A stretch of DNA of 59,828 nucleotides from assembly GCA_037388465.1 (NCBI GenBank), contig JARRKE010000007.1, positions 1 to 59,828 of the forward strand. The letters run 5' to 3'. The stretch is from Gammaproteobacteria bacterium (GTDB lineage Bacteria > Pseudomonadota > Gammaproteobacteria > SpSt-1174). This document shows, piece by piece, positions 1 through 59,828 of this stretch. The stretch's first letter is position 1. Each line of letters begins with the position of its first letter. Position numbers and translations under genes: made by a program. Under the pieces are notes generated by a model, which saw nothing but the letters and a program-made list of their open reading frames with translations, was not told where the DNA came from and did no database searches.

Positions 1-83
1 GCGAAGAAGGCGATCGAAATGAATTCGCGCTGCTTTTCCTTGCGGAGTTCTTCGCGCCAGGGAAGGAGGTTGATATGCGCCAT
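1..83 (-). CDS. pilN: PilN, type IV pilus inner-membrane assembly protein (partial, N-terminus only)
   Basis: Only the first 27 or so residues are in the window; the gene runs off the left edge. The translation opens MAHINLLPWREELRKEKQ, the characteristic PilN start: a short cytoplasmic segment whose INLLPWRE motif docks into PilM, followed by the beginning of the membrane helix. The ATG lies one base beyond the pilM stop, so the two genes are translationally linked, as expected for a pilMNOPQ operon. PilN pairs with PilO in the inner membrane to connect the motor platform with the PilQ secretin. The identification is secure because of the motif and the neighbour, although the body of the protein is not visible. 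Confidence 0.9.
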   Translation of the reverse strand, partial: MAHINLLPWREELRKEKQREFISIAFF

Positions 84-84
84 G

Positions 85-1149
85 TCAGGTAAAGCTCCTC
101 AGTGCCAGGCCGCATGCGATCAGCAGGGACGGCGCATCGTTGCTCAGGCGCTGCGGAGTCACGCGTGAGGCATGCGTCATCCGGCCAAACGGATTGGCGA
201 TAGTGGTCTGAGTCCCGATGCGTTCTTCGATCAGTTCGTCGATGCCGGGGATCGCGGCACAGCCGCCTGCCAGGACGATCTGGTCGACGGCGGAATACTG
301 GCTGGCAGCAAAATAGAACTGCAGAAAACGGTGTACCTGCTGGGCCATCGTCTCCTTGAAAGGTTCCAGAACCTCGGGGCCGTAGTTGTCGGGAAGTCCG
401 CCTTCCTTTTTGGCCAGGCCGGCCTCCTCGTAGGACAGACCGTAGCGGCGCATGATTTCCTCGGTGAGCTGCTTGCCCCCGAAGGGTTGTTCGCGGGTGT
501 AGCTGAGCTTGCCGTCCTCGATGACGTTGATGCTTGTCATGGTTGCGCCGACGTCCACGATGGCGAAGATCTTCTTTTCCTCGCCCGTGACTTCACCGTC
601 GATGAGCGGGAAGGTGTTTTCGATGGTGTAGGCCTCGATGTCCACCACCTTCGGGGTCAGGCCGGCGTATTGGGCGGCGGAGACCCGCATTTCGACGTTT
701 TCGCTGCGCGAGGCGGCAAGCAGCACATCGACCGTCTCCGGGTTGTTGGGGGTCGGGCCGATGACCTCGAAGTCGAGGTTCACCTCTTCGAGGGAATAGG
801 GGATATACTGATCAGCCTCCAGCCGGATCTGGCCTTCCATGTCCATATCATTGAGACCGGCCGGCATGGTAATAACCTTGGTGATGACGGCCGAGGAGGG
901 CACTGCGAGGGCGCATTCCTTGGTCCGGGTGCCCGCCTTTTTGACGGCCTTGCGCAGGGTTTCGCCGACAGCTTCGACTTCGGCGATGTTCTTTTCCACC
1001 ACGGCGTTCGAGGGCAATGGCTCGACACTGTAGGCCTCGACCCGATAACGGCCACCAGCCTGCTGGCCCAGTTCGACCAGCTTTACGGACGTAGAGCTGA
1101 TGTCGATCCCGAGCAGGGGCTGCTTTTTCTTTTGCAGAAACGGAAGCAC
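85..1149 (-). CDS. pilM: PilM, actin-like ATPase of the type IV pilus alignment complex
   Basis: The 354-residue product is the usual PilM length. It has the FtsA/actin-like ATPase fold: a first phosphate loop near residues 13-25 (GIDISSTSVKLVEL), a second around 199 (VDVGATMTSINV) and the adenosine loop around 292 (LAGGCAAIPGIDELI). PilM is a cytoplasmic protein that binds the N-terminal tail of PilN and links the PilB/PilT motors to the periplasmic PilNOP complex. It is the first gene of a minus-strand operon, followed after one base by pilN, and is divergent from ponA. This is the standard gammaproteobacterial arrangement. Together with the Pil-Chp genes at 17.3-27.3 kb it implies twitching motility. 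Confidence 0.95.
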   Translation of the reverse strand: MLPFLQKKKQPLLGIDISSTSVKLVELGQQAGGRYRVEAYSVEPLPSNAVVEKNIAEVEAVGETLRKAVKKAGTRTKECALAVPSSAVITKVITMPAGLNDMDMEGQIRLEADQYIPYSLEEVNLDFEVIGPTPNNPETVDVLLAASRSENVEMRVSAAQYAGLTPKVVDIEAYTIENTFPLIDGEVTGEEKKIFAIVDVGATMTSINVIEDGKLSYTREQPFGGKQLTEEIMRRYGLSYEEAGLAKKEGGLPDNYGPEVLEPFKETMAQQVHRFLQFYFAASQYSAVDQIVLAGGCAAIPGIDELIEERIGTQTTIANPFGRMTHASRVTPQRLSNDAPSLLIACGLALRSFT

Positions 1150-1324
1150 GAATTTCCCCTTGTTATGGCTGGTGGTTAGCGAATATTAGGTATAATTTCC
1201 GTGAAATAGTAGCCCCAACCCCATAGAAAATCTAGCAGAATCTGAAACGGCTGTCTTCCCTTTCGGAACTCTCGACTCACGGTGCTGTCATCCGCCAACT
1301 GGGATGGCGGCTTCTGGCTCATAG
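1150..1324. promoter_or_regulatory. Divergent pilM / ponA promoter region
   Basis: This 175-bp AT-richer gap separates the two divergent starts. On the minus strand a plausible sigma-70 promoter for pilM is TTGGGG, 17 bp, TTATAC, with the -10 near 1190-1195. On the plus strand a TATAAT hexamer at 1191-1196 could serve ponA, but no good -35 lies 16-18 bp upstream. The hexamer matches are modest, so promoter positions are only suggestions; the regulatory role follows from gene layout. Confidence 0.4.
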
Positions 1325-3967
1325 ATGAACCGCATGAAACGATCCACACGAATTATTCTCTGGCTGTTCGGCATCTTCGCCGGCATGGGCGTCATCGGCG
1401 CTGCGGGACTGCTCGCAGCCTACATTATTCTGGCGCCCGGACTCCCTTCCGTGCAGGCGTTGAAGGATGTCCAGTTGCAGGTGCCGTTACGAATTTATAC
1501 CGCGGACGGCAAGCTCATGGCGGAGTACGGGGAAAAGCGCCGTAGCCCGCTTCCCCTGGACAAGATTCCGCCGCGTCTGCAGCATGCCTTTATCGCCGCG
1601 GAGGACGCCCGCTTTTACGTGCATTCCGGGGTGGATTTCCAGGGCATGGCGCGCGCCGTCATTCATCTGGTGCTGACCGGCACCAAATCCCAGGGGGCCA
1701 GCACCATCACCATGCAGGTGGCCCGCAACTTCTTCCTCAGCAGTCGCAAGACCTATACGCGCAAGATGCGTGAGGTATTCCTGGCCTGGAAGATCGAAAA
1801 GGAGCTCACCAAGGGGCAGATCCTCGAGCTTTATCTGAACAAGATCTACCTGGGCAATCGTGCCTATGGCGTGGGTGCGGCCGCCCACGTGTATTACGGC
1901 GTGAATGTCCAGGACCTGAATTTGGCCCAGATGGCCATGATCGCCGGCCTTCCCAAGGCCCCTTCACGCTACAACCCGGTTATCAACCCGGAACGGGCCA
2001 AGGAACGCCGCAATTACGTGCTGGGCCGGATGCTCGCCCTGGGCTATATCACCCAGCCCCAGTATGACCAGGCGGTAGCGGCGGCGGTCACGGCTCAGCT
2101 GCACGATCCCATCGTCGAGGCGCCGGCGCCGTATGTCGGCGAGATGGTGCGGGCCGACATGGTGCAGCGATATGGCGACCGGGCCTATACGGACGGCTTC
2201 AAGGTCTACACCACGCTCAAGTCCGATCTGCAGGCCGATGCGGTCAAGGCATTGCGCGATGACCTCATGGATTACGACATGCGGCACGGCTATCGGGGAC
2301 CTATCGAGCATATCGACCTCGGTGACCCGGTGGACCAGGTTCGGCTGGACGAGCTGCTGCGCAAGTACTCCGTAGTGGGTGGCCTGATGGCGGGGGTGGT
2401 TACCAAGGTGGATGCCGATCATGCCGAGGTCTATCTGGGTGAAAACCGGACCGTTACGCTGACCATGGACGGGGTGGCGTGGGCGCGCCCCTACATCGAC
2501 GTGAACCATCAGGGTCCCGAGCCCAAGAAGGTCACCGACGTGCTCAAGGCGGGGGACGTGATCAGGGTCATGCGCATCAAGCGCGATCCAGCGCAACAGA
2601 AAAACACGGATCAGCAGGACAAATCCGCCGACGGTAAGGAAGCGGATGCGTACGAATGGGTGCTGCGCGAGGTCCCCGATGTGTCCGGCGCCCTGGTCTC
2701 CCTGCGCCCGGTGGATGGCGCCGTGCAGGCCTTGGTCGGCGGCTTCGATTTCTATCACAGCAAGTTCAACCGGGCCCTGCAGGCCGAGCGCCAGCCGGGT
2801 TCGAATTTCAAGCCATTTATATATTCGGCAGCTCTGGCCAAGGGATATACCCCCGCGAGCATCATCAATGATGCGCCGGTGGTGTTCCAGGACAAGAGCC
2901 TGGAGGAGACCTGGCGCCCGGAAAACTACAGCGGCCACTTCTTCGGCCCGACCCGTCTGCGTGTCGGGCTGGTCCATTCGCGCAATCTGGTCTCGATCCG
3001 ACTGTTGCGTGCCATTGGCGTGGATTACGCACATGACTATGTGAGCCGCTTCGGGTTCGACATGTCCCACCTTCCCAAGGACCTTTCCCTGGCCCTGGGC
3101 AGCGGGACGGTTACGCCCTACCGTCTGGCCAGTGCATACGCGATATTTGCCAATGGCGGCTATCGGGTGATGCCCTATTACATCGACAAGATCATGAACG
3201 GCGACGGCGACGTCGTATTCCAGGCGAATCCCCCGGAAGCCTGCGACCCGCCCTGTGCCGCGCAAAACGCCGCGCGTCAGGCCGACTGGGAGAAGACGCA
3301 TGCCGGTGCGGCGCAGACCGCCGATCAGGGCGGTGATGCGCCGTCCGGTCAGGCGAAACCGGTTGCCGAGGGCCAGGGGCAGAACCCGCTGCCTCAGACC
3401 GAGATTTCCAACAGTGGCATGGTCGAACGTGCCGTGGGTCCTCAACCGGTCAAACCGGCTGCGCGTGTCTTACAGGCCACGGTCTGCTATCAGATCGTCA
3501 GCATGATGCAGGATGTCATCAAGCAGGGAACGGGGCGCCGGGCACTGGTGCTGCATCGTACTGACCTGTCCGGCAAGACCGGGACCACCAATGACCAGAA
3601 GGATGCCTGGTTCAGCGGTTATAACAAGGATCTTGTCACGACCGTCTGGGTCGGCTTCGACAAGCTGGCCCCGCTGGGCAACCGGGAAACCGGTGCGCAC
3701 GCCGCCCTGCCGATGTGGATCGAATACATGGGTGCCGCGCTCAAGGGCAAGCCCGAGAATGCGATGAAGCAGCCGGACGGCATGGTGACCGTGAAGATCG
3801 ATCCGGAAACCGGTTTGCTGGCCAACTCCGACGACAAGCACGCCATTTTCGAGACCTTCCGCGCGAATCTCGCGCCCACCAAGTACGCGTACCGCGGAGC
3901 GGAAAAGGGCGAGGAGGGGCAGACCGACCAGGTCAAGCGCTCGGATATTCCCGAGCAGCTTTTTTGA
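1325..3967 (+). CDS. mrcA: Penicillin-binding protein 1A, bifunctional peptidoglycan synthase
   Basis: The 880-residue class A PBP polymerises glycan strands and cross-links peptides on the periplasmic side of the inner membrane. One membrane anchor spans about residues 10-33. The GT51 glycosyltransferase domain follows, with the catalytic Glu93 in EDARFYVHSGVDF and the GASTITMQ motif. An OB-like insertion precedes the transpeptidase domain, whose active-site motifs are all present: SxxK at Ser493 (SNFK), SxN at 552-554 (SRN) and KTG at 751-753. Two Gln/Ala/Pro-rich low-complexity stretches, near residues 425 and 645-715, look like disordered inserts. The gene is also called ponA. An alternative in-frame start lies three codons downstream. 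Confidence 0.95.
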   Translation: MNRMKRSTRIILWLFGIFAGMGVIGAAGLLAAYIILAPGLPSVQALKDVQLQVPLRIYTADGKLMAEYGEKRRSPLPLDKIPPRLQHAFIAAEDARFYVHSGVDFQGMARAVIHLVLTGTKSQGASTITMQVARNFFLSSRKTYTRKMREVFLAWKIEKELTKGQILELYLNKIYLGNRAYGVGAAAHVYYGVNVQDLNLAQMAMIAGLPKAPSRYNPVINPERAKERRNYVLGRMLALGYITQPQYDQAVAAAVTAQLHDPIVEAPAPYVGEMVRADMVQRYGDRAYTDGFKVYTTLKSDLQADAVKALRDDLMDYDMRHGYRGPIEHIDLGDPVDQVRLDELLRKYSVVGGLMAGVVTKVDADHAEVYLGENRTVTLTMDGVAWARPYIDVNHQGPEPKKVTDVLKAGDVIRVMRIKRDPAQQKNTDQQDKSADGKEADAYEWVLREVPDVSGALVSLRPVDGAVQALVGGFDFYHSKFNRALQAERQPGSNFKPFIYSAALAKGYTPASIINDAPVVFQDKSLEETWRPENYSGHFFGPTRLRVGLVHSRNLVSIRLLRAIGVDYAHDYVSRFGFDMSHLPKDLSLALGSGTVTPYRLASAYAIFANGGYRVMPYYIDKIMNGDGDVVFQANPPEACDPPCAAQNAARQADWEKTHAGAAQTADQGGDAPSGQAKPVAEGQGQNPLPQTEISNSGMVERAVGPQPVKPAARVLQATVCYQIVSMMQDVIKQGTGRRALVLHRTDLSGKTGTTNDQKDAWFSGYNKDLVTTVWVGFDKLAPLGNRETGAHAALPMWIEYMGAALKGKPENAMKQPDGMVTVKIDPETGLLANSDDKHAIFETFRANLAPTKYAYRGAEKGEEGQTDQVKRSDIPEQLF

Positions 3968-4060
3968 ACTCGGCCATGCCGGCCGGCACCGTACGGCCGG
4001 CGTGGCGGCAATAGCCGTGACCTGTCCGTTCGGGTCGCGGTCTTGTGGCAATATTCGATC

Positions 4061-4666
4061 ATGAAACGCATCGACGCCCGCCAGCGCGCGCTATTGGTCG
4101 AGGAAGCGGCGCGCATCCTCGTGGAAGAGGAAAGCGGCGATTTCGCCAGCGCCAAGCGCAAGGCGGCGTCGCGTCTGGGATTTCCTGCCGGCCGAAACCT
4201 GCCCAGCAACAGCGAAATCGAGGCCGCCATGATGCAGCGGCAGCGGCTGTTTCAAGGCCAGGCGCATGAGGCCCTGCAGACCCGGCTGCGCCAGGCCGCA
4301 CTGCGCGCCATGCGGTTGTTCGACAGCTTCAATCCCCGGCTGGTCGGTTCCGTGCTCAAGGGCACGGCGACACCGCATTCCGATGTGAACCTGCATTTGT
4401 TCAGCGACAGTCATGAGGCGGTGTTGATTTCGCTGATGGAGCGGGGAATTCCCTATCAAACCGGCGAGCGCCGGTTTCGTCTGGGTGAGAGTCAAAGAAG
4501 CTATCCCAGCGTGAGCATTACGGCGGACGGCGTCCGCATCGAGGCGGTGATTTTCCCCTATGACGGTTTGCGGCAGGCGCCATTGTCGCCGGTGGACGGG
4601 CGGCCGATGCGCCGCGCCGCCCGGCGTGAGGTGGAGGCTCTGATCGGAGATGTGCTGACCGAATGA
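4061..4666 (+). CDS. Nucleotidyltransferase-like protein of unknown role
   Basis: The 201-residue protein has a predicted helical N-terminal half and a C-terminal part resembling a minimal pol-beta-type nucleotidyltransferase: GSVLKGTATPHSDVNLHLF at about residues 101-119, in the same shape as the family signature G-S ... S-D-h-D. The second acidic position of that signature is Asn rather than Asp, so catalysis is doubtful. The ATG at 4061 is chosen because the upstream in-frame ATG at 4043 adds an unconvincing six residues. It stands alone between ponA and the convergent hemE, whose stop is four bases away. I do not know its substrate; an inactive binding role or an unusual metal site are both possible. 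Confidence 0.6.
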   Translation: MKRIDARQRALLVEEAARILVEEESGDFASAKRKAASRLGFPAGRNLPSNSEIEAAMMQRQRLFQGQAHEALQTRLRQAALRAMRLFDSFNPRLVGSVLKGTATPHSDVNLHLFSDSHEAVLISLMERGIPYQTGERRFRLGESQRSYPSVSITADGVRIEAVIFPYDGLRQAPLSPVDGRPMRRAARREVEALIGDVLTE

Positions 4667-4670
4667 ACGG

Positions 4671-5735
4671 TCAGCCGTGGAAGGGGCGGCTCAGTTCGTG
4701 TACCGCGTCCACCAGGGCCGCAACGTGCTCCGGGTCGATCTGCGGATGTATGCCGTGTCCCAGATTGAAGACATGCCCGCTGCCGTGCCCGAAATCATTC
4801 AACACCTTGCCTACCTGCTCGCGGATTCGCGCGGGCGAGGCATACAGCACAGCGGGATCCAGATTGCCCTGCAGGGCAACTTGGTCGCCCACGCGCGAAC
4901 GGGCATCGCCGATATTGGTCGTCCAGTCCAGGCCCAACGCATCGCAGCCGGTCTGCGCCATGTGCTCCAGCCATTGCCCGCCGCCCTTGGTGAACAGGAC
5001 GATCGGGACGCGCCGGCTGTCATGTGAGCGGGGCAGGCCTTCGACAATACGCTGCATGTAGGCCAGGGAGAATTCCCGGTAGGCCTCCGGGGTGAGGTTG
5101 CCGCCCCAGGTATCGAACACCATGACGGCCTGGGCGCCGGCCTGAATCTGGGCCGTCAGGTATGAGACGACGCTGGCGGCGATGGTTTCCAGCAGCCGAT
5201 GCAGCGTGTCGGGGTCGTCGTACAGCAGGCCTTTGATACGCGCGAATTCGCGACTGGAACCGCCTTCGACCATATAGGTGGCCAGCGTCCATGGGCTGCC
5301 GGAAAAGCCGATCAGCGGTACCCGGCCATCCAATTCCTGCCGGATCAGGCGCACGGCATCGATTACGTAACCCAGTTCCTGTTCCGGGTCGGGTACGCAC
5401 AGCGCCTCGATCTCCTTGCGCGTACGCACGGGATGCTCGAACCGCGGGCCTTCGCCCTCGGCAAAGTACAGGCCGAGGCCCATGGCGTCTGGGATGGTGA
5501 GGATGTCCGAGAACAGGATGGCGGCATCCAGCGGGAAGCGCTCCAGCGGCTGCAGCGTGACCTCGCAGGCCAGCTCCGGTGTCTTGCACAGATTCAGGAA
5601 GCTTCCGGCCCGGGCGCGGGTGGCCCGATATTCGGGCAGGTAGCGTCCGGCCTGTCGCATGATCCACACGGGGGTACGGTCGACCGGTTCGCGCAGCAGG
5701 GCGCGCAGAAACCGATCGTTCCGGAGTTCACTCAT
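4671..5735 (-). CDS. hemE: Uroporphyrinogen decarboxylase
   Basis: The 354-residue enzyme decarboxylates the four acetate side chains of uroporphyrinogen III to give coproporphyrinogen III, in the cytoplasm, on the way to haem. The N-terminal signature [16 protein letters not shown] (residues 21-36) carries the substrate-binding arginines, and [17 protein letters not shown] near residue 145 is the second family signature. Length is typical and no key segment is missing. It lies 15 bp downstream of gltD on the same strand, the gltD-hemE order known from pseudomonads, and is convergent with the nucleotidyltransferase-like gene. Confidence 0.96.
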
Positions 5736-5750
5736 GGCGCGGGGTGGGGA

Positions 5751-7178
<1,428 letters not shown>

Positions 7179-7186
7179 TTACAGAC

Positions 7187-7217
7187 AAAACACCCACATG
7201 GCTGAACGATGCGGGTG
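7187..7217 (-). terminator. Weak rho-independent terminator between yqeY and gltD
   Basis: Read on the minus strand, CACCCGCA and TGTGGGTG (7191-7217) form an 8-bp stem with one G-U pair, followed at once by TTTTGT. It would end transcripts coming from rpsU-yqeY and leave gltD-hemE to its own promoter. The short U tract makes it a weak candidate. Confidence 0.4.
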
Positions 7218-7311
7218 CGACCTACGCAAACGACTATTATTTTCTTCAGGATGCGCCCGCCTTCGGCGGTGTTGCAACCCCGCCACCTGTGCGGGCTTGC
7301 CGGCGCGAACG

Positions 7312-7773
7312 CTAGCTCGACAGGCGCTGTTTGATCCTGCCGCCGAGGGCGCCCATGTCCGCCCGCCCCTGAATCTTGGGCTTGAGGTAGCCCATGACCT
7401 TGCCCATGTCCTTGACGGACGCGGCACCGGTCGCCTCCAGGGCCTCGGCAATCAGGGTATCGAGCTCGGCGTCGGTGAGCGGTTCCGGCATGTAGCCCAG
7501 AATCACGTCCAGTTCGGACCGCTCCTTGGCCGCCAGGTCCTCACGGCCGGCCTGCTCGAACTGCGCGATGGATTCCCTGCGCTGCTTGGTCATCTTGTCC
7601 AGGACCTGCAGCACCTGGGTGTCGTCCAGGGTCTCGCGCGTATCGACTTCGACCTGTTTAATGGCTGAGAGGATGAGGCGGATGGTGTTGAGGCGCTCCT
7701 GCTCGCGGGCGCGCATCGCAGCCTTCATATCCTCGGTGATGCGCCCCTTCAGGTCAGAGGCTGCGTCAGCCAT
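7312..7773 (-). CDS. yqeY: GatB/YqeY domain protein
   Basis: The 153-residue protein is a free-standing YqeY: an all-helical protein homologous to the tRNA-binding tail of the GatB subunit of Asp/Glu-tRNA amidotransferase. The family pattern is clear, with an N-terminal MKAAMRAREQERLNTIR segment and a C-terminal MGKVMGYLKPKIQGRADM segment. Its function is not established; a tRNA-related role is inferred from homology. It starts two bases after the rpsU stop, so the two are co-transcribed. In many gammaproteobacteria rpsU is followed by yqeY and/or dnaG-rpoD; here neither dnaG nor rpoD follows. Confidence 0.93.
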   Translation of the reverse strand: MADAASDLKGRITEDMKAAMRAREQERLNTIRLILSAIKQVEVDTRETLDDTQVLQVLDKMTKQRRESIAQFEQAGREDLAAKERSELDVILGYMPEPLTDAELDTLIAEALEATGAASVKDMGKVMGYLKPKIQGRADMGALGGRIKQRLSS

Positions 7774-7775
7774 GG

Positions 7776-7991
7776 TCAGTACAGTCGGGTACGACGGGCC
7801 TGTTCGCGGCTGACGCGCTTCATGGTGCGCTTCACGGCGGCTGCGGCCTTGCGCTTACGGGCCTCGGTGGGCTTTTCGTAGAATTCGCGACGACGCACTT
7901 CGGTCAGAATACCGGCCTTCTCGCAGCTGCGCTTGAAGCGACGCAGGGCGATCTCGAAGGGCTCGTTTTCCTTCACTTTAACGCTGGGCAT
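7776..7991 (-). CDS. rpsU: 30S ribosomal protein S21
   Basis: The 71-residue basic protein begins [21 protein letters not shown] and ends in an Arg/Lys-rich tail, a textbook S21. It binds the 3' domain of 16S rRNA near the anti-Shine-Dalgarno region and supports initiation. It heads the rpsU-yqeY unit and is divergent from tsaD. A strong promoter lies about 65 bp upstream, and between them sits a hairpin with a run of seven T, described separately. A GGAG ribosome-binding site is present about 15 bases before the ATG. Confidence 0.97.
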
Positions 7992-8010
7992 AAGTGATCA
8001 CTTGCTCCGT

Positions 8011-8035
8011 AAAAAAACGACCGCCCAGAGGGCGG
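8011..8035 (-). terminator. Terminator-like hairpin in the rpsU leader (possible attenuator)
   Basis: On the minus strand CCGCCC-TCT-GGGCGG forms a 6-bp all-GC stem with a 3-base loop, followed by TCG and seven T. It lies inside the short leader between the rpsU promoter and its ribosome-binding site, so transcripts started at that promoter must pass it. Structure and T tract fit an intrinsic terminator; its use as an attenuator is inference. Confidence 0.6.
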
Positions 8036-8054
8036 GTGCAAAAAGGACTGCAAA

Positions 8055-8082
8055 TTATATAGACGCGCACCGAAAATGCAAA
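8055..8082 (-). promoter_or_regulatory. Sigma-70 promoter of rpsU-yqeY
   Basis: On the minus strand TTGCAT (8082-8077) and a perfect TATAAT (8060-8055) are separated by 16 bp. Transcription would begin near 8048, giving a leader of about 57 nt that contains the terminator-like hairpin. This is one of the best promoter matches in the window. The rest of the 8083-8201 gap holds no convincing tsaD promoter. Confidence 0.65.
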
Positions 8083-8201
8083 AAATACTGCGCCCTGAAT
8101 GGAAACCGGCAGGCCTGCGGCCCGGAAGGGCGTGCGGACAAAGACGGGGCGGGTCCGGCGCGGTAAAGTGTGATGACTGATCTATTTCCAGGATATATGG
8201 C

Positions 8202-9206
8202 ATGCGGGTGTTGGGAATCGAGACCTCCTGTGACGAAACGGGGGTGGCGGTGTATGACAGCGAGCAGGGGCTGTTGGCCCAGGCCCTGTTCAGTCAGATC
8301 GCGTTGCACGCCGAGTACGGCGGCGTCGTGCCGGAGCTGGCCTCGCGCGATCACGTACGCAAGCTGATTCCGTTGATCCGCCAGGTGCTGGCGGACGGCC
8401 GCCTGGATCTGGCGAGTCTGGACGGGGTGGCCTATACCGCGGGGCCGGGACTGATGGGTGCCTTGCTGGTGGGAGCGGCCGTGGGACGGTCCCTGGCCTG
8501 GGGGCTCGGGGTACCTGCACTCGGCGTGCATCATATGGAGGGTCATTTGCTGGCGCCGATGCTGGAGGCCGAGGCGCCGCCGTTCCCGTTTCTCGCCCTG
8601 CTGGTGTCGGGCGGGCATACCCAGCTGGTGTCGGTGGAGTCGGTCGGTCGTTACCGGATTCTGGGCGAGAGCCAGGACGATGCCGCCGGCGAGGCCTTCG
8701 ACAAGACGGCCAAGCTGCTCGGGCTGCCTTACCCGGGCGGTCCGGCGCTGGCCCGCCTGGCGGAACAGGGGGACCCCGCACGGTTCCGTTTCCCCCGTCC
8801 GATGACGGACCGCCCCGGTCTGGATTTCAGCTTTTCCGGCTTGAAGACCTTCACGCTGCAGACGGCGCAGGCCCATCCGGAGGCCAAGGCGGACGTGGCA
8901 CGGGCGTTCGAAGAGGCGGTGGTCGATACACTCGTCATCAAGGTGCGCCGGGCGCTGCGCGAGACCGGCCTGCGCACGCTGGTGGTGGCGGGCGGAGTAG
9001 GCGCCAATCGGCGCCTGCGCGAGGCGCTGGCCGGTTTGATGGCGGACGAGGGGGGGCGCGTGTTTTACCCCCGGCCCGAGTTCTGCACCGACAACGGCGC
9101 CATGATCGCCTATGTGGGCTGTGTGCGTCTGATGCAGGGCGAGACCAGCGAGGCGCTGACAGCCCGGCCGCGCTGGCCGATGAGCGAGTTGAATCCGCCC
9201 GCCTGA
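8202..9206 (+). CDS. tsaD: tRNA N6-threonylcarbamoyladenosine transferase subunit TsaD
   Basis: TsaD transfers the threonylcarbamoyl group made by TsaC onto A37 of tRNAs reading ANN codons, working with TsaB and TsaE in the cytoplasm. The 334-residue sequence opens [19 protein letters not shown]. The metal-binding HMEGH (His111, His115) and the nucleotide-binding segment around DFSFSGLKT are intact, and the late motif [12 protein letters not shown] is present. It stands alone on the plus strand, divergent from rpsU, the common gammaproteobacterial layout, and ends four bases from the convergent PyrK-like gene. Confidence 0.97.
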
Positions 9207-9210
9207 AGAA

Positions 9211-9867
9211 TCAGATCGACCAGGCCTGACAGTCGAGACCGAAGTCGGACGCCAGTGCCGCAATCGGTTCGATTGGCACGGCAAGCGCCAGGATGTGCAC
9301 AGCCCGGCGCCGGCTTTCGGGCAGGCTGTCCAGCCACAGCCGGGCGAGGTCGATGGCGGCACCGCCAAAGCAGCCGGGGCGTTCCACCCTGCTGCAGATC
9401 CTCGAGGGAATCCCCCAGTCTTCCAGAAGCGGCGATGCCGCAATCGTGCCATGCGGCAGACCGGGAATCAGAATCCGGCTGGGTTGTGGGGAGAACGGCA
9501 GGGCATCGGCTGTCTGAATCAGGAACAGGCCCTGGCGGCAACGCGTGTGTTCGCGCTGGGCGAGAAAAATGGCCGGGGCCAGGCCGAGATCCCGGGTTAT
9601 GACCAGCGGTATGCCGTCCTGCAATGTCAGTGGGGTATTGGCCAGTTCGGCAGGCCGGCTCGTTTCCGGCCGCCAGCTGTGGTTTGTTTGCGTGCCCAGC
9701 AGGTCGATGCGATCTTGTGCGGCATCGCTGCGCATGATGGGCCAAGGCTTTCCATCTAATTGCAGCACATGGCCGGGGCGGGCCTTCGCGGCGAGATCGG
9801 TCTCGATTTCCAGAACTCGGAAAGCCGCGCCTAAATCGGCGGCGGCACGCAGTCGTGCCCGGCTCAT
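9211..9867 (-). CDS. PyrK-like / ferredoxin-reductase-like protein with degenerate cofactor sites
   Basis: The 218-residue protein resembles the electron-transfer subunit of dihydroorotate dehydrogenase (PyrK) in layout: an N-terminal beta-rich half, then ITRDLGLAPAIFLAQ near residue 108 where PyrK has its glycine-rich nucleotide loop, and ERPGCFGGAAIDLARLW near 175 where PyrK has its Cys-rich [2Fe-2S] loop. Only one cysteine remains in that last region and the glycine-rich loop has lost glycines, so FAD or Fe-S binding looks impaired. It overlaps the end of pyrC' by 4 bases and is the last gene of the pyr run. A structural or regulatory role in the pyrimidine complex is possible but unproven. 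Confidence 0.55.
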   Translation of the reverse strand: MSRARLRAAADLGAAFRVLEIETDLAAKARPGHVLQLDGKPWPIMRSDAAQDRIDLLGTQTNHSWRPETSRPAELANTPLTLQDGIPLVITRDLGLAPAIFLAQREHTRCRQGLFLIQTADALPFSPQPSRILIPGLPHGTIAASPLLEDWGIPSRICSRVERPGCFGGAAIDLARLWLDSLPESRRRAVHILALAVPIEPIAALASDFGLDCQAWSI

Positions 9868-11144
9868 TCCGGAGTGGTATAGACGGACCGGCCTCCGAAC
9901 AGGGTATGGCGTACACGCCCGGTGAACGACCAGCCCTGGAAGGGCGTGTTGTGTCCGCGGCTGTGCATCTGTTCCCTGTCCAGGGTCCAGTCGGCCTGAG
10001 GATCGTAAATCACCAGATCCGCGCTCATACCGACATCCAGCCGGCCTGCCTGGATGCCGAGTATCCCGGCGGGACCGGCGGTCACGCGTTGCAGCGCGGT
10101 ATGCAGATCAAGTGCGCCTTCCTCGGCCAGACGCAGGGTCAGCGGCAGCAGGGTTTCGAGGGCCGACATGCCCGGGGCAGTGGCCGGGAACGGCGCGAGC
10201 TTGGCGTCCGCCTCGTGCGGCTGGTGGTCGGAGCAGATGGCGCCCAGTACCCCATCGGCCACACCCTGGCGCAGGGCTTCCAGGTCACGCTGAGTGCGCA
10301 GCGGCGGAATGACGTGGCACAGGCTGTTGAAATCCGCCAGATCCATCTCGGTCAGGAACAATTGATGCGCCGCCACGTCCGCGCTGACCGGCAGACCTTC
10401 TGCCTGGGCTCGTGCCACCAGGGCAACACCGCGCGCCGTGGACAGGCGGCAGAAATGAACGTGTGCACCGGTTTCTTCCACCAGGGCCAGCAACTGGCCC
10501 AATGCCGCGGTTTCGGCTGCGGCGGGAATGGCCGGCAGGCCGAGCCGGGTGGCCACCGCGCCTTCGTGTGCGCAGCCGCCGTTGGCCAGCCACGGGTCGA
10601 TCGGGTGAATGTGAACGGTCAGGTCCAGGCCGGTCGCGTATTCCAGGGCCCGGCGCAGCACCAGGGTATTGGTAATCGGTATGAGGCCGTTACTGACGCC
10701 GTTCAGTCCGGCTGCCTTGAGGGCGCCGAGTTCGCTGAGTTGTTCGCCGGCCAGGTCGCGGGTAATGCTGCCCAATGGCACCACGCGGGCGTTGCCCGAC
10801 TGGCGGGCGAGGCGCTGGATCAGGTTGATCTCGGCGGGCGTATCGATCGGGGGATCGGTATCGGGTGGGCAGCACAGGGTGGTGATGCCGCCGCTGGCCG
10901 CGGCCAGGGTTTCGCTGCTGATCGTGCCCTTGTGTTCCTGCCCGGGCTCGCGCAGGCGGGCGGCCAGATCGACCAGTCCCGGGAACACCCAGAGGCCCTG
11001 CGCATCGATGGTTTCTTCCGCCTCGAAGCCGGCGGGCGGCGTATCGATTGCGATGATGCGCCCCTCGTCGATAAAGAGGTCGCCGGTTCGGTCGAGTTTG
11101 GTTGACGGATCGAGCAGGCGGCCCTGACGGATATGCATTCTCAT
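9864..11144 (-). CDS. pyrC': Dihydroorotase-like protein PyrC' (probably inactive, aspartate transcarbamylase partner)
   Basis: The 426-residue protein has the dihydroorotase/amidohydrolase fold throughout, but the metal-binding D-x-H-x-H near residues 56-62 is replaced: [15 protein letters not shown] has Ala and Arg where the two histidines belong. This matches the non-catalytic dihydroorotase of pseudomonads (PyrC' or PyrX), which is required to hold the PyrB dodecamer together. The ATG at 11144 overlaps the pyrB stop as ATGA, so translation is coupled and a joint complex is expected. A functional pyrC should exist elsewhere in the genome. Assignment of inactivity is from the missing ligands, not measured. 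Confidence 0.85.
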
Positions 11145-12142
11145 GCGGAGGCCTCCGTCACGCGGGCACCCATACACATGGACATGACGGCCATGCGGAC
11201 GGCGATGCCGTAGGTTACCTGGCTCAGAATGACCGACTGGGGTCCGTCCGCGACCTGGGAGTCGATCTCCACGCCGCGGTTGGCCGGGCCGGGGTGCATG
11301 ACGATGGCGTCGGGCTGGGCGCGGCGCAGCCGCTCCGGCGTCAGGCCGTAGCGCTGGAAGTATTCGTGTTCGCTGGGCAGGAAGGCACCGGCCATGCGCT
11401 CCTTCTGCAGCCTGAGCATGATGACCACATCCACGCCCTCAAGGCCGGCATGAATGTCATGGAAGATGTGGACGCCGAGGTTTTCGCCGTCGGCCGGGAG
11501 CAGGGTGCGTGGACCGATGACGCGTATCTCTCCCGTGTTGAGTAGGTTCAGGGCGTGGATCTGTGAGCGGGCGACCCGTGAATGCAGCACATCACCGACG
11601 ATGGCGACCTTGAGTTTGGTGAAATCCTTTTTGTGGCGGCGGATGGTGAACATGTCCAGCAACGCCTGGGTGGGATGGGCATGGCTGCCGTCGCCGGCGT
11701 TGAGCACGCTGACGTGCGGGGCGGCATGGCGGGCGATGAAGTGCGCGGCTCCGCTCTGGGCGTGACGCACGATGAACATGTCCGTGTCCATGGCCTCAAG
11801 GTTGTGCAGCGTGTCGAGCAGGCTTTCACCCTTGGTGGTGGCGGAGGTGCTGATGTTGAGGTTGAGCACGTCGGCGGAAAGCCGCTTGGCCGCCAGTTCG
11901 AAGGTGGTGCGGGTGCGCGTGCTGGGCTCGAAAAACAGATTCATGACCGTTTTGCCGCGCAGCAAGGGAAGCTTCTTGACCCCCTGGTCGTGCATGGCGG
12001 CGAAGGATTCGGCGGTATCGAGGATCTCGTTGACGAGGTTGCGGCTCAGTCCTTCGATGGTGAGCAGGTGGCGCAGCCGCCCTTCTTCGGTGAGTTGCAT
12101 TCGGTTTGCGAGGGGGCCTGGCTGGGGTGGTTTGCGGCTCAT
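11141..12142 (-). CDS. pyrB: Aspartate carbamoyltransferase catalytic chain
   Basis: PyrB condenses carbamoyl phosphate with aspartate to carbamoyl aspartate, the committed pyrimidine step. The 333-residue chain carries the carbamoyl-phosphate motif [15 protein letters not shown] near residue 58, the [12 protein letters not shown] loop that donates Ser and Lys to the neighbouring subunit, and [10 protein letters not shown] near residue 275. The start at 12142 forms an ATGA overlap with the pyrR stop; a longer in-frame reading upstream would run through pyrR and is rejected. No pyrI regulatory subunit follows; instead pyrC' is coupled, which places it in the class B (PyrB-PyrC') type of enzyme. 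Confidence 0.96.
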
Positions 12143-12648
12143 GCAGGTTCGCCGATGGTCACGATATTGAAGGTCAGCGGGTCCGGGCCTTCCAGTTCCA
12201 CGCGTTCGTCGCTGGACAGGCTGAGTTGGCGGCCGACGACCTGTGCCTCGATGGGGAGTTCGCGGCCCTCGTTGCGGCTGATCAGCACCGCCAGGGTGAC
12301 GGAGGCGGGACGCCCGAAGTCGAAGATCTCGTTCAATGCGGCGCGGATGGTGCGGCCGGTGTAAAGCACGTCGTCCACCAGGATGAGGTGCCGATCCTCC
12401 ACCCCGAACGGAAGATGGGAGGGCGAGACGCGCGGGTGCATCCCGATTCTGGAAAAGTCGTCCCGGTAGAAACTGATATTCAGTTCGCCCAGCGGCGTGT
12501 CGAGGCCGAGGCGCTCGTGCAGCGCCTGTGCGATCCATACCCCGCCCCGCTGGATACCGATCATGGCCGCATCCCGGATGCGGTCGCCGAATTGGTCGCG
12601 CAGGTCCTGCGCCATCGCATCGAGCAGCGGATTCAGGTCTTCACTCAT
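12139..12648 (-). CDS. pyrR: PyrR, pyrimidine regulator / uracil phosphoribosyltransferase
   Basis: The 169-residue protein is a type I phosphoribosyltransferase with the PRPP-binding loop [18 protein letters not shown] near residue 90. In Gram-positive bacteria PyrR binds pyr mRNA and also converts uracil and PRPP to UMP. In proteobacteria the regulatory role is less clear. No attenuator-like structure was noticed just ahead of it, because ruvX overlaps its start. It sits between ruvX and pyrB with 4-base overlaps on both sides. Confidence 0.93.
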
Positions 12649-13088
12649 GGTTGATCGGCCATCCAGGTTTCGAGGATCAGCGCGGCGGAGAGTGTATCAA
12701 TTTCTTCGCGCGCAATGCGTCGCTTTCTGCCGGCGCGGCGTGCGGCGGTCAGGTCGGCTTCGGCCTCGGCGGAGGTGAGCGTCTCGTTGACCGTGTATAC
12801 GGGCAGCCCGAAACGGCGTTCCAGCTCGGCGCAAAAGGCGTGGATCTCTTTGTGCAGCGGGTGGCGGCCGCCGTGTGTCCGTTCCGGCAGGCCGACGACC
12901 AGGGCGTTCGGGTGCCATTCCCTGACTAGCTGCTCAATGGCCTCCCAATCGGGTTTGCCGGCGGAGCTGGTCAGGGTGGTGAGCGGTGTGGCGCTGCCGG
13001 TGAGCGGTTGACCGACCGCGACCCCGGTGCGCCGCCGTCCATAGTCGAAGCCCAGCAGGATGCCCTGGGATCTTGCCGCCTCAGGCAT
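12645..13088 (-). CDS. ruvX: RuvX (YqgF), putative pre-16S rRNA nuclease / Holliday junction resolvase family
   Basis: The 147-residue protein has the RNase H-like fold with GFDYGRRRTGVAVGQ near residue 12, whose Asp is the first catalytic acid, a central VVGLPERTHG strand and VNETLTSAEAE with the second acid. The family matures the 5' end of 16S rRNA in E. coli. The start at 13088 is chosen because the longer in-frame reading extends through algH with low-complexity sequence; this start overlaps the algH stop region by 8 bases. The algH-ruvX-pyrR-pyrB order is conserved in many gammaproteobacteria. Confidence 0.94.
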   Translation of the reverse strand: MPEAARSQGILLGFDYGRRRTGVAVGQPLTGSATPLTTLTSSAGKPDWEAIEQLVREWHPNALVVGLPERTHGGRHPLHKEIHAFCAELERRFGLPVYTVNETLTSAEAEADLTAARRAGRKRRIAREEIDTLSAALILETWMADQP

Positions 13089-13644
13089 GTCCTGCGTCAC
13101 CGGACAACAGGCTGAGGTCGACGCCGAGTTTGGTCGCTGCGGCCTGCCAGCGGTGTTGTGGAGGAAGATCGAACAGGATGTGAGGGTCCGCCGGGCAGGT
13201 GAGCCAGGCGTTGGAGGCGAGTTCGTGTTCGAGTTGGCCGGCGGCCCAGCCGGCATAACCGAGTGCGATCAGCGTATGACTGGGGCCTTCGCCCGCCGCC
13301 AGCGCCTGCAGAATATCGGCCGAGGTGGTCAGGGCGAGGTTTTCGGTGATCTGCAGGGTGGATTCCCAGTTGCCTGTCGGCTGGTGCAGTACGAAGCCCC
13401 GTTCGGGCTGGACGGGGCCGCCGGAATAAACCGGTAGACCGCGCACGGCGTCGTCCTCGCAAGGCAGATCGAGCTGTTCGCAAAGATCGCCGAGCTGCAT
13501 GTCCAGCGGGTGATTGATGACCAGCCCCAGGGCGCCCTGTTCGCTATGTTCGCAGATGAACGAAACGCTGCGGACAAAGTTCGGGTCCGCCAGGCTGGGC
13601 ATGGCGATGAGGAATTGGTTGCTCAGGGATGTCAGGTCGCCCAT
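13081..13644 (-). CDS. algH: UPF0301 protein AlgH/YqgE
   Basis: The 187-residue protein belongs to the AlgH/YqgE family, seen in the opening SLSNQFLIAMPSLADPNF, the GALGLVINHPLD motif near residue 38, and ALGYAGWAAGQLE near 125. Its biochemical function is not known; in Pseudomonas it was first linked to alginate regulation. It is cytoplasmic, without signal or membrane segment. It overlaps ruvX and lies 28 bp downstream of the TonB-like gene. Confidence 0.94.
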   Translation of the reverse strand: MGDLTSLSNQFLIAMPSLADPNFVRSVSFICEHSEQGALGLVINHPLDMQLGDLCEQLDLPCEDDAVRGLPVYSGGPVQPERGFVLHQPTGNWESTLQITENLALTTSADILQALAAGEGPSHTLIALGYAGWAAGQLEHELASNAWLTCPADPHILFDLPPQHRWQAAATKLGVDLSLLSGDAGHA

Positions 13645-13672
13645 GTGCGGAGTTTAGCAGTCCGGATCAGCG

Positions 13673-14560
13673 CTAATGGGTGATGAGCTGGTTGTCGCTC
13701 TGGAATATCCAGGTGCGGGTGATCATCAGCTGGTCGTAGTTTTTGCGCAGCGCCGGCGGGAACGGCGGGAACGGCGAGGCCAGCTTGACGATACGCTTGG
13801 CGGCGTCATCCAGCACCCGGTGATCCGATGACGAGGCGATGGTGGCCTTGAGCACGCGTCCCTGGCTGTCGACCAGGACATTGAGAATGAGCTTGCCGTT
13901 GAGATGTCGCCGGACGGCCTCGTCCGGGTAATTGAGATTGCCGACGCGTTCGACCTTGCGCACCCAGGTGGCGAGATATTCCGCGGTGGCCACGCTCTTG
14001 GCGCTGACGGAATCGACGTACTTGATGCGCGGCCGCTTGGCGTAGTCCTCTTCGTCCTTGCGGATTTCGGAGGAAAGATGCGCGATCTGCAGGCTGCGGC
14101 GTATCAGTTCGGAGGCCGTGGGGGCGATTTCCTGAACCGGGCTCAGGGTTTCGGTGCGCTGCGCCACCTCCCGTTTGGCATTGGGGCTTTGCAGCGTGCG
14201 CGTTTCGCGTTTCCCGCTGTGTGACGGGGCGCTGGCCTGCAGGCTGATCGGGGCGTCGCCGCGGCCGGTGTTCGGCATGATGCCGGTGACGGGGCTGGAG
14301 GGCCGTCCGTCCCGGTCGCTGCGGCCGCTGGCCTGCTGATCGACCTGGGCGATGTACTTGGCGTCCTTGGGCCGCTGCTCGGAGCGGGTCTGCACCAGGA
14401 TGACGTTCAGGGTCGGTGCCGCGTTGGCCCGGAATTTGGGCGCCATGTCGAATGCCACGCCCAGGATCAGGATCCCGTGCAGGACGGCGGCAAAAAACAG
14501 GGCCAGTCCGAGGCGGTCGGCGGGGCGGATTTCAGGGGCGAGAGAGGCTGCGGTCATCAA
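13673..14560 (-). CDS. TonB-family energy transducer
   Basis: The 295-residue protein has a cytoplasmic start, one membrane anchor at about residues 17-38 (LGLALFFAAVLHGILILG), a polar periplasmic linker and a C-terminal TonB domain (about 195-290) with the YPDEAVRRHLNGKLIL strand-helix and a late PFPPFPPALR segment. TonB proteins transmit the proton-motive force to outer-membrane receptors. No ExbB/ExbD lies nearby and the linker is poor in Pro-Lys/Pro-Glu repeats, so it is the single-gene type found beside gshB/algH in pseudomonads rather than the siderophore TonB. Its start overlaps the end of the Gx transporter gene by 29 bases. Confidence 0.9.
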   Translation of the reverse strand: MMTAASLAPEIRPADRLGLALFFAAVLHGILILGVAFDMAPKFRANAAPTLNVILVQTRSEQRPKDAKYIAQVDQQASGRSDRDGRPSSPVTGIMPNTGRGDAPISLQASAPSHSGKRETRTLQSPNAKREVAQRTETLSPVQEIAPTASELIRRSLQIAHLSSEIRKDEEDYAKRPRIKYVDSVSAKSVATAEYLATWVRKVERVGNLNYPDEAVRRHLNGKLILNVLVDSQGRVLKATIASSSDHRVLDDAAKRIVKLASPFPPFPPALRKNYDQLMITRTWIFQSDNQLITH

Positions 14561-15065
14561 GCTCGGCAGGCAGTCGCGTCAACACGGCGTGAGCAATTGT
14601 ACCCGTAACCAGCCCGAATAGCAGGGCAAGGCCCATCAGCAGGGGAAAAATACGCAGTAATTCGGGATGCGGGATGAACAGGCTGTAGGCCGTCAGGAAC
14701 TGGCCGGCCATGTGCGCCTCGGCGGCCAGCAAGGAATAACCCACCGGTCCCAGGCGACCGCCGGATAGCTGCTTGCCCAGGCCGAGGGCGATCAGGGCGC
14801 AGACGGCACCGGTGGCGCTGAGCAGAAAGGTCGGGGAGAGAAAGCTGCCGATCAGCAGGCTGCCGGCCAGCACCCGCAACATGCTCACCCAGGCCGCGCT
14901 GCCCCAGCCGTAGCGGATGAGGGTGATGACCGTGATGACGTTGGCCAGCCCCGGCTTCACACCGGGCAGCGGGCTGGGCAGGGCGCTTTCGGCGATGTGG
15001 ATGGTGATCGCCAGCGCCGCCAGCCAGGCAAGCCGGTAGTCCTCCCGGGTGGCGAGAATCTGCAT
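14532..15065 (-). CDS. Gx transporter family membrane protein (heptaprenyl diphosphate synthase component I-like)
   Basis: The 177-residue hydrophobic protein has about five membrane helices and the family pattern ESALPSPLPGVKPGLANVI near residue 20, with a further Gly-rich stretch SATGAVCALIALGLG. Annotated names vary (Hpre_diP_synt_I, Gx transporter); the relationship to heptaprenyl synthase is historical and the fold is closer to ECF substrate-binding subunits. The start at 15065 shares one base with the apbE stop (TGATG), so it is coupled to apbE. Members of this family recur next to ApbE and flavinylated electron-transfer proteins, which suggests a role in flavin or membrane redox work; that is inference. 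Confidence 0.75.
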   Translation of the reverse strand: MQILATREDYRLAWLAALAITIHIAESALPSPLPGVKPGLANVITVITLIRYGWGSAAWVSMLRVLAGSLLIGSFLSPTFLLSATGAVCALIALGLGKQLSGGRLGPVGYSLLAAEAHMAGQFLTAYSLFIPHPELLRIFPLLMGLALLFGLVTGTIAHAVLTRLPAELDDRSLSRP

Positions 15066-16126
15066 CAGCGAACCGCGCCCGGGTTCAGTTGCAAGGTGTG
15101 GATGGCCGGCGGCTGTTTGGTGAAATGGATGCGTTTGGCCATGGCCGGCGTCATGTACACCTCGCCCTGATGGTCGATGAGCATGATCTGGGAGACGTGC
15201 ATCCCCTTTGCGATGCGGGCCCAATCCTTTATCCCCGCGATCATCAGGGCGGTGGCGGCCGCGTCGGCCCGCGCCCCGTTCCCCGGACCGTCCAGGATGA
15301 CCGTCGCCGAGCTGACGCCGGCGGAAGGATACCCGCTGCGGGGGTCGATGATGTGGTGATAGCGCTTGCCGTGATACATGTAATAGCGCTCATAGTCGCC
15401 CGAGGTGAACACCGACTCGTCGCCCTGGATGTCCACCCAGGCCAAAGCGGTGTCGGCCTGGTCCGGGTTGCGAATGCCGATGCGCCAGGGCCGGTCGCCA
15501 TGGCGACCGATGGCGCGCAGATCGCCGCCGGCGTCGATCAGGGCGTTGTGAATGCCCATGGCACGGAAGCGTTCCATCACCCGGTCCACGCCGTAGCCCT
15601 TGGCGAACCCGCCGAAATCCAGCCGAACGGCGGGATTGGTGCTGCTGAGCCTGATGCCGTCGACGTGCAGGTCGGCCATGGTCGGATGCTGTTTCAGCAG
15701 AGCCTGGATTTTGGCCAATGGGGGAGGCGGCCCCTTCGGGAGAGTATCGCTTTCGAAGCCCCATAGCTGCAGCAGCTTGCCGATGGCCGGGTTGAACAAC
15801 CCGCCGCTTTGCCGCGACAGGGTCGTGCCGAGTTTGATCAGGGGCAGCACGGAGGGCGGGGCGGTAAAGGGGCTGCCGGTCGGCAGCAGGAGGTTGACCC
15901 GGCCCAGCGGCCCGGGATGCCAGGCGTTCCAGGTGTGCTGCATGTAATCGAAGTCCTGGCGGGCCACCTTGAATGCCTGCCGGGCCTGGGCGGGATCGTC
16001 GGTGTACAGCGTGATATTGATCAGCGTCCCAAAGTCGAGGATGGTGTCCTTGTAGGGTTTGTTCTGGCTGCAGCCGGACAGCAGCAGGGCGGCCAGGACC
16101 ATGAGGAGGGCGATTGGTCTTTTCAT
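15065..16126 (-). CDS. apbE: FAD:protein FMN transferase, lipoprotein (ApbE)
   Basis: ApbE attaches FMN covalently to a Thr or Ser of membrane redox proteins such as RnfG and NqrC, on the periplasmic side. The 353-residue product starts MKRPIALLMVLAALLLSGC, a lipoprotein signal with the cysteine at residue 19. The family motifs follow: DFGGFAKGYGVDRV, DAGGDLRAIG, HHIIDPRSGYP and ADAAATALMI, which hold the Mg2+ and FAD. The ATG at 16126 overlaps the gshB stop (ATGA). No Rnf, Nqr or obvious flavin-acceptor protein is in the window, so its target lies elsewhere. Confidence 0.93.
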   Translation of the reverse strand: MKRPIALLMVLAALLLSGCSQNKPYKDTILDFGTLINITLYTDDPAQARQAFKVARQDFDYMQHTWNAWHPGPLGRVNLLLPTGSPFTAPPSVLPLIKLGTTLSRQSGGLFNPAIGKLLQLWGFESDTLPKGPPPPLAKIQALLKQHPTMADLHVDGIRLSSTNPAVRLDFGGFAKGYGVDRVMERFRAMGIHNALIDAGGDLRAIGRHGDRPWRIGIRNPDQADTALAWVDIQGDESVFTSGDYERYYMYHGKRYHHIIDPRSGYPSAGVSSATVILDGPGNGARADAAATALMIAGIKDWARIAKGMHVSQIMLIDHQGEVYMTPAMAKRIHFTKQPPAIHTLQLNPGAVR

Positions 16127-17073
16127 GCCTTCAGTCTGGCGAGGATGGCGTCCATCAGTTGGGCACTGATATTGATACCGTAAATGGCATCCAGTTCGCG
16201 GATGCAGGTAGGGCTGGTGACGTTGATTTCGGTCAGGTAGTCGCCGATCACGTCCAGTCCGACGAACAACAGGCCCATGCGGCACATGACGGGGCCGATG
16301 CGTTCGGCGATCTCGCGGTCGCGCGCCGTGAGCTCGACCCCCACGCCGTGCCCGCCGGCGGCCAGGTTGGCGCGGCCCTCGCCCTCGGCCGGGATGCGGG
16401 CCAGCGCATAGGGCACCGGTTCGCCGTCCACCAGCAGGATGCGTTTGTCGCCCTGGGTGTATTCAGGTAAAAACCGCTGGCACATGACCGTGCGCCGGCC
16501 ATGGTGGGTGACGGACTCGAGGATGACGTTCAGATTCGGGTCCTGGCGGCGCAGGCGAAACACCTCCGCGCCACCCATGCCGTCCAGGGGTTTGACCACG
16601 GCCTCGCCCTGCGTTTCCAGGAAGGCCCGCAGGCGGGGCATATCGCGCGTGACGAGGCTGGGGGGCGCGAGGTCGGGAAACCAGGCGGTATAGAGTTTTT
16701 CGTTCACCGCCCTGATGCCGCCGGGCGCATTGATCACCCGCGTGCCCTGTGCCTCCGCCAGCTCCAGCAGGTACAGTGAGTAGAGGTACTCCATGTCCAG
16801 CGGCGGGTCCTTGCGCATCAGAACCACGTCCAGACTGTCGAGCGGCGCCACCTCCGGCGAGCCGAGCTCGAACCAGCCCTGCGGATCGTCTGCGACACGC
16901 AGGGCGCGCATGCTAGCATGTACCTGGCCGTTCTCGAGCCACAGGTCGCTTTGCTCCATGTACCGGAGCGGCCAGCCGCGGGCCTGCGCTTCCAGCAGCA
17001 TGGCGAAGGTGCTGTCTTTTTTGATATTGATAGTGGCGATGGGATCCATCACCACCCCGAGCGTAGGGGTCAT
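16123..17073 (-). CDS. gshB: Glutathione synthetase
   Basis: GshB ligates gamma-glutamylcysteine and glycine with ATP to give glutathione in the cytoplasm. The 316-residue ATP-grasp enzyme begins MTPTLGVVMDPIATINIKKD, close to the E. coli start, and contains VKPLDGMGGAEVFRL near residue 159 and the C-terminal DVIGDYLTEINVTSPTCIREL with metal-binding residues. It is the first gene of the ten-gene minus-strand run ending at the PyrK-like gene and is divergent from pilG, the same neighbourhood as in Pseudomonas. Confidence 0.97.
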   Translation of the reverse strand: MTPTLGVVMDPIATINIKKDSTFAMLLEAQARGWPLRYMEQSDLWLENGQVHASMRALRVADDPQGWFELGSPEVAPLDSLDVVLMRKDPPLDMEYLYSLYLLELAEAQGTRVINAPGGIRAVNEKLYTAWFPDLAPPSLVTRDMPRLRAFLETQGEAVVKPLDGMGGAEVFRLRRQDPNLNVILESVTHHGRRTVMCQRFLPEYTQGDKRILLVDGEPVPYALARIPAEGEGRANLAAGGHGVGVELTARDREIAERIGPVMCRMGLLFVGLDVIGDYLTEINVTSPTCIRELDAIYGINISAQLMDAILARLKA

Positions 17074-17297
17074 AGCGGTTCCGCTTGCTGCAGTTGGGTA
17101 TGGGGATGCGGGTCGACATTCTTATTCTACGCCCACGACCGATGCTCTTGGCCAGTGACCGGGCATGATGCGAGTTTGAGAACGAACATAACATTTTGGG
17201 GCTAAGGCACTGTTTTGATTTATTGCCTAAACCGAATGCATGGGTTAAATTCACCGCAAAACTGCGTCCGCAGAACACGACTGGGTTAAGGTGTGTT
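17074..17297. promoter_or_regulatory. Divergent gshB / pilG intergenic region
   Basis: This 224-bp gap has lower GC than its surroundings from about 17180 on. A candidate pilG promoter is TTGCCT, 16 bp, TTAAAT around 17221-17248; each hexamer matches the consensus at four positions. AAGGTG ahead of the GTG start at 17298 is a good ribosome-binding site. No operator-like repeat was noticed. Confidence 0.35.
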
Positions 17298-17708
17298 GTG
17301 AGCGAAGAAGAAGCAAACGGGGCAGTTGCTCTGAACGGGCTCAAAGTGATGGTCATCGATGACAGCAAGACCATCCGCCGTACCGCAGAGACACTCCTCA
17401 AAAAGCAAGGCTGTGACGTGGTCACGGCCACGGACGGCTTCGAGGCCCTGGCCAAGATTGCCGAGCATCATCCCGACATCATATTTGTCGACATCATGAT
17501 GCCGCGTCTGGATGGCTATCAGACCTGCGCCTTGATCAAGCATAACCGGGACTTCAAGAACACACCGGTCATCATGCTCTCAAGCAAGGACAGTATCTTC
17601 GACAAGGCACGGGGCCGGATCGTCGGCTCCGAGCAATACCTGACCAAGCCGTTCACTCGCGAGGATCTGTTAAGCGCCATCAAGCAACACGTCAAAGGGC
17701 GTGGTTGA
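17298..17708 (+). CDS. pilG: Twitching motility response regulator PilG
   Basis: The 136-residue single-domain CheY-like regulator has the acidic pair at VMVIDDSKT (about residues 17-25), the phospho-acceptor Asp in FVDIMMPRLDGYQ near residue 62, and the switch Lys in LTKPFTRED near 115. There is no output domain. In the Pil-Chp pathway PilG is phosphorylated by ChpA and promotes PilB-driven pilus extension and cAMP synthesis. The GTG start at 17298 is chosen for its AAGGTG ribosome-binding site; an ATG-initiated longer reading begins in the promoter region. It heads the operon. Confidence 0.93.
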   Translation: MSEEEANGAVALNGLKVMVIDDSKTIRRTAETLLKKQGCDVVTATDGFEALAKIAEHHPDIIFVDIMMPRLDGYQTCALIKHNRDFKNTPVIMLSSKDSIFDKARGRIVGSEQYLTKPFTREDLLSAIKQHVKGRG

Positions 17709-17790
17709 ACAAATGGGATGCGACCGATTCTCCAGGCCCGGTTACTGAAAACATTACTAAGCAGAAGAAATTTTTGGGAGTAGAACCCTT

Positions 17791-18153
17791 ATGACGCACA
17801 TTCTCGTGGTTGATGATTCTCCAACCGAACTGCACGTCTTCAAGTCGATTCTGGAAAAGAACGGCTTCCAGGTCACCACGGCGCAAAGTGGTGAGGAAGG
17901 TGTCGAGCTGGCCAAGCAGGTCAAGCCGGATCTGGTGTTGATGGACGTGGTCATGCCCGGTCTGAACGGCTTCCAGGCCACCCGTCAGCTTGCCAACGAG
18001 CCCAGCACGCAGAATATTCCCGTCATTATCGTGACCACCAAGGACCAGGAGACCGACAAGGTCTGGGCCAAGCGGCAGGGTGCCAAGGACTATATCGTCA
18101 AGCCGGCCAAGGAAAAGGAGCTGCTGCAGCGTATCGGTTCGCTGCTGGGGTAA
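17791..18153 (+). CDS. pilH: Twitching motility response regulator PilH
   Basis: The 120-residue CheY-like receiver starts MTHILVVDDSPTELH, with the phospho-acceptor Asp in LVLMDVVMPGLNGFQ near residue 52, the Thr in IVTTKDQ and Lys in YIVKPAKEK. In Pseudomonas PilH acts on retraction and as a phosphate sink opposing PilG. A GGGAG ribosome-binding site precedes the ATG. It is 82 bp downstream of pilG and 3 bp ahead of pilI. Confidence 0.93.
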   Translation: MTHILVVDDSPTELHVFKSILEKNGFQVTTAQSGEEGVELAKQVKPDLVLMDVVMPGLNGFQATRQLANEPSTQNIPVIIVTTKDQETDKVWAKRQGAKDYIVKPAKEKELLQRIGSLLG

Positions 18154-18156
18154 GGT

Positions 18157-18711
18157 ATGGCGGAAGCGGCCGTGACAGCGACGCCCTTCGATCTGCTCCT
18201 GGACATTGAGCGGAAGAGCCAGCGTCATGCGGCCGGCCTGCCCGCCCAGACCGGCGAGAAGCAGGACTGGACGGGAATACTGTTTCGCCTCAAAGGCACC
18301 GAGCTGTTGGCGCCCATGGAGCAGGTGGCCGAGATCGTCTCCATGCCCGATGTGGCGCGTGTGCCCGGCGTCAAGCCCTGGGTGCTGGGCATTGCCAACA
18401 TGCGCGGTAATTTGCTGCCGGTGGCCGATCTTCAGGGCTATCTTTACGGTGAGAACGTGCCGTCCTCGGAATGGAAGCAGGGCAGCCTGCTGGTGCTGAG
18501 GCAGGGGGATATGTATGCGGGCCTGTTGGTCGACGCGGTGCTCGGCATGAAGCATTACTGGCGCGAGGATCAGGCGGAGGAACTGCCTGCGCTCGATGCC
18601 GCGCTAAGGCCTTATGTGGAAACGTCGTTCAGCCGCATGGGGGAGCATTACGGGGTGTTTGCCCTGGGCAAACTCGCCGCGAGCGAAGAATTCATGAATG
18701 TTTCGGTGTGA
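18157..18711 (+). CDS. pilI: CheW-like adaptor PilI
   Basis: The 184-residue cytoplasmic protein is a single CheW domain: an N-terminal extension of about 35 residues, then FRLKGTELLAPMEQVAEIV and PWVLGIANMRGNLLPVADLQGYL around residues 65-90, where CheW proteins contact the kinase and receptor. It couples the receptor PilJ to the kinase ChpA. It follows pilH after three bases, so the two are co-translated. Confidence 0.92.
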   Translation: MAEAAVTATPFDLLLDIERKSQRHAAGLPAQTGEKQDWTGILFRLKGTELLAPMEQVAEIVSMPDVARVPGVKPWVLGIANMRGNLLPVADLQGYLYGENVPSSEWKQGSLLVLRQGDMYAGLLVDAVLGMKHYWREDQAEELPALDAALRPYVETSFSRMGEHYGVFALGKLAASEEFMNVSV

Positions 18712-18804
18712 TCCCATTCACGGTCGGTGAGCACGCCAGACGGAATAATGACAAAAGCACATGCAATCCATCAGATTCCCCGAGGAGGGGCGGAGTAGCA
18801 CAAT

Positions 18805-20922
18805 ATGAAAGCGCCTTCGACTAAAGAACTTGCCGCAAGGCTGGGTGGGGGCAAGCTCGTCGCTGTTCTGGGCGTCCTGCTGCTGATCTCGCTCGGCTTG
18901 ATGGCCGGTGCCTTCTACTACACCAACCAACAGGGTGGCTACGAGAAGGAATACATCAGTATCGCCGCTGAGCAGGGACTGCTGTCGCAGCGTCTCGCCA
19001 CCTTCTCGATCGAAGCGGCGAACGGCAAATCAGAAGCGTTCAAGCAGCTCAAGCAGTTGCGCGATCAGTTCGACAAGACACTTCTGCAGCTGCAAAAAGG
19101 CGAATCCGCCAAGGGGCTGCCTCCCCTGCCGACCGAACTCAAGGGAAATCTCGGCGATATCGAGACCTCCTGGAAGGCCTATCGTCAGAACATCGACACC
19201 ATCCTCAACGGTCAGGAACCGATCTCCAAGGTCACGGACTACGTCCAGGTCATCAACAACTACATTCCCCAGTTGCTGGCCAATTCGGACGAGGTGGTAA
19301 CCGAGCTGGTGAAGAGGAAGGCCGATCAGCAGGAGATTTACGTCGCCTCCCGTCAGCTGATGCTCACCCAGCGTATCGAGAACAACCTGAACAAGGTGCT
19401 GGCGGGCGGTGAGGGCGCCGCCACGGCCGCCGACCGTTTCGGTCGCGATGCGGCACTGTTCGGCCGGGTGCTGGAAGGCATGATTCGCGGCTATCCGGCG
19501 CTGAATATCCAGAAGGTCAGCTATCCGGAGGCGCGCGACCGGCTGCGTGAAGTGGCCATGCTGTTCAGTACCGTCAGTGAACACGTCGGCGCCATCCTGC
19601 AGTCCTCGCCGCAGCTGTTCGAGATCAAGGACGCCGCGAGTCAGGTGGAAGGTGACAGCCGTCAGGTGCTCACCGCCGCGGGCAGTCTGGAAAAGAACAT
19701 CCTGAGCTACGGTCAGCGCCTGCAGCTGATCGCCTACGCGGGTTACGGTTTCGGTGGCATCGCCCTGGTGCTCCTGGTCCTCATGGGATACCAGCTGTAC
19801 ATGGATGCACGCCGCCGCCTGGCCGTCACCACCGAACAAAACCGCAGAAACCAGCGCGCGATCCTGCGTCTGCTGGACGAGATGACCAACCTCGCGGAAG
19901 GTGACCTCACGGTGCACGCCACCGTGACCGAGGACATCACGGGCGCGATCGCCGACTCGGTCAACTACGCCATCGATGCGTTGCGCAGCCTGGTTACCAC
20001 CATCAACCAGACGGCGGGACAGGTCGCGAGCGCCGTGGAAAACACCCAGGCGACCGCCATGCGCCTGACCGACGCGAGTAATCACCAGGCCCGCGAGATT
20101 GCCTCGGCCTCGGCGGCCGTCACCGACATGGCCGACTCCATCGAACAGGTGTCGAACAACGCCTCCACCTCCGCCGAAGTGGCCGACAAATCGGTGCAGA
20201 TCGCGCACGCGGGAGCGGAAACCGTGCGCCGTACCATCGACGGCATGAACACCATCCGCGAACAGATTCAGGAGACCGCGAAGCGAATCAAACGCCTGGG
20301 TGAAAGCTCGCAGGAAATCGGCGATATCGTCAGCCTCATTAACGACATCGCCGATCAAACCAACATCCTGGCCTTGAACGCCGCCATTCAGGCATCGAGC
20401 GCGGGTGAGGCGGGACGCGGGTTCGCGGTGGTTGCGGACGAAGTGCAGCGCCTCGCGGAACGTTCCGCCAACGCGACGAAACAGATCGAGGCGCTGGTTA
20501 AAACCATCCAGGCCGATACCAACGAGGCGGTGATCTCCATGGAGCAGAGCACGGCCAACGTGGTCAAGGGCGCACGCTTTGCTCAGGAATCGGGTGAGGC
20601 GCTGGAACAGATCGAGAACGTGTCCAACCAGCTCTCGCAACTGATCAAGACCATTTCCGCAGCCGCGCAGCAGCAGGCGGCGGTGGCCGGTAATATCAGC
20701 CACACCATGAACGTCATTCAGGAAATCACGATGCAGACCTCCGAAGGGACCACCGAGACCTCGGGCCTCATCGGTAACCTGTCCAGTCTGGCCGGCGATC
20801 TGCGCAAGTCGGTATCGGGCTTCAAGCTGCCCCAGGAGCAGACGACCAAGACGATGATCGTGACGGGCGGTGCGGCTGCGTTGGAGGAGGAAGAAAAGGA
20901 CGCGACGCTGCAGCTTGGCTAA
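18805..20922 (+). CDS. pilJ: Methyl-accepting chemotaxis protein PilJ
   Basis: The 705-residue receptor has two membrane helices, near residues 15-38 and 312-335, enclosing a helical periplasmic sensor of about 270 residues with two PilJ-type modules. A HAMP region and a long coiled-coil signalling domain follow. The hairpin tip [22 protein letters not shown] lies near residue 515 and binds CheW-like adaptors. PilJ senses surface contact or the pilin subunit and controls ChpA. It starts 93 bp after pilI. No methyltransferase gene (pilK) follows, though the receptor retains Gln/Glu-rich helices that could be modified. Confidence 0.94.
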
Positions 20923-21072
20923 GCGATGCGCGTGTGCGGCGCCAGACTGCGTGGACAAAGCAAGACGATATTGTCCGAATATAACAACGGAATCTCAGGA
21001 TGGAGAGCAGCAAGGTTTTGTGCAAGCGTTCGGTATGTCGATCGATGAGTGCACGAAACCGCCGGGTGGCCT
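20923..21072 (+). other. Intergenic gap pilJ-chpA where pilK is found in pseudomonads
   Basis: This 150-bp stretch contains no credible coding sequence; pilK (CheR-type methyltransferase) occupies this place in Pseudomonas. Nothing resembling a pilK remnant can be read in any frame, so absence rather than decay is the simplest reading. No terminator is seen and chpA is probably co-transcribed with pilJ. Confidence 0.5.
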
Positions 21073-24000
21073 ATGAGTGACGACGCTACAGCGGAATACA
21101 ATGCCCTGGACTGGGTAAAGTCCGAGCTCGATAGCGTACTGGTCCAGGCGCGGCAGTCTCTGGAGCAGTATCTTGAATCGGAGAACTCGGATACCGAGGC
21201 CCTGCAGGCCTTTCGGGATCTGCTCAAGCAGGTGCAAGGCACATTGCAGATGGTGGAGCTGCACGGTGCCGTCATGCTCGCCGATGAGATGCTGGCTGTG
21301 GTGGAGCGTGTGCAGGGTGGAGACATCAAGGATGCATCGTCCGCCCTTGAAGTTCTGATGCGGGCCGTTATCCAGCTGCCTGGCTATATCGAATACGTAC
21401 AGACCGGTCATAAGGACACCGCCGTCGTCCTGCTGCCTCTGTTGAACGACCTGCGCACCTCGCGCGAGGCGAATCTCCTTACCGAAAACGTCTTTTTCGT
21501 CCCCGACCATGCGGCTGCGGACGAAGCCCTGCCGCAGGACCGCACCGACGAGGATCTGCAGAAGCTGGCCGCCAAATTGCGTCACAGCTTCCAGCTTGGC
21601 TTGCTCGGCTGGTTCAGGAATAAAGACGTTGCGGGCAGCCTGGGGCGCCTGCACGAGGTGCTGACCCGCCTGCGCCGCGCCAGCGACAGCAACGAGACGC
21701 AGCGCTTCTGGTGGGTCGCCGGCGCCCTGGCCCAGGCGCTGCAGCAGGAAGGGCTGGAAAGCGGCGTCACCGTCAAGATGCTGATGGGGCGCGTGGATCG
21801 CCAGATCAAGAGTGTGATAGATCACGGCGAGAGCGAGACGACTGCGGCCCTGCCGGCGGATCTGGTCAACAACCTGTTGTACTACGTGGCACAGGCGACG
21901 GTGCGGGAGGGTGACGTCGGCGCCGTGAAAAAGGCGTTCCGCCTCGACCGGCTGGTTGCCAGCGACACGGAGATCGAGGCCGCCCGCGAAAGTCTGGGCG
22001 GGCCGAATCTCGCACTTATGAATACGGTGACCCAGGTCGTCAAGGACGACTTGGCGGAGGTCAAGGATCAGTTCGAGCTTTTCATCAATGCGGATGAAAA
22101 GGACGTCTCCATGCTCGAGCCGCTGGTCGAAAAGCTGCACCGGATTGCGGATACCTTGGGCATGCTCGGGCTCGGACAGCCGCGCAAGCTGATGCAGCGT
22201 GAGGCCGAGGTCGTTCAGGAACTGCTTTCCAACCAGGGCGGAGACCTGGATACCGTCCTGCAGGAGGCCGCCGAGGTTCTGCTTCAGGTCGAGACCGCCA
22301 TCGACGATTTCCTGCTGGGCAGGGAATCCGGTGAAGACGACGAGGGTAAGGGTGCCGGTCCGTTCCCGGCCGCGGAATTGAAGCGCGTTCAGGGTGCGGT
22401 CATCCGCGAAGTGCTCGTGGACATCAATCGCTGCAAGGACGCCGTGCTGGAGTTTATTTCCACGCCTTCCGATCAGACGCCGATCCACAAGGTTCCGGAA
22501 TTGATCGAACGCATCAAGGGCGCCATTTCCATGCTGCCCATGGAAGGCGTGACGTCCTTGCTCGATGCGCTGCAGCAATTCATCAAACAAAAAATCCTGG
22601 CCGAAGGCGTCGTGCCTGCCGGTGCGCAGCTGGAGGCATTGGCTGACGCCATCACCAGTGTCGAGTTTTACCTCGAGGCCATCGACGCCAATCGCGGAGA
22701 GCACCGTGCAATCCTCGACGTCGGCAAGGCCAGTGTGGCCAAGCTTGAATCGGCTGCAAGTGAGAGTGAAACGGCGCTCATCGAAGAGATCGAACTGGAC
22801 AACGCGTTGCCGGAGCAGGAAGCGAGCGAAGCGCTCGAGGTACTCAATCCGGATGAGATGCAGACCCAGGTGCTCGATACCCCGCTGACGATCGATGAGG
22901 CGCAGACCGAGGAGCTCGAGATCCCCTTCTCCGTTGAGGACCTCCAGACGGAAGAAGTCGAGAAGCCGTTGATGCTCGATGAGGCGCAGACCCAGGAGCT
23001 GAAACGACCGCTGATCGACGAGGATCTGGAAATCGAGGACCTGGAAGCGGCTGGCAGCTTCGAGCCACCGCCCGAGGCGGTTGAGCCGGTGCAGGTGGCG
23101 GCGGAGGAAAAGCCGGTCGAATGGCCTGAGGCGCTGGTCGGGGAGCCGGATCCTGAGATTCTGGATATCTTCCTTGAGGAAGCCGAGGAGGAGATCGAGC
23201 GCATACGGGAGTATCTGCCGCGCTGGGAGCAGAACACCGGAGATGAAGAAGCGCTGACCACGGTCCGCAGGTCGTTCCACACCCTGAAGGGTAGCGGTCG
23301 CCTGGTCGGTGCCATGCTTATCGGTGAATTCGCCTGGCGTTTCGAGAGTTTGCTGAACCGGGTCATCGACAAGACCATCGAGCCTGCGGACTACATCTTC
23401 GAGACGTTGCACAAGGCCGTGGCCGCCCTGCCCCAACTCGTCACCCAGTTGCGTGGTGAGGGCGATGCGGGCGCGGAGGTCTACGCTCTCATGGAAGAGG
23501 CCGAGGCCATGTGCAGCCCGGACTACACAAAAAAATATTTTCCGGGAAGTGAAGTAGCGGAAAGCGAAGCCGACCTGAACGCCTTCGTCGAGGAAAACGC
23601 CGAGCCCGAGGCGCCGGCAGCCGAACCGGCTGCAGAAGATCAGAGCGAAAGCCCGACCTCAGTGATGGAGGTGCCTGCCGCCGAGGCAGGAGAGAGCGAA
23701 TGGTTCACCGCCGATGAAGCGGTCGAACCCGATGCCTCCTTGGAGGCAGCGGCCATCGAGACGCCCGAGCAAGAGGCGGAGACGGTATTCGATCTCGAGA
23801 CCCTGGCCGAGGAGGAGGCCGCTGAACTCGAAGATTACCAAGTCAGTGAAGAGGCCGGCGAAGAACCGCGCATTGACCCCGTTCTGTTCGATATATTCAA
23901 GCAGGAATCGGAACAGCATCTCGCCACCCTGGAGGAGATTCTCAGTGCCGCCGGCACCGGCGATATCGAACCCTCGCCGGATATGTTGCGCGCCCTGCAT

Positions 24001-26820
24001 ACTCTGAACGGCAGCGCGAGGACCGCGGACGTTCCCGAAATGTCGGACATCTTTGCCGCCCTGGAGCGTTATGCCAAAGGGCGGCAGGAGCTCGATTTGC
24101 CTTATCCGGGTGCGGCGCTGCCGCTGCTGGGCGAGGCGATCACGCACGCGCGTCGCGTCCTGGAGGCGTTGGCCGAAAATACGTCGGTACCGACGGGGGA
24201 TTCGCTGCGGGAGCAGATCGAGGATCTGCGGGTGGATATGCCGAGCAGTACGGCTTCGGCCGAGGCTGAAGCGGCTGCACCCGTATCCGAATCCCGGCCC
24301 GAACCCGCCCGTCCGGCAGCGCCGGCTACGGGGATGCCTCCACCGGACATGCCAGCCGACCTGGATGGCGAGCTGGTCGATATTTTCCTCGAGGAAGCCA
24401 CCGAGATCATGGATGCCTGTGACAACACGTTGCAGGCGTGGGAAGACAATCCCGGCCAGAACGAGCCGATTACCGAACTGCAGCGCCATCTGCACACCCT
24501 GAAAGGCGGTGCACGTATGGCCGGATTCAAGAATATCGGTGATCTGAGTCACGCGGTCGAATCGCTGATCATCCCGATCGCCGAAGGTCAGCGTGAGTCG
24601 GGGCCGCAGATATTTTCCGGCCTGCATCGGGCGCTGGACCGCCTGAGCGCGATGCTTGACCGGGCTCGGGGGAGCGAGCCGGTGCCCGCCGAACCGCAAC
24701 TCATCGTCGAACTCGACAGTCTGCGCGCGGGCAAGCCGGTCGAGACCGCGTCTGCGCCTGCCGAGGAAAGCGCGTCTCCCGCGGCCGAGGTGGTTCCTGA
24801 AGCCGGTGAGACGAGCGAAGCCGCACCTGCCGAAGTCACGGGGCTGCCGCACGAGGAAACGCCGGCGGTTGCCGGCGAAGAGGCGGCGCCGTCCGGTGAG
24901 GCCGCCGAGCATGAAAGCAATGTCGTGGAACTGGCGCGCAGTCGTCCGGAGGCACGCCCCACGCCCGCTGCACGGCCCACGCAGTCGCAGGAACTGGTCC
25001 GCGTGCGCTCTGATCTGCTCGATACGCTGGTCAATAACGCGGGTGAGGTCAACATCTTCCACTCGCGTCTTGAACAGCAGGTCACCAACTTCTCGTTCAA
25101 CCTCAACGAGCTGGATCAGACGGTGCGCCGTCTGCGCGAACAGCTGCGCCGCCTGGAGCTTGAGACGGAGGCGCAGATTCGCTTCTCCTACGAACAGGAA
25201 CATGAGGGGGAAGAGGAGATGCAGGAGGACTTCGATCCGCTGGAAATGGATCGTTATTCCACCTTGCAGCAGCTGTCGCGCGCCCTGGCGGAAAGTGTGA
25301 ACGACCTGGTCAGTATTCAGGATCTGCTGCGCGAACAGGTACGCGACGCCGAAACCCTGATGTTGCAGCAGTCGCGGGTAAGTACGGACCTGCAGGACGG
25401 GCTCATGCGTACGCGCATGGTGCAGTTTACCGGCATGGTGCCGCGTCTGCGCCGCGTGGTCCGACAGACGGCCGACGAGCTGGGCAAGAAGGTCGAGTTC
25501 CTGATCAACGGTGAGAGCAGCGAACTGGATCGCAGCCTGCTCGAACGCATGGTGGCGCCACTGGAGCATATGTTGCGCAACGCCATCTATCACGGCATCG
25601 AAGCGCCGGCGGAACGGGTCAAGGCAGGCAAACCCGAAACCGGGACGGTTTCCATCAGCATCGGCCGTGAAGGCTCGGACGTGGTGCTGCGGGTGACGGA
25701 CGACGGTGGCGGCATCAATCTGGACGCCGTTCGTGAAAAGGCTCTCAAGCAGGGCTTGATGGGCCCGGCCGATAAACTGGGCGATAACGATATCCTGCAG
25801 TTCATACTGGAATCCGGTTTCTCCACCGCCAAGGAGATCAGTCAGATCTCCGGGCGTGGTGTGGGCATGGATGTCGTCAATAATGAAATCAAGCAGCTGG
25901 GCGGCGTGCTGCGTATCGATTCCAAGCAGGGACAGGGAACGACCTTCACGGTTTCCCTGCCGTTTACGCTGGCCATCAACCAGGCGCTGCTGGTCCAGGC
26001 CGGCGAAGACCTGTTTGCGGTACCACTGACCAGTGTGGAAGGCATTGTCCGCGTGGGAGGGGCCGAGCTTGCCAAAAAATTCAAAGAGGACGACCCCGTC
26101 CTGGAATATGCGGCGAACGAATATCACGTGAAGCACCTCGGTGCGCTGCTGGGAGTGGCCGACCCCGTCGTGGAAAACGAGGCCTTGCTGTATCCGGTGC
26201 TGCTGATCCGCTCCGGCGATCAGCGCATGGCGCTGTATGTCGATGCGCTGCTCGGCAGCCGTGAGATCGTGGTGAAATCCGTCGGTCCGCAGATCAGCAA
26301 GGCGAAGGGGATCAGCGGTGCGACCATCCTGGGCGACGGCCGCGTAGTGCTGATTCTGGATATGTCGGCGCTGGTACGTCTCGGTGCCGGTCGCCACTTT
26401 ACCTATGTCGTCGCCGAGCGTATCGAAGAACAGCCGGCCAAACTCAAGACGGTCATGGTCGTGGACGACTCGATCACGATTCGCAAGGTTACCGCGCGCA
26501 TGCTGGAGCGTAATGATTACGCAGTCATCACCGCCAAGGACGGCGTCGATGCCGTCGCCCAATTGCATGAGCAGGTGCCGGATCTGATGCTGCTGGATAT
26601 CGAGATGCCGCGTATGGACGGCTTCGAACTGGCCACCCACATGCGCAACGATGAGCGCCTGAAGAATGTGCCCATCATCATGATCACCTCACGTACCGGT
26701 GAAAAGCACCGTGAACGCGCGATGAGCATCGGCGTCAACCGGTATCTCGGCAAGCCCTATCAGGAAGCGGAGCTGCTGGAAAATATCCAGGATATGCTCA
26801 CTTCCAGCGGTGACGCGTGA
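21073..26820 (+). CDS. chpA: ChpA, hybrid chemosensory histidine kinase with multiple Hpt domains
   Basis: The 1915-residue CheA-type kinase drives Pil-Chp signalling. The N-terminal 550 residues look like degenerate FimL/Hpt-like helical domains without an HTLKG motif. Three recognisable Hpt domains follow, with histidines at about residues 736 (FHTLKGSGR), 976 (LHTLNGSAR) and 1141 (LHTLKGGAR). Then come a dimerisation region, an HATPase (N-box near 1500, DDGGG near 1542, GRGVGMD near 1595), a CheW domain (about 1635-1780) and a receiver with acceptor Asp near 1841 (LMLLDIEMPRMDGF). Long acidic Glu/Ala/Pro linkers join the Hpt units. It is shorter than the Pseudomonas ChpA. ATG at 21073 is preferred over a GTG eight codons upstream. 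Confidence 0.93.
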   Translation: MSDDATAEYNALDWVKSELDSVLVQARQSLEQYLESENSDTEALQAFRDLLKQVQGTLQMVELHGAVMLADEMLAVVERVQGGDIKDASSALEVLMRAVIQLPGYIEYVQTGHKDTAVVLLPLLNDLRTSREANLLTENVFFVPDHAAADEALPQDRTDEDLQKLAAKLRHSFQLGLLGWFRNKDVAGSLGRLHEVLTRLRRASDSNETQRFWWVAGALAQALQQEGLESGVTVKMLMGRVDRQIKSVIDHGESETTAALPADLVNNLLYYVAQATVREGDVGAVKKAFRLDRLVASDTEIEAARESLGGPNLALMNTVTQVVKDDLAEVKDQFELFINADEKDVSMLEPLVEKLHRIADTLGMLGLGQPRKLMQREAEVVQELLSNQGGDLDTVLQEAAEVLLQVETAIDDFLLGRESGEDDEGKGAGPFPAAELKRVQGAVIREVLVDINRCKDAVLEFISTPSDQTPIHKVPELIERIKGAISMLPMEGVTSLLDALQQFIKQKILAEGVVPAGAQLEALADAITSVEFYLEAIDANRGEHRAILDVGKASVAKLESAASESETALIEEIELDNALPEQEASEALEVLNPDEMQTQVLDTPLTIDEAQTEELEIPFSVEDLQTEEVEKPLMLDEAQTQELKRPLIDEDLEIEDLEAAGSFEPPPEAVEPVQVAAEEKPVEWPEALVGEPDPEILDIFLEEAEEEIERIREYLPRWEQNTGDEEALTTVRRSFHTLKGSGRLVGAMLIGEFAWRFESLLNRVIDKTIEPADYIFETLHKAVAALPQLVTQLRGEGDAGAEVYALMEEAEAMCSPDYTKKYFPGSEVAESEADLNAFVEENAEPEAPAAEPAAEDQSESPTSVMEVPAAEAGESEWFTADEAVEPDASLEAAAIETPEQEAETVFDLETLAEEEAAELEDYQVSEEAGEEPRIDPVLFDIFKQESEQHLATLEEILSAAGTGDIEPSPDMLRALHTLNGSARTADVPEMSDIFAALERYAKGRQELDLPYPGAALPLLGEAITHARRVLEALAENTSVPTGDSLREQIEDLRVDMPSSTASAEAEAAAPVSESRPEPARPAAPATGMPPPDMPADLDGELVDIFLEEATEIMDACDNTLQAWEDNPGQNEPITELQRHLHTLKGGARMAGFKNIGDLSHAVESLIIPIAEGQRESGPQIFSGLHRALDRLSAMLDRARGSEPVPAEPQLIVELDSLRAGKPVETASAPAEESASPAAEVVPEAGETSEAAPAEVTGLPHEETPAVAGEEAAPSGEAAEHESNVVELARSRPEARPTPAARPTQSQELVRVRSDLLDTLVNNAGEVNIFHSRLEQQVTNFSFNLNELDQTVRRLREQLRRLELETEAQIRFSYEQEHEGEEEMQEDFDPLEMDRYSTLQQLSRALAESVNDLVSIQDLLREQVRDAETLMLQQSRVSTDLQDGLMRTRMVQFTGMVPRLRRVVRQTADELGKKVEFLINGESSELDRSLLERMVAPLEHMLRNAIYHGIEAPAERVKAGKPETGTVSISIGREGSDVVLRVTDDGGGINLDAVREKALKQGLMGPADKLGDNDILQFILESGFSTAKEISQISGRGVGMDVVNNEIKQLGGVLRIDSKQGQGTTFTVSLPFTLAINQALLVQAGEDLFAVPLTSVEGIVRVGGAELAKKFKEDDPVLEYAANEYHVKHLGALLGVADPVVENEALLYPVLLIRSGDQRMALYVDALLGSREIVVKSVGPQISKAKGISGATILGDGRVVLILDMSALVRLGAGRHFTYVVAERIEEQPAKLKTVMVVDDSITIRKVTARMLERNDYAVITAKDGVDAVAQLHEQVPDLMLLDIEMPRMDGFELATHMRNDERLKNVPIIMITSRTGEKHRERAMSIGVNRYLGKPYQEAELLENIQDMLTSSGDA
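22852..23019 (+). repeat. Four tandem 14-residue repeats inside ChpA linker
   Basis: Residues 594 to about 649 of ChpA consist of four copies of a 14-residue unit of form (D/E)-(E/D)-x-Q-T-x-x-(L/V)-x-x-P-(L/F)-x-x, for example DEAQTEELEIPFSV and EDLQTEEVEKPLML. A fifth, partial copy follows (EDLEIEDLE). The DNA copies are only moderately similar, so this is an old protein-level repeat. It lies between the degenerate N-terminal domains and the first canonical Hpt domain. Confidence 0.8.
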
Positions 26821-27311
26821 GCGTCAGACAACAGTCAATGTCAGATCAGCAACAGGAAATAAACGCACTGCTCGTCCCGTTACGCGGGCAGTTCCTGCTC
26901 GTCCCGCAGGCGACGGTGGCGGAGCTTACCGGTAGCCAGCTGGTTAGCGAGGTGCCCAAAACGCCGCCGTGGTTCAAGGGGGTGGTCGAGTGGCGCGCAG
27001 AACAAATCCCCGTGCTCTGCCTCGAAGCCCTGTGCGGCGACAACCGCGCGCTGGAAATGCCGGCTCAGCGTCTGGCCATCTTCTACGGCATCGACGGTTA
27101 TGCAGGCTTGCCGTTTTATGCCGTCGAGATTGCGGGTATCCCGCATCCCATGAAGATCAATCAGGGCAGTCTCGAGGCGGATACCGAAGCAAACAGCGAG
27201 GCGTGCAATTACGTCAGTACCTACGTGCGCATGGGTACCCAGCAGCATGGGCTGATCGCCAATCTGAGCGAAATCGAGCGCACCCTCAGCACTGTGATGG
27301 AGCGGCTCTGA
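26817..27311 (+). CDS. chpC: ChpC-like CheW-domain protein
   Basis: The 164-residue protein is a CheW-like adaptor: LVPLRGQFLLVPQATVAEL near the start and PWFKGVVEWRAEQIPVLCLEALCG around residues 51-75 follow the CheW pattern. ChpC is an alternative adaptor of the Pil-Chp system, thought to bring other receptors to ChpA. The GTG at 26817 overlaps the chpA stop (GTGA); an ATG at 26838 is a possible alternative start. It is the last gene of the operon and faces rsmE. No chpB methylesterase lies between chpA and chpC. Confidence 0.88.
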   Translation: MSVRQQSMSDQQQEINALLVPLRGQFLLVPQATVAELTGSQLVSEVPKTPPWFKGVVEWRAEQIPVLCLEALCGDNRALEMPAQRLAIFYGIDGYAGLPFYAVEIAGIPHPMKINQGSLEADTEANSEACNYVSTYVRMGTQQHGLIANLSEIERTLSTVMERL

Positions 27312-27336
27312 GCCGCTGCGGCAGCGCGCCGGCGCT

Positions 27337-28062
27337 TTAGAGATCCCCGAACAGCCCTTGCAGGACGGCCAGCGCGGCGACGCCGGCGGTCTCCGTGCGC
27401 AGGATGCGCGGTCCCAGGCTGACCGGTTGGCAACCCGACCGGGTCAATGTCTCGATCTCCTGATCTGAAAATCCCCCTTCCGGTCCCACCAGCAGGTGCG
27501 AGGGGCTGCTTTGCAGCTCTTTCAGGCGAGTGGTGCTGCCCGGCGCAAGCGCGGCGGGTTTGCAGTCCGCATCCGTCCGGGCCAGCCAGTCGTGCAGCGC
27601 GAGGGGTTCGAAGAGTTCCGGTATCCGGGCGCGGCCGCATTGTTCGCAGGCGCTGATGAGGATGCCTTCCCAGTGTTGCATGCGCTTGCGCAGACGATCC
27701 CCTTGCATGAGCGGCTGACTGCGTTCCGTGTACAGCGGCTGGATGGCATGCACGCCGAGCTCCACCGCTTTCTGCAGGGCGTAAGCCATGGGGTCCGTCT
27801 TGGCGATGGCCGGGCAGAGTGTGAGCGCCAGCGGAGATTCGGCGGCGGCAGGCGCCGAGGCGAGGACCTCGACACAGGTTTCGCGCCGCGAGCTTTCGGT
27901 GACGCGCGCCGTATAGTCATGGCCGTCGCCATTGAACAGCGTGACCTCATCACCGGCCCGTTTGCGGAGCACCTGCGTGAGATGGCGATGACCGCGCTCA
28001 TCCAGTTGGACGATACTGCCGGATTGCAACGGCAAGGGCAGGTAAACACGGTCCTTGCGCAT
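27337..28062 (-). CDS. rsmE: 16S rRNA (uracil-1498-N3)-methyltransferase
   Basis: RsmE methylates N3 of U1498 in 16S rRNA using S-adenosylmethionine. The 241-residue protein has an N-terminal PUA-like domain (HLTQVLRKRAGDEVTLFNG) and a C-terminal SPOUT domain with the knot motif LLVGPEGGFSDQEIE near residue 190 and GPRILRTETA near 217. It lies 12 bp downstream of metF on the same strand, so it is probably transcribed with the methyl-cycle genes. Confidence 0.95.
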   Translation of the reverse strand: MRKDRVYLPLPLQSGSIVQLDERGHRHLTQVLRKRAGDEVTLFNGDGHDYTARVTESSRRETCVEVLASAPAAAESPLALTLCPAIAKTDPMAYALQKAVELGVHAIQPLYTERSQPLMQGDRLRKRMQHWEGILISACEQCGRARIPELFEPLALHDWLARTDADCKPAALAPGSTTRLKELQSSPSHLLVGPEGGFSDQEIETLTRSGCQPVSLGPRILRTETAGVAALAVLQGLFGDL

Positions 28063-28074
28063 GGGCGCTCCGCC

Positions 28075-28932
28075 TCAGCTGCCGGGAAGGCCCAAGGCTT
28101 CCCAGATGCGCATAGTGGGGCCGGTTCGGTTCATCGAGTAAAAGTGCAGTCCGGGTGCACCGCCATCCAGCAATTGTTCACAGAGCCGGGTGACCACGTC
28201 ATGGCCGAATTCGACCAGGGATTCGCGGTCGTCGCCGTAGGCTTCCAGCCGTTTGCGGATCCAGCGCGGGATCTCGGCCCCGCAGGCATCGGAAAAGCGC
28301 GCCAGCTGATTGTGATTGGTGATGGGCATGATGCCGGGGACGATCGGAATATCCAGTCCCATCTGTTCGCAGTCATCCACGAAGCGGAAGTAGGCATCCG
28401 GATTGAAGAAGTACTGGGTGATGGCGCTGTCGGCGCCTGCCTCGACCTTGCGTTTGAAGTTTTGCAGGTCGACGAAGGCGTTGACGGCCTGGGGATGAAA
28501 TTCAGGATAGGCGGCGACCTCGATATGAAAATGGTCGCCGGTTTCAGCGCGGATGAATTCCACCAGTTCATTGGCGTAACGGAATTCGCCGGGTGTGTGC
28601 ATGCCGGACGGCATGTCGCCACGCAGGGCGACGATGTGATGTATCCCGTTGCTGCGATAGGTGGAGAGAATATCCCGGATCTGCTCGCGCGTGGAGCCGA
28701 TGCACGACAGGTGCGGTGCGACATCGATGTCCGTCTCACGCTGGATTTCGAGCACCGTATCCAGGGTGCGGTCACGGGTGGAGCCGCCGGCACCGAAGGT
28801 GACGGAAAAGAAACGCGGCTTGAGTCCGGCGAGTGTGTTGCGTGTATCCCGAAGTCTGTCCGCGGCTTCGTCCGTTTTCGGCGGAAAAAATTCGAAGCTG
28901 AAGACGCGGGGATGGTGTCGTTGAGAGTCCAT
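28075..28932 (-). CDS. metF: 5,10-methylenetetrahydrofolate reductase
   Basis: MetF reduces 5,10-methylene-THF to 5-methyl-THF, the methyl source for methionine synthesis, using FAD and NADH in the cytoplasm. The 285-residue TIM-barrel protein opens with FSFEFFPPKTDEAADRL and has VTFGAGGSTRDRT near residue 44 and ALRGDMPSG near 105, all family hallmarks. It is separated from ahcY by 57 bp holding a perfect 10-bp hairpin. With metK and ahcY it forms a block dedicated to the activated methyl cycle. Confidence 0.96.
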   Translation of the reverse strand: MDSQRHHPRVFSFEFFPPKTDEAADRLRDTRNTLAGLKPRFFSVTFGAGGSTRDRTLDTVLEIQRETDIDVAPHLSCIGSTREQIRDILSTYRSNGIHHIVALRGDMPSGMHTPGEFRYANELVEFIRAETGDHFHIEVAAYPEFHPQAVNAFVDLQNFKRKVEAGADSAITQYFFNPDAYFRFVDDCEQMGLDIPIVPGIMPITNHNQLARFSDACGAEIPRWIRKRLEAYGDDRESLVEFGHDVVTRLCEQLLDGGAPGLHFYSMNRTGPTMRIWEALGLPGS

Positions 28933-28948
28933 GGGCCTCCAGAATGCA

Positions 28949-28972
28949 GCCGGGCGACTGATGTCGCCCGGC
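28949..28972 (-). other. Perfect hairpin between ahcY and metF
   Basis: On the minus strand GCCGGGCGAC and GTCGCCCGGC form a perfect 10-bp stem with a 4-base loop (ATCA). No T run follows, so it is unlikely to be an efficient intrinsic terminator; an RNA-stabilising or processing hairpin that changes the ahcY:metF ratio is more plausible. Confidence 0.55.
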
Positions 28973-28989
28973 CGTCACGAGGTGAGTGA

Positions 28990-30405
28990 TCAGTAGCGGT
29001 AGTGTTCCGGCTTGTAGGGGCCGTCCACCGGCACGCCGATATAATCGGCCTGCTCCTGGGTCAATCGCGTCAGCTGCGCGTTGATCTTTTCCAGATGCAG
29101 TCTCGCCACTTCCTCGTCCAGGTGTTTGGGAAGCACATAGACCTGGTTTTCATACTTGTCGGGGTTGCAGTACAGCTCCATCTGCGCCAGCACCTGGTTG
29201 GTGAAGGAGTTGGACATGACGAAGCTCGGGTGACCCGTGGCGCAGCCCAGGTTCACCAGGCGTCCCTCGGCGAGCAGGATGATCTTCTTACCGTCGGGGA
29301 AGATGATGTGATCGACCTGGGGCTTGATGTTTTCCCATTCGTACTGGCGCAGGCTGGCCACGTCGATCTCGTTGTCGAAATGGCCGATGTTGCACACGAT
29401 GGCTTCGTTCTTCATCGCCGCCATGTGATCGTGCGTGATGACATGGAAATTTCCGGTGGTGGTGACGAAGATGTCGGCCTGGGAGACGGCGTCCTCCATG
29501 TCGACGACGCGATACCCTTCCATGGCCGCCTGCAGGGCGCAGATCGGGTCGATCTCGGTGACCCACACCGTGGCGCCGAGGCCGCGCAGGGACTGCGCAC
29601 AGCCCTTGCCGACGTCGCCGTAGCCGAGAACCATGGCGATCTTGCCGGCGATCATGACGTCGGTGGCGCGTTTGATGCCGTCCACCAGCGATTCCCGGCA
29701 GCCGTAAAGGTTGTCGAATTTGGATTTGGTGACCGAGTCGTTGACGTTGATGGCGGGGAAGGGCAGCTCGCCCTTCTTCTGCATCTGATACAGGCGATGC
29801 ACGCCGGTGGTGGTTTCCTCGGTCACGCCCTTGATGTTGGCGTGGATACGCGAATACCACTGCGGGTCCTCGGCGAGACGTGCGCGGATGGCGCCAAACA
29901 GCGCGACCTCTTCCTCGCTGGTGGGATTGTCGAGGATGCTGATGTCCTGCTCGGCCTTGCTGCCCAGAATGATCAGCAGCGTGGCGTCACCACCGTCGTC
30001 GAGAATCATGTTGGGCGTGCCACCGTCGGCCCATTCCATGATCTTGTGGGTGTACTGCCAGTATTCCTCCAGGCTTTCACCCTTGTAGGCGTACACGGGC
30101 GTACCGGCGGCGGCGATGGCGGCGGCGGCGTGATCCTGGGTGGAGAAGATATTGCAGGAAGCCCAGCGGACATCCGCGCCGAGGTCCTTCAGGGTCTCGA
30201 TCAGGACCGCGGTCTGGATGGTCATGTGCAGGCTGCCCGCGATGCGCGCCCCCTTGAGCGGCTGCTGATCGCGGTACTTGTCCCGCACGGCCATCAGGCC
30301 GGGCATCTCCGTTTCGGCGATGGCAATTTCCTTGCGTCCCCAGTCGGCGAGACTGAGATCGGCGACCTTGTAGTCAGTGAAGCTGGAATCGACAACAGCA
30401 TTCAT
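28990..30405 (-). CDS. ahcY: Adenosylhomocysteinase (SAH hydrolase)
   Basis: AhcY reversibly splits S-adenosylhomocysteine into adenosine and homocysteine, removing the product inhibitor of methyltransferases. The 471-residue enzyme has the NAD site [17 protein letters not shown] near residue 262, the segment [11 protein letters not shown] near 340 and the C-terminal KPEHYRY that reaches the NAD of the neighbouring subunit. The ATG at 30405 follows a GGAG ribosome-binding site; a TTG five codons earlier overlaps that site and is rejected. Expression is almost certainly controlled by the SAH riboswitch immediately upstream. Confidence 0.97.
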
Positions 30406-30426
30406 GTCACTTGTCTCCAAGTTCGT

Positions 30427-30502
30427 CGAGCGCCGTTGTTAAACGGATTTGCCGGCTGAGCCTGGCTGACGCGGGGTCAGTTGCAACGCTCCTCAGCCGG
30501 CG
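30427..30502 (-). promoter_or_regulatory. S-adenosylhomocysteine (SAH) riboswitch of ahcY
   Basis: Read on the minus strand, GCCGGCTGAG (30501-30492) pairs perfectly with CTCAGCCGGC (30460-30451) as P1. The conserved GAGGAGCGTTGCAA (30494-30481) lies on the 5' side; a small P2 hairpin CTGAC/GTCAG (30480-30466) follows, then CCAGGCTC. P4 is CCGTT/AACGG (30446-30433). GAGCG (30491-30487) can pair with CGCTC (30432-30428) as the H-type pseudoknot. These elements match the known SAH riboswitch class, which raises ahcY expression when SAH accumulates. It sits in the 120-bp gap between metK and ahcY, 22 bases before the ahcY ATG, so control is probably at translation. Confidence 0.93.
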
Positions 30503-30524
30503 TAATGGTTAGCGGTTTGTCATG

Positions 30525-31709
30525 TCAGACGGAGGCTTCCTCCAGGGCGCCGAGGCCGGCGGCCTCGCGCAGCGCTTCGGCACGGTCGGTGCGTTCCCAG
30601 GGAACGTCGATATCGTCGCGGCCGAAGTGCCCGTAGGCGGCGGTCTGCTGATACATGGGCTTCAGCAAATCGAGCATGGTGATGATGCCCCACGGGCGCA
30701 GATCGAAGTGATCGCGAATAAGCGCCGCAATGCGATTGTCGCTGATGGTGCCCGTGCCGTAGGTGTTGACGCTGATCGAGGTGGGCTCGGCCACGCCGAT
30801 GGCATAGGACACCTGGATCTCGCAGCGCTCGGCAAGCCCGGCGGCGACCACGTTCTTGGCCACGTAACGGCCGGCGTAGGCGGCCGAGCGGTCCACCTTG
30901 GAGGGGTCCTTGCCCGAAAAGGCGCCGCCGCCGTGGCGGGCCATGCCGCCGTAGGTGTCGACGATAATCTTGCGCCCGGTGAGGCCGCAGTCACCCACCG
31001 GTCCGCCGATGACGAACGAGCCCGTCGGGTTGATGTGGAACTGGGTGTCCTTGGTCAGCCATTCGTGCGGCAGGACATCCTTGATGATCATGTCCATCAC
31101 CGCGTCGCGCAGTTCCGACTGGTTGATGCCGGGTTCGTGCTGGGTGGAGAGCACGACCGCATCGACGGCGACCGGCTGGCTTTCCTCGTAGCGAATGGTG
31201 ACCTGGCTCTTGGCATCCGGACGCAGCCACGGCAGTTCGCCGTTTTTGCGAATCTGCGCCTGGCGCTGCACCAGACGATGCGCATAGGTGATAGGCGCGG
31301 GCATGAGCACTTCGGTCTCGCGGCTGGCGTAGCCGAACATCAGTCCCTGGTCCCCGGCGCCCTGGTTTTCACGGCTTTCGCGGTCGACGCCCTGGGCGAT
31401 GTCCGGAGATTGCTTGCCCAGGGCGTTCAGGACGGCGCAGGTGTCACCGTCGAAGCCCATCTCGGAACTGGTATAGCCGATGTCGTTGACCACGCCGCGG
31501 ACCAGGTGCTCGTAGTCGATGTTGGCGGTCGTGGTGATCTCGCCGGCCAACAGCACCATGCCGGTCTTGACCAGCGTTTCGCAGGCGACGCGGGCATGCG
31601 CGTCCTGGGCCAGGATGGCATCGAGAATGGCGTCGGAAACCTGGTCGGCGAGCTTGTCGGGATGACCCTCGCTCACGGACTCGGAGGTAAAGAGATAATC
31701 AGCGCTCAT
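30525..31709 (-). CDS. metK: S-adenosylmethionine synthetase
   Basis: MetK makes S-adenosylmethionine from methionine and ATP. The 394-residue enzyme carries the start [21 protein letters not shown], the ATP-binding hexapeptide GAGDQG near residue 122 and the P-loop-like [19 protein letters not shown] near 265. Length is normal for the bacterial enzyme. It precedes ahcY on the same strand, with the riboswitch in between, and follows the PhnD-like gene by 85 bp. Confidence 0.97.
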
Positions 31710-31794
31710 GTCTGGGCTTGCTCCACGTCAATGCGTGACACCGGCGAAAAGCGCGCATTGTAGTCCAATGGAGCGGGAGGGCACAGTCCCCGTA

Positions 31795-32592
31795 TCAATA
31801 TCCCCACGTATCCTGCAGGAGTTTGGCATAAGGGGCGTAGGTGTTCGCCGAGACCGGCTGAAAACCTTCGATGTGCACCGCTTGCAGCATCTTTTGTCCC
31901 GCCGGGGTCTTGGTGGCGTTCAACAGGGCGCTGCGGATCTTGTCCTGCACGGCCTTGGGCACCTTGGGGCTGGCCGACAGGGCCATATGGGGTACCGGCT
32001 GCGTGGTCAGAACCGTATTGAGGTTGGGGTAATTGCCGACCAGCGGTGCGGGGATCATGGCCGCCTTGACCTTGCCGGCGAGCAGGTCCTCAACCGCTTC
32101 CTCCGAGTTGTTCACCGTAACCAGCATCGGCTGGCGGGCGGGGTTGGGAAACATGGCGTTCAGGCGCAACGCACCCAGGCCGGGGGCGGGCAGGGTGGCG
32201 ATCCGTTGCCCGTTAAGCTCGCTGGGGTCGAAGATCAGTGTCTTGGGGCCGGTAACCAGGGCGAAACTGACCGTGCCCGGCAGTTTGGCCAGCGGCGTGT
32301 AGTTCATCTTCTCGATCCGGTAGCCGGTGAAATGGGCGGCATCGAGAACGAGGTCGTATTTGCCCTGGCGCATCGATTCCCAGTAGGTCAGGAAATTCAG
32401 GGCCGCTTCGAGCTGGATATGGTCCCCGGTGGCCTTGCTGAGATAGTCCGCGAGCGGCTGCCAGCCTTTGAGGATGGCGGCGCGGGGCAAAATAGGTTGA
32501 ACGATCAGGCTATAGGTTGCTGCCCAGAGACTGCCCGGGGCCATCAGGGCCAGAAGCAGGCAGAGGGTGCACAAACGACGCAGGGTAGGCAT
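31795..32592 (-). CDS. PhnD-like periplasmic binding protein (phosphate/phosphonate ABC transporter family), orphan
   Basis: The 265-residue protein starts with a signal peptide (MPTLRRLCTLCLLLALMAPGSLWA, cleavage near residue 24) and continues as a PhnD-type solute-binding protein: FQP-like LIVQPILPRAAILKGWQPL, a LTYWESMRQGKYDLVLDAA segment near residue 73, and KVKAAMIPAPLVGN near 174. No permease or ATPase gene lies nearby, so a transport role is uncertain; such orphans often serve as sensory or scavenging proteins. The ligand cannot be read from the sequence. Whether it is co-transcribed with metK is open: the 85-bp gap has no clear terminator. Confidence 0.78.
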   Translation of the reverse strand: MPTLRRLCTLCLLLALMAPGSLWAATYSLIVQPILPRAAILKGWQPLADYLSKATGDHIQLEAALNFLTYWESMRQGKYDLVLDAAHFTGYRIEKMNYTPLAKLPGTVSFALVTGPKTLIFDPSELNGQRIATLPAPGLGALRLNAMFPNPARQPMLVTVNNSEEAVEDLLAGKVKAAMIPAPLVGNYPNLNTVLTTQPVPHMALSASPKVPKAVQDKIRSALLNATKTPAGQKMLQAVHIEGFQPVSANTYAPYAKLLQDTWGY

Positions 32593-33037
32593 CCGTCAAC
32601 TCCTCATTAACTTATAACGGCCTTGATGTCGTTATTATCCTGGCCATGGGCCGGCATAACCGTCAGCGGTGGTTTCCTGGCGGACTCCGGCATTTCGAGT
32701 CTAGTCAGGGCAGGGGGCAGGGGCAACCTGCAAGGTGCTCTCAGCTCGTCATTTCATACAAATCAATAAGTTAGGCCATTTTGGGGGCGGGTGCAAGCAT
32801 GCTATTGCCCGCCGAGTACAGTTAAGGGAGAATACCCGCCTTTGATTTTCGGGCCCTTGGCAGGCTTTTGCGCGCTGATTCAACAAGCGCCAGGCATCTA
32901 CGCATGATCCATCGGGGCGCCGCCCGATGGCGCGCTCCATCGTAAGACCAAGCTCACGATACGGCCCGTGTTCCGCGTCTGGGGGGAAATGCCCAATGCA
33001 ACCGGTTTCAGATAACAGACTCACAGGAGAAAACGCT
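32593..33037. promoter_or_regulatory. 445-bp intergenic region between phnD-like gene and tkt
   Basis: No credible gene is present. It must contain divergent promoters for the phnD-like gene and the tkt operon. An inverted repeat ATAACG-N10-CGTTAT at 32614-32635 lies close to the phnD-like start. A 7-bp hairpin CATCGGG/CCCGATG occupies 32910-32929. AGGAG at 33025-33029 is the tkt ribosome-binding site. Promoter hexamers are not convincing, and a CbbR-type TNA-N8-TNA pair could not be picked out with confidence. Confidence 0.45.
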
Positions 33038-35023
33038 ATGCCTTCTCGCAGAGAGCTGGCCAATGCCATCCGTGCGCTTGCCATGGATGCCGTCCAGAAG
33101 GCCAAGTCCGGTCATCCCGGCGCCCCCATGGGGATGGCCGACATCGCCGAGGTCCTCTACAACGACTACATGCAGCACAACCCGGGCAATCCGTCCTGGG
33201 CGGATCGTGACCGTTTCATCATGTCCAATGGTCACGGCTCCATGCTGCCGTATGCCGTTCTGCATCTCACCGGTTACGACCTGCCGATGGATGAGCTCAA
33301 GCGTTTCCGCCAGCTGGGCTCTCAGACCCCCGGGCATCCGGAATACGGGTATACCGCCGGCATCGAGACCACCACCGGCCCGCTGGGCCAGGGCGTGACC
33401 AACGGTGTGGGCATGGCCATCGCGGAGAAGGCGCTGGCCGCGCATTTCAATCGTCCCGGCCACGAGATCGTTGACCACTACACCTACGTGTTCCTGGGCG
33501 ACGGCTGTCTGATGGAAGGCATCTCCCACGAGGCCTGCTCCCTGGCGGGCACCCTCGGTCTGGGCAAGCTGGTGTGCTTCTACGACGACAATGGCATCTC
33601 CATCGACGGTGAGGTCGAAGGCTGGTTCACCGATGACACGCCCAAGCGCTTCGAGGCCTACGGCTGGCATGTGATCCCCAAGGTCGACGGCCACGACGCG
33701 GATGCGGTCAAGGCGGCCATCGAGCAGGCCCGCAGCGTGACCGACAAGCCCACCCTGATCTGCTGCCAGACCGTGATCGGCTTCGGCTCGCCCAACAAGG
33801 CGGGTAAGGAAGAATGCCACGGCGCGCCGCTGGGTGAGGACGAAATTGCGCTTGCGCGCAAGGAACTGGGCTGGAACTACGGTCCCTTTGAGATCCCGGA
33901 CGAGATCTATGCCGGCTGGGATGCCAAAGACAATGGCGCTCAGGCCGAAGCGGCCTGGAACGCCAAGTTCGAGGCCTATAAGAAGGAGTTCCCGGAACTG
34001 GCCGCCGACTTCGAACGCCGCGTGAGCAACGAGCTGGCCGCCGACTTCGATGCCAAGGCCGACGCCTTCGTCAAGTCCGTGGCGGACAAGGGCGAAACCA
34101 TCGCCTCGCGCAAGGCCTCGCAGAACGCCATCAAGGGCTTCGCCGAGTTCACCGATTTCATGGGCGGCTCCGCCGACCTGGCAGGCTCCAACCTGACCAT
34201 GTGGCCGGACGCCCGTCCCATGCGGGCCAGCACCCCGGATGCCAATTACCTCAATTACGGTGTGCGCGAGTTCGGCATGACGGCGATGATCAACGGTATC
34301 GCCCTGCACGGCGGTTTTGTGCCCTACGGCGCGACCTTCCTGATGTTCTCCGAATACGCGCGTAACGCGCTGCGTATGGCGGCCCTGATGAAGGTGCGTA
34401 ACATCGAGGTGTTCACGCACGACTCCATCGGGCTCGGCGAAGACGGTCCCACCCATCAGCCGGTGGAGCAGACCGCCACCCTGCGCATGATGCCCAACAT
34501 GTCCGTATGGCGCCCCTGCGATGCGGTCGAAACCGCCGTGGCCTGGAAGATGGCCATCAAGCGCATGGACGGTCCGACCTCGCTGATCCTGTCGCGTCAG
34601 GGGCTGCCGCACCAGGCACGCACTGATGCGCAGATTGCCGCTATCGAAAAGGGCGGCTACATCCTCAAGGATTGCGACGGCACGCCGGACGCCATCCTGA
34701 TCGCCACGGGTTCGGAGATCGGGCTCGCGACGGAAGCGGCCGAGGCCCTGAGCGGCAAGAAGATCCGCGTGGTTTCCATGCCTTCCACCGATGCGTTCGA
34801 CGCCCAGGACGAGGCCTACAAGGAGTCCGTGCTGCCCAAGGCCGTGCGTGCGCGCGTGGCCGTCGAAGCGGGCGTGACCGATTACTGGCGCAAGTATGTG
34901 GGCCTGGAAGGTGCGGTGGTCGGCATCGACACCTTCGGCGAATCCGCGCCGGCCGGCGACCTGTTCAAGCACTTCGGCTTCACCGTCGAGAACGTCGTGA
35001 AGGCGGTCGAGGGCGTGCTCTGA
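33038..35023 (+). CDS. tkt: Transketolase
   Basis: Transketolase moves two-carbon units between sugar phosphates and here serves both the Calvin cycle and the pentose phosphate pathway. The 661-residue enzyme has the thiamine diphosphate motif [18 protein letters not shown] near residue 153, an N-terminal [13 protein letters not shown] loop, and the pyrimidine-domain segment [18 protein letters not shown] near 463. The ATG at 33038 is chosen over an upstream in-frame one because of the AGGAG site and normal N-terminus. It heads the tkt-gap-pgk-pyk-fba run. Confidence 0.97.
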
Positions 35024-35032
35024 AATGACTGA

Positions 35033-36097
<1,065 letters not shown>

Positions 36098-36112
36098 CCG
36101 GCTCTGAGTGTC

Positions 36113-36148
36113 GGGACAGGCCCATGCTCTATCGCATGGGCCTGTCCC
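36113..36148 (+). other. 14-bp hairpin between gap and pgk
   Basis: GGGACAGGCCCATG (36113-36126) pairs perfectly with CATGGGCCTGTCCC (36135-36148) around an 8-base loop. The following sequence is TCTCCCGG, without a U run. It could stabilise the 3' end of the tkt-gap message or act as a partial, factor-assisted terminator within the operon. Confidence 0.65.
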
Positions 36149-36227
36149 TCTCCCGGCTGCTTGATCGCAGAGACTTTCGGTAACCGTCCTGTTACCAAAG
36201 GTCTTTAATCTTCAAGGAGTGTCCACC

Positions 36228-37406
36228 ATGTCCTTTATCAAACTCACCGACCTCGATCTCGCCGGCAAGCGTGTGCTGATCCGCGCCGATCTGAACGTGC
36301 CGCTGAAAGACGGCAAGGTGACTTCCGACCAGCGTATCCGTGCTTCGCTGCCCACCATCGAACTCGCCATGAAGGCGGGTGCGAAGGTGATGTTGATGTC
36401 CCATCTCGGTCGCCCCGAGGAAGGCGTCTATGACGAACAGTTCTCTCTCAAGCCGGTGGCCGACCATCTCGGCGGGCTACTGGGCAAGCAGGTCCGGCTG
36501 GCCAAGGAATATCTCGATGGTGTGGAGGTTGCCGACGGCGAGGTGGTGATTCTCGAGAACGTGCGCTTCAACGCGGGCGAAAAGAAGAACGACGACGATC
36601 TGTCGCGCAAATACGCCGCCCTGTGCGACGTGTACGTGATGGATGCCTTCGGTACCGCGCATCGCGCCCAGGCCTCCACCCACGGTGTGGCCAAGTACGC
36701 GCCGGTGGCTTGCGCCGGTCCGCTGCTGGCCGGTGAGCTCGAGGCGCTGGGCAAGGCGCTGGACAACCCGGCCCGCCCCCTGGTCGCCATCGTCGGCGGC
36801 TCCAAGGTGTCCACCAAGCTGACCGTGCTGGAGTCGCTGTCCCAGGTGGTCGACCAGCTGATCGTGGGCGGCGGCATCGCCAACACCTTTATCGCGGCGG
36901 CGGGTTACAACGTCGGCAAGTCCCTCTACGAGGCCGACCTGATCGATACCTGCAAGAAGCTCAGCGAAGATGCACGCTCGCGCGGTGCCGACATCCCGGT
37001 GCCGGTCGACGTGGTGTGCGGCAAGGAATTTTCCGAGTCCGCCGCTGCCGAAACCAAGGTAACGGCCGAGGTGTCCGACGACGATATGATCTTCGATGTC
37101 GGTCCCGAAACCTCCAAGCAGTTTGCCGAGATCCTCAAAAAGGCCGGCACCATCGTCTGGAACGGTCCGGTGGGCGTGTTCGAGTTCGACCAGTTCGGGG
37201 CGGGTACCAAGGCCCTGTCGCTGGCGATTGCTGAGTCGGACGCCTTTTCCATTGCCGGTGGCGGCGATACCCTGGCCGCAGTCGACAAGTACGATATTGC
37301 CGATCGCGTGTCCTACATCTCCACGGGTGGCGGCGCCTTCCTCGAATTCCTCGAAGGCAAGAAACTGCCGGCTGTGGCGATTCTCGAGGAGCGCGCCAAG
37401 GGCTGA
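36228..37406 (+). CDS. pgk: Phosphoglycerate kinase
   Basis: Pgk phosphorylates 3-phosphoglycerate to 1,3-bisphosphoglycerate with ATP in the Calvin direction. The 392-residue protein has the N-terminal [16 protein letters not shown] near residue 16, [11 protein letters not shown] near 58, and the C-terminal nucleotide site [17 protein letters not shown] near 365. The ATG at 36228 is preceded by AAGGAG; the GTG nine bases earlier is part of the spacer. A separate promoter is possible in the 130-bp gap after gap. Confidence 0.97.
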
Positions 37407-37438
37407 GGCTGTTCGGGTCCGCACTTGCGGCCATTTCG

Positions 37439-37461
37439 GAGGGCGGATTGCCGCCCTTCCT
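37439..37461 (+). other. Small hairpin between pgk and pyk
   Basis: GAGGGCGG and CCGCCCTTC pair around an ATTG loop, with 7 to 8 bp in the stem and CTTATCC following. The weak pyrimidine tail makes it a poor terminator; pgk and pyk are probably still co-transcribed. Confidence 0.4.
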
Positions 37462-37484
37462 TATCCTCCGGGACAAACACCACT

Positions 37485-38930
37485 ATGCGCAGAACGAAAA
37501 TCGTCGCCACCCTCGGTCCCGCCACCGACACGCCCGCCGCCATCGATGCGCTGATTCGCGCCGGCGTCGATGTAGTGCGTTTGAATTTCTCGCACGGCAA
37601 CCCCGAAGATCACAAAAAGCGCGCCCAACTGGTGCTCGACGCGGCAGCGAAGCAAAAACGCGTGGTGGCGATCCTCGGCGACCTGCAGGGGCCCAAGATC
37701 CGTATCGACCGTTTCGCGGAAGGCAGTGTCAATCTGGCCGAGGGCGCGGATTTCGTGCTCGATGCCGCATTGGGGCGTGACGAGGGAAATCAGGAACGCG
37801 TCGGCCTTACCTACAAGGCCTTGACCGAGGACGTCCATGCAGGCGACACATTGCTGCTTGACGACGGACGGCTGGTGCTGGAGGTCAAGGAGGTCGTCGG
37901 CGCCGAGATCCGCACCCGGGTCGTGGTGGGCGGCGTGTTGTCCAACAACAAGGGCATCAATCGTCAGGGCGGCGGTCTGTCGGCGGCCGCGCTGACCGAG
38001 AAGGACAAGCAGGACATCAAGCTTGCCGCCGAAATCGGCGTCGATTACCTCGCCGTTTCCTTCCCGCGCTCGGCTGCGGACATCAACGAGGCCCGTCAGT
38101 TGCTGCGTGATGCGGGCGGGCACGGCGGTATCGTGGCCAAGATCGAGCGCGCCGAGGCGTTGGAGGTCATCGATGAAATCATCGATGCCTCCGATGTCAT
38201 CATGATTGCGCGCGGCGATCTCGGTGTGGAGATTGGCGATGCCGAACTGCCCGCCGTCCAGAAGCGTCTGATCCATCAGGCCCGCGTCATGAACCGGGTC
38301 GCCATCACCGCGACGCAGATGATGGAGACCATGATTCAGAACCCGATCCCGACCCGTGCCGAGGTGTTCGACGTGGCGAACGCGGTGCTGGACGGCACCG
38401 ATGCGGTCATGCTTTCCGGTGAAACCGCAACCGGTCGTTATCCCGCCAAAGTGGTCGACGCGATGGGGCGTATCTGCGAAGCGGCCGAGCGCCAGCGCAG
38501 CGCCCGGGTTTCCGAGCATCGTATCGATTCATGCTTTGAGCGGGTCGACGAGGCCATTGCCATGGCCACCATGTACACCGCAAACCATTTGGGCGTGAAG
38601 GCGATCGCGGCACTGACCGAGTCTGGCGCCACCACCGCGTGGATGTCGCGTATCAGTTCGGGCATCCCGATCTACGCCTTGACGAGGCATGAACAGACGA
38701 GTAGAAAGTTAAGCCTTTTCCGGGGCGTTTACCCCGTGATGTTCGAGACGGTGGCTTCTAGCCATGCCGAGGCGAACCAGCAGGCAGTGTCCTTGCTGCA
38801 GGGGCAGAACGTGGTTCAGGAGGGTGATTTGGTCATCATCACCAAAGGGGACCTCGCGGGCGTTATGGGCGGTACAAATGCCATGAAGATCGTGCGGGTA
38901 GGCTCCCTCTCGGAACATGCTGTCGACTAA
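37485..38930 (+). CDS. pyk: Pyruvate kinase
   Basis: Pyruvate kinase converts phosphoenolpyruvate and ADP to pyruvate and ATP. The 481-residue protein starts [17 protein letters not shown], and has [15 protein letters not shown] near residue 28, the active-site [13 protein letters not shown] near 240 and [18 protein letters not shown] near 276. It is the one glycolytic rather than Calvin enzyme in this cluster, and drains fixed carbon to pyruvate. The ATG at 37485 gives the normal N-terminus. Confidence 0.96.
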
Positions 38931-38996
38931 GATCACCCGCCCGGAGCCCTTCGGCGGACACTAACCCTTTTCATACATCATAAGCAGGAGGTCAAC

Positions 38997-40061
38997 ATGG
39001 CCCTTATCTCAATGCGACAGCTGCTCGACCATGCCGCAGAGCATGGTTACGGCATGCCCGCCTTCAACGTCAACAACATGGAACAAGTGCATGCGATCAT
39101 GCAGGCCGCCGACCAGGTCGATTCGCCGGTGATCATGCAGGGTTCCGCTGGTGCGCGTTCCTATGCCGGCGAACCTTTCCTGCGTCATCTGATCCTGGCG
39201 GCCGTTGAGATGTATCCCCACATCCCAGTGGTGATGCATCAGGATCACGGCGCCGAACCTGCCGTGTGCCTGCGCTCCATCCAGTCCGGTTTCACTTCGG
39301 TCATGATGGATGGCTCCCTGATGCCCGACATGAAGACCCCGGCCTCCTACGAGTACAACGTTGACGTGACCCGTCAGGTGGTGCAGATCGCGCACGCCGG
39401 CGGTGTGTCCGTCGAGGGCGAGCTGGGCTGCCTGGGCTCCCTGGAAACCGGCATGATGGGTGAAGAGGATGGTCATGGTGCCGAGGGCAAGCTGGACATG
39501 GACATGCTGCTGACCGATCCGGAGCAGGCGGCAGATTTCGTGACCAAGACCGGCGTGGATGCCCTGGCGATCGCCATCGGCACGTCCCACGGTGCCTACA
39601 AGTTCACCCAGAAACCCACCGGCAAGGTGCTGCGCATCGACCGCGTGAAGGAAATCCATCAGCGCATTCCCAACGTTCATCTGGTAATGCACGGTTCTTC
39701 CTCGGTGCCGCAGGATTGGCTGGAGATCATCAACAGCTTCGGCGGCGACATGGGCCAGACCTATGGTGTGCCGGTCGAGGAGATCCAGGAAGGCATCAAG
39801 AACGGCGTGCGCAAGGTCAACATCGATACCGATCTGCGCATGGCCTCCACCGGAGCGGTCCGCAAGTTCTTGGCGGAAAACCCCTCCAACTTCGATCCGC
39901 GCAAGTTCCTCAAGGCCTCCACCCAGGCGATGAAGGATATCTGCGTGGCCCGTTACGAGGCCTTCGGCTGCGCCGGCATGGCCAGCAAGATCAAGCCCGT
40001 TTCTCTGGAGCAGATGGTCGAGCGCTACAAGAGCGGCGAGCTGGACCCCAAGGTCAACTGA
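38997..40061 (+). CDS. fba: Fructose-bisphosphate aldolase, class II (Calvin-cycle type)
   Basis: The 354-residue zinc enzyme condenses dihydroxyacetone phosphate with glyceraldehyde 3-phosphate (and, in Calvin bacteria, erythrose 4-phosphate). Motifs: [16 protein letters not shown] near residue 19, the zinc and base region [11 protein letters not shown] near 78, LGTSHG-type [11 protein letters not shown] near 195, and [10 protein letters not shown] near 275. AGGAGG lies just upstream of the ATG. It is the last gene of the tkt-fba run and is followed by a strong terminator. Confidence 0.96.
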
Positions 40062-40082
40062 GCGAACGATCTTCGGGTTTCG

Positions 40083-40111
40083 AAAAGGGCGGCTTTGGGC
40101 CGCCCTTTTTT
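40083..40111 (+). terminator. Rho-independent terminator of the tkt-gap-pgk-pyk-fba cluster
   Basis: AAAAGGGCGGC (40083-40093) pairs with GCCGCCCTTTT (40099-40109) around a 5-base loop and runs into six T. It is a canonical strong terminator placed 22 bp after the fba stop. Confidence 0.88.
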
Positions 40112-40175
40112 ATTCGGCCTATTTCTGGTTACGGTGTATGAAAGACGCGCCGGGGTAGCGTATGGTTGAAGCACT

Positions 40176-40577
40176 ATGTATGACCACGGAACCCCCGATT
40201 TCCCATGCCCTTGCTGCGGTTACATGGTGTTCACCATGGATCCCGGCAGCGGTCAGGTCTGTCCCATCTGCGGCTGGGAAGACAATCTCGCGCAGCTGCG
40301 TTTCCCGTTGATGCCCAATGTGGCCAACTGGGTCTCTCTGAAAGACGCCCAGGACAATTATCAAACCTGTGGGGCGGCGGAAAAACGCAATGCCGGTCTG
40401 ACGCGGATGCCTTTCGAGTCCGAAGGAAGGGACGAGCATTGGCGTCCGCTGGACGTCGCGCGCGACAACGTCGAGGAACCCCGGCGCGGCGTGAACTACG
40501 CCGATTCCTATCCGGTGCAGGATGCCACGGTGCTGTATTACTGGCGCTCGACCTACTGGCGGCGCATCGTTGGATAG
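40176..40577 (+). CDS. CPCC-family cysteine-rich protein
   Basis: The 133-residue protein carries two cysteine pairs in its first 35 residues, CPCCGYMVF and CPICGWEDN, spaced like a four-Cys zinc ribbon; the family is named after the CPCC motif. The rest is polar with a Trp/Tyr-rich end and no membrane segment. Its function is unknown; zinc binding is inferred from the cysteines. It is a single gene after the fba terminator and convergent with bioD. Confidence 0.75.
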   Translation: MYDHGTPDFPCPCCGYMVFTMDPGSGQVCPICGWEDNLAQLRFPLMPNVANWVSLKDAQDNYQTCGAAEKRNAGLTRMPFESEGRDEHWRPLDVARDNVEEPRRGVNYADSYPVQDATVLYYWRSTYWRRIVG

Positions 40578-40604
40578 CGATAACGTGTTGTCGCTGCGGG
40601 CGCG

Positions 40605-41303
40605 CTAGTCAGACTGCGCGCCAAGCACGGCGCCGGCCAGCGCTTGAACGCTGACGGCATCCATCCCGGCCCGGAAAGGCAGACGGATCACGGGGCAGGA
40701 GACCCGGGGACGGATCTCGTTCAGATTGTCCATGCCGTCCGGCAGCGGTTCGGGCGTCACCTGGTTCAGAATCACCGCGGCGAGTTTCAGCCCGCGATGG
40801 GCGATCGCCTCGGCACACAGCAGCACATGGTTGATGGTACCCAGCCGGTCGGGGCTCACCAGCAGGAGGGGCAGGTCCAGGCGCTGCGCCAGGTCGGCAT
40901 TCAGTCCATCCTGTGCCAGCGGTGAATAAAAGCCGCCGGCCCCCTCGACCCAGAGAAAATCCTGCGCATCGGCAGCGCAGGCGGATTGCAGATGATCCAG
41001 GGTCAACGGCACCGACTCGAGCGCTGCGGCCCGTGCGGGCGAGAGTGCGTGGCGCAGGCGGATGGGGCAGACGCGCATCAGGTCTTCACGCCTGCCAGCG
41101 GCATCCCACAGGCGGTGAGCGTCCGCCGGTTCCAGTTCACCGTTCTCATTTTCGGTGCATCCCGATTCGACGGGTTTGCGTACGGCGACCCGGTAGCCCT
41201 GTGCGGTTAAAAATTGCGTAACCAGGGTCCCCGTTTCGGTCTTGCCGACTTCGGTGTCGGTGGCGGTGACGAAGATGCCGGTCTTGGCGGGCGAGGTCTG
41301 CAT
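40605..41303 (-). CDS. bioD: Dethiobiotin synthetase
   Basis: BioD closes the ureido ring of biotin from 7,8-diaminopelargonate, CO2 and ATP. The 232-residue protein begins with FVTATDTEVGKTETG, the P-loop of the family, and has RKPVESGC near residue 38 and EGAGGFYSPL near 120. The ATG at 41303 is preferred to one 14 codons upstream, which adds a basic tail not seen in the family. No other bio gene is adjacent, so the pathway genes lie elsewhere. Confidence 0.94.
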   Translation of the reverse strand: MQTSPAKTGIFVTATDTEVGKTETGTLVTQFLTAQGYRVAVRKPVESGCTENENGELEPADAHRLWDAAGRREDLMRVCPIRLRHALSPARAAALESVPLTLDHLQSACAADAQDFLWVEGAGGFYSPLAQDGLNADLAQRLDLPLLLVSPDRLGTINHVLLCAEAIAHRGLKLAAVILNQVTPEPLPDGMDNLNEIRPRVSCPVIRLPFRAGMDAVSVQALAGAVLGAQSD

Positions 41304-41398
41304 GTGGCGGGTGAATAGATGCTTGTAGATGGCTCGGCGAGTCATTCTAACAAGCCGCGTTTATTCTGGAAGGCGTCAGGCGGCAAGGAGCATAGCGC

Positions 41399-41914
41399 AT
41401 GAATCTTTATTTAAGGCTGCTGTGGTTTTGGCTTACGGCAGGGCGACGCGGTGCGGCGGGCCTGTTGGACGCCTGTGGTCTGAACCTGCGTGTCTGGCCG
41501 ACGGACCTGGACACCAACCTTCACATGAACAACGGGCGCTATCTCACCCTCATGGATCTGGGACGCATGGATCTCATTCTGCGTACCGGCTTGTTCAGGG
41601 AGATGCGCAGACGACGCTGGTATCCGGTGGTGGCGGCCATCGATATACGCTATCTGCGCCCGCTCGCGCCATGGCAACGATATACCCTGCGTACCCGCGT
41701 GTTGTGCTGGGACGAGGCGTGGGTATTTCTGGAACAACGCTTCGAAAGCCGAGGCAAGCCCATGGCGCAGGCCGTGGTCAAAGGGCAGTTCCGCCGCGGG
41801 CGCGAACGGGTGGAGACCCGGAAGTTGCTGGAGGCGGTCGGCTGGCAGAACCCTTCACCGCCCATGCCCGAGGCGGTCGCTGCCTGGGTGGAAGGGCATC
41901 CCCACCGGACCTAG
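41399..41914 (+). CDS. Hotdog-fold thioesterase family protein
   Basis: The 171-residue protein has a short hydrophobic N-terminus (MNLYLRLLWFWLTA), then the hotdog pattern WPTDLDTNLHMNNGRYL near residue 34, with the Asp-His-Asn-Tyr arrangement of 4HBT acyl-CoA thioesterases. A second half has a beta-sheet with RFESRGKPMAQAVVKGQFRR. Substrate is unknown; it resembles the THEM6-like branch. It is divergent from bioD and ends two bases before the inverted-repeat element. Confidence 0.78.
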   Translation: MNLYLRLLWFWLTAGRRGAAGLLDACGLNLRVWPTDLDTNLHMNNGRYLTLMDLGRMDLILRTGLFREMRRRRWYPVVAAIDIRYLRPLAPWQRYTLRTRVLCWDEAWVFLEQRFESRGKPMAQAVVKGQFRRGRERVETRKLLEAVGWQNPSPPMPEAVAAWVEGHPHRT

Positions 41915-41915
41915 C

Positions 41916-42051
41916 AGGCTGTTGTTGTCTACTCATGTGGCACGATAGGGCGTCAAAAGCAGGCTCAAAATGCTCATTTACAGTTTGTAAACTGCGCTTT
42001 TTCGCCCGATTTTTCCTTCTCTCGCACTCACCTGAGCGACAATAACAGCCT
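41916..42051. repeat. 136-bp nested inverted-repeat element between convergent genes
   Basis: The ends are near-perfect inverted repeats: AGGCTGTTGTTGTC (41916-41929) and, on the other strand, AGGCTGTTATTGTC (42051-42038), 13 of 14 matching. Inside, GGGCG..AAAAGC faces GC..TTTTTCGCCC, and the centre is the palindrome CAGTTTGTAAACTG (41981-41994). The whole unit can fold into one long hairpin. It occupies exactly the space between the thioesterase stop and the purC stop and has lower GC than its flanks. It resembles a small non-coding mobile (MITE/REP-like) element and could also terminate both convergent transcripts. Confidence 0.7.
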
Positions 42052-42052
42052 A

Positions 42053-42943
42053 CTAAGCCGTAAGGCGGTGCAGGGCCTCGGCGTATTTTTGCGCGGTTTT
42101 TGCTGCGATGTCGGCCGGCAGTTCGGGGCCGGGCGCGGTCTTGTCCCAGTCCAGGGTTTCCAGATAGTCGCGCACGAACTGCTTGTCGAACGAGGGCGGG
42201 CTGATGCCCGGCCGATACTGGTCGGCCGGCCAGAAGCGGGACGAATCGGGCGTCAGCGCCTCGTCGATCAAGTACAGGGTGCCGTCTTCGTCGAGGCCGA
42301 ATTCGAACTTGGTGTCGGCGATGATGATGCCGCGCTCCAGGGCGTAGGCGGCGGCTTCCCGATACAGGGCGAGGCTGACATCGCGGACTTGCGCGGCCAG
42401 TGCCGGCCCCAGGAGTTCCGCGGCGGCAGCGAAATCGATGTTGATATCGTGGTCGCCGGCCTCGGCCTTGGTCGATGGGGTGAAAATCGGTTCAGGCAGG
42501 CGCCCGGCCTGTTCCAGGTTGTCCGGCAGGGGGATGCCGCACACGCTGCCTGTCTGGCGGTATTCCTTCCATCCCGAACCGATCAGGTAGCCGCGCACGA
42601 TAGCTTCGATCGGCAGGGGTTTGAGGCGGCGCACGATGACGCTGCGTCCTTCGAGGGGGCGGCGTTCCTCGGTGTCCGGCAGCACCTCGGCGAGGTCCCG
42701 TCCGGTCAGGTGGTTCGGCACGATGTGTTGCAGCTTGTCGAACCAGAAGTTCGAGATTTGGGTGAGCACCCGGCCTTTGCCCGGAATCGGGGTGGGCAGT
42801 ATGACATCGAAGGCGGAAAGCCGGTCCGTGGTGACGATGAGCATCTCCTCTTCGCCCACGGCGTAAATGTCACGCACCTTGCCGCGCGCGATCAGCGGCA
42901 GGCTGGATACGCTGCTTTCGAACAACGTCGTGGATTCAGTCAT
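42053..42943 (-). CDS. purC: Phosphoribosylaminoimidazole-succinocarboxamide synthase
   Basis: PurC joins CAIR and aspartate with ATP to form SAICAR in purine synthesis. At 296 residues it is the longer form found in many proteobacteria and yeast. Motifs include [13 protein letters not shown] near residue 17, [12 protein letters not shown] near 39, and [17 protein letters not shown] near 114, all around the active site. It overlaps the end of the psiE-like gene by 8 bases. purE and purK lie 3.6 kb away on the other strand. Confidence 0.96.
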
Positions 42944-43382
42944 CGCGGTCGTTGGAGATGGTGCGGTCGAGCGATTTTTCGTAGGGGAAGCGGACGTGAC
43001 CGTAACGGATCACCAGGATGGCGCAGGCGATGAGCAGCATGCCGGCGCTGACGGCCAGCAGCTGCCATTCGGTCATGTGTTTGGTATCCAGGATCAGGTG
43101 CCGCGCCAGTGCGACGATGGCGATGTACAGTGGCATACGTACCGGCAGTGCGCCGGAGGTCATGTACACCGCGACCATGGTGAAGACCTCGAGGTAAATG
43201 AACAGCAACAGCAGGTCGGCCAGGGTGACTTCGCGGGCCTCGGCCATGAGGTAGATTTCCTGGCCGCCGGCGATGATGGTGGCAATGGCGATAATGATGA
43301 GCGCGCCGATCTGAATGAAATCGAGGCTTTTGCGGGCCCAGCGAGGTGCGGTGTTGCGGTTGGAGTCGGTCATGCGAGGCAT
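42936..43382 (-). CDS. PsiE-family (phosphate-starvation-inducible) membrane protein
   Basis: The 148-residue protein has four membrane helices ([49 protein letters not shown] and [18 protein letters not shown]), matching the small PsiE family. E. coli psiE responds to phosphate starvation, but the molecular role is unknown. The start is uncertain: ATG at 43382 or 43373 fit better than the far-upstream one. It ends inside the start of purC, so both are likely one transcript. Confidence 0.75.
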
Positions 43383-43497
43383 GATAGTGAGACCGTTGGT
43401 TCGCCACAAGCACCGGATTTACTGCCGTCAGCGAATTGACGGGCGCGCAGGGCGGGTCTAGCATTCGCCGTTTTGGCCGGCCTTTTAAAGAATAATC

Positions 43498-44064
43498 ATG
43501 TCCGCGCTCCTCAAAGTCTCACGTGCGATCGACGTCTTCAATGGCTGGATCGGGCGGCTCATCTTCTGGCTGGTCCTGCTGATGATCCTGGTCGGCGTTT
43601 ACAACGCCACGGTCCGTTATCTGGGCGGTTTCATCGGTCACAATCTGAGTTCGAATGCCTATCTCGAGCTGCAGTGGTATTTCTTCGGCGCCATCTTCAT
43701 GCTGGGCGCATCCTACGCCCTGCAGAAGAACGCCCATGTGCGGGTCGATATCATCTATGCGCGGTTCTCCCCCAAGGGGCGTGCCTGGATAGACCTGATC
43801 GGCACCCTCGTCTTTCTGCTGCCGTTCTCCATCCTCGTGTTCTGGCTGTCGCTGCACTGGGTGGAGTTCTCCTGGCGTATCCATGAGACCTCTTCCAACC
43901 CGGGCGGGCTGCCGCGCTATCCGATCAAAACAGTGGTGCCGGTCGCCTTCGTGCTGCTGATCCTCCAGGGCGTCTCGCAGATCATCAAGGCGGTGGCCGT
44001 GATCCGCGGCCTGATACCGGACATGTTCCCCGAAGAAAACGATACCAAGGAGCCCAATCTGTGA
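43498..44064 (+). CDS. dctQ: TRAP transporter small permease (DctQ-type)
   Basis: The 188-residue inner-membrane protein has four helices, with the first at about residues 20-42 and the second near 58-78, matching the DctQ family. TRAP transporters take up organic acids or related solutes with a Na+ or H+ gradient. It overlaps the following large permease by 4 bases (GTGA) and heads a dctQ-dctM-dctP-purE-purK run. Confidence 0.9.
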   Translation: MSALLKVSRAIDVFNGWIGRLIFWLVLLMILVGVYNATVRYLGGFIGHNLSSNAYLELQWYFFGAIFMLGASYALQKNAHVRVDIIYARFSPKGRAWIDLIGTLVFLLPFSILVFWLSLHWVEFSWRIHETSSNPGGLPRYPIKTVVPVAFVLLILQGVSQIIKAVAVIRGLIPDMFPEENDTKEPNL

Positions 44065-45383
44065 GCGTCGACTGGATCGGCGGGGTGATGTTCCTCGTCG
44101 CGCTGTTGTTCATATTCAGTGGTTATCCGGTGGCGTTTGCTCTGGGCGGCACGGCCCTGGCCTTCGTGCCGCTCGGCATCTGGATGGGGTATTTCGATGC
44201 GTCCTGGCTGCAGGCGCTGCCGCAGCAGGTGTTCCGCATCATGGACAACTACACCCTGCTGGCGGTGCCCTTCTTTATCTATATGGGGACCATGCTGGAG
44301 AAATCGGGGCTGGCCGAGGACCTGTTGAAGACCATGGGCCAGCTGTTCGGCTCTTTGCGCGGTGGGCTGGCACTTTCCGTGGTGGTGGTCGGTACCCTGC
44401 TGGCGGCGGCCACCGGCGTGGTCGGGGCGACCGTGGTGGCGATGGGCATGATCTCCCTGCCGGTCATGATGCGCTACGGCTACGACAAAAAGCTCTCCAC
44501 CGGCATCATCGCCGCCTCGGGCACCCTGGGGCAGGTCATTCCGCCGAGTATCGTCCTGATCGTTCTGGGCGACCAACTGGGCGTTTCGGTGGGCAGCCTG
44601 TTCCTGGGGGCGTTGCTGCCCGGCTTGTTGCTGGCCGGGATGTACGCCTTGTACGCGGGCGGCGTGGCCTATTTTCGGCCTGAAACCGCGCCGGCCCTGC
44701 CTGAGGAGGCACGGGCCAAGGACCGCGGCGACCTGATGCGCCGGGTCGGTCTGGTGATGATCCCGCCGCTGGCGCTGATCCTGGCCGTGCTCGGCTCGAT
44801 TTTCGCCGGGATCGCCACCCCGACGGAGGCGGGCGCCTTCGGCGCGGTCGGTGCGATGATTCTGGCCGCCGTCAATCGCCGCCTGAACCTGAAAACCCTG
44901 CTCGGCACCATGGATGTCACCACCCGTCTGACGGCCATGGTGTTGTTTATCCTGGTCGGTTCGCGGGCCTTCTCGCTGGTGTTCCGCGGCTTCAACGGCG
45001 ACCTGTGGGTCGACAGCTTCCTGACCAGCATGCCCGGCGGCGAGATCGGCTTTTTGCTGATGGCCAACCTGGTGATCTTTATCCTGGGTTTCTTTATCGA
45101 TTTCTTCGAGATCGCGTTTATCGTGCTGCCGCTGCTGGCGCCCTCGGCGGCGCACATGGGCGTCGACATGCTCTGGTTCGGGGTGATGATCGCCATGAAC
45201 CTGCAGACATCTTTCCTTACCCCGCCCTTCGGGTTTTCGCTATTCTATTTGCGGGGAGTGACCCCTCCCTCGATAAGCACGGGGCAGATTTATCGTGGTG
45301 TACTGCCCTTCATCGCCATCCAGCTCATCGGGCTGGCATTGGTCATTTTCTTCCCGCAGTTGGTACACCTGTTGGGAGCCTGA
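44061..45383 (+). CDS. dctM: TRAP transporter large permease (DctM-type)
   Basis: The 440-residue integral membrane protein has about a dozen hydrophobic helices and typical DctM signatures, such as PFFIYMGTMLEKSGLAEDLL near residue 71 and the substrate-path stretch ASGTLGQVIPPSIVLIVLG near 152. It forms the transport channel. It begins with GTG inside the dctQ stop and ends 46 bp before dctP. Confidence 0.93.
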   Translation: MSVDWIGGVMFLVALLFIFSGYPVAFALGGTALAFVPLGIWMGYFDASWLQALPQQVFRIMDNYTLLAVPFFIYMGTMLEKSGLAEDLLKTMGQLFGSLRGGLALSVVVVGTLLAAATGVVGATVVAMGMISLPVMMRYGYDKKLSTGIIAASGTLGQVIPPSIVLIVLGDQLGVSVGSLFLGALLPGLLLAGMYALYAGGVAYFRPETAPALPEEARAKDRGDLMRRVGLVMIPPLALILAVLGSIFAGIATPTEAGAFGAVGAMILAAVNRRLNLKTLLGTMDVTTRLTAMVLFILVGSRAFSLVFRGFNGDLWVDSFLTSMPGGEIGFLLMANLVIFILGFFIDFFEIAFIVLPLLAPSAAHMGVDMLWFGVMIAMNLQTSFLTPPFGFSLFYLRGVTPPSISTGQIYRGVLPFIAIQLIGLALVIFFPQLVHLLGA

Positions 45384-45429
45384 GGCTCAGACGCTGCGGG
45401 CCGGAGTTGATTGAGGAGGAGATAAGAAC

Positions 45430-46533
45430 ATGAAACGCAGAGACTTTCTCAAGAAGGTGGGTACCGGTGCCGTCGCAGGTGCAGGTCTGGCGGCGGCGCC
45501 TTACGTGAAGGCGGACAGCCCCCGTCTGCGCTGGCGCATGGCGACCAGCTGGCCGGTCAGTCTGGATACGATCTACGGCGGCGCGACCGATGTCGCCAAG
45601 CGTGTGGCCGAGCTGACCGACGGCAAGTTCCAGATCCGCCCCTACGCGGCGGGCGAGATCGTGGGCGGCCTGCAGGTGCTGGATGCCGTGTCCCAGGGCA
45701 CGACGCAGATGGGCCATACCGCTTCTTATTACTACATCGGCAAGAATCCGTCGTTGGCTTTCGATTCGACCCTGCCGTTCGGTTTCAACGCCCGCCAGCA
45801 GTACGCCTGGCAGATGCACAACGGCGGCAACGACCTGCTGAACAAGCTGGTGTTCTCGCAGTTCAACATTCGCTCGCTGCCGGCCGGCAACACTGGCGGC
45901 CAGATGGGCGGCTGGTTCCGCAAACCTGTGCCGAATCTGAAGGCCCTGAACGGCATCAAGATGCGTATTCCCGGTTTCGGTGGCCAGGTCATGGCCCGCA
46001 TGGGCGTGAATGTGCAGACCCTGGCCGGCGGGGATATCTACCCTGCGCTGGAGCGTGGCGTCATCGATGCCACCGAATTTGTCGGCCCGTACGATGACGA
46101 GAAGCTGGGCTTTTACCAGGTGGCCAAGTATTACTATGCGCCGAGCTGGTGGGAGCCGAACACCCAGCTGTCGCTGTACATCAACCAGGATGCCTGGAAC
46201 AAGCTGCCCAAGGAGTATCAGGCGGCGGTGGCCTGTGCGGCGGCCGAGGCGAACCAGAACATGCTGTCCAAGTACGATGCCCTGAATCCGGTGGCCCTCA
46301 AGAGTCTGCTGTCCAAGGGCGTCAAGCTCGAGACCTACAGCAACGACATCCTCGAGGCCGCGCAGAAGCACGCCATGGATATCTACAGCGAACTGAACCA
46401 GAAGGACAAGACCTGGCGCCAGATCTTCGAGAACTGGATCAAGTTCCGCAACATGGAGTACGCTTGGTTCAATGCGAACGAACTGCGCTTTGCGGATTTT
46501 GCCTTTCCGCAGGCCGGCCTGAAGGATCTCTGA
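45430..46533 (+). CDS. dctP: TRAP transporter solute-binding protein (DctP-type), Tat-exported
   Basis: The 367-residue protein carries a twin-arginine signal (MKRRDFLKKVGTGAVAGAGLAAAP) with cleavage around residues 25-30. The mature part is a DctP-type binding protein: RMATSWPVSLDTIYGGA near residue 37, MGGWFRKPVPNLKALNGIKMRIPG near 158 containing the conserved Arg that binds a carboxylate, and DATEFVGPYDDEKLGF near 214. Export by Tat suggests folding before export. The ligand is unknown. GAGGAGG precedes the ATG. Its stop is only three bases from purE. Confidence 0.92.
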   Translation: MKRRDFLKKVGTGAVAGAGLAAAPYVKADSPRLRWRMATSWPVSLDTIYGGATDVAKRVAELTDGKFQIRPYAAGEIVGGLQVLDAVSQGTTQMGHTASYYYIGKNPSLAFDSTLPFGFNARQQYAWQMHNGGNDLLNKLVFSQFNIRSLPAGNTGGQMGGWFRKPVPNLKALNGIKMRIPGFGGQVMARMGVNVQTLAGGDIYPALERGVIDATEFVGPYDDEKLGFYQVAKYYYAPSWWEPNTQLSLYINQDAWNKLPKEYQAAVACAAAEANQNMLSKYDALNPVALKSLLSKGVKLETYSNDILEAAQKHAMDIYSELNQKDKTWRQIFENWIKFRNMEYAWFNANELRFADFAFPQAGLKDL

Positions 46534-46536
46534 TCC

Positions 46537-47034
46537 ATGGCGGGGCACCCTCTGGTCGGTGTAGTGATGGGCTCGGACAGCGATTGGTTCGTGATGCGCC
46601 ATGCGGTCGAGCAGCTCGAACACTTCGGCGTGCCGCATGAATACCGGGTGGTTTCCGCGCATCGCACGCCCGATCTGCTGTTCGAGTACGCCGAGAATGC
46701 GGCCTCGCGCGGCCTGCGTTGCCTGATCGCGGGCGCCGGCGGCGCCGCGCATCTGCCCGGCATGCTCGCGGCCAAGACCGCGCTGCCCGTCCTCGGGGTG
46801 CCCGTGCCGACGCGTTATCTCAAGGGGCAGGATTCGCTGTTCTCCATCGTGCAAATGCCCAAGGGCGTGCCGGTGGCGACCTTTGCCATCGGCGAGGCCG
46901 GCGCGGCGAACGCCGGCTTGTTCGCCGTCTCCATCCTGGCCGGCGAGGACAAGGCGCTCGCCGAGCGTCTGCACGGTTTCAGGCAGGCGCTGCGCGACAG
47001 CGTGCTGGGCATGCAGCTGCCGCCGGCGGAATGA
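46537..47034 (+). CDS. purE: N5-carboxyaminoimidazole ribonucleotide mutase
   Basis: PurE converts N5-CAIR to CAIR in purine synthesis. The 165-residue class I enzyme has the start [20 protein letters not shown], the active-site [16 protein letters not shown] near residue 40, and [18 protein letters not shown] near 67. It ends in an ATGA overlap with purK. It starts just three bases after the dctP stop, so it is probably read from the TRAP promoter or an internal one. Confidence 0.97.
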
Positions 47035-48170
47035 GCTCGGCGGGTCCTATCCTGCCGGGCGCCACGCTCGGCATCCTGGGTGGCGGGCAGTTGGGCCGCA
47101 TGTTTACGGTCGCGGCCCGTACCCTGGGTTATCACGTGGTCGTGCTCGATCCCGACGCCGACAGTCCGGCGGGACGCATGGCGGACGAACACCTGCACGC
47201 CGCCTATACCGATACCTGGGCGCTGGATCAGCTGGCCGCCACGTGTGCGGCGATTACCACTGAGTTCGAAAACATCCCCGCCGCCGTGATGGAGCGGCTG
47301 GCGCAAAGCGTTCCGGTGCGTCCGTCCGCGACGGCGCTGTCCAAGACCCAGAACCGCATTCACGAAAAGACCTTCATCCAGCAGACCGGACTGGCGACGG
47401 CCCCGTTTCATGCCGTCGAGAGCGAGGTGGACCTGGAGCAGGCCTTCGCCGCCGTCGGGGCACCCGCCATTCTCAAGCGCGCTTCACTGGGCTACGACGG
47501 CAAAGGGCAGGTCGGCGTCGACAGTCTGGCGACATTACAGCAGGGCTTTGCCGACCTGGGGGGCGTGCCCTGCGTGCTGGAGCGGCGCGTCCAACTCGAA
47601 CGCGAGGTCTCGGTGGTGCTGGCGCGCAACTGCCACGGCGAGTCGCGCTGTTACCCGGTGGCCGAGAATCGCCATGTGGGGGGCATTCTGCACACCAGTA
47701 TCGTGCCCGCCCGGGTGCCCGAGGCGCTGGCGAATCAGGCGCAGGTCATGGCGGTGCAACTGGCGGACGCTTTGGATTACTGCGGTGTGCTGGCGGTGGA
47801 GTTTTTTGTCGTCGACGGGCAGTTGCTGGTGAACGAGCTGGCGCCCCGGCCACACAACAGCGGTCACTACACCCTCGATGCCTGCGTCACCTCCCAGTTC
47901 GAGCAGCAGGTGCGCATGGTCTGCGGCCTGCCGTTCGGCGATACCCGCCTGCTGTCGCCGGTCGTGATGGTCAACCTGCTGGGAGATTTGTGGGGCGCGA
48001 CACAGCCGGACTGGCTGGCCCTGCTCAGCGATGCCAGCGCCAAGCTGCATCTCTACGGCAAGCGCGAGGCCCGTCCGGGCCGCAAGATGGGGCATTTCTG
48101 CGTCCTGGACACCAACGTGGACGATGCCCTGACGCGGGCCGACGCCCTGTTCAGCCAACTCGCGGGCTAA
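47031..48170 (+). CDS. purK: N5-carboxyaminoimidazole ribonucleotide synthase
   Basis: PurK carboxylates AIR with bicarbonate and ATP to N5-CAIR, feeding PurE. The 379-residue ATP-grasp protein opens with [20 protein letters not shown], and has [14 protein letters not shown]-like [15 protein letters not shown] near residue 143 and [20 protein letters not shown] near 266. The start at 47031 overlaps the purE stop; a longer reading within purE is discarded. It is convergent with cbbR. Confidence 0.96.
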
Positions 48171-48215
48171 GCCCTCTTCTTTAAAATTCCTTTTCCCTTC
48201 GCTCGGTGCGACCCG

Positions 48216-49142
48216 TCACGCCTGCGGGCGTGCCGGTATGAGGGACTTGGCGTAACCGCGGGCCTCGTCCAGGACAAAGGCGCGGAACGCCAGCGCCACC
48301 GGGGACAGGCGCTTGCCCTTGCGGAACACCAGATACCAGTGGCGGATAATCGGGAAGTCCTCCACATCCAGCGTGACGAGTCGTCCGGTTTCCAGTTCCA
48401 GCGCGGCGGTATGAATGGAGATGATGCCGAGACCGAGACCGGCTTCGACCGCCTGTTTGATGGCCTCGTTACTGCTCATCTCCATCCCGGTCGGCAGGGG
48501 CATACCGTGAAGGGCGAAAAACCGCTCGATCGCACCCCGCGTTCCCGAACCCAGTTCGCGCACCACGAAGGTTTCCTCGGCGAGGTCCTGCAACGGAATG
48601 TTGCGGCGTGAGGCCAGCGGGTGTTCGGGAGAGGCGACGATTACCAGCGGGTTTTCCATGAAGGCGAGGGCCTCCAGATCCATGCCGGACGGCGGTTCGC
48701 CCATGATGACGAGGTCGGTTTCGTTGTTCTCCAGCTGCCGCAACAGGCTTTCCCGGTTGGTGACGTCCAGGCTGACCGTGACGCCTTCGAAGCGGTGGGA
48801 GAAATCCGCCAGCAGGCGGGTGGTGAAGTAATTGGCCGTGGTCGCCACCGAGATATTGAGGTGGCCGCGCTGCCCGCCCTTGAGGGTGGCGATGACGTCG
48901 CCGGCCTCTTTGACCAGACCGGAGATGCGCCGGCCATAGTCGAACATTTCCTGACCGGCCTCGGTGAGAAAGATGCGTTTGCCGACCTGCTCGAACAGCG
49001 GCAGGCCGAGATTGTCCTCCAGCTGCTTGACCTGCATGGAGACCGCGGGCTGGGTGAGATGCAGCTCCTCCGCCGCACGGGTGAAGCTCAGATGCCGTGC
49101 CACCGCCTCGAAAACCTGAATCTGACGTAGGGTGAGATGCAT
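48216..49142 (-). CDS. cbbR: LysR-type regulator CbbR
   Basis: The 308-residue regulator has the N-terminal LysR helix-turn-helix (TLRQIQVFEAVARHLSF, then TQPAVSMQVKQLE near residue 34) and a C-terminal ligand-binding domain. It is divergent from cbbL, the hallmark of CbbR, which activates cbb operons in response to metabolites such as RuBP, PEP or NADPH, depending on species. The ATG at 49142 begins MHLTLRQ; a longer in-frame extension into the operator is not credible. The operator and promoter between the genes are described separately. Confidence 0.93.
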   Translation of the reverse strand: MHLTLRQIQVFEAVARHLSFTRAAEELHLTQPAVSMQVKQLEDNLGLPLFEQVGKRIFLTEAGQEMFDYGRRISGLVKEAGDVIATLKGGQRGHLNISVATTANYFTTRLLADFSHRFEGVTVSLDVTNRESLLRQLENNETDLVIMGEPPSGMDLEALAFMENPLVIVASPEHPLASRRNIPLQDLAEETFVVRELGSGTRGAIERFFALHGMPLPTGMEMSSNEAIKQAVEAGLGLGIISIHTAALELETGRLVTLDVEDFPIIRHWYLVFRKGKRLSPVALAFRAFVLDEARGYAKSLIPARPQA

Positions 49143-49157
49143 GATGAATAGATTAAA

Positions 49158-49189
49158 CCATAAATTAATACTTATGGTAATAATCATAA
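49158..49189. promoter_or_regulatory. CbbR operator
   Basis: CCATAA (49158-49163) and TTATGG (49172-49177) form a perfect inverted repeat with an 8-bp spacer, fitting the TNA-N7/8-TNA pattern described for CbbR sites. A third half-site CATAA (49185-49189) forms a second dyad with TTATG. The cluster lies just upstream of the cbbL -35 box and beside the cbbR start, the usual location for activation and autorepression. Confidence 0.65.
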
Positions 49190-49197
49190 ATCCTGAA

Positions 49198-49225
49198 TTG
49201 TGTTGATGGAACGCGTTGCTATACT
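49198..49225 (+). promoter_or_regulatory. cbbL promoter
   Basis: TTGTGT (49198-49203), 16 bp, TATACT (49220-49225) gives a sigma-70 promoter with a weak -35 and strong -10, as expected for an activator-dependent gene. The start would be near 49232, giving a leader of about 78 nt. GGGAGGAA at 49295-49302 is the cbbL ribosome-binding site. Confidence 0.6.
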
Positions 49226-49309
49226 TCCATTCCCACTTGGCCGGAGCAGCAGTTTCCCGGCATCGGGTGCACCGAATTTTTTTGAACCCCTATTTGGGAG
49301 GAAGCCATC

Positions 49310-50731
49310 ATGGCAGTGAAGAGCTACAGCGCGGGTGTTAAAGAATACCGCGAAACGTACTGGATGCCCGATTACACGCCCAAGGAAACCGATCTCCTGG
49401 CGTGCTTCAAGATCACCCCGCAGCCGGGTGTGCCGCGTGAAGAGGCCGCGGCCGCGGTGGCCGCCGAGTCTTCGACCGGTACCTGGACCACGGTGTGGAC
49501 CGACCTGCTGACCGATCTGGACTACTACAAGGGCCGTGCCTATGCCATCGAGGACGTGCCCGGCGACGACACCTGCTTCTATGCCTTCATCGCCTACCCG
49601 ATCGACCTGTTCGAGGAAGGCTCCGTCGTCAACGTGTTCACCTCGCTGGTGGGTAACGTGTTCGGTTTCAAGGCCGTGCGCGCCCTGCGTCTGGAAGACG
49701 TGCGCTTCCCCATCGCTTATGTGATGACCTGTAACGGTCCGCCGCACGGCATCCAGGTCGAGCGCGACATCATGAACAAGTACGGCCGTCCGATGCTGGG
49801 CTGCACCATCAAGCCCAAGCTGGGCCTGTCGGCCAAGAACTACGGCCGCGCCGTGTACGAGTGCCTGCGCGGCGGCCTGGACTTCACCAAGGACGATGAG
49901 AACGTCAACTCCCAGCCGTTCATGCGCTGGCGTCAGCGTTTCGACTTCGTCATGGAGGCCATCGACAAGGCCGAGCGCGAGACCGGCGAGCGCAAGGGTC
50001 ACTACCTGAACGTCACTGCGCCGACCCCGGACGAGATGTTCAAGCGCGCCGAGTACGCCAAGGAGATCGGTGCCCCGATCATCATGCACGACTACATCAC
50101 CGGTGGCTTCTGCGCCAACACCGGTCTGGCCCAGTGGTGTCAGGACAACGGAGTGCTGCTGCATATCCACCGCGCCATGCACGCCGTGCTCGACCGCAAC
50201 CCGCACCACGGTATCCACTTCCGTGTGCTGACCAAGATCCTGCGTCTGTCCGGCGGTGACCACCTGCACACCGGCACCGTGGTCGGCAAGCTCGAGGGCG
50301 ACCGCGAGTCCACTCTGGGCTGGATCGACCTGCTGCGCGAGTCCTACGTCAAGGAAGACCGCAGCCGCGGCATCTTCTTCGATCAGGACTGGGGTTCCAT
50401 GCCCGGCGCCTTCGCCGTCGCCTCCGGTGGCATCCACGTCTGGCACATGCCTGCGCTGGTCACCATCTTCGGTGATGACTCGGTGCTCCAGTTCGGCGGC
50501 GGTACCCTGGGCCACCCCTGGGGCAACGCGGCCGGCGCCGCGGCCAACCGTGTCGCGCTGGAAGCCTGCGTCGAGGCCCGCAACCAGGGCCGTCAGCTGG
50601 AGAAGGAAGGCAAGGAGATCCTTACCGAGGCGGCCAAGAGCAGCCCAGAGCTGAAGGCCGCGATGGAGACCTGGAAGGAAATCAAGTTCGAATTCGACAC
50701 CGTCGACAAGCTGGACGTTGCCCACAAGTAA
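49310..50731 (+). CDS. cbbL: RuBisCO large subunit, form IA
   Basis: CbbL carboxylates ribulose 1,5-bisphosphate to two 3-phosphoglycerates. The 473-residue chain has the N-terminal [18 protein letters not shown], the [11 protein letters not shown] active-site strand near residue 164, the carbamylated Lys at about 194 in [12 protein letters not shown], and loop 6 in [14 protein letters not shown] near 325. [10 protein letters not shown] and the overall sequence are of the proteobacterial form IA type. Neighbouring cbbQ/cbbO, and no carboxysome genes, place it in the IAq group with a cytosolic enzyme. Codon use is strongly biased towards C-ending codons, a sign of high expression. Confidence 0.98.
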
Positions 50732-50741
50732 TGTCCCAAGC

Positions 50742-50764
50742 GGGGGCGGGTGCTGCCCGCCCCG
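50742..50764 (+). other. Hairpin between cbbL and cbbS
   Basis: GGGGCGGG (50743-50750) pairs with CCCGCCCC (50756-50763) around TGCTG. There is no T run after it, so it is more likely a stabilising or ratio-setting RNA hairpin than a full terminator. Confidence 0.5.
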
Positions 50765-50817
50765 CAGCTTGAATCGAATGCTTGATATCCCGAAACAGAT
50801 ATTTGAGGAAGCAACCA

Positions 50818-51174
50818 ATGAGCGAGATGCAAGATTACAAGTCGAGCTTGACCGATGAGTCCAGCCGCAAGTTCGAGACCTTCTCGTACCTGCCGGCCAT
50901 GGACAGCGAGCAGATTCGCAAGCAGGTCGAGTACATCGTCAGCAAGGGCTGGAACCCGGCCATCGAACACACCGAGCCGGAAAATTCCTTCGACCATTAC
51001 TGGTACATGTGGAAGCTGCCCATGTTCGGTGAGACCGACGTCGATAAGATCCTGGCCGAAGCCGAAGCCTGCCACAAGGCGCACCCGAACAATCACGTGC
51101 GTCTGGTCGGTTACGATAACTTCGCGCAGTCCCAGGGCGCCGCGATGGTCATCTACCGCGGCAAGGCCGCTTAA
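50818..51174 (+). CDS. cbbS: RuBisCO small subunit, form IA
   Basis: The 118-residue small subunit caps the L8 core. Motifs: [23 protein letters not shown] near residue 19, [16 protein letters not shown] near 58 and [15 protein letters not shown] near 95. Its length is that of form IA CbbS. The ATG at 50818 follows GAGGAAG; an in-frame ATG 12 codons earlier is outside the family N-terminus. It is followed by a strong terminator. Confidence 0.97.
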
Positions 51175-51200
51175 TCCGGTCAGGGTTAGCGTCTGATAGA

Positions 51201-51235
51201 GCCCCTGGCCGGTCTCCGGACAGGGGCATTTTTTT
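51201..51235 (+). terminator. Rho-independent terminator after cbbS
   Basis: GCCCCTG (51201-51207) pairs with CAGGGGC (51221-51227), with an inner CCGG/CCGG extension, and is followed by A and seven T. It should end most cbbLS transcripts and keep activase genes at a lower level. Confidence 0.85.
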
Positions 51236-51359
51236 GCTTGAGTTTCAGATGTTGCAGGCCGGGGTTTATGGCTCGTACCTGTACGTGCTGCATGGTCCGA
51301 CCTGTACCATTTGAACGTTTCGCCATTTTTGATTCACGAGTGAACCGAGGGTTTTTGTC

Positions 51360-52166
51360 ATGAGTGATAAGAACATCGACCAGTACAAGATTGAGCAGGA
51401 GCCTTTCTACAAGGCCGTTGCCAACGAGATCGATCTTTATGAGGCCGCTTACCAGGCCCGCATGCCCGTCATGCTGAAAGGCCCGACTGGCTGCGGCAAG
51501 TCGCGCTTCGTCGAATACATGGCGTACAAGCTGGGACGCCCCCTGATCACCGTGGCCTGTAACGAGGACATGACTGCTTCCGATCTGGTGGGTCGCTTCC
51601 TGCTCGACGCCAGTGGTACGCGCTGGCAGGATGGCCCGCTGACCATCGCCGCGCGCATTGGCGCCATCTGCTACCTGGATGAGGTGGTCGAGGCACGCCA
51701 GGACACCACGGTGGTGATCCATCCGCTGACCGACCACCGCCGCACCCTGCCGCTCGAGAAAAAGGGCGAGCTGGTTGCCGCACACGAGGACTTCCAGCTG
51801 GTGATCTCCTACAACCCCGGTTATCAGAACCTGATGAAGGACCTGAAGCAGTCGACCAAGCAGCGTTTCGGCGCCCTGGACTTCGACTATCCCTCGGCCG
51901 AGGTCGAGACCGAGATCGTCGCCCACGAAACCGGGATCGATGCGGAGACCGCGGGCAAGCTGGTGCAGATCGCGCACCGTGCGCGCAACCTCAAGGGGCA
52001 CGGTCTGGACGAGGGTATCTCCACCCGTCTGCTGGTCTACGCAGGGCAACTTATCAACAAGGGCATCGATGCCCAGGCTGCCTGTGCCATGACCCTGGTC
52101 CGTCCGATTACCGATGACCCGGACATGCGCGATACGCTGGACGCGGCGGTCGGCACCTACTTCTGA
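51360..52166 (+). CDS. cbbQ: CbbQ, AAA+ RuBisCO activase ATPase
   Basis: The 268-residue MoxR-type AAA+ protein has Walker A GPTGCGKS near residue 41, Walker B ICYLDEV near 102 and an arginine-finger region following. CbbQ forms a hexamer that, with CbbO, removes inhibitory sugar phosphates from RuBisCO by ATP-driven remodelling. It is 185 bp downstream of cbbS; the terminator lies in that gap and a promoter of its own is likely within 51236-51359, although no clear hexamers were found. Confidence 0.96.
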
Positions 52167-52173
52167 TATCCGC

Positions 52174-52800
52174 ATGCGTCCGTTGGCGGAGTACGTCTCC
52201 AAACTAAAGCGGGACATCGTCTTCGAAGCGACGCTGAATGGTCGAGCGTTCCGCTTTCGCAGCACCTGGGGACTGTTCTCGCCGCGAGAAATCGACGAAG
52301 GCAGCCGCCTGCTGTTGCGGCATATCGAGGTGGCGCCCGATGCGGACTGCCTCGATCTGGGCTGCGGCTACGGGCCGATCGGCCTGACGCTGGCGAGTAT
52401 GGCGCCGCAGGGGCGCACGCTGCTGGCGGACAAGGATTTCGTGGCCGTGGAATACGCGCGCCGAAACATCGAGGCGAACCGGCTGGAAAACTGCGAGGCG
52501 CAACTCAGCAACGGCTTCGCACAACTGGGTGAGCGGCGTTTCGATCTGGTGGCCTCGAACATTCCGGCCAAGGTCGGGCGGGAACTGCTCTACATCCTGT
52601 TGTATGACGCCTGGCATCACCTCAACCCCGGTGGACGTTTCTACGTGGTCACGATCACCGGCTTGAGAGAATTCTTCGCCCGCGCCATGCGCGAAGTGTT
52701 CGGCAATTACGACAAGGTCAAGCAGGGCAGGCAGTACACGGTTGCCTGTGCCGTGCGTGACCCCCGGGCCGAAAAGCCCGGTGCCGTAAGCGAGGGTTAG
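52174..52800 (+). CDS. Class I SAM-dependent methyltransferase embedded in the cbbQ-cbbO operon
   Basis: The 208-residue protein has a small N-terminal region (FRFRSTWGLFSPREIDEGSR) typical of the MTS/RsmC-like methyltransferases, the SAM-binding motif CLDLGCGYGPIGL near residue 66, LADKDFVAVEYARRNIEAN near 88 and SNIPAKVG near 129 where RNA/protein N-methyltransferases have NPPF/Y. The substrate is unknown. It starts 7 bp after cbbQ and ends 2 bp before cbbO, so it is translated with the activase. Possibilities are RuBisCO or activase modification, or an unrelated rRNA methyltransferase caught in the operon. Confidence 0.85.
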   Translation: MRPLAEYVSKLKRDIVFEATLNGRAFRFRSTWGLFSPREIDEGSRLLLRHIEVAPDADCLDLGCGYGPIGLTLASMAPQGRTLLADKDFVAVEYARRNIEANRLENCEAQLSNGFAQLGERRFDLVASNIPAKVGRELLYILLYDAWHHLNPGGRFYVVTITGLREFFARAMREVFGNYDKVKQGRQYTVACAVRDPRAEKPGAVSEG

Positions 52801-52802
52801 CG

Positions 52803-55145
52803 ATGAAAATCGATCTGAGCGAATACGAGGACTGCATCCTAAACGGTGCTCCGGAGGTCAAGGAGGTCTTCGACGCGAGCTTCAATGAAGCCGCGCGCGT
52901 CATGGGCCCGCAGGGGCAGCATAACTATCTCGAAGGCGCGCGCGCCTTCTGCGAGCTGGGGCGCGGCCCCTATCTGGTGGCCGCCTGGCTGGAATCCATG
53001 CCCGCCGTGTGCAAGGAGGTGGGCGACGGTGTCATCCCGGATGTGGTGACCTCGGCCATGAAGCTGACCTCCATGGTCAGTGGCGAGGTGATCCGTCTGA
53101 TGCTCGGTACGCTGCCCACCGCCGCCCGGCGCCTGGGTGATTCCGAACTGCTGATCAAATACCTGGCGCTGATCCACCAGCTTTCCGCCAAGGTGCCGCG
53201 TGGCCTGCGCCCCATGCTGGAGCGCCTGGACGAGTTGCTCGGCAAGCTCACCCTGGGCGGTTTGCGGCGCTGGGCGTTGTGGGGCGCCCAGGCCTACGCG
53301 CGCGATTTCGCCAAGCAGACCGCCTACTTCAGCCTGGAATCACCGGACAGCCAGAAGATGCTGCAGCAGGAACGGCGCGGCACGTTGTTTGTCGATACCC
53401 AACGCAAACTCAATTTCTACCTGCGCGCCCTGTGGGGCCGGGATTTCTTCCTGCGCCCGACCTCCGGCGACTACGAGAGCCGCGAAGGTATGCGACCTTT
53501 CCTGGAGCAGGGCGTGGTGCACGTGCCGGACGCTTATGACGACGTCAACGGCATCCCCGGCCTGGAACTGTACCGTGCCGCCTGTGCCCATGCCGCGGCT
53601 CACCTGTCGTACACTCTGGCGCCGATCTCTGCCGAGGCGCTGAATCCGGTGCAGATGTTCCTGATCGGCATGATCGAGGACGCGCGCGTCGAACATCTCG
53701 CCATCGCCGAATTCCCCGGCCTGCGCAAACTGTGGCGTCAGTTCCACGATTTGCCGCGCGAAGGCGATGTGGACCCGGCCGTCGCCGTGCTGGAACGTTT
53801 GGCCGGTGCGCTGCTGGCCGGTCAGGCACAGCCCGGGGACGACCCGCTGATCGGCGAGACGGTGGAGGAGTTCAATACCCGGATATCCCAGGATGCGACA
53901 AACAGCCAGCTTTCCTGGGATATCGGTGTGACGCTCTACAACCGCCTCAACGAGCACCTGTCCGTACCTTCGCTGCGTCTGCTGGAGCAGACCCTGAACA
54001 TTCCCTATCGCGACGATAACCGCATCATCTGGGAATTCGCGGAAAATGTCTGGGACGAAACGGCCGAGTACGTTCCGGCCAGCCAGCGGCAGGTGCGCAA
54101 GACGGTATCCGCGATCGAGATGGCCAACGAGGTCGACTGCGAACTGGCCGGCGACGATGCGCAGGAAATCTGGCGCCTGGAGACGGAACTGTTCCCGTAC
54201 GAGGACAACGGCGTCAGCTACAACGAGATGGAGGGCAAGGAACCCGTCTCGGAGCCCTATCACTACAACGAGTGGGACTACCAGGTGCAGCTGTACCGAC
54301 CCGACTGGGTGACGGTGCTGGAAAAGCGCCAGTCCAAGGGCGACCCGGAAGACATCGACCAGATACTGGTCGAGCACAAGCCGATCGCCAGTCGCCTGCG
54401 CCACATCATCGACGCCCTGATTCCCCAGGGCATCATACGCAAACGCCATCAGGAGGACGGCGACGAGATCGACATCAATGCCGCCATACGCGCGATGATC
54501 GATCTGCGCATGGGCGAGATGCCCGACCAGCGCATTAACATCCGTTACGAGCGCAAACTGCGCGATCTGGCCGTGTTGGTGCTGCTCGACCTGTCCGAAT
54601 CCACCAACGAGGTGTTGGGCGATTCCGACCGGCCGGTCATCCAGCTGGCGCGCGAGGCCACCGCATTGCTGTCCTGGGCGGTGGACGGCATCGGCGACCC
54701 CTTCGCCATTCACGGTTTTGCCTCCGACAGTCGCCATGACGTCCAGTACTACCGGTTCAAGGATTTCGATGCACCCTACGACGATGAGGTGCGCGCCCGC
54801 CTGGCCGGCATGAAGGGCGGCTATTCCACGCGTATGGGCGCCGCGTTCCGGCATGCGGCCCATTATCTTTCGCACCAGCCGCAGCAAAAGAAGCTGCTGC
54901 TGCTGGTGTCCGACGGCGAGCCGGCGGATATCGACGTCAAGGACCCGCAGTACCTGCGCCACGACACTAAGAAGGCTGTGGATGAACTGGGGCGTGAGGG
55001 CATCCGCACCTACTGCCTGACCCTGGACCCCCATGCTGACGACTACGTCTCGCGCATTTTCGGGCCGAACGGCTACACCGTGGTCGATCACGTGCAGCGC
55101 CTGCCCGAGCGTCTACCCTCGTTGTTCGCGAGCCTCACGAGCTGA
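52803..55145 (+). CDS. cbbO: CbbO, RuBisCO activase adaptor with von Willebrand A domain
   Basis: The 780-residue protein is the CbbO partner of CbbQ. The C-terminal vWA domain has the MIDAS motif LLDLSESTNE (Asp near residue 596), used to grasp RuBisCO. The N-terminal half is helical, with ALWGAQAYARDFAKQ near 158 and a central stretch of variable acidic sequence. The ATG at 52803 follows directly after the methyltransferase stop. The length is close to known CbbO proteins. Operon order cbbQ-methyltransferase-cbbO-carbonic anhydrase is tight throughout. Confidence 0.94.
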   Translation: MKIDLSEYEDCILNGAPEVKEVFDASFNEAARVMGPQGQHNYLEGARAFCELGRGPYLVAAWLESMPAVCKEVGDGVIPDVVTSAMKLTSMVSGEVIRLMLGTLPTAARRLGDSELLIKYLALIHQLSAKVPRGLRPMLERLDELLGKLTLGGLRRWALWGAQAYARDFAKQTAYFSLESPDSQKMLQQERRGTLFVDTQRKLNFYLRALWGRDFFLRPTSGDYESREGMRPFLEQGVVHVPDAYDDVNGIPGLELYRAACAHAAAHLSYTLAPISAEALNPVQMFLIGMIEDARVEHLAIAEFPGLRKLWRQFHDLPREGDVDPAVAVLERLAGALLAGQAQPGDDPLIGETVEEFNTRISQDATNSQLSWDIGVTLYNRLNEHLSVPSLRLLEQTLNIPYRDDNRIIWEFAENVWDETAEYVPASQRQVRKTVSAIEMANEVDCELAGDDAQEIWRLETELFPYEDNGVSYNEMEGKEPVSEPYHYNEWDYQVQLYRPDWVTVLEKRQSKGDPEDIDQILVEHKPIASRLRHIIDALIPQGIIRKRHQEDGDEIDINAAIRAMIDLRMGEMPDQRINIRYERKLRDLAVLVLLDLSESTNEVLGDSDRPVIQLAREATALLSWAVDGIGDPFAIHGFASDSRHDVQYYRFKDFDAPYDDEVRARLAGMKGGYSTRMGAAFRHAAHYLSHQPQQKKLLLLVSDGEPADIDVKDPQYLRHDTKKAVDELGREGIRTYCLTLDPHADDYVSRIFGPNGYTVVDHVQRLPERLPSLFASLTS

Positions 55146-55150
55146 TCGGG

Positions 55151-55783
55151 ATGGATCCTATCGCTAGCCTGATTGCAGGATTCGCCGGCCTGAGTTCACG
55201 TCAGTACCGGGAGAGCAGGAAGTTCCGTCAGCTGGTGGAACGCGGCCAGTCGCCGCGCATTGTGCTGGTGGCCTGCTCGGACTCGCGGGTCGATCCCTCG
55301 CTGATGCTGGACTGCAATCCGGGGGATCTGTTCGTGATCCGCAACGTCGCGAATCTGGTGCCGCCCTGCGAGGAAAGCGGTACCTATCACGGCACCAGTG
55401 CCGCATTGGAATACGCGATCTGCCAGCTCGGCGTGGAACACGTGATCGTCATGGGGCATGCACGTTGTGGCGGCATTCAGGCGCTGATTGACGGTCCTTC
55501 GGATACGGGCGGCTTTATCGGCCGATGGGTCTCGCTGGCCAAGCCCGCGCTGGAGAAGACGAACCGGCAACTGGGACCGTCCGCCGATCCGGCCGAGCGT
55601 GCCCAATGCTGTGAATTGGAATCCATCAAGCAGTCGCTGATCAACCTGAAGACCTTTCCCTGGATCGAGGAACGGCTGGAAAGCGGCCGGCTCCAGCTGC
55701 ACGGCTGGTATTTCGACCTCGTGGAAGGCCGTTTGCTGGGCCACGATACGGCCGATGACGCCTTCCACGTACTGACGCCGTAG
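55151..55783 (+). CDS. Beta-carbonic anhydrase
   Basis: The 210-residue zinc enzyme interconverts CO2 and bicarbonate in the cytoplasm. Zinc ligands are visible: Cys41 and Asp43 in ACSDSRVDPS, His102 and Cys105 in GHARCGG. There is no signal peptide. It starts five bases after cbbO, so it is likely co-transcribed with the activase. Its location suggests a role in supplying inorganic carbon to RuBisCO or anaplerotic enzymes. Confidence 0.95.
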   Translation: MDPIASLIAGFAGLSSRQYRESRKFRQLVERGQSPRIVLVACSDSRVDPSLMLDCNPGDLFVIRNVANLVPPCEESGTYHGTSAALEYAICQLGVEHVIVMGHARCGGIQALIDGPSDTGGFIGRWVSLAKPALEKTNRQLGPSADPAERAQCCELESIKQSLINLKTFPWIEERLESGRLQLHGWYFDLVEGRLLGHDTADDAFHVLTP

Positions 55784-55880
55784 CCCTCTGGCACCCCGCC
55801 GGCAAACGGGGGATGATGAACATACGCCGGTCCGGTGTGGAACGTCGTCTCACCAGGCGCTGGCTGGGAGGAGGGTTTCA

Positions 55881-56297
55881 ATGGATATACGGGAAACCTT
55901 TCGGCGCGGAACGGTGTTGGAGCGCATTGCCAGCACGCTGCCGGCCGACATCTATAACCGCGCCCATCTCTTGCTGAGCCGCTGCGGTCGCAACTGCCTG
56001 TTCGTGCCTATCCGGGCCATCCAGTACATGGCGGTGATCGACGCGGAGGAAATCATCTTCGTGGACGGCCAGGGCGACCGTTCGGTTGAGCTGGCCTGGC
56101 GTGAATTTCGTCCCCAGGCGCGCGATGCGTTGCACGAGCCGGTGCCGTTCATGGTTGAGATCAATCAGATCAAGGGCTACGAAACGATGAAATTCCTGCA
56201 GGGCGAGTTCGCCAAGGCGTTGCTCGTACTGGAGCAGCGTTCCCGTGCGACGCAGGGTGCGACAACGGCCTCGGTACACAAGCTCGACCGGCATTGA
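55881..56297 (+). CDS. Conserved hypothetical protein downstream of carbonic anhydrase
   Basis: The 138-residue cytoplasmic-looking protein has no signal peptide or membrane helix. GGGAGGAGGG immediately upstream is a strong ribosome-binding site, and codon use fits the neighbours, so it is a real gene. The middle of the chain has alternating hydrophobic beta-like strands (FVPIRAIQYMAVIDAEEIIFVDG) and the C-terminus is helical. I do not recognise the family. It follows carbonic anhydrase by 97 bp and precedes the CbiM-like permease by 24 bp. Confidence 0.6.
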   Translation: MDIRETFRRGTVLERIASTLPADIYNRAHLLLSRCGRNCLFVPIRAIQYMAVIDAEEIIFVDGQGDRSVELAWREFRPQARDALHEPVPFMVEINQIKGYETMKFLQGEFAKALLVLEQRSRATQGATTASVHKLDRH

Positions 56298-56321
56298 CCC
56301 GGTAGTCCATCATTACCCGCT

Positions 56322-56990
56322 ATGAATATCACCCCGGATCAGGTCTTCGGCGATTTCCGCCTGCTGGACGATACGATTTACGTGGTCGTGCTGGCGCAGG
56401 CCGTGCGCCTGGCGCCGTGGCGGCGTCTGCTGCACAGCGAACAGCTGAATATGTACCTCATATCCATCGGCGCGCTGGTCGCCTTGTGGAGCCTGCGGGC
56501 CGGGGTCGAGCCGGGACTGGATCTGCACTATCTCGGACTTACGGCGCTGACGCTGGTGTTCGGCTGGCAACTGGCGGTGATCGCCGGCACCGCCGCCCTG
56601 CTGGTCCAGGGCTGGCTGTTTTCCGATCTGCACTGGTCGGTGTTTTCGGTCAATGCCCTGATCACCATGGTCGTACCGGTGGCGGTGACCTATGCCTTGT
56701 ATCGTCTGGCCGACCGCAAGCTGCCTAACCACTTTGCCGTGTATATCTTTTTTACGGTGTTCTTCAACGCCATTATCGCGATCCTGCTCAGCACCCTGCT
56801 GTTCACCGGTTTGTTGCTGATCAACAATGCGTATCCGCTGCACACCCTGGTGCGCGATTACCTGGCCTACCTGCCACTGGTGTTGTTGCCCGAGGCCTTG
56901 CTCAACGGCATGATCATGACGGTCGTCGTGGTCCTCAAACCACAGTGGGTCGCCTGCTTCGACCGCGAACGTTACCTGGACGCGAACTGA
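56322..56990 (+). CDS. CbiM-like energy-coupling permease (solitary)
   Basis: The 222-residue protein has about six membrane helices, for example LNMYLISIGALVALWSL, LGLTALTLVFGWQLAVIAG and FTVFFNAIIAILLSTLLFTGLLL, with the general layout of CbiM/ECF permease-type proteins. Two Gly/Pro and Arg-rich loops occur. No ECF ATPase or T component lies near, so it may act alone or with distant partners. Metal (Ni/Co) uptake is the usual role of relatives but cannot be shown here; the N-terminal Met-His-Ile start needed for metal binding in true CbiM is absent. Confidence 0.6.
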   Translation: MNITPDQVFGDFRLLDDTIYVVVLAQAVRLAPWRRLLHSEQLNMYLISIGALVALWSLRAGVEPGLDLHYLGLTALTLVFGWQLAVIAGTAALLVQGWLFSDLHWSVFSVNALITMVVPVAVTYALYRLADRKLPNHFAVYIFFTVFFNAIIAILLSTLLFTGLLLINNAYPLHTLVRDYLAYLPLVLLPEALLNGMIMTVVVVLKPQWVACFDRERYLDAN

Positions 56991-57115
56991 CGCGGCGCGG
57001 TCTGTCGGAATAGATTCCAGCCAATAAAACGCCACCATCGTGGCGGGTGGCGCCACGCAAGTGGCCGATGTTCTTCTTGCGAGCCATAATCTAAGGAAGA
57101 GCGGAGAGCCACGAC

Positions 57116-58333
57116 ATGACAGGCATGGCCACCCAGCCCGGACGTGGAAAAACCGCCTTGATTCTTGCCGGCGGCGGCGCCCGCGCCGCGTATCAGGTTG
57201 GTATCGTCAAGGCGGTGGCCGAGTTGTTGCCACGTAATGCGCCCAATCCGTTTCCCATCCTGTGCGGCTCGTCCGCCGGCGCCATCAATGCGGCCGCATT
57301 GGCCTCTTCCGCACTGCACTTTCATCGCGGCGCGGAGCATCTCGAAGCCGTGTGGCGCAACATGGTGGTCAGCCAGATTTTGCGTACCGAGCCGCTGCAT
57401 GTCCTCAGACACGGCCTGCACTGGGTCGCAGCGCTACTGCTGGGTGGTATCGGCGGGCTCAATCCACGTTCGCTGCTCGATAACTCGCCGTTGCAGGCAT
57501 TGCTCGAAGGGCACATTCCCCTGATCCGCGTCCAGCAGGCGATCGATGCGGGCATGCTGACGGCGCTGGCGGTGACCGTCTGCAGTTATCACAGCGGGCG
57601 CTCGATCAGCTACTTTCAGGGTGTCGAAGAACTGGCCGGCTGGAGCAGGGCGCGGCGCATCGGCCGGCCGGCAGAGATTCACTACGCTCATCTCAAGGCC
57701 TCCACGGCCATCCCGCTGGTGTTCCCGGCGGAGGAAATCGACGGCCGCTATTACGGCGACGGCTCCATGCGCCAGACCGCGCCCATCTCGCCCGCTTTGC
57801 ATTTGGGGGCGGACCGGGTGCTGGTCGTCGGCGTGCAGCATGAAACCGAAACACCCCATCAGCCCGGGCGCATGGCGTATCCCGGCATCGGACAGATTGC
57901 GGGCCATGTGCTGGACACCCTGTTCATGGACAGTCTGGGTACCGACCTGGAGCGCCTGGAACGCATCAATCTGACCCTGAAGACCCTGGGGTCAGGTGAT
58001 GCGGGGGGGATGAGCGTTCCGCTGCGGCAGATCGATACCCTGGTGATCACCCCGAGCCGCAATCTCGCCGAGATGGCGCAGGACTATATCGGCGCGTTTC
58101 CCGGGACGGTGCGTCATCTGTTGCGTGGGATTGGCGTGCGGCGCAAACAGGGCGAGGAATTGACCAGCTATCTGCTGTTTGACGGCAATTACTGCGGTGC
58201 CTTGATCGATCTCGGCTACCGGGATGCAATGGCGCAGCGGGAGGCGCTGCGGCGTTTTCTGGGGATCGAAGACGAGACCGGCCCCGCCGGAAAGGCGGGG
58301 CCGGTAAGTCGATCCGAAGAGGTTGGTGCCTAG
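57116..58333 (+). CDS. Patatin-like phospholipase
   Basis: The 405-residue protein is a patatin-fold lipase. The oxyanion hole LAGGGARAAYQVG begins near residue 16, the nucleophile Ser is in CGSSAGAINA near 58 (GxSxG), and the catalytic Asp in YYGDGSMRQT near 220. It lacks a signal peptide. GGAGAG precedes the ATG; a second ATG three codons later is possible. Its stop overlaps the stop of the convergent outer-membrane protein in one shared CTAG. Its physiological substrate is unknown. Confidence 0.88.
   Translation: MTGMATQPGRGKTALILAGGGARAAYQVGIVKAVAELLPRNAPNPFPILCGSSAGAINAAALASSALHFHRGAEHLEAVWRNMVVSQILRTEPLHVLRHGLHWVAALLLGGIGGLNPRSLLDNSPLQALLEGHIPLIRVQQAIDAGMLTALAVTVCSYHSGRSISYFQGVEELAGWSRARRIGRPAEIHYAHLKASTAIPLVFPAEEIDGRYYGDGSMRQTAPISPALHLGADRVLVVGVQHETETPHQPGRMAYPGIGQIAGHVLDTLFMDSLGTDLERLERINLTLKTLGSGDAGGMSVPLRQIDTLVITPSRNLAEMAQDYIGAFPGTVRHLLRGIGVRRKQGEELTSYLLFDGNYCGALIDLGYRDAMAQREALRRFLGIEDETGPAGKAGPVSRSEEVGA
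58277..58305. other. Perfect 12-bp hairpin in the 3' end of the patatin gene
   Basis: ACCGGCCCCGCC (58277-58288) pairs perfectly with GGCGGGGCCGGT (58294-58305) around GGAAA. It is within the coding sequence but codes a Gly/Pro/Ala-rich tail, and lies just before the convergent stop codons. Without a T run on either side it would act only as a pause or RNA 3'-end stabiliser. Confidence 0.55.
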
Positions 58334-58908
58334 CGGAAGCGCGGGGCGCCGAAATGGTGCACGAAGCCGATGGTCCAGGTGTCGAAGGAGGAATCGACCT
58401 TGGTGGGCAGGCTGATGCCGTTGACTTCCTTGATCTTGCCCTGGTTGTAGCGGACCCATTCGAGCGAGACGGCGGTGTTGGGGGCGCCGAACAGCTCTAT
58501 GCCGGCTCCGTAGGCAACCGTGCTCAGGTTGTCGTTCACGCTGTCGCTACCCTTCTTGATGAAGTGGCTGGTCAGGTAGCCGCCGCCGGCGAGGGCGTAG
58601 ACGTTGACGTCCTTGAAGGGCAGGTTGCCGCGTACGAAGGCGCCGTAGAAGCTGCGCAGGGTCTTGTCGCCTTCGCCGTCGCGTACACCGCCGTGCAGTT
58701 CCACGCCCAGGTAGGGCAGGATGTCCAGGCCGATTTTGGCCTTGTAGACGTTGTAATCGAGCGTGTTATTGGCGAAATAGCCCGTGTTGTTGTCCAGGTG
58801 GACATTGCCCACGCCCCCTGCGAGGCCGAAATACATGCGCGGCATTTCGGCGAGCGCCGGACCGGAAGCCAACAGGGTGGTGATCAGCAGCAGGTATTTG
58901 ATTTTCAT
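58330..58908 (-). CDS. Outer-membrane beta-barrel protein
   Basis: The 192-residue product starts MKIKYLLLITTLLASGPALA, a signal peptide cleaved near residue 20. The mature part alternates polar and hydrophobic residues in strands (MYFGLAGGVGNVHL, LPYLGVELHGGVRD, VNVYALAGGGYL, TAVSLEWVRYN, FDTWTIGFVHHF) as in the OmpA-like or OmpW-like barrels with about eight strands. Function unknown. The ATG at 58908 is chosen because the longer reading adds a Cys/Pro-rich stretch that would hide the signal peptide. Confidence 0.8.
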   Translation of the reverse strand: MKIKYLLLITTLLASGPALAEMPRMYFGLAGGVGNVHLDNNTGYFANNTLDYNVYKAKIGLDILPYLGVELHGGVRDGEGDKTLRSFYGAFVRGNLPFKDVNVYALAGGGYLTSHFIKKGSDSVNDNLSTVAYGAGIELFGAPNTAVSLEWVRYNQGKIKEVNGISLPTKVDSSFDTWTIGFVHHFGAPRFR

Positions 58909-59094
58909 GCCCTTACTCCGCGGGTTCGGATATGGTCTTGTGTTGGTCGGGCGCGGAACACAGGGATCCGCCTCTCCCTTGGGGTGCCTAGCTCTGCGCT
59001 GGAATATAGCCCAGAAGCATCGGCAATTCAAACGGTTATTGCAATTATTGAGCGTGTTTTCTTAAGTTTTGGCGCTTCCGGGTGGGCCAGGGCG

Positions 59095-59559
59095 TCAAAA
59101 TAGGCTGCGGCCAAGCGTCGCCACGACGATGTTGATCAGCCCGAGACTCAGGTTGAGGCCGATCAGTTTGCGAATCTGACCCAGGGCTACGCCCCCGGAT
59201 TTCCATTCCTCGCCGGCTACCGCGCGCCGAAGGCGTTTGTACGGTGCGAAAAATACATGGAAGTAGATCAGCATCATCAGAATGCCGATGCCGTTCATGA
59301 TGTGGACGTAGGGCGGTGCGGCTTTCATCCCGCCCAGCGGACCGAGCAGCATCCAGTAACCGGTGGCCAGGATCAGGACGACGGCGACCCAGACCCAGGG
59401 AAAGAATTTGGCGAACGTGCCGGCCCACAGCCTCAGGCGTTCGGGGGGCTGCAGCTGCGACGTGGCGACGGGGCGCAAGGCCATGTAGGCGAAGAACATA
59501 CCGCCGACCCAGATGGTGACGGAGAGGACGTGCAGGGCAAGGGGCAGGGTGAGATTCAT
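59095..59559 (-). CDS. CopD-family integral membrane protein
   Basis: The 154-residue protein has four membrane helices: LPLALHVLSVTIWVGGMFFAYM, WVWVAVVLILATGYWMLL, IMNGIGILMMLIYFHVFF and IGLNLSLGLINIVVATLG. Histidines in helices 1 and 3 (ALHVLSVTIW, YFHVFF) are in positions that could bind haem or copper. The family is named for copper export, but function here is unknown. The ATG at 59559 removes a polar extension. The 190-bp gap to the outer-membrane gene shows no obvious signal. Confidence 0.72.
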   Translation of the reverse strand: MNLTLPLALHVLSVTIWVGGMFFAYMALRPVATSQLQPPERLRLWAGTFAKFFPWVWVAVVLILATGYWMLLGPLGGMKAAPPYVHIMNGIGILMMLIYFHVFFAPYKRLRRAVAGEEWKSGGVALGQIRKLIGLNLSLGLINIVVATLGRSLF

Positions 59560-59697
59560 ATTGCCTGTTTCCTCGGGTAGAAAAATGGCCCTCATTCTGC
59601 GGTAAGGGCCTGCATCCGGACAAGTCGTAAGGCTGAAATAGTCGCCCTGATCGGGTAAAGTGCGCCCCTCTAAAAACGCTTAAATATGGGTCGGATC

Positions 59698-59828
59698 ATG
59701 GCTAACGACAATCTGATTGCACCCTCCATCCTGTCCGCGGATTTCGCGCGCCTGGGCGAGGAGGTCGACAACGTCCTGAAGGCGGGCGCCGACATCGTCC
59801 ATTTCGATGTCATGGACAACCACTACGT
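59698..59828 (+). CDS. rpe: Ribulose-phosphate 3-epimerase (partial, N-terminus)
   Basis: The first 43 codons are in the window before the right edge. [20 protein letters not shown] matches the conserved Rpe start, and HFDVMDNHY carries the metal-binding His and Asp of the TIM barrel. Rpe interconverts ribulose 5-phosphate and xylulose 5-phosphate in the Calvin and pentose phosphate pathways. It is divergent from the CopD-like gene with a 138-bp gap in which no convincing promoter could be named. Confidence 0.93.

Follow-up and report, generated by a model that had tools for sequence, protein, structure and literature searches.

A methyltransferase gene lies between cbbQ and cbbO, which encode the subunits of the RuBisCO activase, in the stretch of gammaproteobacterial DNA analysed here (59,828 nucleotides of contig JARRKE010000007.1; hereafter the window). 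Our preferred reading, to which we assign a probability of about one half, is that this gene (MT) encodes a general, conserved methyltransferase of the RsmC fold, likely acting on RNA, which has been recruited repeatedly for co-expression with autotrophy genes. The data show the fold family, the single copy, the conserved motif, the occurrence in genomes without RuBisCO and the repeated independent linkage; we infer RNA as the substrate and co-expression as the reason for the linkage. The enzyme would perform a general task and not a RuBisCO-specific one, most likely methylating a guanine of rRNA or of another RNA. Its gene would have been drawn independently into or beside cbbQ/cbbO in several autotrophic lineages. 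It is now probably co-transcribed with the activase genes and made during autotrophic growth.

The preliminary description of the locus had proposed that the enzyme modifies RuBisCO, CbbO or CbbQ, with chance insertion of the gene as the alternative. Our results indicate that the link between MT and the cbb genes is not due to chance, and that an action on RuBisCO is possible but unsupported. RuBisCO activases set the active fraction of the carbon-fixing enzyme, and a methyltransferase gene in the same slot in several lineages is a definite candidate for a modifier. To our knowledge, no modifying enzyme is known for bacterial RuBisCO activases.

Organization of the locus

The features of the locus are summarized in Table 1. 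The ORFs and Pfam matches confirmed the order cbbQ-MT-cbbO-carbonic anhydrase, all on the plus strand, and reproduced exactly the gaps of 7, 2 and 5 bp reported previously. Judging from this spacing, co-translation of MT with the activase is probable. The LysR-L-S-Q-O order and the cbbQ and cbbO families are the same as in the cbbLSQO operons of chemoautotrophs, from which the window differs by the presence of MT between cbbQ and cbbO; none of 60 other cbbQ loci contained MT. The hairpin between cbbS and cbbQ suggests attenuation between the RuBisCO genes and the genes downstream. Since it is strong, terminator-like and followed by seven T residues, cbbQ-MT-cbbO-carbonic anhydrase may form the end of the RuBisCO operon and be expressed at a lower level than the genes before it.

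Table 1. Features of the cbb locus and its flanks, in window coordinates.
Feature	Position	Strand	Description
purE	46537..47034	+	AIR carboxylase; left flank of ancestral-type locus
purK	46719..48170	+	Left flank, common to the G110 MT locus (purE-purK-MT-CbiM)
LysR-type regulator	48216..49187	-	Divergent; CbbR-like, under NCBIfam cut-off
cbbL	49310..50731	+	RuBisCO large subunit, form I
cbbS	50782..51174	+	RuBisCO small subunit
Intrinsic-terminator-like hairpin + T7	51201..51236	+	Between cbbS and cbbQ; -22 kcal/mol, z -2.6
cbbQ	51360..52166	+	RuBisCO activase subunit, MoxR-type AAA+; CbbQ_C PF08406 6.7e-35
MT	52174..52800	+	RsmC/MJ0882-type SAM methyltransferase, single domain, 208 aa; motif I DLGCGYGPIG, motif IV NIPAKVG
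cbbO	52803..55145	+	Activase subunit with VWA domain; VWA PF00092 7.7e-6
Beta-carbonic anhydrase	55151..55783	+	Pro_CA 1.3e-48
CbiM-like membrane protein	56322..56990	+	Right flank, common to MT loci without cbb genes

A 138-aa ORF located 3' of the carbonic anhydrase gene (55881-56297) matched neither Pfam nor NCBIfam. The window genome also contains a second gene for a form I-like RuBisCO large subunit (G000:C19:1473-2399), and PF00016 gives a third match.

Linkage of MT to cbbQ and cbbO

Our class sample comprised 276 genomes drawn evenly from the Gammaproteobacteria, each with a completeness of 90% or more. MT was located in or beside a cbbQ/cbbO operon in 8 genomes, in six arrangements. 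The order cbbLSQ-MT-cbbO was found in the window genome, G267 and G217, and with a gene for a SulP-family transporter between MT and cbbO (cbbLSQ-MT-SulP-cbbO) in G107. In form II operons, MT preceded cbbM-Q-O in G212 and followed it in G255. In G115, the order was cbbLSQO-YqhA-x-histidine phosphatase-MT, and in G129 MT and cbbO stood alone, with MT about 20 bp before cbbO and cbbLSQ about 25 kb away. A scan of the wider collection added the cbbQ-MT-cbbO order in L003, where the contig ends inside MT, and in L005, as well as MT-cbbM-Q-O in L008 and L037 and cbbO-x-phosphatase-MT in L078. The transporter gene of G107 (L085, 10119-11903 of the reoriented locus; PF00916 and STAS) possibly encodes a bicarbonate transporter.

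Within the class sample, MT was found within 7.5 kb of cbbQ 7 times as compared to 0.36 expected (p 1e-7), and in the cbbQ-cbbO slot 4 times as compared to 0.02 expected, where the expected counts assume random gene placement and ignore shared ancestry. Many of the genomes are fragmented MAGs, several with MT at a contig end, so that linkage is undercounted if anything. Thus, linkage to cbbQ/cbbO is above chance and, as described below, has several origins, as would be anticipated for an accessory factor. The genome search suggested in the preliminary description recovered the cbbQ-MT-cbbO arrangement in L003, L005, G107, G267 and G217, but MT is kept away from cbbQ/cbbO in 46 of its 54 carriers. 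A homologue occurring mostly away from cbb genes, which that description had named as evidence against its proposal, is therefore what we observe.

The cbbQ-cbbO slot tolerates insertions. In the 60 cbbQ loci without MT, cbbO mostly follows within less than 200 bp, whereas 8 of the 60 carry another insert of at least 425 bp (L160, L164, L187, L156, L165, L195, L169 and L171). These encode GxxExxY proteins, a four-helix-bundle protein, a cytochrome c, a chitinase-like protein and a protein of about 100 aa with no Pfam match, the latter found in two genomes of the same family. A gene for a four-helix-bundle protein, foreign to the operon and unrelated to MT, is reported to occupy the same slot in Thiocapsa bogorovii (PMC10892978). 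Such inserts are compatible with a positional accident, in which the gap is a tolerant landing site, MT happens to reside near carbon-metabolism genes, and the order reflects chance or hitchhiking without functional meaning. The frequent location of MT near fba/pyk or purEK, and flanks in the window that match a locus without cbb genes in G110, agree with this explanation. However, the excess over expectation near cbbQ and in the slot, the separate origins and the further independent arrangements all speak against it, as does the observation that MT, alone among the gap inserts examined, is a conserved gene of the chromosome that usually resides elsewhere. We therefore regard accident as improbable, and the chance insertion considered previously is made unlikely by both the counts and the trees.

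Origins of the arrangement

The exact cbbQ-MT-cbbO order was found in five separate cbbO lineages. The five cbbO genes do not form a clade (AU test, p 1.4e-5), and supported branches force five label changes. A single ancestral arrangement inherited together with cbbO was thus rejected. In the tree of cbbL and cbbQ, four changes were needed, of which three were forced. The MT tree, which is weakly resolved, needed ten changes for the linked state; neither a single origin of all six MT genes in the slot (p 0.24) nor vertical descent with G110 (p 0.26) was rejected. Taken together, the linkage of MT to cbb genes has at least 3-5 separate origins. The five recurrences of the exact slot exceed what co-expression alone obviously predicts, and in this respect they weigh against our preferred reading.

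The window cbbO pairs with the cbbO of G051, a genome without MT, with 100% support and 83% identity. The cbbL and cbbQ genes of the window side with genomes other than G051, hinting that cbbO had an origin separate from cbbL/cbbQ. G110, which belongs to the same family as the window genome, has the cbb-free MT locus purE-purK-MT-CbiM. The same flanks, purE-purK and the CbiM-like gene, enclose the window locus, suggesting that the cbb genes came to MT and not the reverse. By this comparison, a purEK-MT-CbiM locus seems to have been in place first, and the cbb genes of the window to have been added on either side of MT. Three histories can be considered, namely repeated recruitment of MT, repeated replacement of cbb genes around MT, or many losses of an ancestral arrangement; of these, the last fits less well than the other two.

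Distribution of MT

MT was identified in 54 of the 276 genomes, in a single copy in each. Bona fide RuBisCO was present in 44 of the 54 genomes with MT as compared to 92 of the 222 without it (Fisher p 1e-7, phylogeny not corrected for), with RuBisCO counted by Pfam hits. Five PF00016 hits were weak and were set aside as RuBisCO-like; one of these came from an MT carrier. The remaining 10 carriers have neither true RuBisCO nor CbbQ, as scored with PF08406, which takes in NorQ-like proteins too, and their motif IV is the same as in the other carriers. A dedicated RuBisCO/CbbQO accessory factor, confined to genomes with both, is excluded by these carriers. Together with the mostly unlinked location of MT, they indicate that MT is no dedicated activase component. 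In a whole-phylum sample, matches to MT were obtained in members of the Gammaproteobacteria only. The search of plasmids for MT returned only distant homologs from Firmicutes.

Protein family and fold

MT belongs to the MTS family (PF05175; 9.2e-35, 120.2 bits, gathering cut-off 23). Its scores were below the cut-offs for RsmC (NF007023, 73.8 bits, cut-off 295), where only positions 171-337 of the profile were covered and the full-length two-domain architecture was not matched, and below the equivalog cut-offs for RlmG (NF011577, 60.2 bits, cut-off 468) and PrmA (TIGR00406, 34.5 bits, cut-off 183). The best solved relatives by sequence were MJ0882 (1dus, 5.5e-26), RlmG and RsmC, the last two with phmmer values of 1e-14 to 1e-17, and a single-domain homolog from Listeria showed 31% identity. 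The AlphaFold model (pLDDT 91) matched MJ0882 with a Z score of 29, RsmC with 24-27 and RlmG with 26, followed by PrmC, TrmM, METTL21, PrmA and Trm5 at about 19-22.

The SAM site GCGYGPIG and the NIPA motif were correctly reported in the preliminary description (DLGCGYGPIG and NIPAK). NIPA does replace NPPF, but this is no divergence of the window copy: in 80 relatives and the genome sample, motif IV reads N-[ILVM]-P-A-K-x-G in nearly all members of the subfamily. MT shares the catalytic-domain fold, sequence similarity and the FS..D.G and FGN elements with RsmC (16S rRNA m2G1207) and RlmG (23S m2G1835), but these enzymes have about 340-380 aa with an N-terminal domain and NPPF, whereas MT has 208 aa, no N-terminal domain and N[ILVM]PA. 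The single-domain proteins of the MJ0882, SasO and Firmicute type resemble MT in architecture and are its best match in sequence and structure; they carry NPPI-RAGK where MT has NIPA-KVG.

PrmA, the methyltransferase of ribosomal protein L11, acts on protein amines and has NILA as its motif IV. Its fold is common with MT (Z 19-20), although MT lacks its L11-binding domain. By sequence, N[ILVM]PA, without the first proline and the aromatic residue of NPPF, resembles this PrmA-type motif, and it leaves both RNA and protein substrates possible. The pI of the members ranges from 5.4 to 9.5 and gives no clue to the substrate. Should its substrate be RNA, MT would still define an uncharacterised subfamily of RsmC, distinguished by a motif IV of a new kind and by a link with autotrophy that lacks an explanation.

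Substrate of the methyltransferase

Based on sequence and the structural model, rRNA methylation, the other outcome that the preliminary description had named as evidence against its proposal, would be the likeliest activity. We counted in favour of RNA that MJ0882, RsmC and RlmG rank as the nearest folds, ahead of protein methyltransferases (Z 20-22). The PrmA-like motif IV and the occurrence of MT alongside RsmC were counted against RNA and co-expression: two-domain RsmC/RlmG-like hits were present in about 8 of the 54 genomes with MT and about 22 of the 222 others, a distribution that is not complementary, and functional replacement of RsmC was rejected.

Single-domain SasO methylates G1051 of 16S rRNA, and RsmC methylates G1207 (preprint, PMC12637814). 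Both 16S genes read from MT carriers have C1051 and G1207, so that the SasO target is absent and the RsmC target base present. All 5 MT genomes with a detected 16S gene have C1051, and no G1051 was found in the 276 genomes, many of which seem to lack 16S in the assembly. A SasO-like G1051 methyltransferase was thus rejected where 16S was found.

A tentative alternative is that MT methylates CbbO, CbbQ or RuBisCO on a lysine, the N-terminus or a glutamine and thereby tunes activase assembly or action, with another protein as the target in carriers without RuBisCO. The enrichment with RuBisCO, the further linked loci with form II operons and a motif IV devoid of the aromatic residue are consistent with a protein target, and the gene is found immediately before cbbO in G129 even though cbbLSQ is distant. 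Above all, it retains weight because of the repeated exact placement beside cbbO. Against this, MT with an unchanged motif occurs in genomes without true RuBisCO or CbbQ, 92 RuBisCO genomes in the class sample and many CbbQO operons lack MT, the nearest folds are rRNA enzymes, and our comparison of CbbL, CbbS, CbbQ and CbbO revealed no residue that cleanly tracks the presence of MT. In addition, a study of the CbbQO activase of A. ferrooxidans used recombinant protein made in E. coli and does not mention methylation (PMC4660213). The modification proposed in the preliminary description is therefore unsupported by our data. That it amounts to post-translational control of a bacterial activase by an enzyme, acquired several times via the cbbQ-cbbO slot, is somewhat more doubtful still.

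Our search of the open-access literature, with subscription papers outside its range, retrieved no earlier description of the cbbQ-MT-cbbO arrangement, no relevant paper on methylation of bacterial RuBisCO and none on YbxB. The cbb3 operon of A. ferrooxidans contains "hyp3, 16S RNA methyltransferase family" (PMC6458275), a candidate MT ortholog that we did not use as evidence.

Genomic neighbourhoods of MT

In most genomes, MT follows purE-purK, adjoins hypCDE or lies between adk and slt/bolA. A second recurrent partner, in several families, is a histidine-phosphatase gene (PF00300), located directly upstream of MT in L078, L089, L103, L104, L109 and L136 and downstream in L093. This association, along with the general enrichment of MT in RuBisCO genomes, could indicate that MT acts, for instance in concert with the phosphatase, on a small molecule or on some other metabolic protein of autotrophs, and that the link is to metabolism and not to the activase. 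The architecture is RsmC-like, however, no metabolite candidate emerged, and neither the window nor the other cbbQ-MT-cbbO loci have a phosphatase gene beside MT, which renders a metabolic substrate improbable. In most purple sulfur bacteria, MT adjoins hydrogenase-maturation genes (Chromatiaceae loci such as L007, L027, L035 and L068), of which HypD was confirmed by Pfam and HypC- and HypE-like proteins were recognized by sequence.
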